DNA of 37,223 nucleotides from an uncultured Clostridia bacterium (GTDB lineage Bacteria > Bacillota > Clostridia > RUG12999), in assembly GCA_946555455.1 (NCBI GenBank), contig CAMNSU010000015.1, positions 1 to 37,223 on the forward strand, read 5' to 3'. The notes beneath the pieces were generated by a model, which searched no databases, was not told where the DNA came from, and was given only the letters and a program-made list of their open reading frames with translations. Positions 1-37,223 of the stretch are shown here, piece after piece. Each line of letters opens with the position of its first letter. The first letter of the stretch is position 1. A program made the translations under genes and the position numbers.

Positions 1-1
1 T

Positions 2-129
2 ATTATACCATGTCCACAAAGTGGACTGGTATAATTTCGTGCATCTCCGCCGGTTGCCGCGTTTTATGCGCGGCGAGGCGGAGGCACTTTTCAAATCCGT
101 ATAATATACGCAAGGCGTATATTATACCA
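2..129. repeat. MITE-like nested palindromic element
   Basis: Three hairpins sit side by side. The first pairs ATTATACCA and GTCCAC (2-17, with one bulged T at 11) with GTGGAC and TGGTATAAT (21-35) across an AAA loop. The second is GC-rich: CTCCGCC (45-51) with GGCGGAG (77-83), and inside it GCCGCG (56-61) with CGCGGC (69-74). The third is a perfect 13-bp stem, GTATAATATACGC (99-111) with its complement at 115-127. The stretch 27-129 is also bounded by 9-bp terminal inverted repeats, TGGTATAAT and ATTATACCA, and the same 9-mer recurs at 2-10. It encodes nothing, which fits a MITE or REP-like element. The element covers the last codons of the VOC gene. Mobility is inferred; the palindromes are seen directly. 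Confidence 0.5.
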
Positions 130-508
130 GCGGTTCGGGACGGTAAATCAGATGGAAAATGTTTCCTTCAATGTCGCGGAAGAAAAAGGTTTTAATGCCT
201 TTTGGAGAAGTTTTGGCTTCCGTTACTACTTCCACGCCTGCGTCCGTCAGTTTTTTCACCATTGCGTCAAAATCGGCGTCTCCGACAGAAAGCGCGAAGT
301 GACGGATGCCGAGGTCTGCGCCGCCACATTTTCCGGCATCACTATCCGCCGCGATAATTTCAATCATGGAGCCGTCCGGTGCGGCAACAAAATAAGTGCC
401 TTTGCCGTTGTCATACACCTGTTTGAAATCAAACATCTGGATATACCAGTCTTTTAATTTTGCCGTGTCCTTTGCACAAACGGCAATGTGTTCAATACCT
501 TGAATCAT
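122..508 (-). CDS. VOC (glyoxalase/bleomycin-resistance-like) family protein
   Basis: This 128-residue protein has the length and pattern of a single-chain vicinal oxygen chelate protein with two beta-alpha-beta-beta-beta modules. Likely metal ligands are His7 (IEHIAV), Glu50 (GSMIEII), His70 (GIRHFAL) and, at the fourth position, His119 (EGNIFHLIYR), where glyoxalase I usually has Glu. The substrate cannot be read from sequence; lactoylglutathione-lyase-like is the usual default name. The start at 508 follows a good AAGGAG site. It lies 31 bp downstream of the SpoIID gene on the same strand and is probably co-transcribed with it. Its last two codons and its TAA lie in the inverted repeat of the palindromic element at the left edge, so the original C-terminus may have been altered by insertion. 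Confidence 0.82.
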   Translation of the reverse strand: MIQGIEHIAVCAKDTAKLKDWYIQMFDFKQVYDNGKGTYFVAAPDGSMIEIIAADSDAGKCGGADLGIRHFALSVGDADFDAMVKKLTDAGVEVVTEAKTSPKGIKTFFFRDIEGNIFHLIYRPEPLV

Positions 509-539
509 TTGAATGCATCTCCTTCATATATCATAATTT

Positions 540-1853
540 TTATTGATTCACTGTTTCCACTGTGATGCCCGGATAGTAGTATTGCAGAATTTCCAAATAG
601 GAATGTCCGGCTTCCGCCATATATTCGGAACCCCATTGGCTCATACCGATACCGTGACCGTTGCCGCGTCCATGAATCACGAATCCGTTGTCCGACAAAA
701 CAGCCTGAGAAGCATTGGCGGAAAGCTGCACTTTACTGCCATCGCCGCCCAGTGCCCAAATGGAATTGCCGAGATGGGCGGTGGTATCCGCGCCGCGGAC
801 ATAAAAATCTTTGACAAGATTGGTACCGCTGCCTGATACAGCAGTAATCTGACTACCGCTGCCGGCAGATTCTATGGTATAAAGCTGACTTTTCAGTCCC
901 AGCAGCGTCCGGCACCGTTCCCGTTCCGCTATGTACTCGCCGCTGTCGCCGATAATGCGCAGCTTGGTAACACGTCCCGACGCGGCTTTTTCCAGAATTT
1001 CCAAGCCCTTTACCGCGCCGATATTCACACCGGAGGCGGAAAGTTTGCTTTGAATGGTGTCGTTTGTAACGGTCGTGTCCCAAATCATGCCTTTGAGTTC
1101 CTCTGTTTTTTCAAAATCATCTTTTTTAGAGACAAAATAGGGCGTGGAACCGCCCCAGACGTTGACGGAATCTTCAATATAACCGCCGTTGGAAGCGGAA
1201 AAGACCGTGTTGACAATTTTACCGCTGTGCGTGCAAACCTGTCCGGCGGTTGCTTCCACCGCCGCGTTGGTGGAAGCAGTTTCTTTGGCGTTGCCGCTGT
1301 AGACTTGACAATGCGTGGTGTTGCACACGTCAAACCCTTGTGCGCTGTGGCGTCCGCGTCCGCTGGAAAGGACATAGGAACGGGAAACCACTGCTTGCGC
1401 TTTCAGCGCTTCGGCAGGCCAACTGGGATAGGTTTCGCTGGGCAGTACGCCGCAGAGATATTCGTCCACTGACAGTTGATTGATGACGGTGATTTTTCCT
1501 TCTGCTGCCAGAAAAATCATAGAACCGCGGTATTCTTTTTCGTTCACAGTCATAATGTTGTTATCTGCGTGTGCGACCATGCCGCCTTGCCATGTGAGAA
1601 GCTGCGTACCGTCTCCCGACACAAGTTCACCGCCGTCGCCGCCGGTGGATTTTGCGTAGGCAAACGTCCAGGCGGGAATGACTGCTCCGCCGGCATTGAT
1701 GGGAGCGACAGCGGAAAACGCCGCTTGGTCTAATGCACTGCTGCCATAATATAAACCGACTTTCACCGTCGTATCCACACCGGTGGGTGCAGCGAAAGCG
1801 GAAAAGCTGCCGAGCAAACATGCTGCGGCAAGCGCTAATACTCGTTTTTTCAT
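540..1853 (-). CDS. SpoIID/LytB domain protein (secreted peptidoglycan lytic enzyme)
   Basis: The protein has 437 residues. It begins with a clear signal peptide (MKKRVLALAAACLLGSFSAF, cleavage near AFA-AP). From about residue 120 to the end it is a SpoIID/LytB domain: the conserved acidic residue lies in VLPSETYPSWP (Glu140), followed by EALKAQAVVSRSY. His169, Cys177, His181 and Cys182 resemble the zinc site described for clostridial SpoIID. The C-terminal signature GRGNGHGIGMSQWG precedes EILQYYYPG. Family members are lytic transglycosylases acting on denuded glycan during spore engulfment, or relatives with cell-wall roles. Residues 25-110 are an unassigned N-terminal region. I chose the start at 1853 because it precedes the signal peptide and follows an AAGGGA site. 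An open frame continues upstream to 2150 but crosses the promoter and lysine riboswitch, so I rejected that extension. Confidence 0.88.
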   Translation of the reverse strand: MKKRVLALAAACLLGSFSAFAAPTGVDTTVKVGLYYGSSALDQAAFSAVAPINAGGAVIPAWTFAYAKSTGGDGGELVSGDGTQLLTWQGGMVAHADNNIMTVNEKEYRGSMIFLAAEGKITVINQLSVDEYLCGVLPSETYPSWPAEALKAQAVVSRSYVLSSGRGRHSAQGFDVCNTTHCQVYSGNAKETASTNAAVEATAGQVCTHSGKIVNTVFSASNGGYIEDSVNVWGGSTPYFVSKKDDFEKTEELKGMIWDTTVTNDTIQSKLSASGVNIGAVKGLEILEKAASGRVTKLRIIGDSGEYIAERERCRTLLGLKSQLYTIESAGSGSQITAVSGSGTNLVKDFYVRGADTTAHLGNSIWALGGDGSKVQLSANASQAVLSDNGFVIHGRGNGHGIGMSQWGSEYMAEAGHSYLEILQYYYPGITVETVNQ

Positions 1854-1939
1854 TGGTAAAAATCCCTTTCTGTTGCAATTTGCTATGCTATGTCTTTCGA
1901 CAGGGGGGCGAAAAAATCCTTCTTTTTTGAAAAAAATAT

Positions 1940-1968
1940 TTGACAGACGGTCAAAGAAGTGGTAAGAT
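1940..1968 (+). promoter_or_regulatory. Sigma-A promoter of the lysine operon
   Basis: TTGACA (1940-1945), a 17-bp spacer and TAAGAT (1963-1968) make a near-consensus housekeeping promoter. Predicted transcription start is around 1975, about 28 nt before the lysine riboswitch. Confidence 0.8.
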
Positions 1969-2002
1969 AGAGGTACAAATTGAATAAGATTGCATATAAT
2001 GA

Positions 2003-2173
2003 GATAGAGGTCGCGGTTTTCATCAGTACGGCGCCGGAGGAAAAAGGACTTTCCTGTGAAGGCGCGGGGAAAGGGGAAACTGCCGAAGGAAAAAAGCGTC
2101 CGGTGTGCTTTGCTTCCTGGTTTTGCAGTGAATAATTGCAGGACTGTCATCCCGTAAGTGATGGAGAGCTATC
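2003..2173 (+). promoter_or_regulatory. Lysine riboswitch (L box)
   Basis: The region carries the conserved core of the lysine aptamer in order: GAGGTCGCGG, then TCATCAGTA, a GC-rich arm, GGGGAAACTGCCGAAGG, a further variable arm, GGACTGTCATCCC and finally TGATGGAGAGCTATC. GATAG (2003-2007) pairs with CTATC (2169-2173) to close helix P1. It sits upstream of asd, the usual place for this switch. Binding of lysine should stabilise the aptamer and favour the terminator that follows, shutting down asd-dapA-dapB-ACT. Boundaries are judged by eye. Confidence 0.93.
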
Positions 2174-2201
2174 GTGAAAAAGGATGGAAAAACGTATATT
2201 C

Positions 2202-2229
2202 ACGGTCGGCTTTGCGTCGACCGTTTTCT
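2202..2229 (+). terminator. Riboswitch-controlled intrinsic terminator
   Basis: ACGGTCG (2202-2208) pairs with CGACCGT (2218-2224) over a 9-nt loop and is followed by TTTTCTATATCT. It lies between the lysine aptamer and the asd ribosome-binding site, the expected place for the expression platform. Confidence 0.78.
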
Positions 2230-2287
2230 ATATCTCAAAAGAAGAAACATGCAACCTTAAAACATGATAAAATTTGGAGGAATTAAA

Positions 2288-3292
2288 ATGAAGAAGTACA
2301 ATGTAGCAGTCGTTGGTGCAACAGGCATGGTGGGAAGAACCTTTTTAAAGGTTTTGGAAGAGAAAAACCTGCCGGTTGAAAACTACTATTTGATGGCGTC
2401 CGCACGCAGCGCAGGAAAAAAAGTTGCGTTTATGGGCAAAGAATATACCGTGGAAGAACTGAACGAACACTCTTTTGACAAACCGATTGACATTGCGCTG
2501 TTTTCCGCAGGCGGATCCACAAGCGAAAAATTTGCACCCATTGCCGCAGCGCACGGATGTATTGTCATTGACAATTCCAGCGCATGGAGAATGGATCCCG
2601 ACGTACCGCTGGTGGTGCCGGAAGTAAACAGCTATGACTTGGAATGGGCGAACAAGAAAAACATCATCGCAAACCCCAACTGTTCCACCATTCAGGCGAT
2701 GGTTGCCCTCAAACCGCTGGACGATAAATATACCATCAAACGTGTGGTTTATTCTACATATCAAGCAGTATCCGGCGCAGGTATGGGCGGCTGGAGCGAT
2801 TTGGAAAACGGACTGAAAGGCGAAGCGCCGAAAAAGTTCCCGCACCCGATTGCGAACAATTGTCTGCCGCACATTGACGTGTTTGAGGAAAGCGGATATA
2901 CCAAAGAAGAAATCAAAATGGTGAACGAAACCAGAAAAATTTTGGGAAATCCCGATATGCGTGTCACAGCGACAACGGTTCGCGTGCCGGTGTTCAACAG
3001 CCACAGTGAATCCATCAATCTGGAATTTGAAAAACCGTTTGACTTGGCAGAACTGAAACAGACTTTGCAGGACGCGCCCGGTATTATCATTCAGGACGAT
3101 CCGGCAAACAATGTATATCCCATGGCAGTGACGGCGACGGGACATGACGAAGTATATGTCGGCAGAATCCGCCGTGACGACAGTATAGAAAACGGCGTGA
3201 ACATCTGGGTAGTAGCGGACAACATCAGAAAAGGGGCGGCTTCCAACGCTGTTCAAATCGCTCAGAAATTGATTGAAATGTGGGCAAAATAA
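2288..3292 (+). CDS. asd: Aspartate-semialdehyde dehydrogenase
   Basis: This 334-residue cytoplasmic enzyme reduces aspartyl-4-phosphate to aspartate semialdehyde with NADPH, the branch point to lysine/diaminopimelate, threonine and methionine. The N-terminal nucleotide-binding loop is GATGMVG (10-16). The catalytic cysteine is Cys132 in NPNCSTIQ, and the likely catalytic histidine is His239 in FNSHSESI. NSSAWRMD and SGAGMGG are further family signatures, and the length is normal. The start at 2288 follows GGAGGAATTAAA; an in-frame ATG at 2264 has no ribosome-binding site and was rejected. It is the first gene of the lysine-riboswitch operon, with dapA 22 bp downstream. Confidence 0.96.
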   Translation: MKKYNVAVVGATGMVGRTFLKVLEEKNLPVENYYLMASARSAGKKVAFMGKEYTVEELNEHSFDKPIDIALFSAGGSTSEKFAPIAAAHGCIVIDNSSAWRMDPDVPLVVPEVNSYDLEWANKKNIIANPNCSTIQAMVALKPLDDKYTIKRVVYSTYQAVSGAGMGGWSDLENGLKGEAPKKFPHPIANNCLPHIDVFEESGYTKEEIKMVNETRKILGNPDMRVTATTVRVPVFNSHSESINLEFEKPFDLAELKQTLQDAPGIIIQDDPANNVYPMAVTATGHDEVYVGRIRRDDSIENGVNIWVVADNIRKGAASNAVQIAQKLIEMWAK

Positions 3293-3314
3293 GCCTGAAG
3301 GAGCGTGTGAAATT

Positions 3315-4205
3315 ATGAAAAGAACTCTGTTTACAGGTAGCGGCGTTGCCATTGTAACGCCATATACGGAAACCGGCGTGGACTATGACATGCTGGAAAA
3401 GCTGATTGAATTTCAAATTACGGGCGGCACAGACGCTATCATTATTTGCGGCACAACGGGCGAAGCGTCTACTATGCCGGACGACGAACATTTGGAAGTG
3501 ATTCGTTTTGGCGTGGAAAAAGTGGCGGGACGCGTGCCGGTGATTGCCGGAACGGGCAGCAACGACACGGCGCACGGCATTCAGCTTTCCAAACGGGCGC
3601 AGGAACTTGGCGCAGACGGTTTGCTGCTGGTAACGCCATACTATAACAAAGCTTCTCAAAAAGGGCTGTATGAACATTTCAGCAAAACAGCGCAGAGCGT
3701 GGACATTCCGGTGATTTTATATAATGTGCCCAGCCGCACCGGCGTGACCATTGCGATTGAAACCTATCAAAAACTGGCGGAGATTGAAAATATTGTCGCG
3801 GTCAAAGAAGCAAGCGGGAATTTGGCATATGCGTCTAAAATCCGCGCGGCGTGCGGCGATAAACTGGATTTATATTCCGGTAACGACGACGTTATTGTAC
3901 CGATGTTGTCCATTGGCGGCAAAGGGGTCATTTCCGTGCTGGCAAACGTCTTGCCGCAGGAAACGCACGACATTTGCGCGCGTTATTTCGCAGGCGATGT
4001 GCAGGGCAGCATGGAATTGCAGCTCAAATATATGGATTTGGTTGCAGCGTTGTTTATTGAAGTGAATCCGATTCCTGTCAAAGCGGCATTGGGATTCATG
4101 GGATATGACTGCGGAAAATATCGTCTGCCGCTGTGCGAAATGGAAGAAAAAAATGCGGCGGTGCTGAAAGAAGCAATGAAGAACGCGGGTATTGCCCTCG
4201 TATAA
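3315..4205 (+). CDS. dapA: 4-hydroxy-tetrahydrodipicolinate synthase
   Basis: DapA is a 296-residue TIM-barrel lyase that condenses pyruvate with aspartate semialdehyde, the first committed step to diaminopimelate and lysine. The Schiff-base lysine is Lys164 in AVKEASGN. Tyr136 and Arg141 lie in LYNVPSRTG, and the substrate loop GTTGEAST is at 46-53. The length is typical. I chose the ATG at 3315, preceded by GAAGGAG; an upstream in-frame ATG at 3273 lies inside asd and was rejected. The gene sits 22 bp after asd and 20 bp before dapB, so it should follow lysine-riboswitch control. Confidence 0.96.
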   Translation: MKRTLFTGSGVAIVTPYTETGVDYDMLEKLIEFQITGGTDAIIICGTTGEASTMPDDEHLEVIRFGVEKVAGRVPVIAGTGSNDTAHGIQLSKRAQELGADGLLLVTPYYNKASQKGLYEHFSKTAQSVDIPVILYNVPSRTGVTIAIETYQKLAEIENIVAVKEASGNLAYASKIRAACGDKLDLYSGNDDVIVPMLSIGGKGVISVLANVLPQETHDICARYFAGDVQGSMELQLKYMDLVAALFIEVNPIPVKAALGFMGYDCGKYRLPLCEMEEKNAAVLKEAMKNAGIALV

Positions 4206-4225
4206 CAAAAGGTGTGTGAAAACAA

Positions 4226-4984
4226 ATGATAAAAATGATACTCAGCGGCTGCAATGGGAAAATGGGTCAGGCAATTGCGCGTCTTGCCATGGAAACGGAC
4301 GATGTGGAAATTGTCTGCGGCATTGATTTGCAGGATCAGGGCTTATATGATTTTCCGATTTATTCCTTGCCGCCCGCGTATACAGGACAGGCGGATGTGA
4401 TTGTTGATTTTTCCCACCCCAGCGCGTTTGAAAAACTAACGGAATTTGCGCTGGAGCGGAAAATACCATTGGTGATGGCGACAACAGGACTGGACGAAAG
4501 CCAGCGGGAACGCTTGAGAGAAATGTCAGAGACCATTCCGGTGTTTTTCTCAGCAAACATGTCGCTTGGTGTGAATTTGCTGATTGATTTGGTGAAAAAA
4601 GCAGCAAACGTGTTATATGGTAATTTTGATATTGAAATTATAGAGCGGCACCACAATCAAAAGGTGGACGCTCCCAGCGGGACGGCGCTTGCCATTGCAG
4701 ACGCCATTGATTCCGTTTTGGAAGATGAAATGGAATATGTCTATGACCGCCACTGTGTCCGCAAAAAACGTGGAAAACAGGAAATCGGTATCCACGCACT
4801 GCGCGGCGGCACGATTGTCGGACAGCATAACGTGGTGTTTGCAGGAACAGATGAAGTGATTGAACTGAGCCATACGGCGACCAGCAAAGAAGTGTTTGCG
4901 GTGGGCAGCATTCGCGCGGCACGTTTCCTGCAAGGAAAAGCGCCGGGAATGTACAGTATGGCGGATTTGGTAGAGTCTATGTAA
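4226..4984 (+). CDS. dapB: 4-hydroxy-tetrahydrodipicolinate reductase
   Basis: The 252-residue enzyme reduces the DapA product to tetrahydrodipicolinate with NAD(P)H. The N-terminal dinucleotide-binding loop is GCNGKMG (8-14). The catalytic HH pair (142-143) and Lys146 lie in ERHHNQKVDAPSGTA, the family signature. C-terminal LRGGTIVGQHNVVFAG and LSHTATSKEVFA are typical of the tetramerisation and substrate region. It is the third gene of the riboswitch operon. Aspartokinase (lysC) and the later dap steps are not in this window. Confidence 0.96.
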   Translation: MIKMILSGCNGKMGQAIARLAMETDDVEIVCGIDLQDQGLYDFPIYSLPPAYTGQADVIVDFSHPSAFEKLTEFALERKIPLVMATTGLDESQRERLREMSETIPVFFSANMSLGVNLLIDLVKKAANVLYGNFDIEIIERHHNQKVDAPSGTALAIADAIDSVLEDEMEYVYDRHCVRKKRGKQEIGIHALRGGTIVGQHNVVFAGTDEVIELSHTATSKEVFAVGSIRAARFLQGKAPGMYSMADLVESM

Positions 4985-5007
4985 GCAAATAAGAAAGGAA
5001 GGGGACT

Positions 5008-5475
5008 ATGGAACAAGCGGTTCAAAGCATTCAAGTGATAGACGGCGTGTCTATTATCAGCATTTCGGGTTTGCCGGATGATATCGGCGTGATTGCCCAT
5101 ATACTGCGGGAAGTGGCGGCACGGAATATCAATGTAGATGTGATATGCCAAAGCACTTTGGAAAAAAGCAACAAGGTTACCTTTTCTTTTACCATTGCCG
5201 ATAAAGACGTACATGAAGCGGTGAAAACGCTGGCGTCTTATAAAAAACAGATTGAGAATTTTGTGGTGGAAGTGGATAGCGGAAACGCAAAAGTATGCGT
5301 GGAAGGAAAACGAATGGCGCAGCAGCCGGGCGTGGCGGCAGCGGTTTATGAAGCGCTGGCGGAAGCGGGTGTGGAAACGAAACTGACGTCCACTTCGGAA
5401 GTGGATATTTCCATTGTATTAGCGGACAGGTTCGCAGATGCGGCAGTTTCGGCGCTGCAAACGCTGGCAAAATAG
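5008..5475 (+). CDS. Stand-alone tandem-ACT-domain protein, aspartokinase-regulatory-like
   Basis: The 155-residue protein appears to consist of two ACT domains and nothing else. The first (about 8-75) has the pattern ISISGLPDDIGVIAHILREV and INVDVICQS. The second (about 85-155) has VCVEGKRMAQQPGVAAAVYE followed by VETKLTSTSEVDISIVL. These resemble the C-terminal regulatory half of aspartokinase, in which ACT pairs bind lysine or threonine and give feedback inhibition. No amino-acid-kinase domain is present. Given its place as the last gene of the lysine operon, 23 bp after dapB, I infer that it either binds an aspartokinase in trans as a free regulatory subunit or senses lysine for another partner. 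The start follows AAGGAAGGGG. The ACT assignment is firm; the partner is unknown. Confidence 0.85.
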   Translation: MEQAVQSIQVIDGVSIISISGLPDDIGVIAHILREVAARNINVDVICQSTLEKSNKVTFSFTIADKDVHEAVKTLASYKKQIENFVVEVDSGNAKVCVEGKRMAQQPGVAAAVYEALAEAGVETKLTSTSEVDISIVLADRFADAAVSALQTLAK

Positions 5476-5517
5476 TTTTTGCCACGCAAGTTATACAAAA
5501 TTTTATTGAAATATGGG

Positions 5518-5563
5518 AAACGCTCAAAGATGAGATAGAAGACTCGTTTTTGAGCGTTTTTTT
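5518..5563 (+). terminator. Terminator of the lysine operon
   Basis: AAACGCTCAAA (5518-5528) pairs with TTTGAGCGTTT (5549-5559), and the T-run continues to 5563. It closes the asd-dapA-dapB-ACT unit. Confidence 0.9.
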
Positions 5564-5629
5564 GCCTGCAAAGAAACTGCCATGGCAGACAAGTTGTTTT
5601 GCATATGGCTAATTTCTTTTAACTTTTTA

Positions 5630-5658
5630 TTGAATTGGGATTCTCTTTATGTTAAAAT
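5630..5658 (+). promoter_or_regulatory. Promoter of the AraC-type regulator gene
   Basis: TTGAAT (5630-5635), a 17-bp spacer and TAAAAT (5653-5658) lie about 50 bp upstream of the coding start. No clear operator repeat was seen beside it. Confidence 0.65.
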
Positions 5659-5708
5659 AAAATATGGAATGTGCGCGCAAAAGGGCGCGTGAAAATCGGG
5701 AGGAAACA

Positions 5709-7982
5709 ATGGCAGACAAAATAAAAAGGCTGTTTTTTGGGAATACACTTTCACTGACAAGAAAATGGTTGTTGTCATATATACTTATTTTGGTGATTCC
5801 ATTGGTCACCAATGTGTTTTCACAAGTCTATTCGTATGTCAAGTTAAAAGAAGAATTGATTCAATCCAACACCAATTTGACAGCGCAAATCAATTCCGAA
5901 CTGGACAGGCTGTTTTCTAACGCGCAGCGCATGGCGATTGATGTTGCCCATACTGCGGCAGTGCAAACATTGCTGCAAGAAGAGAGACAGAACGACGTAA
6001 CGATGCGCGATATATATAAAATGACGCTGGACATTGAACAAACCAATGCATATAGAGAGGTAACGGGCGCATATTTTATTTATCTGCCAGCGCAGGAATA
6101 TGTTATCATGCCTACCAGTGTTGTTACATTAAAAGAATATCATCAAATTAAAGGTATTACGACGGAATATACTGCGTGGAAGAAGCAGATAGAAGAAGGA
6201 AACGGCTGGCAAAGTTATGGGACAGCCAGCGGCGGCGAATTTTGTTTTGTGGGACAGGTACAGGAAAACGGCGCGCGGGGTATTGTCGGTTCCATTATGA
6301 CGCCGACAGAGTTAAGCCGTGTTGTCAATGAATATATAGATAATTCCGACATTTTTATCTATGACCAAAATAGTGATAATTCGATTTCGTTGGGGGCAGT
6401 GCGGCAAAATCGCGACATTAAAGGAGAACAGTTTACAGAAATTTCCGGTGTGGTTCCGTTTGGAAACCGTACTGCTGTTTATCGAAAGATGAGTTATACT
6501 TCATTTTATCTGGTATATGCCATGTCAAATGATGTGTTTTGGGGACAGATGTACAGCGTCATGATTAGTTTTCTCATTAGCGTATTATTTTGTTTAATTG
6601 TTGGATTTGTAGCGAGTTATTATTTTTCCAAAAAGAATATGAAACCTGTCCGGCAAATTGCACAGTTGCTAAACACAGAAAATGATCGGGAGAATCAGGT
6701 ACAGGAGGACTATCAATATATCTATCAAGCCATTGCTGGTACGCTGGAAAGCCGCAGGGATATCAAACAGCAGTTGGAGCGGCAAAATGGCGTACTCAAA
6801 GAGATACAATTGCGCAAATTGTTAAATGGACAGGTGGAAGCATATCAAAGCGACCAGATTTCATTTCAGGAACAACTGCAATTTGTGTCAGAGCATTTTT
6901 TGGTATGTATTTTGTATATAGAAGATTTTGAAGAAGAAATGGATAGTCCGGCAGGACAGGAATCTTTTCAAGAAATTTATGATATCATGGTGGGAATTAT
7001 TTCCGGTGCGCTGGAAAAAGCGTTTGCACCGCAGGGTACATGCTATGCTGTGCAGGAAAACGGCGTTATGACGGTGCTACTGAATTTTTCGCAGAGACAG
7101 ACGCAGCCGGAAACGCAAATGCGCCGGTTGCTGCTGGAATTTTGCGAAGAAATTTATACCAAATATCATATCACGCTCAGCATTTATGCAGGCGATATGC
7201 AGCAGTCTCTGGGCGGCATTGCGACCTCCTATCAGCACGCACTGACGACAATGGAAAAAGGCGTGCTGATTAGCGAAAATGAGGTGACGTGGTATGACGA
7301 CATTCGCGATGAAGAAGTGGCGCAGTACTATTATCCGCTGGATAAAGAGCATTTTATGATTTCAGCGCTGAAAGAAGGAGATTTTGCAGGCGCGAGTACC
7401 ATTTTTGAACAAATTTGGGGGGCGAATTTTGCCGGTGGAACAGACAATCCGTATGGGAAATGGATTGTGAGCAATCTTGCGAATGTATTAATGAAAACGG
7501 CACTGGATATTGAAGTGAAAAATGAAGTGCAGTTTGCGGCAGATTTACATTTGGAACGACTCACAACCAGCGGACAACACCCCAACATTTTACATGATGA
7601 TTTAAGCAACGCGATTGATAAAATTTGTAAAATGGCAAAAGACTTTGACAAAACAGAAGAGGATACTTCTTTATCAGAGAAAATTTCAGAATATGTTATG
7701 GCGCATTATCAAGACCAAAATTTGTCTATTAATATGTTGGGAGAAAAATTTGAATTGACGCCGCACTATCTGTCGAAATTGTTTAAAGAACAAACAGGCA
7801 AAGCACTGCTTGATTTTATCCATCTGGTGCGCTTGGAACATGCCAAAGCAATACTGACGGAGCGGAAGGAGACGGTGGAGGAAATAGCGATTCAGGTTGG
7901 ATATACCAACCGTGTGACCTTTACACGCGCATTCAAAAAATATTTTGGAATGACACCTGGAAAATATTTGGAGATGATTTGA
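5709..7982 (+). CDS. Membrane-bound AraC-family sensor/regulator
   Basis: The protein has 757 residues. A transmembrane helix at about 20-42 (LLSYILILVIPLVTNVFS) precedes an extracytoplasmic sensor region of about 240 residues. A second helix follows at about 281-306 (SVMISFLISVLFCLIVGFVA). A cytoplasmic linker ends in an AraC-type double helix-turn-helix from about 655 to the end, with LSINMLGEKFELTPHYLSKL, EEIAIQVGYTNRVTFTRAF and FGMTPGKYLEM. Clostridial proteins of this build are one-component systems that often control sugar uptake or glycan-degrading genes next to them. Here neither neighbour is a transporter or hydrolase, so its target is unknown. The start at 5709 follows GGGAGG. Its own promoter and terminator make it monocistronic. 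Confidence 0.88.
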   Translation: MADKIKRLFFGNTLSLTRKWLLSYILILVIPLVTNVFSQVYSYVKLKEELIQSNTNLTAQINSELDRLFSNAQRMAIDVAHTAAVQTLLQEERQNDVTMRDIYKMTLDIEQTNAYREVTGAYFIYLPAQEYVIMPTSVVTLKEYHQIKGITTEYTAWKKQIEEGNGWQSYGTASGGEFCFVGQVQENGARGIVGSIMTPTELSRVVNEYIDNSDIFIYDQNSDNSISLGAVRQNRDIKGEQFTEISGVVPFGNRTAVYRKMSYTSFYLVYAMSNDVFWGQMYSVMISFLISVLFCLIVGFVASYYFSKKNMKPVRQIAQLLNTENDRENQVQEDYQYIYQAIAGTLESRRDIKQQLERQNGVLKEIQLRKLLNGQVEAYQSDQISFQEQLQFVSEHFLVCILYIEDFEEEMDSPAGQESFQEIYDIMVGIISGALEKAFAPQGTCYAVQENGVMTVLLNFSQRQTQPETQMRRLLLEFCEEIYTKYHITLSIYAGDMQQSLGGIATSYQHALTTMEKGVLISENEVTWYDDIRDEEVAQYYYPLDKEHFMISALKEGDFAGASTIFEQIWGANFAGGTDNPYGKWIVSNLANVLMKTALDIEVKNEVQFAADLHLERLTTSGQHPNILHDDLSNAIDKICKMAKDFDKTEEDTSLSEKISEYVMAHYQDQNLSINMLGEKFELTPHYLSKLFKEQTGKALLDFIHLVRLEHAKAILTERKETVEEIAIQVGYTNRVTFTRAFKKYFGMTPGKYLEMI

Positions 7983-7986
7983 GTAA

Positions 7987-8017
7987 GGGGGCGCTGCATG
8001 AATGCGCCCTCTTTTTT
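7987..8017 (+). terminator. Terminator after the AraC-type regulator
   Basis: GGGCGC (7989-7994) pairs with GCGCCC (8004-8009), extended by G-T and G-C pairs, and is followed by six Ts (8012-8017). Confidence 0.88.
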
Positions 8018-8138
8018 GCTTTGGAGAAGCCTAAACAAAAGGCAAAAAGAACAGGTGAAAATACTAGATAAAATTTCGCCCGCATACAAATAAAATAAGT
8101 ACATGGAAGCCGGAAATCGGGGAAATGGGGTGCGGGCA

Positions 8139-8387
8139 ATGAACGAGAAGAAAGAACAAAAAAGCGAACAGAAAAAAGATACGAAAGGCACAGTGGGAAC
8201 GGAACAACTGGTGGCAGTAGCCAGTGTTTTAGCGGTTGCCATTGCTGACAATATGACAGAAGTACAGCTTGCGACCGTGACCAATTTGTTGCAGCTTGTC
8301 ACAGCGAATTTGCTTGCCATCACAGCGCAACGCGCGATTAACGACCGTCAGGGAATTGTGCTGCCGGATACAACCTTGTTTTTGTAG
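8139..8387 (+). CDS. Small protein of unknown function with an Ala/Leu-rich helical core
   Basis: The predicted product has 82 residues. A lysine/glutamate-rich N-terminus (to about residue 20) precedes a helical segment (GTEQLVAVASVLAVAIADNM, then LATVTNLLQLVTANLLAITA). Its rhythm resembles small clostridial proteins of the DUF6774 type, but I cannot confirm the family by eye. The segment is not hydrophobic enough throughout to call a membrane helix. I prefer the ATG at 8139, although its ribosome-binding site (GGGGTGCGGG) is poor; an in-frame ATG at 8103 would add 12 residues. It stands alone between a terminator and the miaB promoter, with a weak terminator downstream. Confidence 0.6.
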   Translation: MNEKKEQKSEQKKDTKGTVGTEQLVAVASVLAVAIADNMTEVQLATVTNLLQLVTANLLAITAQRAINDRQGIVLPDTTLFL

Positions 8388-8411
8388 CAGTTGCAGCTTT
8401 CCTAAAAATAG

Positions 8412-8450
8412 AGCCGGATTTTGTCTGATTTCTATGCAAAATAGGCTTTT
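8412..8450 (+). terminator. Weak terminator after the small unknown gene
   Basis: AGCC (8412-8415) and ATTTTG (8418-8423) pair with CAAAAT (8437-8442) and GGCT (8444-8447), with TTTT at 8447-8450. The stem is interrupted, so the call is moderate. Confidence 0.45.
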
Positions 8451-8464
8451 GTGCGCTTTTCCTC

Positions 8465-8493
8465 TTGAAAAATACATTTAAATTGTATATAAT
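8465..8493 (+). promoter_or_regulatory. Promoter of the miaB-mutS-division gene run
   Basis: TTGAAA (8465-8470), a 17-bp spacer and TATAAT (8488-8493) form a near-consensus promoter about 90 bp before miaB. I see no other equally strong promoter until beyond ileS. Confidence 0.8.
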
Positions 8494-8583
8494 ACTATAA
8501 TAGGACGATTATAGAATGCTTGTCATGTATCGTTAAACGGAAATTCCCCACTCTAAGGATGGATGTGTCGTTGAGAGGCGAGG

Positions 8584-10029
8584 GTGCAGAAAGGAATGCA
8601 TAAGGTGAATAACCGATTCAATATTTCGGAAGAATATATACAGCAGTGCCACGCAGCCATGCAGGAAGTCTATGGTATGTTTCAGCAATATCGGGAGGAA
8701 AGCGGACGGCAACTGCTTGCCTATACGCATGTTTACGGCTGCCAGCAAAACGTGGCGGATATGGAACTGCTGCGCGGTATGCTGGCGGAAATGGGATATG
8801 GGTTCACGGAAAAAGAAGGAGACGCGGATTTGATTTTGATGAACACCTGTGCAGTCCGTGAAGGCGCAGAATACCGGATTTACGGTAATCTGGGCGCACT
8901 CAAACGCTATAAAGAAAAAAACAAAGAGCTGCGTTTGGTGCTGTGCGGTTGCATGATGCAGGAGCCGCACGTGCTGGAATATATCCGGAACTCTTTTCCC
9001 TATGTGGATGTCGTATTTGGAACACATAATTTGGTTCATTTTCCGTGTCTGCTGCTGGAAAATCTGCGGCGGCGTAAACGGGTGATTGAGGTGCTGGAGG
9101 ACGCGGACGCCATTGCGGAAGGGTTCACTGTGAAGCGGGACAACCCCTATAGCGCGTCTGTTACCATCATGTCAGGTTGCAACAATTTTTGTTCCTATTG
9201 TATTGTACCCTATACCAGAGGTCGGGAAAAAAGCCGCGCGCCGGAACATATTTTGCAGGAGGTGCAGGAACTTGCGGCAAACGGCTGCAAGGAAGTGAAA
9301 CTGATTGGTCAAAACGTCAATTCCTATGGAAAAGATTTGGATTGCGGCGTGACATTTGCGCAGCTTTTACGCAAAATCAATGCGGTGGACGGTATCCGGC
9401 GCATTCAATTTATCACCTCCCACCCCAAAGATTTGAGCGATGAACTCATTTGTGCCATGGCGGAGTGTGAACACGTGTGCCGCAGTCTGCATTTACCGTT
9501 TCAAGCGGGCAACAACCGCATTTTAAAAGAGATGAACCGGAACTATACGAAGGAAGGATATCTGGAATTGGTGGGCAGAATCAAAGAAAAAATGCCGGAT
9601 ATCACGCTTACCACAGACGTTATTGTCGGCTTTCCGGGAGAAACCAAAGAGGAATTTGCCGACACGCTGGAGGTGATGCGGCAGGTGGAATTTGACGGTG
9701 TGTTTTCTTTTCTGTATTCCAAACGCAAAGGCACGCCCGCTGCGGACATGCCGGATTTGGTTTCCAAAGAAGAAAAACAAGAAAATTTTGAAGCGTTGCT
9801 GAAATTGCAGGAGGAAATCGGTTACCGCCGCAATCAGATATATGTCGGAAAAACTTGTGATGTGTTGGTAGAGGGGCCGAGCAAAAACGATTCTGCCATG
9901 ATGAGCGGCAGGTCGTTTCATGGGAAAATTGTACATTTTCCGGGAACGGAAGCGTTGACGGGAGAAATTGTTCCTGTGAAAATTCAACGTGCCAAAACCT
10001 TCTATTTAGTAGGAGAAAGAATAGAATAG
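8584..10029 (+). CDS. miaB: tRNA-2-methylthio-N6-dimethylallyladenosine synthase
   Basis: This radical-SAM methylthiotransferase adds the 2-methylthio group to i6A37 of tRNAs reading UNN codons, the step after MiaA, whose gene is four genes downstream. N-terminal cluster cysteines are in YGCQQN (Cys53), NTCAVRE (Cys89) and CGCM (Cys123). The radical-SAM triad is in SGCNNFCSYC (Cys199, Cys203, Cys206), followed by VPYTRGREKSR. A TRAM domain occupies roughly the last 65 residues. The length, about 480, is slightly above Escherichia coli MiaB owing to an N-terminal extension common in Firmicutes. The start is uncertain: GTG 8584 has GAGG 5 nt upstream, ATG 8596 has no properly spaced site, and GTG 8605 has AAAGGA 9 nt upstream. 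Confidence 0.94.
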   Translation: MQKGMHKVNNRFNISEEYIQQCHAAMQEVYGMFQQYREESGRQLLAYTHVYGCQQNVADMELLRGMLAEMGYGFTEKEGDADLILMNTCAVREGAEYRIYGNLGALKRYKEKNKELRLVLCGCMMQEPHVLEYIRNSFPYVDVVFGTHNLVHFPCLLLENLRRRKRVIEVLEDADAIAEGFTVKRDNPYSASVTIMSGCNNFCSYCIVPYTRGREKSRAPEHILQEVQELAANGCKEVKLIGQNVNSYGKDLDCGVTFAQLLRKINAVDGIRRIQFITSHPKDLSDELICAMAECEHVCRSLHLPFQAGNNRILKEMNRNYTKEGYLELVGRIKEKMPDITLTTDVIVGFPGETKEEFADTLEVMRQVEFDGVFSFLYSKRKGTPAADMPDLVSKEEKQENFEALLKLQEEIGYRRNQIYVGKTCDVLVEGPSKNDSAMMSGRSFHGKIVHFPGTEALTGEIVPVKIQRAKTFYLVGERIE

Positions 10030-10099
10030 GCGCAGTCCAAGTCCGTTTTGCGGACATAAATATATAAAGAGATAAAAAGAGAAATGGAGAAATGAAAAG

Positions 10100-10492
10100 A
10101 TGGAAGTTTTAGAACAAGCAAAATTATTGGGAAAAGCAATTGCAGATTCAGACATTTTTGTCACATTCAAAAATGCGGAAGCGGCATATTTGAGCGATTC
10201 TGCGGCGCAGGCGTTAACGCAGGAATATAATAAAAAGCGTGAGCAGCTTGCAAAACAGGCGGCGAAAGAAGACGTCACACCGCAGGAACTTTTGGAAGTG
10301 CGCAAACAAATCAATGCAGAATTTGAGAAACTGACAGAAAATGATGTGATTCGCAGATATGTCAACACAAAACAACAATTGGATGAAATGATGAACAAGG
10401 TGGACAGCGTGATTCGGTTTGAAGTCACAGGAGAAGAACAGACAGAGGGCGGCTGCAGCGGGAGTTGCGGAAGCTGCGGCGGCTGCCACTAA
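10100..10492 (+). CDS. YlbF/YmcA (RicF/RicA) family protein with a Cys-rich tail
   Basis: The 130-residue protein is mostly helical (about 1-110), with the YlbF-family pattern VLEQAKLLGKAIADSDIFVT, YNKKREQLAK and RRYVNTKQQLDEMMNKV. In Bacillus, YlbF, YmcA and YaaT form a complex that binds iron-sulfur clusters and acts on RNase Y-dependent mRNA maturation, competence, biofilm formation and sporulation. The gene lies between miaB and mutS, matching the Bacillus position of ymcA near the miaB homologue and mutS. The last 13 residues, GCSGSCGSCGGCH, hold four cysteines and a terminal histidine, suggesting a metal or cluster-binding tail. It begins 71 bp after miaB with no terminator between them. 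I cannot decide between a RicA and a RicF orthologue. Confidence 0.85.
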   Translation: MEVLEQAKLLGKAIADSDIFVTFKNAEAAYLSDSAAQALTQEYNKKREQLAKQAAKEDVTPQELLEVRKQINAEFEKLTENDVIRRYVNTKQQLDEMMNKVDSVIRFEVTGEEQTEGGCSGSCGSCGGCH

Positions 10493-10532
10493 ATCAGCTT
10501 TGCGAGATTAGCATATAGGGAGGAACATCTGC

Positions 10533-13139
10533 ATGGAACAATTCACACCAATGATGCAGCAATATTTCAGAATAAAAGAGCAATATCCGGACTGCATATT
10601 GTTTTACCGGCTGGGCGATTTTTATGAAATGTTTTTTGAGGACGCTGTCACGGTTTCCAAGGAACTGGAACTGACGCTGACCGGCAGAAGCTGCGGCAAA
10701 AAAGAACGGGCGCCTATGTGCGGCGTACCGTTTCACAGCGCAGACGGTTACGTTGCGCGGCTGGTGGAGCGCGGCTACAAGGTAGCGATTTGCGAACAAA
10801 TGCAGGACCCGAACACCACCAAAGGAATGGTGGAACGTGATGTTGTGCGTATTGTAACCGCCGGCACCATGACGGATGAAAATGTGCTGGAAGCGGCGCG
10901 CAACAACTTTTTGGCGTCTGTTTGCAAAGACGCAGAGGGCATGTTTGCGGCGGCGTTTGTAGACTATTCTACCGGTGAATTGTTTGTGACGCAGTTTAAC
11001 GACGACATTTATATGAATCTGCAAAACGAATTTGCGCGTTTCATGCCGTCGGAAGTGCTGTTTGCGGCAGATGTGTCCATTGACCGCAAGATATTTGACC
11101 TTGCTAATGAAACCATCGGCGCATATGTTTCCACAGGGTCGGAAGAATACTATGACCCTCACATTGCGCGGCGAGTAGTGCGGAAACAGTTTGGCGTGCA
11201 GTCTCTGACGGAACTGCACATGCCGGAAACCGGCCCGATGGCAAGCGCGGTCGGGTCGCTGATTTCCTATATTATTTATACGCAGAAAACCGATATTTCG
11301 CATATCAATCAGGTTCAAATATACAAAATCGGAGAATTTATGGATGTAGACCTCTCCACCAAACGGAATTTGGAACTGGTGCAAAATATGCACAGTAAAA
11401 ATAAGCGTGGTTCTCTGCTTTGGGTGCTGGATCAGACCAAAACGGCAATGGGGGCGCGGAACATGCGCAAATGGGTGGAACAGCCACTCATACATAGCGG
11501 AAAAATTCAAAGCAGACTGGACAGCGTGGAAGAACTGATTCAGAACATGCAGGTGAAAGCGGATGTGGAGGAAGCGCTTGCGTCCATTCGCGATATAGAG
11601 CGGCTGACGGGACGTATTGTCAGTAAATCGGCAAACGCCCGCGATTTGCGTGCGCTGGCGGATTCTCTGAAACCTTTGCCACAGCTTAAATTTGGGTTGT
11701 CGCGGTTTGAAACGCCCATGCTGCGCAAGTTATATGATGCGCTGGATTGTTTGGAGGATTTGTGTCAGATTTTAGACTATGGTATTGTGGAACAGCCGCC
11801 TGTCACGGTGCGGGAGGGCGGGATGCTCAAACAGGGCTATAGCGAACAGCTTGATGCTTACCGTGCGGCAACGACAGAAGGGAAAAAGTGGATTACGGAA
11901 CTGGAAAACAAGGAGAAAGAAAAGACCGGTATCAAAACGTTGAAAATTAAGTTTAACAGGGTCTTTGGCTATAATATTGAAGTGTCTAAGGGACAGCTTG
12001 ACAACGTACCCGACTATTATGTGCGCCGTCAGACGCTGGCAAACGGAGAGCGGTTTGTCACGCCGGAACTCAAAGAAATTGAAGAAAAGGTGCTGGGCGC
12101 GCAGGACAAAAGCATTCAGTTGGAATATGATTTATTCTGTGAAATGCGTGATACGGTGGCGCAGGCGCACAGCCGCGTACAAAAAAGTGCGCAGGTGATT
12201 GGGACGCTGGACTGCTTGGTGTCGCTGGCAAACGTTGCAATGCGGAACAATTATTGCAAACCGAAGGTGAACACCGGCGGAGAGATTTCCATTCGGGACG
12301 GACGGCATCCGGTGGTGGAACAGGTGTCAAAGGAATTGTTTGTGCCCAACGACACGTTTTTGGACGAACAGGAAAACCGGCTGGCAATCATCACAGGGCC
12401 TAACATGGCGGGAAAATCGACTTATATGCGGCAGGTGGCGCTGATTGTGCTGATGGCGCAAATAGGCAGCTATGTTCCGGCAGGCGAGGCGCAAATCGGG
12501 ATTGTGGACAAAATCTTCACACGCGTCGGCGCGTCAGATGATTTGACCATGGGACAAAGCACCTTCATGGTGGAAATGAGCGAAGTCGCCAACATTTTGA
12601 AAAATGCGACGCGGGAAAGCCTGATTATCTATGATGAAATCGGGCGCGGGACGAGTACATATGACGGCTTAGCAATTGCGTGGTCTGTGCTGGAGTATAC
12701 GGTAGATCAAAAGAAATGCGGTGCGAAAACGCTGTTTGCAACGCACTACCATGAACTGACCGGACTAGAGGACGTGATGGACGGCGTGAAAAACTATTGT
12801 GTTGCCGTGAAAGAACGCGGAGAGGATATCATTTTCCTGCGTAAAATCATTCAAGGCAGCGCCGACCACAGTTACGGTATCGAGGTTGCCAAACTGGCGG
12901 GCGTACCGGAGCAGGTGATTCGCCGCGGGAAAGAAATTCTGGCGGGACTGGAAGATGAAAATAAACAGGTGGAAATTAAACATGCAGGGCGGAAACCGGC
13001 GTCCGGCGCGGACGGACAAGTGAGCATGGACATGCTGCCGGGACAGGAAGCATTGGAAAAGCTGAAAAAGATAAATATTGATACATTAACGCCCATTGAA
13101 GCGCTCGGCATGTTGCACGAACTGAAGCAAATGCTGTAA
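10533..13139 (+). CDS. mutS: DNA mismatch repair ATPase MutS
   Basis: This is a full-length MutS of 868 residues. The N-terminal mismatch-recognition domain carries GDFYEMFFEDA, in which the Phe-x-Glu wedge (Phe and Glu of FYE) contacts mispaired bases. Connector, lever and clamp domains fill the middle. The C-terminal ATPase has Walker A GPNMAGKS (622-629), a Walker B/signature segment at YDEIGRGTST and ATHYHEL. The protein binds mispairs as a dimer and recruits MutL, encoded 22 bp downstream. Its start follows AGGGAGGAAC. It sits in the miaB-initiated run, so tRNA modification and mismatch repair are likely co-expressed. Confidence 0.97.
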   Translation: MEQFTPMMQQYFRIKEQYPDCILFYRLGDFYEMFFEDAVTVSKELELTLTGRSCGKKERAPMCGVPFHSADGYVARLVERGYKVAICEQMQDPNTTKGMVERDVVRIVTAGTMTDENVLEAARNNFLASVCKDAEGMFAAAFVDYSTGELFVTQFNDDIYMNLQNEFARFMPSEVLFAADVSIDRKIFDLANETIGAYVSTGSEEYYDPHIARRVVRKQFGVQSLTELHMPETGPMASAVGSLISYIIYTQKTDISHINQVQIYKIGEFMDVDLSTKRNLELVQNMHSKNKRGSLLWVLDQTKTAMGARNMRKWVEQPLIHSGKIQSRLDSVEELIQNMQVKADVEEALASIRDIERLTGRIVSKSANARDLRALADSLKPLPQLKFGLSRFETPMLRKLYDALDCLEDLCQILDYGIVEQPPVTVREGGMLKQGYSEQLDAYRAATTEGKKWITELENKEKEKTGIKTLKIKFNRVFGYNIEVSKGQLDNVPDYYVRRQTLANGERFVTPELKEIEEKVLGAQDKSIQLEYDLFCEMRDTVAQAHSRVQKSAQVIGTLDCLVSLANVAMRNNYCKPKVNTGGEISIRDGRHPVVEQVSKELFVPNDTFLDEQENRLAIITGPNMAGKSTYMRQVALIVLMAQIGSYVPAGEAQIGIVDKIFTRVGASDDLTMGQSTFMVEMSEVANILKNATRESLIIYDEIGRGTSTYDGLAIAWSVLEYTVDQKKCGAKTLFATHYHELTGLEDVMDGVKNYCVAVKERGEDIIFLRKIIQGSADHSYGIEVAKLAGVPEQVIRRGKEILAGLEDENKQVEIKHAGRKPASGADGQVSMDMLPGQEALEKLKKINIDTLTPIEALGMLHELKQML

Positions 13140-13161
13140 ACAAAGAAAAGGACTGATACAA

Positions 13162-15144
13162 ATGATTCAGGTACTGGACAGTACGCTGTCAAACATGATT
13201 GCAGCGGGGGAAGTCGTAGAACGTCCCATGTCCGTTGTTAAGGAATTGTGTGAAAATGCAATTGACGCCGGCGCGACGGCAATCACCGTGGAAATCAGCG
13301 GCGGCGGGCTGGAGATGATGCGCGTCAGCGATAATGGCAGCGGTATCGCGCCGGAGGAAGTGGAAACGGCATTTTTATGCCATGCCACCAGCAAAATCAG
13401 CAAACCGGACGATTTAACGGAAATCCGCACGCTGGGATTCCGTGGCGAAGCGCTTGCCAGCATTTGCGCAGTGGCGCGGGTGGAGATTCAAACCAAAGCC
13501 TATGGCTATGACTTGGGCGCGGCGTGCCGTTTGGAGGCGGGCGAGGTGATTTACCGCGAGGAGACAGGCTGCGCACAGGGAACAGTCATCACGGTGCGGG
13601 ATTTGTTTTTTAACACGCCTGCACGCAAAAAATTCCTGCGTAAGGACTATACGGAAGCGGGATATATTGAAGAATCGGTACGCAAACTATCGCTGGCACA
13701 TCCGGAAATTTCGTTCCGCTATATCAATGAACGGAAAGAAAAAATTTTTACGCCCGGCGACGCGCGGCTGGAAAATGCGGCGCTGTGCCTGTATGGTAAA
13801 GAAGTGGCGCGGGAACTGCTGCCGGTACGCAATGATTATGAAGGCGTTCGGGTGGAAGGGCTGGTCGGCAATATATCCCTATATAAGAAAAACAGAAGTA
13901 TGCAGACGTTTTTTGTCAACAACCGCTGCATTGTGAACCGTGCCATGGCGGCGGCGCTGGAGGAAGCCTATAAAGGGCTGCTTGCGGGCGGTTGTTTTCC
14001 AGTTGCAATGATTAAATTGTTTGTAGACCCTGCCAGTGTGGATGTGAATGTACATCCGGCAAAGTTGGAGGTCAAATTTGTCAACGAAAGCGCGGTCTAT
14101 AAAGCAGTATATTGGGCGGTAAAAAACGCAATATCAGCGCAAAAAATTACGCCAATGCTCAGCGTTCAGCCGGAAACGGCAGTGCAGGAAAAGACGGAGC
14201 AGCCGCGGGATATACCGCAGCCGCAGCAGGACAAGCCGCCTGTGCAGCGTGTACGCGAAACATTGCCGCTGCAAAAATATATGGAGCCGCCGCAACCGCA
14301 TATTCCGGCGGAGCCTTCTGCAGAGACAGTACATATGGTGCGGGAGGAAACGACGCCGTCGCGGCGTATGGATCCTGCATTGCAGCAAACCTTAGCGGCT
14401 TTTTTGGAAGAACAGCAACAGCCAAAGGAAACGGTGAAAACAGACGAACAGGGCATAGAGCCGCCGAAAAAAGATAATGCTCCGCCGCCGGAAACGGACA
14501 AAGCAGAAAAGCCGGCAGCCGCCGCGGAAGAAAAAGTACAGCAGACGGGGCTGTCGCTGGAACAATTGCATGATTACCGTGTGATTGGACAGTTGTTTGC
14601 GACCTATATTTTAATAGAACAAAACGGAAAACTGATTATCATTGACCAACATGCGGCGCATGAACGGTTGATTTATGAACGGCTGGTTCAGCAGCGCGGA
14701 AAACGTGCAATCGCACCGCAGCAGTTGCTCCTGCCGGAAGTTGTAACGCTCACGCCGGTGGAAAAAGGATTTGTGCTGGAAAATCTTTCGCTGCTTGAAG
14801 AATTGGGGTTTGAAGCGGAGGATTTCGGCAGCGGCGATGTGGCGCTGCGCAGCGTTCCGGCGGAGGTGGAAACGGAATGCATTTCCGACATGTTCATGGA
14901 AGTCGTGACGCTGGGCATGAAAAATGCAAACAGTTTAACGCCGGAGGTGCAGGAGCGTATGCTCTATACAGTGGCGTGCCGTGCGGCAATCAAGGCAAGC
15001 AAAATTTTGACGCAGCAGGAAATGGAACAGTTGGTGGACGAGGTGCTGAAAACGCCGAATACATTAACTTGTCCGCACGGACGACCTGTGACAGTGGCGC
15101 TGGACAAGACATTTATGGAAAAATTGTTTAAACGTAAATTATAG
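13162..15144 (+). CDS. mutL: DNA mismatch repair endonuclease MutL
   Basis: MutL of 660 residues. The N-terminal GHKL ATPase (about 1-330) has ELCENAIDAGA, DNGSGI and LGFRGEALASI. A proline/glutamine/glutamate-rich linker covers roughly 335-465. The C-terminal dimerisation domain carries the endonuclease motif DQHAAHERLIYE starting at Asp495, plus ACRAAIKASK and CPHGRPV, so it should nick DNA itself, as in bacteria without MutH. The start at 13162 follows AAAGGA, 22 bp after mutS. The repeat-rich linker also gives long open frames in other registers, which I treated as shadows. Confidence 0.96.
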   Translation: MIQVLDSTLSNMIAAGEVVERPMSVVKELCENAIDAGATAITVEISGGGLEMMRVSDNGSGIAPEEVETAFLCHATSKISKPDDLTEIRTLGFRGEALASICAVARVEIQTKAYGYDLGAACRLEAGEVIYREETGCAQGTVITVRDLFFNTPARKKFLRKDYTEAGYIEESVRKLSLAHPEISFRYINERKEKIFTPGDARLENAALCLYGKEVARELLPVRNDYEGVRVEGLVGNISLYKKNRSMQTFFVNNRCIVNRAMAAALEEAYKGLLAGGCFPVAMIKLFVDPASVDVNVHPAKLEVKFVNESAVYKAVYWAVKNAISAQKITPMLSVQPETAVQEKTEQPRDIPQPQQDKPPVQRVRETLPLQKYMEPPQPHIPAEPSAETVHMVREETTPSRRMDPALQQTLAAFLEEQQQPKETVKTDEQGIEPPKKDNAPPPETDKAEKPAAAAEEKVQQTGLSLEQLHDYRVIGQLFATYILIEQNGKLIIIDQHAAHERLIYERLVQQRGKRAIAPQQLLLPEVVTLTPVEKGFVLENLSLLEELGFEAEDFGSGDVALRSVPAEVETECISDMFMEVVTLGMKNANSLTPEVQERMLYTVACRAAIKASKILTQQEMEQLVDEVLKTPNTLTCPHGRPVTVALDKTFMEKLFKRKL

Positions 15145-15166
15145 GAAAGGCGTGTGGGAAAGGCTT

Positions 15167-16084
15167 ATGATACCACTACTGGTCATTGGCGGACCGACGG
15201 CAAGCGGCAAAACAGCGGTGGGAATCCGGTTGGCAAAGCTGTTAGATGGGGAAATTGTTTCGGCGGACTCCATGCAAGTCTACCGTCATATGGACATTGG
15301 AACAGCGAAACCGAATTTGGCGGAGCGGGACGGGATTGTTCATCATTTGCTGGATATCGTGGAGCCGACGGAAAATTTTTCGCTGGCGCAGTATGTGCCG
15401 TTGGCGCACCAAACAATTGAAGAAATCCACGCGCGTGGGAAACTGCCTATTTTGGTGGGCGGAACAGGATTATATATCGATACGGTGGTACAAAACATCA
15501 AACTCAGCGAGCAGGAGAAAGAAGCGGGAGCGGTGCGGGAAAAACTTATGCAGCAAGTGGAGGAGAAGGGCAGCGCATGGCTGCATGATTATTTAGAAAA
15601 AATAGACCCGCAGAGCGCCGCAAAGATTCATGAAAATAATGTGAAACGGCTGGTGCGTGCGGTGGAGGTCTATGAACTGACAGGCGTTACCATGAGTGAG
15701 CACAACCGTCGAAGCCGTTTGGAACCGCCGCGCTACCGAACGTATTACATGGCGCTGGAACATGAGAGAGAGACGCTTTATGACAGAATTGACCGGCGGG
15801 TGGACGTTATGATGCAGCAAGGGCTTTTGACAGAGGTGCAGCAGTGCGTGGCACTGGGCGCCGGACGGCAGCACACCAGTATGCAGGCGATTGGATACCG
15901 CCAGATGTTAGATTATTTGGAGGGCAACAGTTCTTTGGAGGAGGCGGTAGACAAAATCAAACAGGAAAGCCGCCGGTATGCCAAACGGCAGTTGACGTGG
16001 TTCCGGCGCAGTGCACAGCATTGGACAAAGCCGGAGGAACTGCGGGAAGAGGAAATCATAAAATGGGCGAAAGGTGAGGGATAA
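15167..16084 (+). CDS. miaA: tRNA dimethylallyltransferase
   Basis: The 305-residue enzyme transfers a dimethylallyl group to N6 of A37 in tRNAs reading UNN codons, making the substrate of MiaB encoded upstream. The P-loop GGPTASGKT is at 8-16. The tRNA-binding signature DSMQVYRHMDIGTAKP follows, and LVGGTGLYIDTVV is also typical. I chose the ATG at 15167 because MIPLLVIGGPTASGKT matches the family N-terminus; an in-frame GTG at 15152 with AGGA 5 nt upstream is the alternative. The gene begins 22 bp after mutL and ends 3 bp before hfq. Confidence 0.95.
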   Translation: MIPLLVIGGPTASGKTAVGIRLAKLLDGEIVSADSMQVYRHMDIGTAKPNLAERDGIVHHLLDIVEPTENFSLAQYVPLAHQTIEEIHARGKLPILVGGTGLYIDTVVQNIKLSEQEKEAGAVREKLMQQVEEKGSAWLHDYLEKIDPQSAAKIHENNVKRLVRAVEVYELTGVTMSEHNRRSRLEPPRYRTYYMALEHERETLYDRIDRRVDVMMQQGLLTEVQQCVALGAGRQHTSMQAIGYRQMLDYLEGNSSLEEAVDKIKQESRRYAKRQLTWFRRSAQHWTKPEELREEEIIKWAKGEG

Positions 16085-16087
16085 AAC

Positions 16088-16318
16088 ATGAGAAATGGAA
16101 TCAATTTGCAGGATACGCTGCTCAATCAGGCACGGAAAGAGAATATTCCGGTAACGGTGTTTTTATTAAATGGGTTTCAAATTCGCGGTGTGATTCGTGG
16201 GTTTGACAATTATTGTATACTGATAGATTCAGAGGGAAAACAGCAACTGATATACAAACATGCAATTTCCACTTTGATACCGGCGAAAACAATTTCAGTC
16301 ATGGATGCAAAAGAATAG
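16088..16318 (+). CDS. hfq: RNA chaperone Hfq
   Basis: This is a 76-residue hexameric Sm-like RNA chaperone. Nearly every family landmark is present: [37 protein letters not shown] (Sm1) and [12 protein letters not shown] (Sm2 with the YKH motif). Hfq binds U-rich and A-rich RNAs; its importance in Firmicutes varies between species. The protein has almost no C-terminal tail, the usual form in Gram-positive bacteria. The miaA-hfq pair is widely conserved. A HlyD-like gene follows after 24 bp. Confidence 0.97.
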
Positions 16319-16342
16319 AACGCTTGAAGGAGGAATGCTTCC

Positions 16343-17536
16343 GTGAAAAAATTGATTACGGTAGCCATATTGGCGGCAGTGGTGATTGGTTGCTGGAGCC
16401 TATATACCAATTTTACCGGCGGCAGCAAGACCACGGTGGTGGTAAGCGGCACCTATGAAGAAAGCGTGAACGCCAATGGGATTGTAATTCGCAAAGAATA
16501 TCCCATCACGGTGGACGCACAGGGAACGCTGCAAAGCAACGTAGCCAGCGGTACCAAAGTGACGCGGTGGGCGAATGTGGGATATTGGTATAAGGGAAAT
16601 GTAGACCCTAAAGTGAGCCAGGATTTGCAGGAGGTCAACGAACGCATTCACGAAATGAATATAGCGGAGACCAGCGACAGTTATGTGAGTCAGGACGCGA
16701 TGTTGATTGACAACCAAATCAGTGCGCTTTCGGAAGAAATTATCCGGTATACGAAGGAAGGGAACTTCACAAAAGTGGAGGAGACGAAGCGGCGTATCAA
16801 CAGCCTGATGGGCAGAAAAACGGCAGTCAGCGGCGGAAACAGCGCAATGTCCACATTGAAAAGCGAACTGGAAAATCAAAAGCAGCAGCTGGAAGCACAG
16901 CTTGGCAGCCAGCGGCAGAATTTGACCGCGCCGCATGGCGGCATATATTGCGACACAGTGGATGGTCTGGAAACGCAGCTCACTATGGAAAACAGCAATT
17001 CTCTCGGCGTATCCGATTTGGAGAATTTTCTCAAACAGGACAAGTTCACGGTGAACACCGGCGTTACGCCGTTTCCTGTTTGCAAAGTAGTGGATAACAG
17101 TGAATGGCAGACTGCCGTATTGGTATCTAAAAAAGATGCGCAGGATTTTCAGGTGGAACAAAAAGTCCGTCTGCGCATTACTGGTGATGAACATGAGGCT
17201 GTGGAAGCAAAGGTAAGCAGTATTTCAGCGGAGCAAAACGGAAAAAATGTCATTGTTGTTACCAGTTCCAAATATGTACCGGATATCTATACAAAACGCA
17301 GCGTGAATGTGGATATCATTAAAAAGGAATATTCCGGTCTGAAAGTGCCTTCAGAGGCTGTGGTGGAGCAAAACAGTGAAACTTTTGTATATATCAACAA
17401 GCTGGGCGTTGCGGAAAAACGACCGGTTAATGTGTTATATAAAGCGGAGGATATCGCCATCATCAAAGAGGACAATGTCAGAGAAGACGCGCTGTTGCTC
17501 TATGATGATGTAATAATAAATCCTGATTCGGTGTAA
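16343..17536 (+). CDS. HlyD-like membrane-anchored adaptor protein
   Basis: The protein has 397 residues. It has one N-terminal membrane anchor (VAILAAVVIGCWSLYT, about 6-22) and an outer part with a beta-rich segment (about 30-85). A helical coiled-coil region with many Glu/Lys/Gln (about 85-200) and further beta segments to the C-terminus follow. This is the general layout of HlyD/RND periplasmic adaptor-like proteins. No ABC, RND or outer-membrane partner is nearby; it lies between hfq and ylmE at the head of the SepF division cluster. I infer a cell-envelope role, perhaps linked to the division machinery rather than to export. The start follows GGAGGAATGCTTCC. Confidence 0.75.
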   Translation: MKKLITVAILAAVVIGCWSLYTNFTGGSKTTVVVSGTYEESVNANGIVIRKEYPITVDAQGTLQSNVASGTKVTRWANVGYWYKGNVDPKVSQDLQEVNERIHEMNIAETSDSYVSQDAMLIDNQISALSEEIIRYTKEGNFTKVEETKRRINSLMGRKTAVSGGNSAMSTLKSELENQKQQLEAQLGSQRQNLTAPHGGIYCDTVDGLETQLTMENSNSLGVSDLENFLKQDKFTVNTGVTPFPVCKVVDNSEWQTAVLVSKKDAQDFQVEQKVRLRITGDEHEAVEAKVSSISAEQNGKNVIVVTSSKYVPDIYTKRSVNVDIIKKEYSGLKVPSEAVVEQNSETFVYINKLGVAEKRPVNVLYKAEDIAIIKEDNVREDALLLYDDVIINPDSV

Positions 17537-17578
17537 GATAGAAAGAAAGTTCCTGAATAGAAAGGGAGTGATGCGGAG

Positions 17579-18268
17579 ATGGAAAGTGAAATGCAGGAGA
17601 GAATCGCTTCTGTCAGGCGGCGGATTGCACAGGCGGCGCAGCGTGCCGGACGCAGCGAAACGGATATAACGCTGATTGGCGTGAGTAAAACGAAACCGGC
17701 TGCACTTGTCAATGAGGCGCTGGCGTGCGGTATTACGGATATCGGTGAAAACCGTGTGCAGGAGCTTTTGGAAAAATTGCCGGCGCTGGAGGGAAAACCG
17801 CGTGTGCATTTGATTGGGCATTTGCAGACCAATAAAGTGAAACAGGTGATTGGAAAAACGACGTTGATTCATTCCGTGGATTCTCTAAAGCTGGCAAAGG
17901 AAATTTCCCGCCAATCGCTGGAAGCAGGAATGGTAAGCGATGTGCTGCTGCAAGTGAATATCGGCAGAGATGAAAACAAGTTTGGATTTTTGGCAGAAGA
18001 ACTGCCGGAGGCGCTGCAAGAAATCGCGCTGCTGGCAGGAATTCGGGTGCGAGGACTGATGACAGTGCCGCCGATAGAACAGGATTCTGCCAAAACAAGA
18101 GCACATTTTCAAAGTTTATACAAAGTTTTTATTGACATTCCGCAGATTTATGATAATATTAAAATGGAGTACTTATCTATGGGTATGAGCGGTGACTTTG
18201 AGATTGCCGTGGAAGAAGGCGCAAATTTAGTCCGGGTTGGCAGTGCAATTTTTGGCAGCCGGGCGTGA
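17579..18268 (+). CDS. ylmE: YggS/YlmE family PLP-binding protein
   Basis: This 229-residue single-domain TIM-barrel protein binds pyridoxal phosphate and helps PLP homeostasis; no catalytic reaction is established for the family. The PLP lysine is in IGVSKTKPA. Other signatures are DIGENRVQEL, LIGHLQTNK, HSVDSLKLA, RGLMTVPP and LSMGMSGDFEIAVEEG, then VRVGSAIFG. It heads the conserved ylmE-sepF-ylmG-ylmH-divIVA order of Firmicutes. The start at 17579 follows GGGAG 10 nt upstream; M5 at 17591 is a possible alternative. Confidence 0.93.
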   Translation: MESEMQERIASVRRRIAQAAQRAGRSETDITLIGVSKTKPAALVNEALACGITDIGENRVQELLEKLPALEGKPRVHLIGHLQTNKVKQVIGKTTLIHSVDSLKLAKEISRQSLEAGMVSDVLLQVNIGRDENKFGFLAEELPEALQEIALLAGIRVRGLMTVPPIEQDSAKTRAHFQSLYKVFIDIPQIYDNIKMEYLSMGMSGDFEIAVEEGANLVRVGSAIFGSRA

Positions 18269-18310
18269 GGGTTGCGTGCAAAAGAAAAAGATGCAGGAGG
18301 GGTATTAGGA

Positions 18311-18739
18311 ATGGGAAAAATTACATCTAAATTGTTGAACGCGATGGGATTTAGCGGTGAGGACGACGATTACGGATTTGAAGAAATGGATAGCACGGAA
18401 ATGTATCAGGAACCGCCGGTATTCACATCTTCCAAAAAAAACAAAGTCATTGACATCAATGCAACGACGCGGTTTAATGTGGTGATTATCCAACCGGATG
18501 ATTTCAATGAAGCAAAAGAAATTGCCGATCACCTCAAAGAACGCCGTCCTGTTGTGATTAATCTGGAATTGCTGGAAAAAGAAGTGGCGCACAAAGTGTT
18601 TGATTTTCTCAGCGGTGCAGTGTATGCGCTGGGCGGGTCAATTCAACGCGTCTCGAATCATATTTATCTGATTGCGCCGTATAATGTAAATATCATGGGC
18701 GATTTCAGAGATGAACTGAAAAACAAAGGGATTTTATAG
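18311..18739 (+). CDS. sepF: Cell division protein SepF
   Basis: SepF of 142 residues. An N-terminal amphipathic membrane-binding helix (MGKITSKLLNAMGF) is joined by an acidic linker (GEDDDYGFEEMD) to a globular domain from about residue 60. That domain carries RPVVINLELLEKEVAHKVFDF, GAVYALGGSIQRV and IYLIAPYN. SepF tethers FtsZ to the membrane and shapes the septum. I chose the ATG at 18311, preceded by AGGAGG; a TTG frame opening at 18272 would spoil the amphipathic start. It lies 42 bp after ylmE and 13 bp before ylmG. Confidence 0.95.
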   Translation: MGKITSKLLNAMGFSGEDDDYGFEEMDSTEMYQEPPVFTSSKKNKVIDINATTRFNVVIIQPDDFNEAKEIADHLKERRPVVINLELLEKEVAHKVFDFLSGAVYALGGSIQRVSNHIYLIAPYNVNIMGDFRDELKNKGIL

Positions 18740-18752
18740 GAGCGTGTAAAAA

Positions 18753-19055
18753 ATGGCTGTTCTCGCAACCGCGCTTGTGCGGTCACTCAGTGCTGTTATG
18801 AATATCATGACGCTGATGATTGTTGCACGGGCAGTGCTGTCCTGGGTGCCGATGGGCGTGGGCGGCGAATTTATGTACAAATTGAAAAATATGCTGTATC
18901 AATTGACGGAATTTTTAATTGCGCCGATTCGTTCACTTTTGAACCGCACGCCGCTGGGGAATATGCCAATTGATTTTTCGCCGGTGATTGCACTGTTTGC
19001 GATTCAAATTATCGGCTCTATTTTCATTCAAATCGTTATATTGGTTTTGATGTGA
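18753..19055 (+). CDS. ylmG: YggT/YlmG family membrane protein
   Basis: The 100-residue protein has two hydrophobic segments, about 8-32 (LVRSLSAVMNIMTLMIVARA) and about 74-99. Between them is the family signature LTEFLIAPIRSLLNR followed by IDFSPVIA. YggT proteins are small integral membrane proteins linked genetically to division and envelope biogenesis; their biochemistry is unresolved. The stop codon overlaps the next ATG as TGATG, so translation of ylmG and ylmH is probably coupled. Confidence 0.9.
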   Translation: MAVLATALVRSLSAVMNIMTLMIVARAVLSWVPMGVGGEFMYKLKNMLYQLTEFLIAPIRSLLNRTPLGNMPIDFSPVIALFAIQIIGSIFIQIVILVLM

Positions 19056-19798
19056 TGGAACAGGAAAAATTGTTTTTAGCGAAAATAGAAGATGATATCC
19101 GACGGGCGGTAGATGGAAATTATACCGTGACAACGTGGTTTTTAACGCCGGAAGAACAAGTGCTGGCGAAAGACTTTGCCCGCGGCAAAGTGCAATTGTT
19201 TGAAAGCGGCGGTTATGCGGAGGCAGAACGGCGCATTTTGGCGTTTTGTCCCGACTACATAGAAAGCGCCGCGGAAGTGGAGTTTGGCATTGGCGTTGTA
19301 CGCATTCGGTCAAAGCAGGAACAGCTTCCGCACCGCAGCGTGATGGGGGCGGTTCTGTCGCTTGGCATCAGACGGGAAACAGTCGGAGATATTGCGCCGG
19401 ACGAAGAAGGCGCATGGGTGTTTTGTACTGCTGAAATGGCGGAATATATCTGCCGCAATTTGGATAAAATAGGGAGGGTTCCGGTCACTTGCGAGCAGGT
19501 GCCGCTGGCGCAGGCGGCTATACCGCCGCGCGTGTTTGAGCACATGGAAATCGGCGTTGCGTCTTTGCGGCTGGATGCGTTTGTTGCGGCTGTGATGCGC
19601 CAGTCACGCGGACGAGCCGTGGAGGTTATCAGCGCGGGAGATGTTTCTTTAAACCACCGCGAAGCGAAGGATACAGCGCAGAAAATCAAAGAAGGAGATA
19701 TCTTGTCTGTGCGCCGAAACGGGAAGTATGTAGTAGAGCGCATTTTAGGACAAACGAAAAAAGGAAGACTCAAGGTATTGGTAAAACAATATCGGTAA
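19055..19798 (+). CDS. ylmH: YlmH-type RNA-binding protein with S4 domain
   Basis: The protein has 247 residues with a C-terminal S4 RNA-binding domain (about 175-245: LRLDAFVAAVMRQSRGRAVE, ISAGDVSLNHREA, KEGDILSVRRNGKY). The N-terminal part carries the YlmH family pattern LTPEEQVLAKDFA. Family members bind ribosomal or peptidyl-tRNA-containing complexes, and a role in ribosome quality control has been described in Bacillus. I place the start at the ATG overlapping the ylmG stop; a GTG 3 nt upstream is equally in frame. Confidence 0.92.
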   Translation: MEQEKLFLAKIEDDIRRAVDGNYTVTTWFLTPEEQVLAKDFARGKVQLFESGGYAEAERRILAFCPDYIESAAEVEFGIGVVRIRSKQEQLPHRSVMGAVLSLGIRRETVGDIAPDEEGAWVFCTAEMAEYICRNLDKIGRVPVTCEQVPLAQAAIPPRVFEHMEIGVASLRLDAFVAAVMRQSRGRAVEVISAGDVSLNHREAKDTAQKIKEGDILSVRRNGKYVVERILGQTKKGRLKVLVKQYR

Positions 19799-19800
19799 AT

Positions 19801-19853
19801 AAGGCAGGTTCAGCCGTGTGACATGCCGGAAGACAGGGCTGAGACTGCCTTTT
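19801..19853 (+). terminator. Hairpin between ylmH and divIVA, weak terminator or attenuator
   Basis: AAGGCA (19801-19806) and TCAGCC (19810-19815) pair with GGCTGA (19837-19842) and TGCCTT (19846-19851), ending in a run of only four Ts. It could partly terminate or process the transcript before divIVA. Confidence 0.5.
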
Positions 19854-19884
19854 GCAGGATAACAGAAGAAGGGATGGAGGAAGT

Positions 19885-20595
19885 ATGCTGTCGCCACTGG
19901 ACATTGAAATGAAGGAATTTAAGAAAAATTTAGGCGGATATAACAAAGAAGATGTAGATGAGTTTATGCGTATCCTCTTACAGGACTACAAAGAACTTTA
20001 TATGGAAAATGTTTCCATGAAAGACAAACTCGGTACACTCACAACAGCCGTCAGCCGCTATAAATCTATGGAGGACGTGATGCAAAACACCTTGATAGTG
20101 GCGCAGAGTACCAGCGATGAGGTGAAAAAAACAGCAAACGCCAAAGCGCAGACCATTATTGAGGAAGCGGAAACCAAGGCACGGGAACTTCTGATGGACA
20201 GCAAACACCAGTTATCCCAGATTAATATGGAATTGGAACAAATGAAGATGGTGATGGCGGGCTACAAAAACCAAATGCGTTCCATTTTGCAGTCGGGACT
20301 GGAAATGATTGAAAAGATACCGGAAGCGAATCCGAAAGTGCTGCCGCAGGCAGAACCGGCGTCGCCGCAATTCACGCCGCAGCCGGAGCAGGCGCAAACC
20401 TATCATGCCGCGCCGCAGAGCAACGCGGACGGAGTGGCAGGAAATGTGGTACAGCAGCCATATGCACCGCCGGCAGCGTCTTTTGAACCGGCAGAATCGG
20501 AAGAAATGCGTCTGCGCAGAGAGGAAACCATGCTGCATATCCGGCAGGCAATGGAGCAGCAGATGAGCGCAGAGAATATACAGGAAGAAGATTAA
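19885..20595 (+). CDS. divIVA: DivIVA domain cell division/polarity protein
   Basis: The protein has 236 residues. The N-terminal membrane-binding DivIVA domain reads SPLDIEMKEFKKNLGGYNKE then DVDEFMRILLQDYKELY. A long coiled coil runs from about 30 to 150. A proline/glutamine-rich stretch (about 150-205) and a charged C-terminal helix (EEMRLRREETMLHIRQAMEQ) follow. DivIVA proteins mark curved membrane at poles and septa and organise growth or division. I chose the ATG at 19885 directly after GGAGG; the frame opens at 19852 inside the preceding hairpin. It is the last member of the ylm cluster before ileS. Confidence 0.94.
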   Translation: MLSPLDIEMKEFKKNLGGYNKEDVDEFMRILLQDYKELYMENVSMKDKLGTLTTAVSRYKSMEDVMQNTLIVAQSTSDEVKKTANAKAQTIIEEAETKARELLMDSKHQLSQINMELEQMKMVMAGYKNQMRSILQSGLEMIEKIPEANPKVLPQAEPASPQFTPQPEQAQTYHAAPQSNADGVAGNVVQQPYAPPAASFEPAESEEMRLRREETMLHIRQAMEQQMSAENIQEED

Positions 20596-20614
20596 TTTAC
20601 CAATTTTGATATAG

Positions 20615-20665
20615 AAAAATGAAGGTATCGCTGTTATGTGACAAAATGTATACTGCTTCATTTTT
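20615..20665 (+). terminator. Hairpin with U-tract after divIVA
   Basis: AAAAATGAAG (20615-20624) pairs with CTTCATTTTT (20656-20665). Just inside, GTAT (20625-20628) pairs with ATAC (20650-20653). The T-run closes the stem. It may terminate the divIVA transcript or form the first arm of the ileS leader. The stem is AU-rich, so its strength is unsure. Confidence 0.5.
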
Positions 20666-20736
20666 CGGTGGGACAATCCACGCGAAAACTGTTGAATGAC
20701 GGCGCAAGGCGCCTTATTGAAGGAGCGATAGAGAAA
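20666..20736 (+). promoter_or_regulatory. Structured ileS leader, not a recognisable T-box
   Basis: After the AU-rich hairpin, GTGG (20668-20671) can pair with CCAC around GACAAT. GGCGC (20701-20705) pairs with GCGCC (20709-20713) just before the AAGGAG site (20720-20725) of ileS. The element CGGTGGGACAATCCACGCG recalls the T-box consensus but lacks its UGGU acceptor-pairing core, and the leader is too short for stem I. The function is unknown. Confidence 0.35.
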
Positions 20737-23526
20737 ATGGACTATGGGAAAACACTGAATTTGCCGAAAACGGATTTTTCCATGCGGGCAAATTTGCCGG
20801 TGAAAGAGCCGGAAACATTAAAAAAATGGGAAGCAGAACGTTTATATGACGGATTGATGGAGAAAAATGCAGGGAAACCGGTTTTCGTTTTGCATGACGG
20901 ACCGCCCTATGCCAATGGAGACATTCATTTGGGGCATACCATGAACAAAATTCTGAAAGATTTGATTGTCCGTTATAAAAATATGAGCGGATTCCGTGCA
21001 CCGTATGTGCCCGGCTGGGATACGCATGGACTGCCGATTGAAAAACAGGCAATGAAAGCACTCGGTATCACGCCGCACGAAGCGGGAGTATCCAAATTCC
21101 GTCAGAAATGCGGCGAATTTGCGGACAAATATGTGAATAACCAGCGCGAACAGTTCAAACGGCTGGGCGTGATTGGCGATTGGGAACATCCCTATTTGAC
21201 CAAACAACCGGAGTTTGAAGCAAAACAAATTGAAATGTTTGGTGAAATGGCGAAAAAAGGGTTTATCTATAAAGGTCTGAAACCGGTTTATTGGTGCGCA
21301 GACTGCCAGACAGCGCTTGCGGAAGCGGAAATTGAGTATCAGGACGACGATACCGTTTCCATCTATGTAAAATTTAAGGTGACAGACGACAAAGGACTGT
21401 TTGCAGATATCAAGGAAGAGGTATATTTTGTTATTTGGACAACGACGACATGGACGCTTCCTGCGAACATGGCAGTGTGTCTGAATGAAAATTTTGAATA
21501 CAGTCTTGTGAAAAACGGTGACGAGGCATATGTCATTGCCAGCGACTTGGTGGATGAAGTGTGCAAGACGGCAGGCATTGCAGATTACAGTGTTATCAAA
21601 ACAGTGCAGGGCAGCGAACTGGAATACATGACGTGCCAGCATCCGTTCCTGCCGCGTCAGTCGCTTGTGATTTTGGGCGACCATGTCACCTTGGAAGCCG
21701 GTACCGGTTGTGTACATACAGCGCCGGGACATGGTATGGAAGACTTTGACGTTTGCCAGAAATATGATAACATTGAAACGGTTGTGCCGGTGGACGCAAA
21801 GGGATATTTGACGGAAGAAGCGGGACCGTTTGCGGGACTGTTCTATGAAAAAGCGAACGGCGCAATTTTGGAACGGCTGGAAGCGGACGGCACCTTGCTT
21901 GCCAAAGCGCATATTTCGCACTCCTATCCGCACTGCTGGAGATGTAAAGAACCGATTATCTACCGCGCGACAGAGCAGTGGTTTGCTTCCGTAAAAGGAT
22001 TCAAGGAAGAAGCGCTGCGCGAAATTGAAAAAGTGGAATGGCTGCCTGCATGGGGCGAAGAACGCATCAAAAACATGGTACAAGACCGCAATGACTGGTG
22101 TATCTCCCGACAGCGTGTTTGGGGTGTGCCGATTCCGATTTTCTATTGTAAAGACTGCGGCAAAGAACTGATTACAGACGAAACCATTCAAAAAGTGGCG
22201 GATTTGTTCCGAGAAAAAGGGTCGAATGCGTGGTTTGAAATGACGGCGGAAGAAATTCTGGGCAGTGATTTTGTTTGCGAATGCGGCTGCAAAGAACTGA
22301 CAAAAGAAACAGATATCATGGACGTTTGGTTTGATTCCGGTTCTTCTAACGGCGCAGTATTGCAGCAGCGGGAAGATTTGCAGTGGCCGGCGGATTTATA
22401 TTTGGAAGGAAACGACCAGTACCGCGGCTGGTTCCAGTCATCACTGCTGGTTAGCGTTGCGAACACAGGAAAAGCACCTTATAAAAGCGTTCTCACGCAT
22501 GGTATGCTGATTGACTTGGAAGGGAACAAAATGTCCAAATCCAAAGGCAACGGTATTGACCCGCAGGACGTTATCAAAAAATACGGCGCGGATATTTTGC
22601 GCATGTGGATTGCGTCGGCAGACTACCGCAGCGACGTGAAAATTTCAAACGATATTTTGAAACAGTTGTCAGAAGGATATCGCAAGATTCGTAATACAGC
22701 GCGGTATATTTTGGGGAACATCAGCGATTTCAATCCGGAAACGGATATGGTTCCTTATGAAAAAATGGAGGAACTGGACCAGTGGGCGCTGCTGAAACTG
22801 AACCATTTGGTGGAACGCACACGCACAGGATATGATAATTACGAATTCCATGTGGTATATCATTCACTGCACAATTTCTGTGTCGTGGATTTGAGTAACT
22901 TTTATTTGGATATCATCAAAGACCGGTTGTATACAGAAAAAGCGGACAGCCAGAGCCGCCGCAGCGGACAGACGGCAATGTATTTGATTCTGGACGCGCT
23001 GGTGCGCATTATGTCGCCGATATTGGCGTTCACGTCGGAGGAAATCTGGGCGGCGATGCCGCACCGCAACGGAGACGATTTAACGTCTATTCTGTATAAC
23101 GATATGCCGGAGAAAAACGACCAATATGTGAATGAGCCGCTGGAACAGAAATATGATAAATTGCTAGATGTCAGAAGCGACGTGGCAAAAGCGCTGGAAA
23201 GTGCGCGAAATGAAAAAGTGATTGGTTCTTCGCTTGCGGCAAAAGTAAGCATTACGGCAAATGGCGAAATGGCACAGTTCCTGAAAGCAAACGAAGATAT
23301 TCTTCCCATGATTTTCATTGCTTCTCAGGTGGAACTGACGGAAGGCGAACCGGAAGAAAAGAGCGAATTGACCGGTATCGGCGTCAAAGTGCAGCCGGCG
23401 GAAGGTGAAAAATGCCAGCGTTGCTGGATGTTCACGGATTCTGTAGGAAGCCATGGCGACCATCCGGAACTATGCGACCGCTGTGCAGAGGTTGTGGCAG
23501 ACATGGATTTGAGTGAGCAGGCATAA
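20737..23526 (+). CDS. ileS: Isoleucyl-tRNA synthetase
   Basis: This is a class I synthetase of 929 residues that charges tRNA-Ile and edits valine. The HIGH-type motif is HLGH (64-67) in PPYANGDIHLGHT. KMSKS lies at 598-602 in GNKMSKSKGNGIDP. The editing domain lies between them (TTTTWTLPANMAV and HTAPGHG). A C-terminal zinc site has CQRCWMF and CDRC, as in bacterial IleRS. I chose the ATG at 20737, preceded by AAGGAG and giving the family N-terminus MDYGKTLNLPKTDFSMRANL; the open frame from 20638 has no such support. It is the last gene of the run begun at miaB. Confidence 0.97.
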   Translation: MDYGKTLNLPKTDFSMRANLPVKEPETLKKWEAERLYDGLMEKNAGKPVFVLHDGPPYANGDIHLGHTMNKILKDLIVRYKNMSGFRAPYVPGWDTHGLPIEKQAMKALGITPHEAGVSKFRQKCGEFADKYVNNQREQFKRLGVIGDWEHPYLTKQPEFEAKQIEMFGEMAKKGFIYKGLKPVYWCADCQTALAEAEIEYQDDDTVSIYVKFKVTDDKGLFADIKEEVYFVIWTTTTWTLPANMAVCLNENFEYSLVKNGDEAYVIASDLVDEVCKTAGIADYSVIKTVQGSELEYMTCQHPFLPRQSLVILGDHVTLEAGTGCVHTAPGHGMEDFDVCQKYDNIETVVPVDAKGYLTEEAGPFAGLFYEKANGAILERLEADGTLLAKAHISHSYPHCWRCKEPIIYRATEQWFASVKGFKEEALREIEKVEWLPAWGEERIKNMVQDRNDWCISRQRVWGVPIPIFYCKDCGKELITDETIQKVADLFREKGSNAWFEMTAEEILGSDFVCECGCKELTKETDIMDVWFDSGSSNGAVLQQREDLQWPADLYLEGNDQYRGWFQSSLLVSVANTGKAPYKSVLTHGMLIDLEGNKMSKSKGNGIDPQDVIKKYGADILRMWIASADYRSDVKISNDILKQLSEGYRKIRNTARYILGNISDFNPETDMVPYEKMEELDQWALLKLNHLVERTRTGYDNYEFHVVYHSLHNFCVVDLSNFYLDIIKDRLYTEKADSQSRRSGQTAMYLILDALVRIMSPILAFTSEEIWAAMPHRNGDDLTSILYNDMPEKNDQYVNEPLEQKYDKLLDVRSDVAKALESARNEKVIGSSLAAKVSITANGEMAQFLKANEDILPMIFIASQVELTEGEPEEKSELTGIGVKVQPAEGEKCQRCWMFTDSVGSHGDHPELCDRCAEVVADMDLSEQA

Positions 23527-23592
23527 GATTCGACTTTTGTTTGCCGAAACAGCGGAAGCATTTCTGAGTGAAAGAAAATATGTGATATGAAA

Positions 23593-23637
23593 ACAAGACC
23601 TTTTGCTGTAGAGTTTTCTACAAGCAGGAGGTCTTGT
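23593..23637. repeat. Large imperfect hairpin downstream of ileS
   Basis: ACAAGACCT (23593-23601) pairs with AGGTCTTGT (23629-23637). Inside, TGCT and GTAGA (23604-23612) pair with TCTAC and AGCA (23617-23626) across a GTTT loop, with one bulged A. No T-run follows on the plus strand, but on the minus strand the stem is followed by TTTTC. It could block RNA decay at the ileS 3' end or be a small dispersed palindrome. Confidence 0.5.
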
Positions 23638-23892
23638 AATATTAAAAAATGAATTGGCTGCTTGAACGGCAGAAATAATAAAAATAATAACTCGTACATA
23701 AATGGGAGAATGTCAGGCGAAACATCTAAAGAAGTCTGCACTATCATTTTAACGGAAAGTATGATAGGAAAAATATGCAGGCTGCGATTACAATATGCTG
23801 TTTGAAAAGCTGGAAATTGTGCCGTCTCAAGAAAAAATTCGGTACTATATTTTATTAGACGAGTTGTTTTGAAAAAGAAAGGTTTAAATATC
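23638..23892 (+). other. AT-rich gap, possible decayed reading frame before the MATE gene
   Basis: No intact gene is visible. One frame reads ETSKEVCTIILTESMIGKIC and stops near 23805. A second register then reads MLFEKLEIVPSQEKIRYY and ends in LLDELF at a TGA (23795-23872). The joint would fit a small gene broken by a frameshift, but I recognise no family, and chance is possible in AT-rich DNA. An AAAGG site for the next gene lies at 23878-23882. Confidence 0.25.
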
Positions 23893-25287
23893 ATGGAAGA
23901 TAAACAAAAATTATTTTTATTTGAACAGGCGCCGGTGCCGCGGGCGGTGCTGTCCATGGCGATTCCGACGGTGATTAGTTCGTTGGTGATGGTGATATAT
24001 AATCTGGCGGACACCTATTTTGTCGGTATGCTGAACGACCCGATACAAAACGCAGCAGTGACGCTTGCCGCTCCTTTACTGCTTGCATTTAATGCGGTGA
24101 ATAATTTGTTTGGCGTTGGCAGTTCCAGTATGATGAGCCGTGCGCTTGGCAGAAAAGAATATGACACGGTACGGCGTACATCGGCGTTTGGTTTTTATTG
24201 TTCTGTCTTATGCGGATTACTGTTTTCGTTTATCTATATTATCGGAAAAAATCCGGTGCTAAAGATTCTCGGAACAGATGCGCAGACGGTGACTGCTACG
24301 GGAAATTATTTGAAATGGACAGTTGCGTGCGGCGCGATGCCGTCTATTCTCAATGTGGTGATGGCATATCTGGTGCGTTCGGAGGGCGCGACCCTTCATG
24401 CAAGTATCGGTACCATGAGCGGTTGCTTTTTGAACATTTTGCTTGACCCAATTTTTATTTTGCCGCAGGGACTGAACATGGGCGCGGCAGGCGCGGGGCT
24501 TGCGACATTTCTTTCCAATTGTACGGCATGTGCATATTTCTTTATTCTGCTCTATGTGAAACGGAAAAAAACGTATGTGTGCATCAATCCGCGTATGGTG
24601 CGGTTCAAAAAGGCAATTATCATGGGTGTTTGCGGCGTGGGTATTCCGGCGGCAATTCAAAATCTTTTGAACGTTACCGGAATGACGGTGCTGAACAATT
24701 TCACAGCATCGTTTGGTTCTGACGCAGTGGCGGCAATGGGAATTGCACAAAAAATTAATGCGGTGGCATTTCACATTGCTTTGGGATTTTCGCAGGGCGT
24801 TATGCCGCTTGTCAGCTATACCTATGCCAGCGGTGACACCAAACGAATGAAGAACGCCATTTTCTTTGCGGCGAAACTGATTCTTTCTTTTATGGCAGTG
24901 GTTGTGGTGCTATATTATTTTGGTGCGGGATTTTTAACAAATTTGTTTATGCAAAACGAGAGTATTGTTGCTTATGGCGCTAGTTTTTTGCGCGGCATGT
25001 GTTTTGGATTGCCGTTTTTGTGTATGGACTTTTTGGCAGTGGGTATCTTCCAAGCGCTCGGCATGGGGAAAAAGGCGTTTGTATTTGCCATCTTGCGAAA
25101 AATTGTGATGGAAATACCGGCGTTATATATTTTGAATGCATTGTTCCCGCTCTACGGTTTGGCGTATGCGCAGACAGTGACAGAGGTGATTTTGGCAGTC
25201 ACGGCTGTTTTGGTTTTAAGGCATTTGTTTCGACAGCTTTCCCAAAATAACAGGTCTATCCAATCGGGATACCGCCGTATAAATTGA
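23893..25287 (+). CDS. MATE family multidrug/cation antiporter
   Basis: The protein has 464 residues and about twelve hydrophobic segments. The family opening is APVPRAVLSMAIPTVISSLV, followed by YNLADTYFVGML. The second half repeats the pattern with MGVCGVGIPAAIQNLLNVTG, and FSQGVMPLVSYTYASGD matches the MepA/DinF-like branch. Such proteins export drugs or other organic cations using a Na+ or H+ gradient; the substrate is unknown. I prefer the ATG at 23893, preceded by AAAGG. No regulator gene is intact beside it, although a decayed frame precedes it. Confidence 0.93.
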   Translation: MEDKQKLFLFEQAPVPRAVLSMAIPTVISSLVMVIYNLADTYFVGMLNDPIQNAAVTLAAPLLLAFNAVNNLFGVGSSSMMSRALGRKEYDTVRRTSAFGFYCSVLCGLLFSFIYIIGKNPVLKILGTDAQTVTATGNYLKWTVACGAMPSILNVVMAYLVRSEGATLHASIGTMSGCFLNILLDPIFILPQGLNMGAAGAGLATFLSNCTACAYFFILLYVKRKKTYVCINPRMVRFKKAIIMGVCGVGIPAAIQNLLNVTGMTVLNNFTASFGSDAVAAMGIAQKINAVAFHIALGFSQGVMPLVSYTYASGDTKRMKNAIFFAAKLILSFMAVVVVLYYFGAGFLTNLFMQNESIVAYGASFLRGMCFGLPFLCMDFLAVGIFQALGMGKKAFVFAILRKIVMEIPALYILNALFPLYGLAYAQTVTEVILAVTAVLVLRHLFRQLSQNNRSIQSGYRRIN

Positions 25288-25359
25288 CGCCGCTTCATGG
25301 CGAAACGTATCATAGAAGTGCGGTGGTGCCTTGCTGATGACCGCAGAAGAATAAGTATC

Positions 25360-25388
25360 TTTACATTTCGACAAAATTCGTATATAAT
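25360..25388 (+). promoter_or_regulatory. Promoter of the CmpB-like membrane protein gene
   Basis: TTTACA (25360-25365), a 17-bp spacer and TATAAT (25383-25388) lie about 30 bp before the start codon. Confidence 0.75.
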
Positions 25389-25419
25389 GGTAATAGTTCA
25401 TAAAAAAAGGAGAAGAGAC

Positions 25420-26097
25420 ATGAAACGCTTTGCTTCTGGTTTGAACTTCTACAAATTATTTTGGGTATTCTTCTGCGGCTGTTTTTTGGGCGTGGTGCTG
25501 GAAACCATTTGGTGTTTGCTCACCAGAGGGCATTTTGAGAGCAGGACAGGGCTGGTGTATGGGCCGTTTAATTTGGTCTATGGGTTCGGCGCGCTGCTCA
25601 TGACGGTTAGCTTGATTTGGCTCAGCGGAAAACGGGATTTGTATATTTTCCTAGCAGGTTCCGTGCTGGGCGCCGCCTTTGAATATTTGTGCAGTTATGT
25701 GCAGCAGACATTGTTCGGAACCGTTTCGTGGGACTATAGCCAGTTTCCACTGAATTTTCACGGACGGGTCAATTTGCTCTATTCACTGTTTTGGGGTCTG
25801 CTGGCAGTCCTTTGGGTGAAAGACATCTATCCGTTTATGTCAAAGCGGATAGAACGGATTCCGAATTCTTGGGGACGTTCCGTTACATGGATTTTGCTGG
25901 TGTTTATGGTGGTTGACGTATTGGTTTCCGCGGCGGCGGTAGGACGTATGTCTGCCCGAAATGAAGGCGTTGCAGCAAGAAACCGTGTAGAACAATTTTT
26001 AGATACGCATTATTCGGACGAACGGCTGAACCGTATTTATCCCAATATGGTTTATAAAGAAAAGGAAAAGAAATTAGAATATCAAACAGAAGAATAA
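25420..26097 (+). CDS. CmpB-type (putative ABC permease) membrane protein
   Basis: The 225-residue membrane protein has about five hydrophobic segments. It opens with FYKLFWVFFCGCFLGVVLET followed by IWCLLTRGHFESRTGLVYGP, then FNLVYGFGALLM and GAAFEYLCSYVQQ with SWDYSQFPLNFHGRVNL. This conserved pattern marks the family labelled putative ABC-transporter type IV permease (ABC_trans_CmpB) in Firmicutes. No ATPase partner is nearby and real transport activity is unproven. About 45 charged residues at the C-terminus are probably cytoplasmic. The start at 25420 follows AAAGGAG. It has its own promoter and terminator. Confidence 0.82.
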   Translation: MKRFASGLNFYKLFWVFFCGCFLGVVLETIWCLLTRGHFESRTGLVYGPFNLVYGFGALLMTVSLIWLSGKRDLYIFLAGSVLGAAFEYLCSYVQQTLFGTVSWDYSQFPLNFHGRVNLLYSLFWGLLAVLWVKDIYPFMSKRIERIPNSWGRSVTWILLVFMVVDVLVSAAAVGRMSARNEGVAARNRVEQFLDTHYSDERLNRIYPNMVYKEKEKKLEYQTEE

Positions 26098-26106
26098 AAA
26101 ATGAAT

Positions 26107-26145
26107 GACCGGTACTGGAATGGAGAATAGGTGCCGGTCTTTTTT
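26107..26145 (+). terminator. Terminator after the CmpB-like gene
   Basis: GACCGGTAC (26107-26115) pairs with GTGCCGGTC (26131-26139), allowing for one mismatch, and is followed by six Ts (26140-26145). Confidence 0.88.
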
Positions 26146-26177
26146 ATCGCCATTCCCATAATTATCAAACCTCAGAA

Positions 26178-26393
26178 TTATTTAATTTCTTTTCCGGTAT
26201 CATTCAGTATAAAACTCCCTGAAAATGTAGCGTTACAAACCTTTGCAATATCTTGTAATTCTTTTTCAGAAAAGTTATCCCGATGTAGTTTTCCACTGAT
26301 GTTTTGAACAGATGTTCCTAATTTTTCCGCCATTTCAGTCATTGTCATATCTCGTTCTATTAATAAAGTCCTTATTATTTTTGCCATGCTCAT
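26178..26393 (-). CDS. Small XRE-type helix-turn-helix protein
   Basis: This 71-residue protein is nearly all DNA-binding domain: AKIIRTLLIERDMTMTEMAE, then KLGTSVQNISGKLHRDNFSE and LQDIAKVCNA. This is the pattern of small XRE/Cro regulators carried by mobile elements and plasmid-like islands. The start at 26393 follows AAGGAGTGATTTT; a second ATG lies two codons in. It points away from the AT-rich fragment and tRNA on its right and has its own promoter. The base composition around it is clearly more AT-rich than the flanking core genes, which suggests acquisition. Confidence 0.82.
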   Translation of the reverse strand: MSMAKIIRTLLIERDMTMTEMAEKLGTSVQNISGKLHRDNFSEKELQDIAKVCNATFSGSFILNDTGKEIK

Positions 26394-26415
26394 AAAATCA
26401 CTCCTTATATTGTTA

Positions 26416-26444
26416 ATGATACACTAAAAAATTGAATAAATCAA
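26416..26444 (-). promoter_or_regulatory. Promoter of the small XRE gene
   Basis: On the minus strand, TTGATT (26444-26439), a 17-bp spacer and TATCAT (26421-26416) lie just upstream of the ribosome-binding site. Confidence 0.6.
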
Positions 26445-26485
26445 ATAAATAATTTATAATTAAACTATTTATTTAAAAAAATATA

Positions 26486-26641
26486 TTGATAAATTTAACT
26501 TTTATAAAAGAATATGACGAAATATCAGGATATTTTGCAGAACAAATATCTGTTTTTGAAGAAGTTTATTTTGAAATGGGTATGATAGTAGGAGCAAAAA
26601 TTGCGTTTCAGATTCATGAAAGAATGAAGGAACTTGAATAA
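26486..26641 (+). pseudogene. Start-less 3' fragment of an accessory gene
   Basis: An open frame of about 50 codons ends at TAA 26641. From residue 9 it reads KEYDEISGYFAEQISVFEEV and finishes in a helix with GMIVGAKIAFQIHERMKELE. It looks like real coding sequence: charged and helical, with a sensible ending. It has no ATG or ribosome-binding site at the front and runs into a stop upstream, so it is probably the 3' remnant of a longer gene. The ending (Glu-rich helix, then G-x-x-x-GA) is weakly like small phage- or island-borne proteins of the DUF6809 kind. A TTG start at 26486 is conceivable. Confidence 0.45.
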
Positions 26642-26714
26642 CACAATAATTATATTTTAAAGAAAAACCAAGCAGGAGAAATCAAAAATAGGAAAGTAAT
26701 TACATAAATATAAT

Positions 26715-26789
26715 TGGTGACCCGTACGAGAATCGAACTCGTGATTCCGCCGTGAGAGGGCGGCGTCTTAACCGCTTGACCAACGGGCC
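26715..26789 (-). tRNA. tRNA-Glu (CTC)
   Basis: The minus strand reads as a full cloverleaf with encoded CCA. The acceptor arm GGCCCGT pairs with ACGGGTC, and the D-arm contains TGGTCAAGCGGTTAAGA. The anticodon stem CCGCC/GGCGG encloses the loop CTCTCAC, giving anticodon CTC. The T-arm is CGAG-TTCGATT-CTCG. It reads GAG codons. The 3' end faces the AT-rich accessory stretch with the gene fragment. Confidence 0.95.
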
Positions 26790-26828
26790 ATATAAAATAT
26801 AGAAGAAAAAAATTCTTCACTAAACTTT

Positions 26829-26857
26829 AGTATATCATATTCAAAGTAAAAATGCAA
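26829..26857 (-). promoter_or_regulatory. Promoter of tRNA-Glu
   Basis: On the minus strand, TTGCAT (26857-26852), a 17-bp spacer and TATACT (26834-26829) lie about 40 bp upstream of the mature tRNA 5' end. Confidence 0.65.
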
Positions 26858-26968
26858 GCGTTTTTACATAAAAAATGCAAAGGACGTATAGCATAAAAGC
26901 CTGTTAATAAATGTGAGGTTGCTATGGGTAAGAAATGACCTTTTCCACACATAAAATGCCGGAGACAG

Positions 26969-27002
26969 AAAAACGCCCGCAAACAAACAATTGCGGGCGT
27001 TT
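26969..27002 (-). terminator. Terminator of the ctsR-clpC operon
   Basis: An 11-bp stem pairs AACGCCCGCAA (minus strand, 27002-26991 side) with its complement at 26972-26982 and is followed by a run of Ts on the minus strand (26973-26969). It begins about 12 bp past the clpC stop. Confidence 0.9.
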
Positions 27003-27013
27003 CCCTATCATAC

Positions 27014-29464
27014 TTATTCTACAGCGGTTTCCGCCGCTTTTTGAACAGCGACTTTATCCTCTTTGATATCAATCACAATGCTGTCGCCTTCGCCAATACG
27101 GAGATCCAGCATTTCTTCCGCCAGTGCGTCCTCAATTTTGGACTGAATTGCGCGCCGCAGGGGACGTGCGCCATAAACAGGGTCAAACCCTTCTTTTGCC
27201 ACAAAGGACACCACCTCTTGCGTATAGGAAGCGGCAATGCCATTTCCGGCAAGACGGTTCATCAAGCCGTCCAGCATGATTTTTGCAATGGAGGCGATAT
27301 TGTCCTCCGTGAGCTGGTGGAACACGATAATATCGTCCACGCGGTTGAGAAATTCAGGGCGGAACGCCTGTTTGAGTTCGCCCATAACGTCGTTTTTAAT
27401 GCTTTCATAGTCGCGCAGTTGGTCGTCGCTGCTGCCGAAGCCCAGACGTTTATTCGCTGTGATAAGGCGGGCGCCGGTATTGGAGGTCATGATGATAACT
27501 GTGTTTTTAAAATCTACTTTGCGTCCCTGTGAATCCGTTAAAACACCGTCTTCCATGATTTGCAGCAAAATATTGAACACATCCGGATGCGCCTTTTCAA
27601 TTTCGTCAAACAGTATCACAGAATAAGGTTTGCGGCGGATTTTTTCCGTGAGTTGTCCGCCTTCGTCATATCCAACATAGCCGGGAGGGGAACCGACTAG
27701 CTTTGACACGGCGTGTTTCTCCATATATTCCGACATATCAATACGAATCATGGCATTTTCATCACCGAAAATTGCTTCCGCTAATGCTTTAGACAGTTCG
27801 GTTTTTCCAACGCCTGTGGGACCGAGAAAAATGAAACTGCCAATGGGACGTTTGGGGTCTTTCAGACCAACACGCCCGCGGCGGACAGCTCTTGCCACGG
27901 CATGAACCGCTTCTTCTTGCCCAACCACGCGTTCATGCAGGACATGTTCCAGATTTTTCAGCCGTTCACTTTCCTCTGCTGCCAATTTGTTGACGGGAAT
28001 CCCTGTCCATTTTGCAATTTTTGCCGCAATATCTTCCTCAGTCACTTCCAAATGAGAACTTTTGCTCTCTTCCTGCCATTTTTGTTTCTTTTCCTCCAGC
28101 GATTTTTTAAGAGACTGTTCTTCGTCACGCAGTTTTGCTGCTGTTTCAAAATCCTGCCCCATCACTGCGGCTTCTTTTTCTTTGGAGAGACGGTCAAGTT
28201 GGTCTTCCAAATCCTTCAAATCCGGCGGCGCTGTCATGTTGCGTAGACGGACGGTGGCTGCCGCTTCGTCAATTAAATCAATTGCCTTGTCGGGCAGAAA
28301 CCGGTCGCTGATATAGCGGGCGGACAATTTCGCCGCCGCAACAATGGATTGTTCTGTAATTTTCACCTTGTGGTGCGCTTCATATTTATCTCGAATACCT
28401 TTGAGGATTTCAATGGTTTCTTCCACGGTAGGTTCACCGACTTTGACGGACTGGAACCGCCGCTCCAGCGCAGCGTCTTTTTCAATGAATTTTCGGTATT
28501 CCTCCAGCGTTGTTGCCCCAATGACCTGCATTTCACCGCGCGCCAAAGCGGGTTTCAAAATGTTGGAAGCGTCAATGGCGCCTTCTGCCGCGCCTGCGCC
28601 CACGATGGTGTGCATTTCGTCAATGAACAAAATGACATTACCAGCTTCAATCACCTCGTCAATCGCGGTTTTCAGCCGTTCTTCAAAATCGCCGCGGTAT
28701 TTTGCGCCCGCCAGCATAGCGGATAAATCCAGCGTGAAAACGCGTTTGTTTTTCAGACTTTCGGGAATGTTGCCCGCAACGATACGCTGCGCCAATCCTT
28801 CCACAATCGCTGTTTTACCAACGCCCGGTTCTCCAATCAGGCAAGGGTTGTTTTTGGTGCGACGGCTTAAAATTTCCACCACACGTTCAATTTCGCTGTC
28901 CCGTCCAATGACAGGGTCGAACTTATTTTCAGACGCTTGCTGCGTTAAATCGCGTCCAAATTGATTTAGGGTCGGCGTATCATTGCTGCCCTCTTGCCCT
29001 TTTGCTGCTGCGGCGGCGGGGCTGCCCTCTGTCAGCGCCTGAACTAAGCTGTTATATAAATCCTGTGCGTTCACGCCCAGTTCGTGCAGAATGCGAACCG
29101 CAAGACCTTCGCCCTCCATGATGATGGCAAGCAGAATGTGCTCCGTGCCGATATAGGTGTTGCCGAGTTTTTGGGATTCATTCACGCTGATTTGCAGCAC
29201 GCTTTTGCTGCGCGGCGTCATTTCCACTTTGCGCGACGGTTTGTCGGCAAGAGAATTGCCGTAGTAGCGACCCAGCTGCTGCATATATTTATCAATAGTA
29301 ATGCCTTTTGATTTCAAAATTTTTGCGGCAAGACAGTCCTCCACTCGAATCAGACCGGCGAGCAGGTGTTCTGTACCCACAACGCCATGTCCGAGACTGG
29401 CGGCGGTTTCCTCCGCAAGTTTCAGTGCGGCTGCTGCTTTTTGAGATAATGTAAATCCAAACAT
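27014..29464 (-). CDS. clpC: AAA+ unfoldase ClpC
   Basis: ClpC has 816 residues. Two N-terminal Clp repeats (about 1-145) bind adaptors and phosphoarginine-tagged proteins. The first AAA+ module has Walker A GEPGVGKT (211-218) and Walker [10 protein letters not shown]. The middle domain with a UVR-like segment ([20 protein letters not shown], about 430-450) recruits McsB or MecA-type partners. The second AAA+ module has GPTGVGKT (about 547-554) and [11 protein letters not shown]. It feeds unfolded substrates to ClpP, which is not in this window. It is the last gene of the ctsR-mcsA-mcsB-clpC operon and should be repressed by CtsR. Its start follows GGAGG 16 bp after the mcsB stop. Confidence 0.97.
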
Positions 29465-29480
29465 GGTAAAATTCCTCCTT

Positions 29481-30509
29481 TTATTGGAATGATTTTTTCA
29501 CTTGCTGCGCCCGCAAAATATCCCGATGGGCAGTGGAGGTGTCCTCTCCTTTTTGTCCCAAGATAAGGTTTGCAGGTTTGGTTTCAATCAGCAGTGTGGT
29601 CAAGGTGGAGAGAGGGACGTCTGTCACAATCCCCAGCCCCACACCCATGCGCACCAGTGACAGCAATTGTGTCAGTTCATTGCTGGACAGCATGTGTGCA
29701 AATTGCAAAGTGCCGCGCGCCCGCAGTATTTTATCAGTCAGTTCATCTGCATGGTTTTGCTGCAACATGGCGCGGATTTCTTTTTCCCGTTTGACAACGG
29801 CGGCAACGACATTTTTCAATTTCGTAATGATTTCCTGTTCCGTTACGCCAAGCGTGATTTGGTTGGACACCTGATATAAATCGCCGATAGCCTTGCTGCC
29901 TTCGCCATACATGCCGCGGACGGTGAATCCCAGTTTTCCAACGGTGTTCATCATGCGTTCCACATTGTCCGTCATACTCAGCGCCGGCAGGTGCAGCATG
30001 ACGGAAGCGCGCATTCCGGTTCCGGTATTGGTAGGACATTTGGTTAGGAATCCATAGGCGTCATTTTTAGCATATTGAACCTGTTCGCTGAGAATTTGGT
30101 CTACGCGCCGCGCGCTTTCATAGGCTTCGTCCAAATGATAGCCGCCTAAAATACATTGAATGCGCAAATGGTCTTCTTCATTTATCATAATGCTGACCGT
30201 ATCGTCCATGCCGAGCAGCAGACCCTTGTGTTTCATGTGATATTGCATTTGGGGACTCATTAAGTTTTCCTCAATCAACGCCAGCCGGCGGGTGTCTGTA
30301 ATAGCGTCCATACCTTCGTAGTGAAAAGAGGAAGCAATGGTTGCGCCGGAATCCAGCACGGCGCGGCGGATTTGTTCATTCACCTTTTGTTCTTCGTCAG
30401 CGTTCATCTTTCCATTGAAAGGGAAGGCGGAAAGATTACGCGCCAAACGGATACGAGTGCTTAGAATAATATCGTCATGATTTGCAGCGTCTTTATACCA
30501 CACCGTCAT
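29481..30509 (-). CDS. mcsB: Protein-arginine kinase McsB
   Basis: The 342-residue kinase, related to creatine/arginine kinases, phosphorylates arginines on proteins and so marks them for ClpCP and inactivates CtsR. The ATP-binding start is LSTRIRLARNL. NEEDHLRIQ and LTKCPTNTGTGMRASVMLHL (with the phosphagen-kinase cysteine Cys158) follow, then RGMYGEGS. HRDILRAQQ near the C-terminus matches the phosphoarginine-binding allosteric motif RDxxRA. Its ATG overlaps the mcsA stop by the ATGA arrangement, so the two are probably translationally coupled. Confidence 0.96.
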   Translation of the reverse strand: MTVWYKDAANHDDIILSTRIRLARNLSAFPFNGKMNADEEQKVNEQIRRAVLDSGATIASSFHYEGMDAITDTRRLALIEENLMSPQMQYHMKHKGLLLGMDDTVSIMINEEDHLRIQCILGGYHLDEAYESARRVDQILSEQVQYAKNDAYGFLTKCPTNTGTGMRASVMLHLPALSMTDNVERMMNTVGKLGFTVRGMYGEGSKAIGDLYQVSNQITLGVTEQEIITKLKNVVAAVVKREKEIRAMLQQNHADELTDKILRARGTLQFAHMLSSNELTQLLSLVRMGVGLGIVTDVPLSTLTTLLIETKPANLILGQKGEDTSTAHRDILRAQQVKKSFQ

Positions 30510-30997
30510 TTGCTTTCACCTCTTTGCTCCAGTTGTTTGATTTCATCACGCAGCTTTGCCGCGCGTTCATAATCTTCCTGTTCGATGGCAGTTTGAATTT
30601 GTGCTTTCAGCTGCCCGATTTTATCTTGTTTATCGTTCTCCGCCGCTTGCTGCGGTGCAATGTGCTGCTGCGCGCCATGCAAACGGTTCATGAGTTCCGG
30701 CAGATAGTCGGAAAATGCTTCGTAGCAATGGCTGCAGCCAAACATGCCGTTGTTTGAAAATTCGCGGTAAGTCGTGCCGCAATGGCTGCACGCTTTGGCA
30801 GGCGATGCACCCAGTCCCGGCGCGGCGCCGAAAAAGTCGCCCAGAAAATGATTCAGGTTAAACATGGAACCGGCGCCCTCCAGCAGTCCCAATTCCTTGG
30901 CACATTCGCTGCACACCTCATATTCTTGGGTATTTCCATTGATATTCTGCGAAAAATAGACGTTCGCAGGACGTTGTTTACATCTTGAACACAGCAT
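30506..30997 (-). CDS. mcsA: McsB activator McsA (zinc-finger and UVR protein)
   Basis: The 163-residue protein has two zinc-ribbon modules: CSRC and CSEC in the first 32 residues, then CSHC and CSHC around 70-90. A C-terminal UVR domain reads TAIEQEDYERAAKLRDEIKQ. McsA binds and activates McsB and helps relieve CtsR repression in stress, possibly sensing oxidation or metals through its cysteines. It overlaps mcsB by 4 bp and lies 13 bp after ctsR. The start follows AAGGAGGTATGAACC. Confidence 0.95.
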   Translation of the reverse strand: MLCSRCKQRPANVYFSQNINGNTQEYEVCSECAKELGLLEGAGSMFNLNHFLGDFFGAAPGLGASPAKACSHCGTTYREFSNNGMFGCSHCYEAFSDYLPELMNRLHGAQQHIAPQQAAENDKQDKIGQLKAQIQTAIEQEDYERAAKLRDEIKQLEQRGESK

Positions 30998-31010
30998 GGT
31001 TCATACCTCC

Positions 31011-31457
31011 TTATACCAGCCGAATTAACATGTTTTTCAGCAGTGTCGCGCGCATTTGGTCTTTTGCCGGCTGGTTCAATGCAAGAACCTTATCGCTGAG
31101 CGCGGCGAGCATGATATTTTTTTCGCGGTCTGAAATAACGGAATAGTCAGACAGATTTTGCAGACATGCTTGGCAGGACGCAAAATCAATGGCGCTGCCA
31201 ATGCAATTGATAATGTGCATGAGCAAATCTCCGGCGGGAACCTGCGCCCGCTGAATTTTGATGTACCCGCCGCCGCCGCGCCGGCTTTCTACAATATAGC
31301 CGCGTTCGTTGGTGAAACGGGTGGAGATGACATAATTGATTTGCGAGGGAACGCAGTTAAATCTTCCGGCAAGTTCGTTGCGCTGCAATTCCGCAACGCC
31401 GCCGGTCGCTTCCAGCATCTCCTTGATGAAATTTTCAATTAAATCACTCATTTTCAT
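31011..31457 (-). CDS. ctsR: Class III stress repressor CtsR
   Basis: CtsR of 148 residues is a dimeric winged-helix repressor of clp genes. The N-terminal DNA-binding half has LAGRFNCVPSQINYVISTRF and the glycine-rich wing RGGGGYIKI, the heat-sensing element in Bacillus. The C-terminal half is the dimerisation and McsB/ClpC-interaction domain. The start at 31457 is preceded only by GTGGTGATACAAC, a weak ribosome-binding site; M3 is an alternative. Three CtsR heptads lie about 45 bp upstream, so it is autoregulated. Confidence 0.95.
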   Translation of the reverse strand: MKMSDLIENFIKEMLEATGGVAELQRNELAGRFNCVPSQINYVISTRFTNERGYIVESRRGGGGYIKIQRAQVPAGDLLMHIINCIGSAIDFASCQACLQNLSDYSVISDREKNIMLAALSDKVLALNQPAKDQMRATLLKNMLIRLV

Positions 31458-31502
31458 GTTGTATCACCACTTTTGATATAGGATTGTCGAAATTCGTAAC
31501 AA

Positions 31503-31562
31503 TTTGACTTTGACTTTCTTTGACTTTTGAGTGTATTATACCACCTTTTCAGAAAAAAACAA
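31503..31562 (-). promoter_or_regulatory. ctsR operon promoter with three CtsR heptads
   Basis: On the minus strand, TTGTTT (31562-31557), a 16-bp spacer and TATAAT (31540-31535) form the promoter. Just downstream are AGTCAAA (31525-31519), then GAA, then AGTCAAA (31515-31509). This matches the CtsR operator (heptad, three bases, heptad) exactly at the conserved positions. A third heptad (31509-31503) abuts by sharing one base. Repressor bound here would cover the transcription start. Confidence 0.88.
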
Positions 31563-31682
31563 CAGAAATACGGCGCTGAATTTTCCGAATTTTTTAAATT
31601 ATCTTTTGAATACGCTTGATTTTGGACTATTACGCAAAAATACAAGCATTTTTAAGGAATTCAAAAAAAGTATCGTAAAACT

Positions 31683-31731
31683 ATTGCATTTTTATGCAAA
31701 AAGGTGTATAATTTATGAATACTTATGAATA
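31683..31731 (+). promoter_or_regulatory. argD promoter with two candidate ARG boxes
   Basis: TTGCAT (31684-31689), a 17-bp spacer and TATAAT (31707-31712) form the promoter. The -35 lies inside ATTGCATTTTTATGCAAA (31683-31700), which fits the ArgR box TNTGNATWWWWATNCANA at all but the first base. A second, looser box is TATGAATACTTATGAATA (31714-31731). The centres are 31 bp apart, about three helical turns. ArgR/AhrC repression by arginine is inferred. Confidence 0.72.
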
Positions 31732-31743
31732 AGGAGAATGGTT

Positions 31744-32937
31744 ATGGAATTGCAGGATATTGTTGCATTGGACCAAAAATACTATATGAATACCTTTGGC
31801 AGCCGTACGCCGCTGATGTTTGAAAAGGGACAGGGACTAGGGCTGACAGACTGTTCCGGTGAGGTATATCAGGATTTTTTTGCCGGCATTGCCGTGACAA
31901 ATTTGGGACACCATCATCCGGTGTTCACGGCGGATATCAAAGCGCAGGTGGAAAAAGTATTACATACGTCCAGTCTTTATTATATTGAAAATCAGGCAAA
32001 GTTAGCACAGCTTTTGGTAGAGCATTCCTGCGCCGACCGCGCGTTTTTTTGTTCCACAGGGGCGGAGGCGAACGAAGGGGCAATCAAGCTGGCAAAGATT
32101 TATTTCTATAAACAAGGGAAACCACAAAAGCATGAGATTATCACGCTGAAACAGTCGTTCCATGGCAGAACGCTGGCAACGGTTGCGGCAACGGGACAGG
32201 AGAAATATCAAAAACCGTATCAGCCGCTCACGCCGGGCTTCCATCATGTGCCTATCAACGACATAGAAGCGCTGGAACAGGCGGCAGGGGAACAAACCGC
32301 AGCAATTATGCTGGAGCTGGTGCAGGGGGAAAGCGGTGTGCACCCTGTGACAAAAGAATATTTGCAGGCAGTGAAACAAATTGCAGACCGCTATGGCGCG
32401 CTGCTGATTGTAGATGAAGTGCAGACGGGCATGGGTCGAACAGGAAAGCTGTTTGCTTATGAACACTATGATGTGGAACCGGATATTTTCACTTTGGCAA
32501 AAGCGCTGGGCAACGGTGTTCCCATTGGCGCGCTCTGTGCGAAACAGAAGGTTGCAGACGCATTCGCACCGGGCGACCACGGTACAACGTTCGGCGGCAA
32601 TCCGCTTGCTACGGCAGCAGGATGCAGCGTTATGAAGATTTTACAGCAGGAACATCTGGTGGAAAACGCGGCGGCAATGGGTACCTATTTCATGGAAAAA
32701 TTGCGGCAGCTGCAACAGAACTGCGCTGACATTGTCGAGGTGCGGGGCATGGGGCTGATGATTGGCGTGGAACTGCAAGACGCGCAAGGGGCAAAAGTGC
32801 AGCAGGCGTTGCTGGACGCACACTATCTGACAGGCTGTGTGGCAGGAAAAACGCTTCGGATTTTGCCGCCGCTGATTATCACCAAAGAGGATATTGATAC
32901 ATTTATGGATACATTGACAGACATATTGACGAAATAA
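31744..32937 (+). CDS. argD: Acetylornithine aminotransferase
   Basis: The 397-residue class III PLP aminotransferase converts N-acetylglutamate semialdehyde to N-acetylornithine in arginine synthesis. The PLP lysine is Lys253 in LAKALGNGVPIG. CSTGAEANEGAIKLA, HGRTLATVAATG and VDEVQTGMGRTG are family signatures. I chose the ATG at 31744, 7 nt after AAGGAG; the in-frame ATG at 31738 is too close to that site. argF follows after 15 bp. The other arg genes (argC, argJ, argB, argG, argH) are not in the window. Confidence 0.95.
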   Translation: MELQDIVALDQKYYMNTFGSRTPLMFEKGQGLGLTDCSGEVYQDFFAGIAVTNLGHHHPVFTADIKAQVEKVLHTSSLYYIENQAKLAQLLVEHSCADRAFFCSTGAEANEGAIKLAKIYFYKQGKPQKHEIITLKQSFHGRTLATVAATGQEKYQKPYQPLTPGFHHVPINDIEALEQAAGEQTAAIMLELVQGESGVHPVTKEYLQAVKQIADRYGALLIVDEVQTGMGRTGKLFAYEHYDVEPDIFTLAKALGNGVPIGALCAKQKVADAFAPGDHGTTFGGNPLATAAGCSVMKILQQEHLVENAAAMGTYFMEKLRQLQQNCADIVEVRGMGLMIGVELQDAQGAKVQQALLDAHYLTGCVAGKTLRILPPLIITKEDIDTFMDTLTDILTK

Positions 32938-32952
32938 AGGAAGGGTATAACG

Positions 32953-33873
32953 ATGAAAGATTTATTGAGTTTGCAGGATTTATCAACAGCGGAAGTACTG
33001 GAACTATTGGATTTGGCAGCGAAGCTGAAACAAGACAACAAAGAAGGAAAACAACATCATTTGTTAAAAGGAAAAACGATTGGGCTGATTTTTGCGAAAT
33101 CCTCCACGCGGACGCGGGTGTCCTTTGAAGTGGGTATGTATCAACTAGGCGGACACGCGCTGTTTTTGAGCTGCAATGACATTCAGCTCGGGCGCGGCGA
33201 ATGCATTCATGATACAGCAAAAACGCTGTCGCGGTTCATAGATGGTATTATGATTCGGACATTTGACCAGAAAGAAGTGGAACAATTGGCGGAATATGCA
33301 GATATTCCGGTCATCAATGGATTGACAGATTTGTTGCACCCCTGTCAGGTATTGGCAGACTTGCTGACGATTCAGGAGCATAAGGGAAAACTGAAAGGAC
33401 TGAAAATGTGCTATCTGGGCGATGGCAACAACATGGCAAATTCACTGATGCAGGGCGCGGCGAAGGTTGGTATGGATATTGCAATCGCTACGCCGGTAGG
33501 GTATGAATGCGACAAAGAAATCGTGGCGGCAGCAATGCAAACAGCAAAGGAAAATGGTTGCAGTATTGACTTAACGACAGACCCGACAGCGGCAATTCAA
33601 GGTGCTGACGTGGTTGTGACCGATACATGGGTCAGCATGGGGCAGGAAGAGGAAAAAGCGAAACGAATCGCGGATTTCAAAGGGTATGAAGTGAATGCGC
33701 AGCTTATGGCGCAGGCAAAAGCAGATGCAATTTTCCTACACTGCCTGCCGGCATACCGCGGCTATGAAGTGGCGGAGGAAGTCATTGACGGGCCGCAGTC
33801 TGTGATTTTTGACGAAGCAGAAAACCGTTTGCACGCACAAAAAGCCGTCATGGTGAAATTGATGCAGGATTAG
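32953..33873 (+). CDS. argF: Ornithine carbamoyltransferase
   Basis: The 306-residue enzyme makes citrulline from ornithine and carbamoyl phosphate. The carbamoyl-phosphate loop is STRTR (51-55). HPCQVLADLLTI and TDTWVSMGQE are substrate-binding signatures, and HCLP (263-266) with YRGYEV carries the catalytic cysteine. The length is normal for the anabolic enzyme, and the link with argD supports an anabolic role over arginine deiminase catabolism. The start follows GGAAGGG. Confidence 0.96.
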   Translation: MKDLLSLQDLSTAEVLELLDLAAKLKQDNKEGKQHHLLKGKTIGLIFAKSSTRTRVSFEVGMYQLGGHALFLSCNDIQLGRGECIHDTAKTLSRFIDGIMIRTFDQKEVEQLAEYADIPVINGLTDLLHPCQVLADLLTIQEHKGKLKGLKMCYLGDGNNMANSLMQGAAKVGMDIAIATPVGYECDKEIVAAAMQTAKENGCSIDLTTDPTAAIQGADVVVTDTWVSMGQEEEKAKRIADFKGYEVNAQLMAQAKADAIFLHCLPAYRGYEVAEEVIDGPQSVIFDEAENRLHAQKAVMVKLMQD

Positions 33874-33884
33874 GAGGAACCACA

Positions 33885-34388
33885 GTGGTGAGCACAGAAC
33901 TGGAAATCGGAAATTTGAATTTTGAAACCTATCAGATACGAAAGGCAATTCCGGACGATATTCCGCAGATACGCAAGGTGACGCAGGACGCTTTTGCGCT
34001 CTATATCAAGTCGGCGCATTTGGATACCATACCTGCATTGACGGAATCGGAAGAGGATATCCGGCGGGATTTGGAAACAAAAGTGGTGCTGGTGGCATAT
34101 ATCGGCGAAAAAATTGTCGGTTCCCTGCGGCTGGATTTGCGCAGCGACAACACTGCTTATTTGAGCCGGTTTGGCGTGGAACCGGATTGTCAGAATCTGG
34201 GGATAGGAAAATCGTTGATGAATATTGTGGACAATTTGATGCGGGAACACCATATCGGACAATTGCAATTGCACACGGCGTCGCAGATTGGTCCGCTCAT
34301 TCGATTTTACTACGGACGCGGTTTTTATGTGGACTCCACCACCAAAGACCGCGGCTATATCAGAGCGTTGCTCTGCAAAGATTATTGA
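33885..34388 (+). CDS. GNAT family N-acetyltransferase in the arginine cluster
   Basis: This 167-residue single GNAT domain has YQIRKAIPDDIPQIRKVTQD at the front and the acetyl-CoA loop RFGVEPDCQNLGIGKSLM. The late segment is LIRFYYGRGFYVDSTT. The substrate is not readable. Because it is the third gene of the argD-argF unit, 11 bp after argF, a role as N-acetylglutamate synthase or another arginine-linked acetyltransferase is worth considering. The start is GTG 33885, 7 nt after AGGAGG, with a second GTG next to it. Its stop codon lies at the foot of the terminator stem. Confidence 0.85.
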   Translation: MVSTELEIGNLNFETYQIRKAIPDDIPQIRKVTQDAFALYIKSAHLDTIPALTESEEDIRRDLETKVVLVAYIGEKIVGSLRLDLRSDNTAYLSRFGVEPDCQNLGIGKSLMNIVDNLMREHHIGQLQLHTASQIGPLIRFYYGRGFYVDSTTKDRGYIRALLCKDY

Positions 34389-34438
34389 TATCAAAAAGAA
34401 GGTCTGCCAATTAAACCGGCAGACCTTCTTTTTGATAT
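34388..34438 (+). terminator. Long perfect-stem terminator of the arg unit
   Basis: A 21-bp perfect stem (34388-34408 with 34418-34438) encloses a 9-nt loop. The core is AGAAGGTCTGCC with GGCAGACCTTCT, flanked by an A-run on the left and a T-run on the right, so it should work in both directions. Its first base is the last base of the GNAT stop codon. Confidence 0.9.
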
Positions 34439-34720
34439 TCTCATTTATTTTCTAATGAAGTTTTTTATCAGTTACGATGGAACCGGACTTGGTCATTGTT
34501 CGACTATGATTTTGGTGGTATTATTACAAATTGATGAAAAGTATATTGCAAAATCCCTCCACTTTGTACCACCCTGTTTCAAATTCTTTACAAAAGATAA
34601 AAATGCCATAAAATATCCGATATATTACAAATATATCCAAATAATTCCATAAAGATGGGCGTTTGTAGAATTTTTGTGCAATTTTGTATAAAAAATACGA
34701 AACTTTTTTAGTAAAAAGTC
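34439..34720. other. AT-rich gap before mraZ, possible decayed minus-strand frame
   Basis: No convincing gene. A plus-strand frame (34455-34652) has no ribosome-binding site and an unlikely composition. On the minus strand 34609-34493 reads MAFLSFVKNLKQGGTKWRDF then AIYFSSICNNTTKIIVEQ before a stop, and open sequence resumes beyond it. This could be the remnant of a small repeated or mobile sequence. GGTGGTA (34514-34520) and TACCACC (34567-34573) form an inverted pair within it. Confidence 0.25.
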
Positions 34721-34793
34721 TTGCATTTTTTTCAAAAATAGGTTAAAATTTTAGTATAGTGGTTTGAAGTGGAGGGAAATGGAATATCTGTGG
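34721..34793 (+). promoter_or_regulatory. dcw cluster promoter with MraZ box
   Basis: TTGCAT (34721-34726), a 17-bp spacer and TAAAAT (34744-34749) form the promoter. From 34760 onward TGG triplets recur at 34760, 34770, 34780 and 34791, a 10-10-11 bp rhythm (core AAGTGGAGGGAAATGG). This is the direct-repeat pattern bound by MraZ upstream of its own gene. It lies just after the predicted transcription start. Confidence 0.78.
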
Positions 34794-34872
34794 AGAACCC
34801 AAAAGAGATGAAGATATTAAAATTTGATTACAAATGATTGGACAAGTTTGTAGAGAGGAGGGGTGATGAATT

Positions 34873-35307
34873 ATGTTTATGGGAGAATATACGCATGGCG
34901 TGGATGAAAAAGGCAGATTTATCATCCCCTCCAAATTTCGTGAGAAACTTGGAAAAGAATTTGTTATCACACGCGGCGTGGAATGTTGTCTGCGCGTCTA
35001 TACCAAAAAAGAATGGGACGAGCTTGTGATGAAACTGGAAGCGCTTCCGGGCAACAAAAAAAGTACGCGTGACTTGAAACGTTATTTGCTTGGCGGTGCG
35101 GTGGAATGTGAAGTTGACAAACAGGGTCGTTGCCTGATTGCGCCGAAACTGCGGACGTTTGCTAAAATTGGAGCGGAAGTGAAAATTATCGGCATTGGCA
35201 GCACGTTAGAAATTTGGGACAGCGGCGTTTGGGAAGCATATAACGACCAAGACGATTTGAATCTGGAGGAACTGGCAGAAAGTTTGGGGCTGGACATTCC
35301 GATGTAA
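34873..35307 (+). CDS. mraZ: Transcriptional regulator MraZ
   Basis: MraZ of 144 residues has two SpoVT-AbrB-like halves, seen as VDEKGRFIIPSKFRE (10-24) and VDKQGRCLIAPKLR (about 80-93). It forms a ring-like oligomer that binds repeats upstream of the division and cell-wall cluster and controls it, including itself. The start at 34873 follows GAGGAGGGG. rsmH follows after 41 bp. Confidence 0.95.
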   Translation: MFMGEYTHGVDEKGRFIIPSKFREKLGKEFVITRGVECCLRVYTKKEWDELVMKLEALPGNKKSTRDLKRYLLGGAVECEVDKQGRCLIAPKLRTFAKIGAEVKIIGIGSTLEIWDSGVWEAYNDQDDLNLEELAESLGLDIPM

Positions 35308-35348
35308 CTGAGTGCATGTGAGATGAAATGAAGGAAAGGGTTTTTGCA

Positions 35349-36281
35349 ATGGAATTTTATCATGTGCCGGTGCTGTGGAAAGAAACAGTGGACATGCTTG
35401 GCGTGCGGGACGGCGGCGTTTATGTGGACGGAACGCTGGGCGGCTGCGGACATGCATTGGAAGTGTGCCGCAGAATGGGCAGCGGAAGATTGATAGGTAT
35501 TGACCGCGACGCAGATGCACTTGAGAATGCGCAGGAGCGACTCAAAGATTATCTGGGACAAGTGACATTCGTACATAGAAATTATGCAGATATCAAGGAC
35601 ATATTACAGGAATTGCAAGTGGAAGCGATAGACGGCGCTATGCTGGATCTTGGCGTATCCTCCTACCAGTTGGATAACGGCGAGAGGGGTTTTAGCTATA
35701 TGCATGACGCACCGCTGGACATGCGCATGAACAGGGACGACAAAACAAGCGCCTATGATGTCATCAATGGATATAGTGAAAGTGACTTGGCGCGTGTGAT
35801 TCGCCGGTGGGGCGAGGAACGGTTTGCTTCCTCTATTGCGCGCAGCATTTGCAAAGCGCGGGAGATATCGCCGGTGGAAACCACATTTCAACTCAGCGAA
35901 ATCATTAAACAGGCAATTCCGGCAAAAAACCGCAGACAGGGGCCGCATCCGGCGAAACGTACGTTTCAGGCAATTCGGATTGAGGTCAATCAGGAACTGG
36001 AAAAATTGGAGAAGGCGCTGCGGGACATGTTTGACGTCTTAAAACCAGGCGGTCATTTGGCGGTCATCACATTCCATTCGTTGGAGGACCGCATTGCGAA
36101 AGAAGTGTGGCGGTCGCTCTGTGAAGGGTGCACCTGCCCGAAATCGTTTCCGGTTTGCGTTTGCGGAAAAGAAGCGCGGGGCGAAGCGCTGACGCGTAAA
36201 CCGTTGCAGGCAAGTGAAGAAGAACTGGAATGCAATCCTAGGGCGAGAAGCGCAAAGCTTCGTGGGATTCGTAAACGGTGA
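35349..36281 (+). CDS. rsmH: 16S rRNA m4C1402 methyltransferase RsmH
   Basis: The 310-residue SAM-dependent enzyme methylates N4 of C1402 in 16S rRNA (formerly MraW). The N-terminus has HVPVLWKETVDML. The SAM loop is DGTLGGCGHALEV, followed by GIDRDADAL, and LDLGVSSYQLDNGERGFSY is the family signature. Near the C-terminus are ITFHSLEDRI and two CxC-type pairs (CEGCTCPKSFPVCVCG) in an insert often seen in Clostridia. The ATG at 35349 has AAGGAAAGGG 8 nt upstream; the frame opens at 35328 without support. Confidence 0.96.
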   Translation: MEFYHVPVLWKETVDMLGVRDGGVYVDGTLGGCGHALEVCRRMGSGRLIGIDRDADALENAQERLKDYLGQVTFVHRNYADIKDILQELQVEAIDGAMLDLGVSSYQLDNGERGFSYMHDAPLDMRMNRDDKTSAYDVINGYSESDLARVIRRWGEERFASSIARSICKAREISPVETTFQLSEIIKQAIPAKNRRQGPHPAKRTFQAIRIEVNQELEKLEKALRDMFDVLKPGGHLAVITFHSLEDRIAKEVWRSLCEGCTCPKSFPVCVCGKEARGEALTRKPLQASEEELECNPRARSAKLRGIRKR

Positions 36282-36316
36282 TAATAGAAAAAATCTGAAA
36301 ATAGGGGGCATGAAAG

Positions 36317-36787
36317 ATGCAGGATAATTTAGCGAGACAATTGCCACAGCCGCAATATATGCCGCAGCCGCAGCGTAAAAGTGCGCCTGTCAGACGGACT
36401 GTGCCGCAGAAGAAACACAAATTTCGGTGGAGTGTGCTGGTGATTGGTCTGATTTGTTTTGGACTCAGCATGGTGATGATACAGCGGTTTGCCTATTTGA
36501 ATGAAATTGACCAAGAAATTGCAAACGTACAAAAACAATTGTTTTTAATTGAAGCGAGCAACAAACAGAAAACGCTGAAAATGGAAGAATCTATGGACTT
36601 GAAAAAGTTGGAAGAAGTTGCAACCAGTCAGCTTGGCATGAGCAAACCGGGCAAAAATCAGGTGGTTTATGTGGAAGTGACGAATCAAGACAGTGCAGAG
36701 ATTTTGCAATTGGAGAAAAAACAAGGAATTTTAGAGGAAATTATGCAAGGCGCAAAGGTGTTATGGAATAAAGTGACTGCGTCATAA
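36317..36787 (+). CDS. ftsL: FtsL-like cell division protein
   Basis: The 156-residue bitopic protein has a proline/glutamine-rich, basic cytoplasmic N-terminus (1-36) and one transmembrane helix (about 37-56, RWSVLVIGLICFGLSMVMIQ). An outer coiled coil follows (YLNEIDQEIANVQKQLFLIE, and onward to about 95). Sequence is poorly conserved in FtsL, but size, topology and place between rsmH and a class B PBP gene are diagnostic. FtsL works with DivIC/FtsB to activate septal peptidoglycan synthesis. The start follows AGGGGGC. Confidence 0.85.
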   Translation: MQDNLARQLPQPQYMPQPQRKSAPVRRTVPQKKHKFRWSVLVIGLICFGLSMVMIQRFAYLNEIDQEIANVQKQLFLIEASNKQKTLKMEESMDLKKLEEVATSQLGMSKPGKNQVVYVEVTNQDSAEILQLEKKQGILEEIMQGAKVLWNKVTAS

Positions 36788-36845
36788 ATAAACATAGGAA
36801 GAGGCGAATGTGTAGAAGCTGTGTGAAGGAAAAGAAGGTGATAGG

Positions 36846-37223
36846 GTGGCAAAAAAGAAAAACGGAAACGTCATGAAGCAACGGGTTGTTCTAATGACGG
36901 TTATCACCGCGACATTGCTGACGGCGCTGGGCGGACGGACGGCATATTTGCAGTTTGTGCGCGGACAGGATTTGAAGCAGCAGGCGCTGGACCAGCAGAC
37001 ACAGGAAAAAGAAATCACCCCAAAACGTGGGACGATTTATGACAGAAACGGAAAAGAATTAGCAGTCAGCGCGAATGTGGAAACCATTGTCGCAGACCCG
37101 AGTGCAATCCGTAAAAAGGGAAATGCGGAAGATGTGGTGCAGACACTATCTGCGGTTCTGGAGTTGGATCAAGAAAAAATTAGAACGATTTTGAATAAAA
37201 ACAGTCGTTTTGAATATGTGAAA
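36846..37223 (+). CDS. Class B penicillin-binding protein (FtsI/SpoVD-like), partial
   Basis: The first 126 residues are visible; the gene runs off the right edge. A basic cytoplasmic tail (AKKKNGNVMKQR) leads to a membrane anchor (about 14-30) and then the PBP dimerisation domain with TPKRGTIYDRNGKELAVS (about 59-75), typical of septal transpeptidases. It follows ftsL, so it is either the vegetative septal PBP or SpoVD. The C-terminal PASTA content that could help decide is outside the window. The start is GTG 36846, 5 nt after AAGGTG; an ATG at 36873 is the alternative. Confidence 0.9.
   Translation, partial: MAKKKNGNVMKQRVVLMTVITATLLTALGGRTAYLQFVRGQDLKQQALDQQTQEKEITPKRGTIYDRNGKELAVSANVETIVADPSAIRKKGNAEDVVQTLSAVLELDQEKIRTILNKNSRFEYVK

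What the first reader, a model, noticed from the sequence alone, without database searches (positions are those of the whole stretch)
5008..5475. Stand-alone tandem-ACT protein at the end of the lysine operon
The gene encodes only the ACT-type regulatory half seen in aspartokinase, without the kinase domain. A free lysine-sensing subunit made under lysine-riboswitch control would give two layers of feedback: RNA-level on synthesis and protein-level on an aspartokinase elsewhere.
Basis: inference. Interest (0 to 1): 0.55.

Follow-up and report, generated by a model that had tools for sequence, protein, structure and literature searches.

The report
Free aspartokinase-type sensor beside dapB
A small amino-acid-sensing protein, probably left over from an aspartokinase that lost its enzyme half, is made beside the lysine-pathway enzyme DapB in many Clostridia and is fused to DapB in others, so it may well regulate DapB rather than an aspartokinase.

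Summary
5008-5475 encodes a 155-aa tandem-ACT protein, last gene of a lysine-riboswitch operon asd-dapA-dapB-ACT2, followed by a strong hairpin. Its model matches LysC beta (Z about 20) and it is under purifying selection.

The proposed partner, an aspartokinase, is doubtful. The one LysC found in the genome keeps both ACT domains and has an internal Shine-Dalgarno plus start at the beta boundary (22 of 22 housekeeping LysC examined; 3 of 329 control windows), so it probably makes its own beta subunit.

Relatives point to DapB. Of 39 solo genes examined, 38 follow dapB, 36 within 200 nt. In 17 distinct loci the same kind of ACT pair is fused to the C-terminus of DapB. Free and fused pairs form two supported groups apart from housekeeping LysC. 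A third arrangement keeps a complete LysC behind dapB. Likely history: an operonic LysC lost its kinase and its beta reading frame survived, free or joined to DapB. Residues of the usual Thr/Lys pocket are altered.

Best explanation (0.5): a free allosteric subunit of DapB sensing a pathway end product. Neither interaction nor ligand is shown. I recognised no paper on DapB-ACT in my searches. New variant of a known kind.

The parts
1940..1968 (+). promoter-like site TTGACA-17-TAAGAT
   Evidence: 10 of 12 consensus matches; consensus match only
1997..2179 (+). lysine riboswitch aptamer (RF00168)
   Evidence: 108.9 bits, E 2.3e-28
2202..2224 (+). terminator-like hairpin, probable expression platform of the riboswitch
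2264..3292 (+). asd, aspartate-semialdehyde dehydrogenase (ATG 2288 has the better Shine-Dalgarno)
   Evidence: PRK14874 473 bits over cut-off 223
3315..4205 (+). dapA; His at the position of E. coli His56, predicted lysine-sensitive
   Evidence: PF00701 6.8e-93; rule from PMC5109050
4226..4984 (+). dapB, 4-hydroxy-tetrahydrodipicolinate reductase, proposed target
   Evidence: TIGR00036 228.4 bits over cut-off 122
4995..5004 (+). Shine-Dalgarno-like AAGGAAGGGG of the ACT gene
5008..5475 (+). stand-alone tandem-ACT protein, LysC-beta type
5053..5238 (+). ACT domain 1 (residues 16-77)
   Evidence: PF01842
5293..5460 (+). ACT domain 2 (residues 96-151)
   Evidence: PF22468
5515..5562 (+). intrinsic terminator-like hairpin ending the operon
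   Evidence: -25.3 kcal/mol, z -5.4; not listed, whose loop limit is 8

Best explanation
The protein is a free regulatory subunit for DapB. It descends from the ACT pair of an aspartokinase that lay in the same operon. Aspartokinases of this group carry an internal ribosome-binding site and start, so their ACT pair is already a separate translation unit (the beta subunit). Loss of the kinase part would leave the beta reading frame behind dapB, where in one lineage it stayed free (as here) and in another became the C-terminal domain of DapB. The most likely mechanism is that the free pair binds DapB, senses an amino-acid end product (lysine or a DAP-pathway relative) and lowers DapB activity, beside the riboswitch and a lysine-sensitive DapA. 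Shown: sequence family and predicted fold, operon, gene order, fusions, phylogeny, purifying selection. Inferred: binding to DapB, the ligand, the direction of the effect, the kinase-loss history.
For: Of 39 solo ACT-pair loci examined, window included, 38 lie downstream of dapB on its strand, 36 within 200 nt, two at 699 and 1265 nt. Thirteen families of the class hold them (family labels). DapB::ACT-ACT fusions: 8 by Pfam, 17 distinct loci, from seven families of the class plus four named MAGs (two of them Spirochaetes). In six genomes of another class dapB and ACT2 lie in one frame with a TGA between. The ACT tree puts 17 fused pairs in one clade (95/94) and 22 solo pairs in one (99/99), apart from housekeeping LysC (100/100); the 88-row tree joins solo and fused (96/73). 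LysC seems to supply its own beta: internal SD plus start at the boundary in 22 of 22 housekeeping LysC against 3 of 329 control windows, and in 18 of 19 operonic LysC against 0 of 285. DapA at E. coli position 56 is K/R in 14 of 17 fusion loci with a DapA found, which marks lysine-insensitive DapA (rule read in PMC5109050), so feedback there should sit elsewhere.
Against: Fused pairs are one clade: the fusion is one old event, not many. Neighbouring genes can fuse without interacting. Solo genes evolve fast (long branches) and the module is missing behind dapB in 53 of the 80 DapB loci, so it is not essential to DapB. In the window's own lineage DapA is predicted lysine-sensitive (62 of 62 solo loci have His), so a second brake on DapB is not obviously needed. 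The closest full-length kin is an aspartokinase. No complex could be modelled (single chains only).
Confidence: 0.5

Rival explanations
1. It is an extra beta-type subunit of aspartokinase LysC: it pairs with the ACT domains of LysC and adds a lysine-operon-controlled level of feedback.
For: Predicted fold and sequence are those of LysC beta; the sister arrangement is a complete LysC in the same operon position.
Against: LysC has its own ACT pair and a predicted internal beta start in all 22 housekeeping cases tested; the solo gene follows dapB, not lysC; the pair is fused to DapB in 17 distinct loci; effector-pocket residues differ from LysC (N374: 22 of 22 LysC, 0 of 39 solo).
Confidence: 0.2
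2. It regulates DapA, or a DapA-DapB pair, rather than DapB alone.
For: dapA-dapB-ACT2 is kept together in the solo loci; DapA is the usual feedback point (passages of PMC5109050 and PMC3390394).
Against: DapA has its own lysine-sensitivity marker in 62 of 62 solo loci; fusions are to DapB; in L166 no dapA was found in the 6.5 kb fetched.
Confidence: 0.1
3. It is a remnant that only binds an amino acid, with no enzyme partner, and is on its way out.
For: Very long branches and several losses; one barely recognisable copy in L201.
Against: dN/dS 0.06-0.10 in the window's genus, a Shine-Dalgarno, and all three genomes of the genus examined keep it.
Confidence: 0.12

Closest known systems
LysC beta subunit of alpha2beta2 aspartokinase (Corynebacterium glutamicum, 2dtj/3aaw)
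   Same: Two ACT domains, same predicted fold (2dtj Z 20.1, 2.0 A), similar length, start within about two residues of the beta start (alignment)
   Different: Own gene, not an internal start in lysC; sits behind dapB; residues at N374, I375 and A279 changed in the window protein
Aspartokinase with four ACT domains (Synechocystis, 3l76; the count of four is recalled, two matched stretches)
   Same: Best PDB sequence match (6.7e-30)
   Different: ACT pairs there are part of the kinase chain
Separately encoded ACT regulatory subunits of other enzymes, e.g. acetohydroxyacid synthase small subunit
   Same: Works-like model: a free ACT protein regulating an enzyme (role recalled; AHAS small subunits appear among the lower matches)
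   Different: Different ACT family and target
DapB (4-hydroxy-tetrahydrodipicolinate reductase)
   Same: Neighbour gene; fused to this kind of ACT pair in 17 distinct loci
   Different: The DapB models TIGR00036 and PF01113/PF05173 cover no ACT domain

Membership tests
Aspartokinase (LysC) | amino acid kinase domain (PF00696) | tested here: not met
   No PF00696 match in the 155-aa protein
Aspartokinase regulatory (beta-type) ACT pair | two ACT domains of the AK type with AK-beta fold | tested here: met
   PF22468, PF13840, PF01842; Z 19.5-20.5 to the twelve top AK entries
LysC beta subunit | made from an internal start inside lysC | tested here: not met
   Own gene with own SD, dapB upstream; the genome's lysC has its own internal start
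LysC beta subunit | binds LysC alpha and confers feedback | not testable with these tools
LysC beta subunit | Thr/Lys pocket residues (C. glutamicum Q298, N374, I375, G277, A279) | tested here: inconclusive
   Window keeps Q298 and G277, has E, T and I at 374, 375 and 279; residue list partly from PMC10464499 passages, partly recalled
DapB regulatory subunit (proposed) | genetic linkage to dapB | tested here: met
   38 of 39 solo loci
DapB regulatory subunit (proposed) | natural fusion to DapB in relatives | tested here: met
   17 distinct fusion loci
DapB regulatory subunit (proposed) | binds DapB and changes its activity with ligand | not testable with these tools
   needs experiment
Lysine riboswitch regulon | RF00168 upstream in the same operon | tested here: met
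   window 1997-2179; 26 of 38 dapB-linked solo loci

The most novel reading that the evidence does not exclude
In many Clostridia feedback control reaches DapB, a step for which I recall no known allosteric control by lysine, through a sensor taken from aspartokinase: the beta subunit, already a separate translation unit inside lysC, outlived its kinase and was re-targeted to DapB, free in one lineage and fused in another, with a changed ligand pocket.
Probability: 0.42. Interest if true: 0.75.

Novelty: new variant of a known kind. Interest (0 to 1): 0.6.

Why it matters
If true, lysine synthesis in many Clostridia has a control point at DapB, which affects models of their amino-acid supply and the design of lysine producers. 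It would also show how a regulatory domain moves between enzymes: an internal translation start makes the domain a detachable part. The fused form in the named isolate Caldicoprobacter algeriensis TH7C1 makes the idea testable with one purified protein.

Tried and rejected
Rejected: an aspartokinase without ACT domains (C72 carries the ACT pair; a lysC start lies at the end of C29). Rejected: G198 (434-aa DapB frame) as a fusion; no ACT hit, overlong 5' frame. Rejected: L210 as a fusion, although labels it so (251 aa, 16 bits). Rejected: dapB and the solo gene of the window as one gene broken by an error; they are in different frames and separate in all three genomes of the genus. Rejected: many independent fusions; the ACT tree gives one clade, the DapB tree three changes with weak support. 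Solo L048 (G050) is not by dapB and groups with LysC; it is kept in the 39 and is the one miss.

Limits: the match lists were cut, so 37 of 195 genomes (solo) and 13 of 190 (fused) are lower bounds. Loci were chosen from the best matches, not at random. In the counts four solo records (L164/L046, L184/L043, L192/L107, L229/L052, judged by equal contig lengths) and one fusion record (L160/L122, likewise) occur twice: 62 solo loci are 58 distinct, 18 fusion loci 17. Rfam was not run on L134, L135, L136, L138, nor on the named loci other than L159, L160, L166, L170, L191. Before the tree five hits were dropped as too short (four LysC pieces, one partial frame); before that five loci of unknown state were dropped and near-duplicates removed (151 rows to 124). 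The DapA position-56 contrast is confounded with ancestry: loci without the module also mostly have His (35 of 47 counted, one unread). Paper searches showed no paper that I recognised from its listing as dealing with a DapB-ACT fusion or this solo gene; I read passages only of PMC10464499, PMC11477304, PMC5584792, PMC3390394 and PMC5109050. The library lacks most subscription papers.

Full report
WHAT IS THERE. The ORF 5008-5475 (+) encodes 155 residues. It starts just after AAGGAAGGGG and 23 bases after the dapB stop. Pfam finds ACT domains and no kinase; NCBIfam aspartate kinase models match only with their C-terminal part. The AlphaFold2 model (24-row alignment, pLDDT 95.3, pTM 0.86) matches aspartokinase regulatory subunits best (Foldseek; Z 20.5 to 19.5 for the top twelve entries). 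The operon has a promoter-like site, a lysine riboswitch, asd, dapA, dapB and this gene, then a hairpin with a U run. Among three species of the genus dN/dS is 0.058-0.097 for this gene, 0.023-0.134 for DapB and 0.016-0.043 for Asd.

THE GENOME'S ASPARTOKINASE. A search with PF00696 gave five matches. By their sequences and neighbours I read them as ArgB, ProB, PyrH cut by a contig end, and one LysC in two pieces: a start after an ACT gene and hom at the end of C29 and the rest with both ACT domains at the end of C72. The ACT_9 search finds no other pair over the cut-off than LysC and the window gene. The genome is listed as 97.6% complete, so a second aspartokinase could be missed. In G002 of the same genus LysC is complete at 402 aa. 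LysC contains AAGGAGG eight bases before GTG246 at the alpha/beta boundary. Such an internal SD plus start occurs at the boundary in 22 of 22 housekeeping LysC against 3 of 329 control windows of 20 codons, and in 18 of 19 operonic LysC against 0 of 285. Part of this may reflect conserved Lys-Glu residues. The predicted beta start suggests that LysC does not need a foreign beta subunit.

WHERE RELATIVES SIT. In 60 related genomes the protein is 94-97% identical in the two other genomes of its genus and otherwise at most 37% identical. A profile search of 195 genomes of the class matched 176, mostly LysC; in the cut list 37 genomes have a match in an open frame of at most 210 aa. I fetched these plus G001 and G050, 39 loci with the window. 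In 38 of 39 the gene follows dapB on the same strand, 36 within 200 nt. The lysine riboswitch lies in 26 of these 38 loci; the twelve without are nine of family f17 and three of f44. The order upstream varies, but dapA-dapB-ACT2 stays together.

FUSIONS. Eight loci chosen for high profile scores had no separate dapB and a frame of 406-415 aa; all eight hold DapB_N, DapB_C and ACT domains. A DapB census of 190 genomes of the class showed further long frames. Of six of these fetched, five are fusions and one, G198, is not. The named scan kept 80 DapB loci: 18 solo, 5 true fusions (a sixth label, L210, is false), 53 with neither, 3 at contig ends. In total there are 18 fusion loci, 17 distinct. 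They come from families f4, f20, f36, f37, f41, f49 and f50 of the class and four named MAGs (L159, L166, L170, L191), L166 and L170 being Spirochaetes. Caldicoprobacter algeriensis TH7C1 (L160, apparently the same record as L122) is a named isolate. The riboswitch is present in 12 of the 17. In six genomes of family f142, another class, dapB and ACT2 are separate but in one frame with a TGA between. The fusion model (42 rows) has pLDDT 94.2 and pTM 0.76 and matches DapB structures first, then aspartokinases.

A THIRD ARRANGEMENT. Nineteen loci, selected by profile score, carry a complete aspartokinase of about 401 aa with the same kind of ACT pair; in 18 it follows dapB and in one (L131) no dapB was found in the fetched piece. 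Fourteen of 15 scanned have the riboswitch.

HISTORY. In a tree of 88 ACT pairs, 22 housekeeping LysC with the odd solo L048 stand apart (100/100) from 65 operon-type pairs; within these, 8 fused pairs (99/96) and 38 solo pairs (100/98) are each one group, joined at 96/73, beside 19 operonic LysC (85/24, weak). A second tree of 63 rows gives 17 fused (95/94), 22 solo (99/99) and six housekeeping LysC (100/100) each as one group; the operonic LysC group is not firm (53/18). The tool warned of long branches, the window's row among them. In a DapB tree of 124 rows, solo and fused loci are separated by one change and all 44 solo rows lie in one set of 84 (97) together with 40 rows without the module, which reads as repeated loss. 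Solo proteins begin within about two residues of the LysC beta start, and the fusion junction lies at about the same place (alignments). The simplest reading is that the beta frame of an operonic LysC survived the loss of its kinase. The direction is inferred; the opposite, gain of a kinase, is not excluded, as the root is weakly placed.

LIGAND. Against C. glutamicum numbering, N374 and I375 are kept in 22 of 22 housekeeping LysC; N374 is kept in 0 of 39 solo, 1 of 8 fused and 2 of 19 operonic LysC. A279 is 22 of 22, 1 of 39, 1 of 8 and 0 of 19. G277 is 22 of 22, 8 of 39 (the window among them), 0 of 8 and 1 of 19. Position 384 is D or E in 37 of 39 solo and K in 22 of 22 LysC. Ser at 297 is found in 30 of 39 solo, 8 of 8 fused, 19 of 19 operonic and 0 of 22 housekeeping LysC. 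On the other side, Q298 is kept in 29 of 39 solo. The pocket seems to have changed in common ancestry; the ligand is open. Lysine is likely from the riboswitch, meso-DAP is possible.

DapA MARKER. PMC5109050 (passages) states that His or Glu at position 56 marks lysine-sensitive DapA, and Lys or Arg insensitive. DapA has His in 62 of 62 solo loci; in 17 fusion loci with a DapA found 14 K/R, 2 Q, 1 E; His in 1 of 18 operonic-LysC loci; and in loci with neither 35 His, 7 Gln, 3 Arg, 1 Lys, 1 unread (numbering checked). So where the ACT pair is fused to DapB the usual feedback site on DapA is mostly gone. This fits control at DapB, but ancestry alone could give it.

VERDICT. The likeliest target is DapB, not aspartokinase. 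The claim rests on linkage, fusion and evolutionary evidence; no binding, ligand or kinetic result exists here. In the nine paper searches named under Tried and rejected I recognised no report of DapB-ACT fusions or of this solo gene.

Noticed in passing
L003 end, L004 start (contigs C72 and C108 of the window's genome): Translations at these contig ends read LHFKRHSFPTRRSSDL and GRASCRERVS, which I recall as typical of sequencing-adapter remnants; they break lysC and pyrH.
   Followed up: partly
L053:833-1276 and L005:1-243: A second stand-alone ACT protein (147 aa in G002) directly upstream of hom and lysC.
   Followed up: no
G033, G044, G043, G061, G065, G125, G175, G204: Several genomes have a second DapB in an open frame of about 268-305 aa outside the lysine operon, in some scoring higher than the operonic one.
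   Followed up: no
L245-L250: dapB and the ACT gene are in the same frame with a single TGA between in six of six genomes of one family; readthrough or easy fusion is possible.
   Followed up: partly
L166, L170: DapB-ACT fusions in two Spirochaete MAGs whose ACT part falls inside the fusion clade, suggesting transfer or mis-binning.
   Followed up: partly
L048 (G050): A 156-aa solo ACT pair not near dapB, grouping with housekeeping LysC; perhaps a separate origin of a free ACT pair.
   Followed up: partly
window 5664-7982 (+): Large AraC-type regulator downstream of the terminator; apparently unrelated to the operon.
   Followed up: no
L201:5869-6294: An ORF behind dapB that looks like a very degenerate solo ACT protein (profile E 0.044).
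   Followed up: partly
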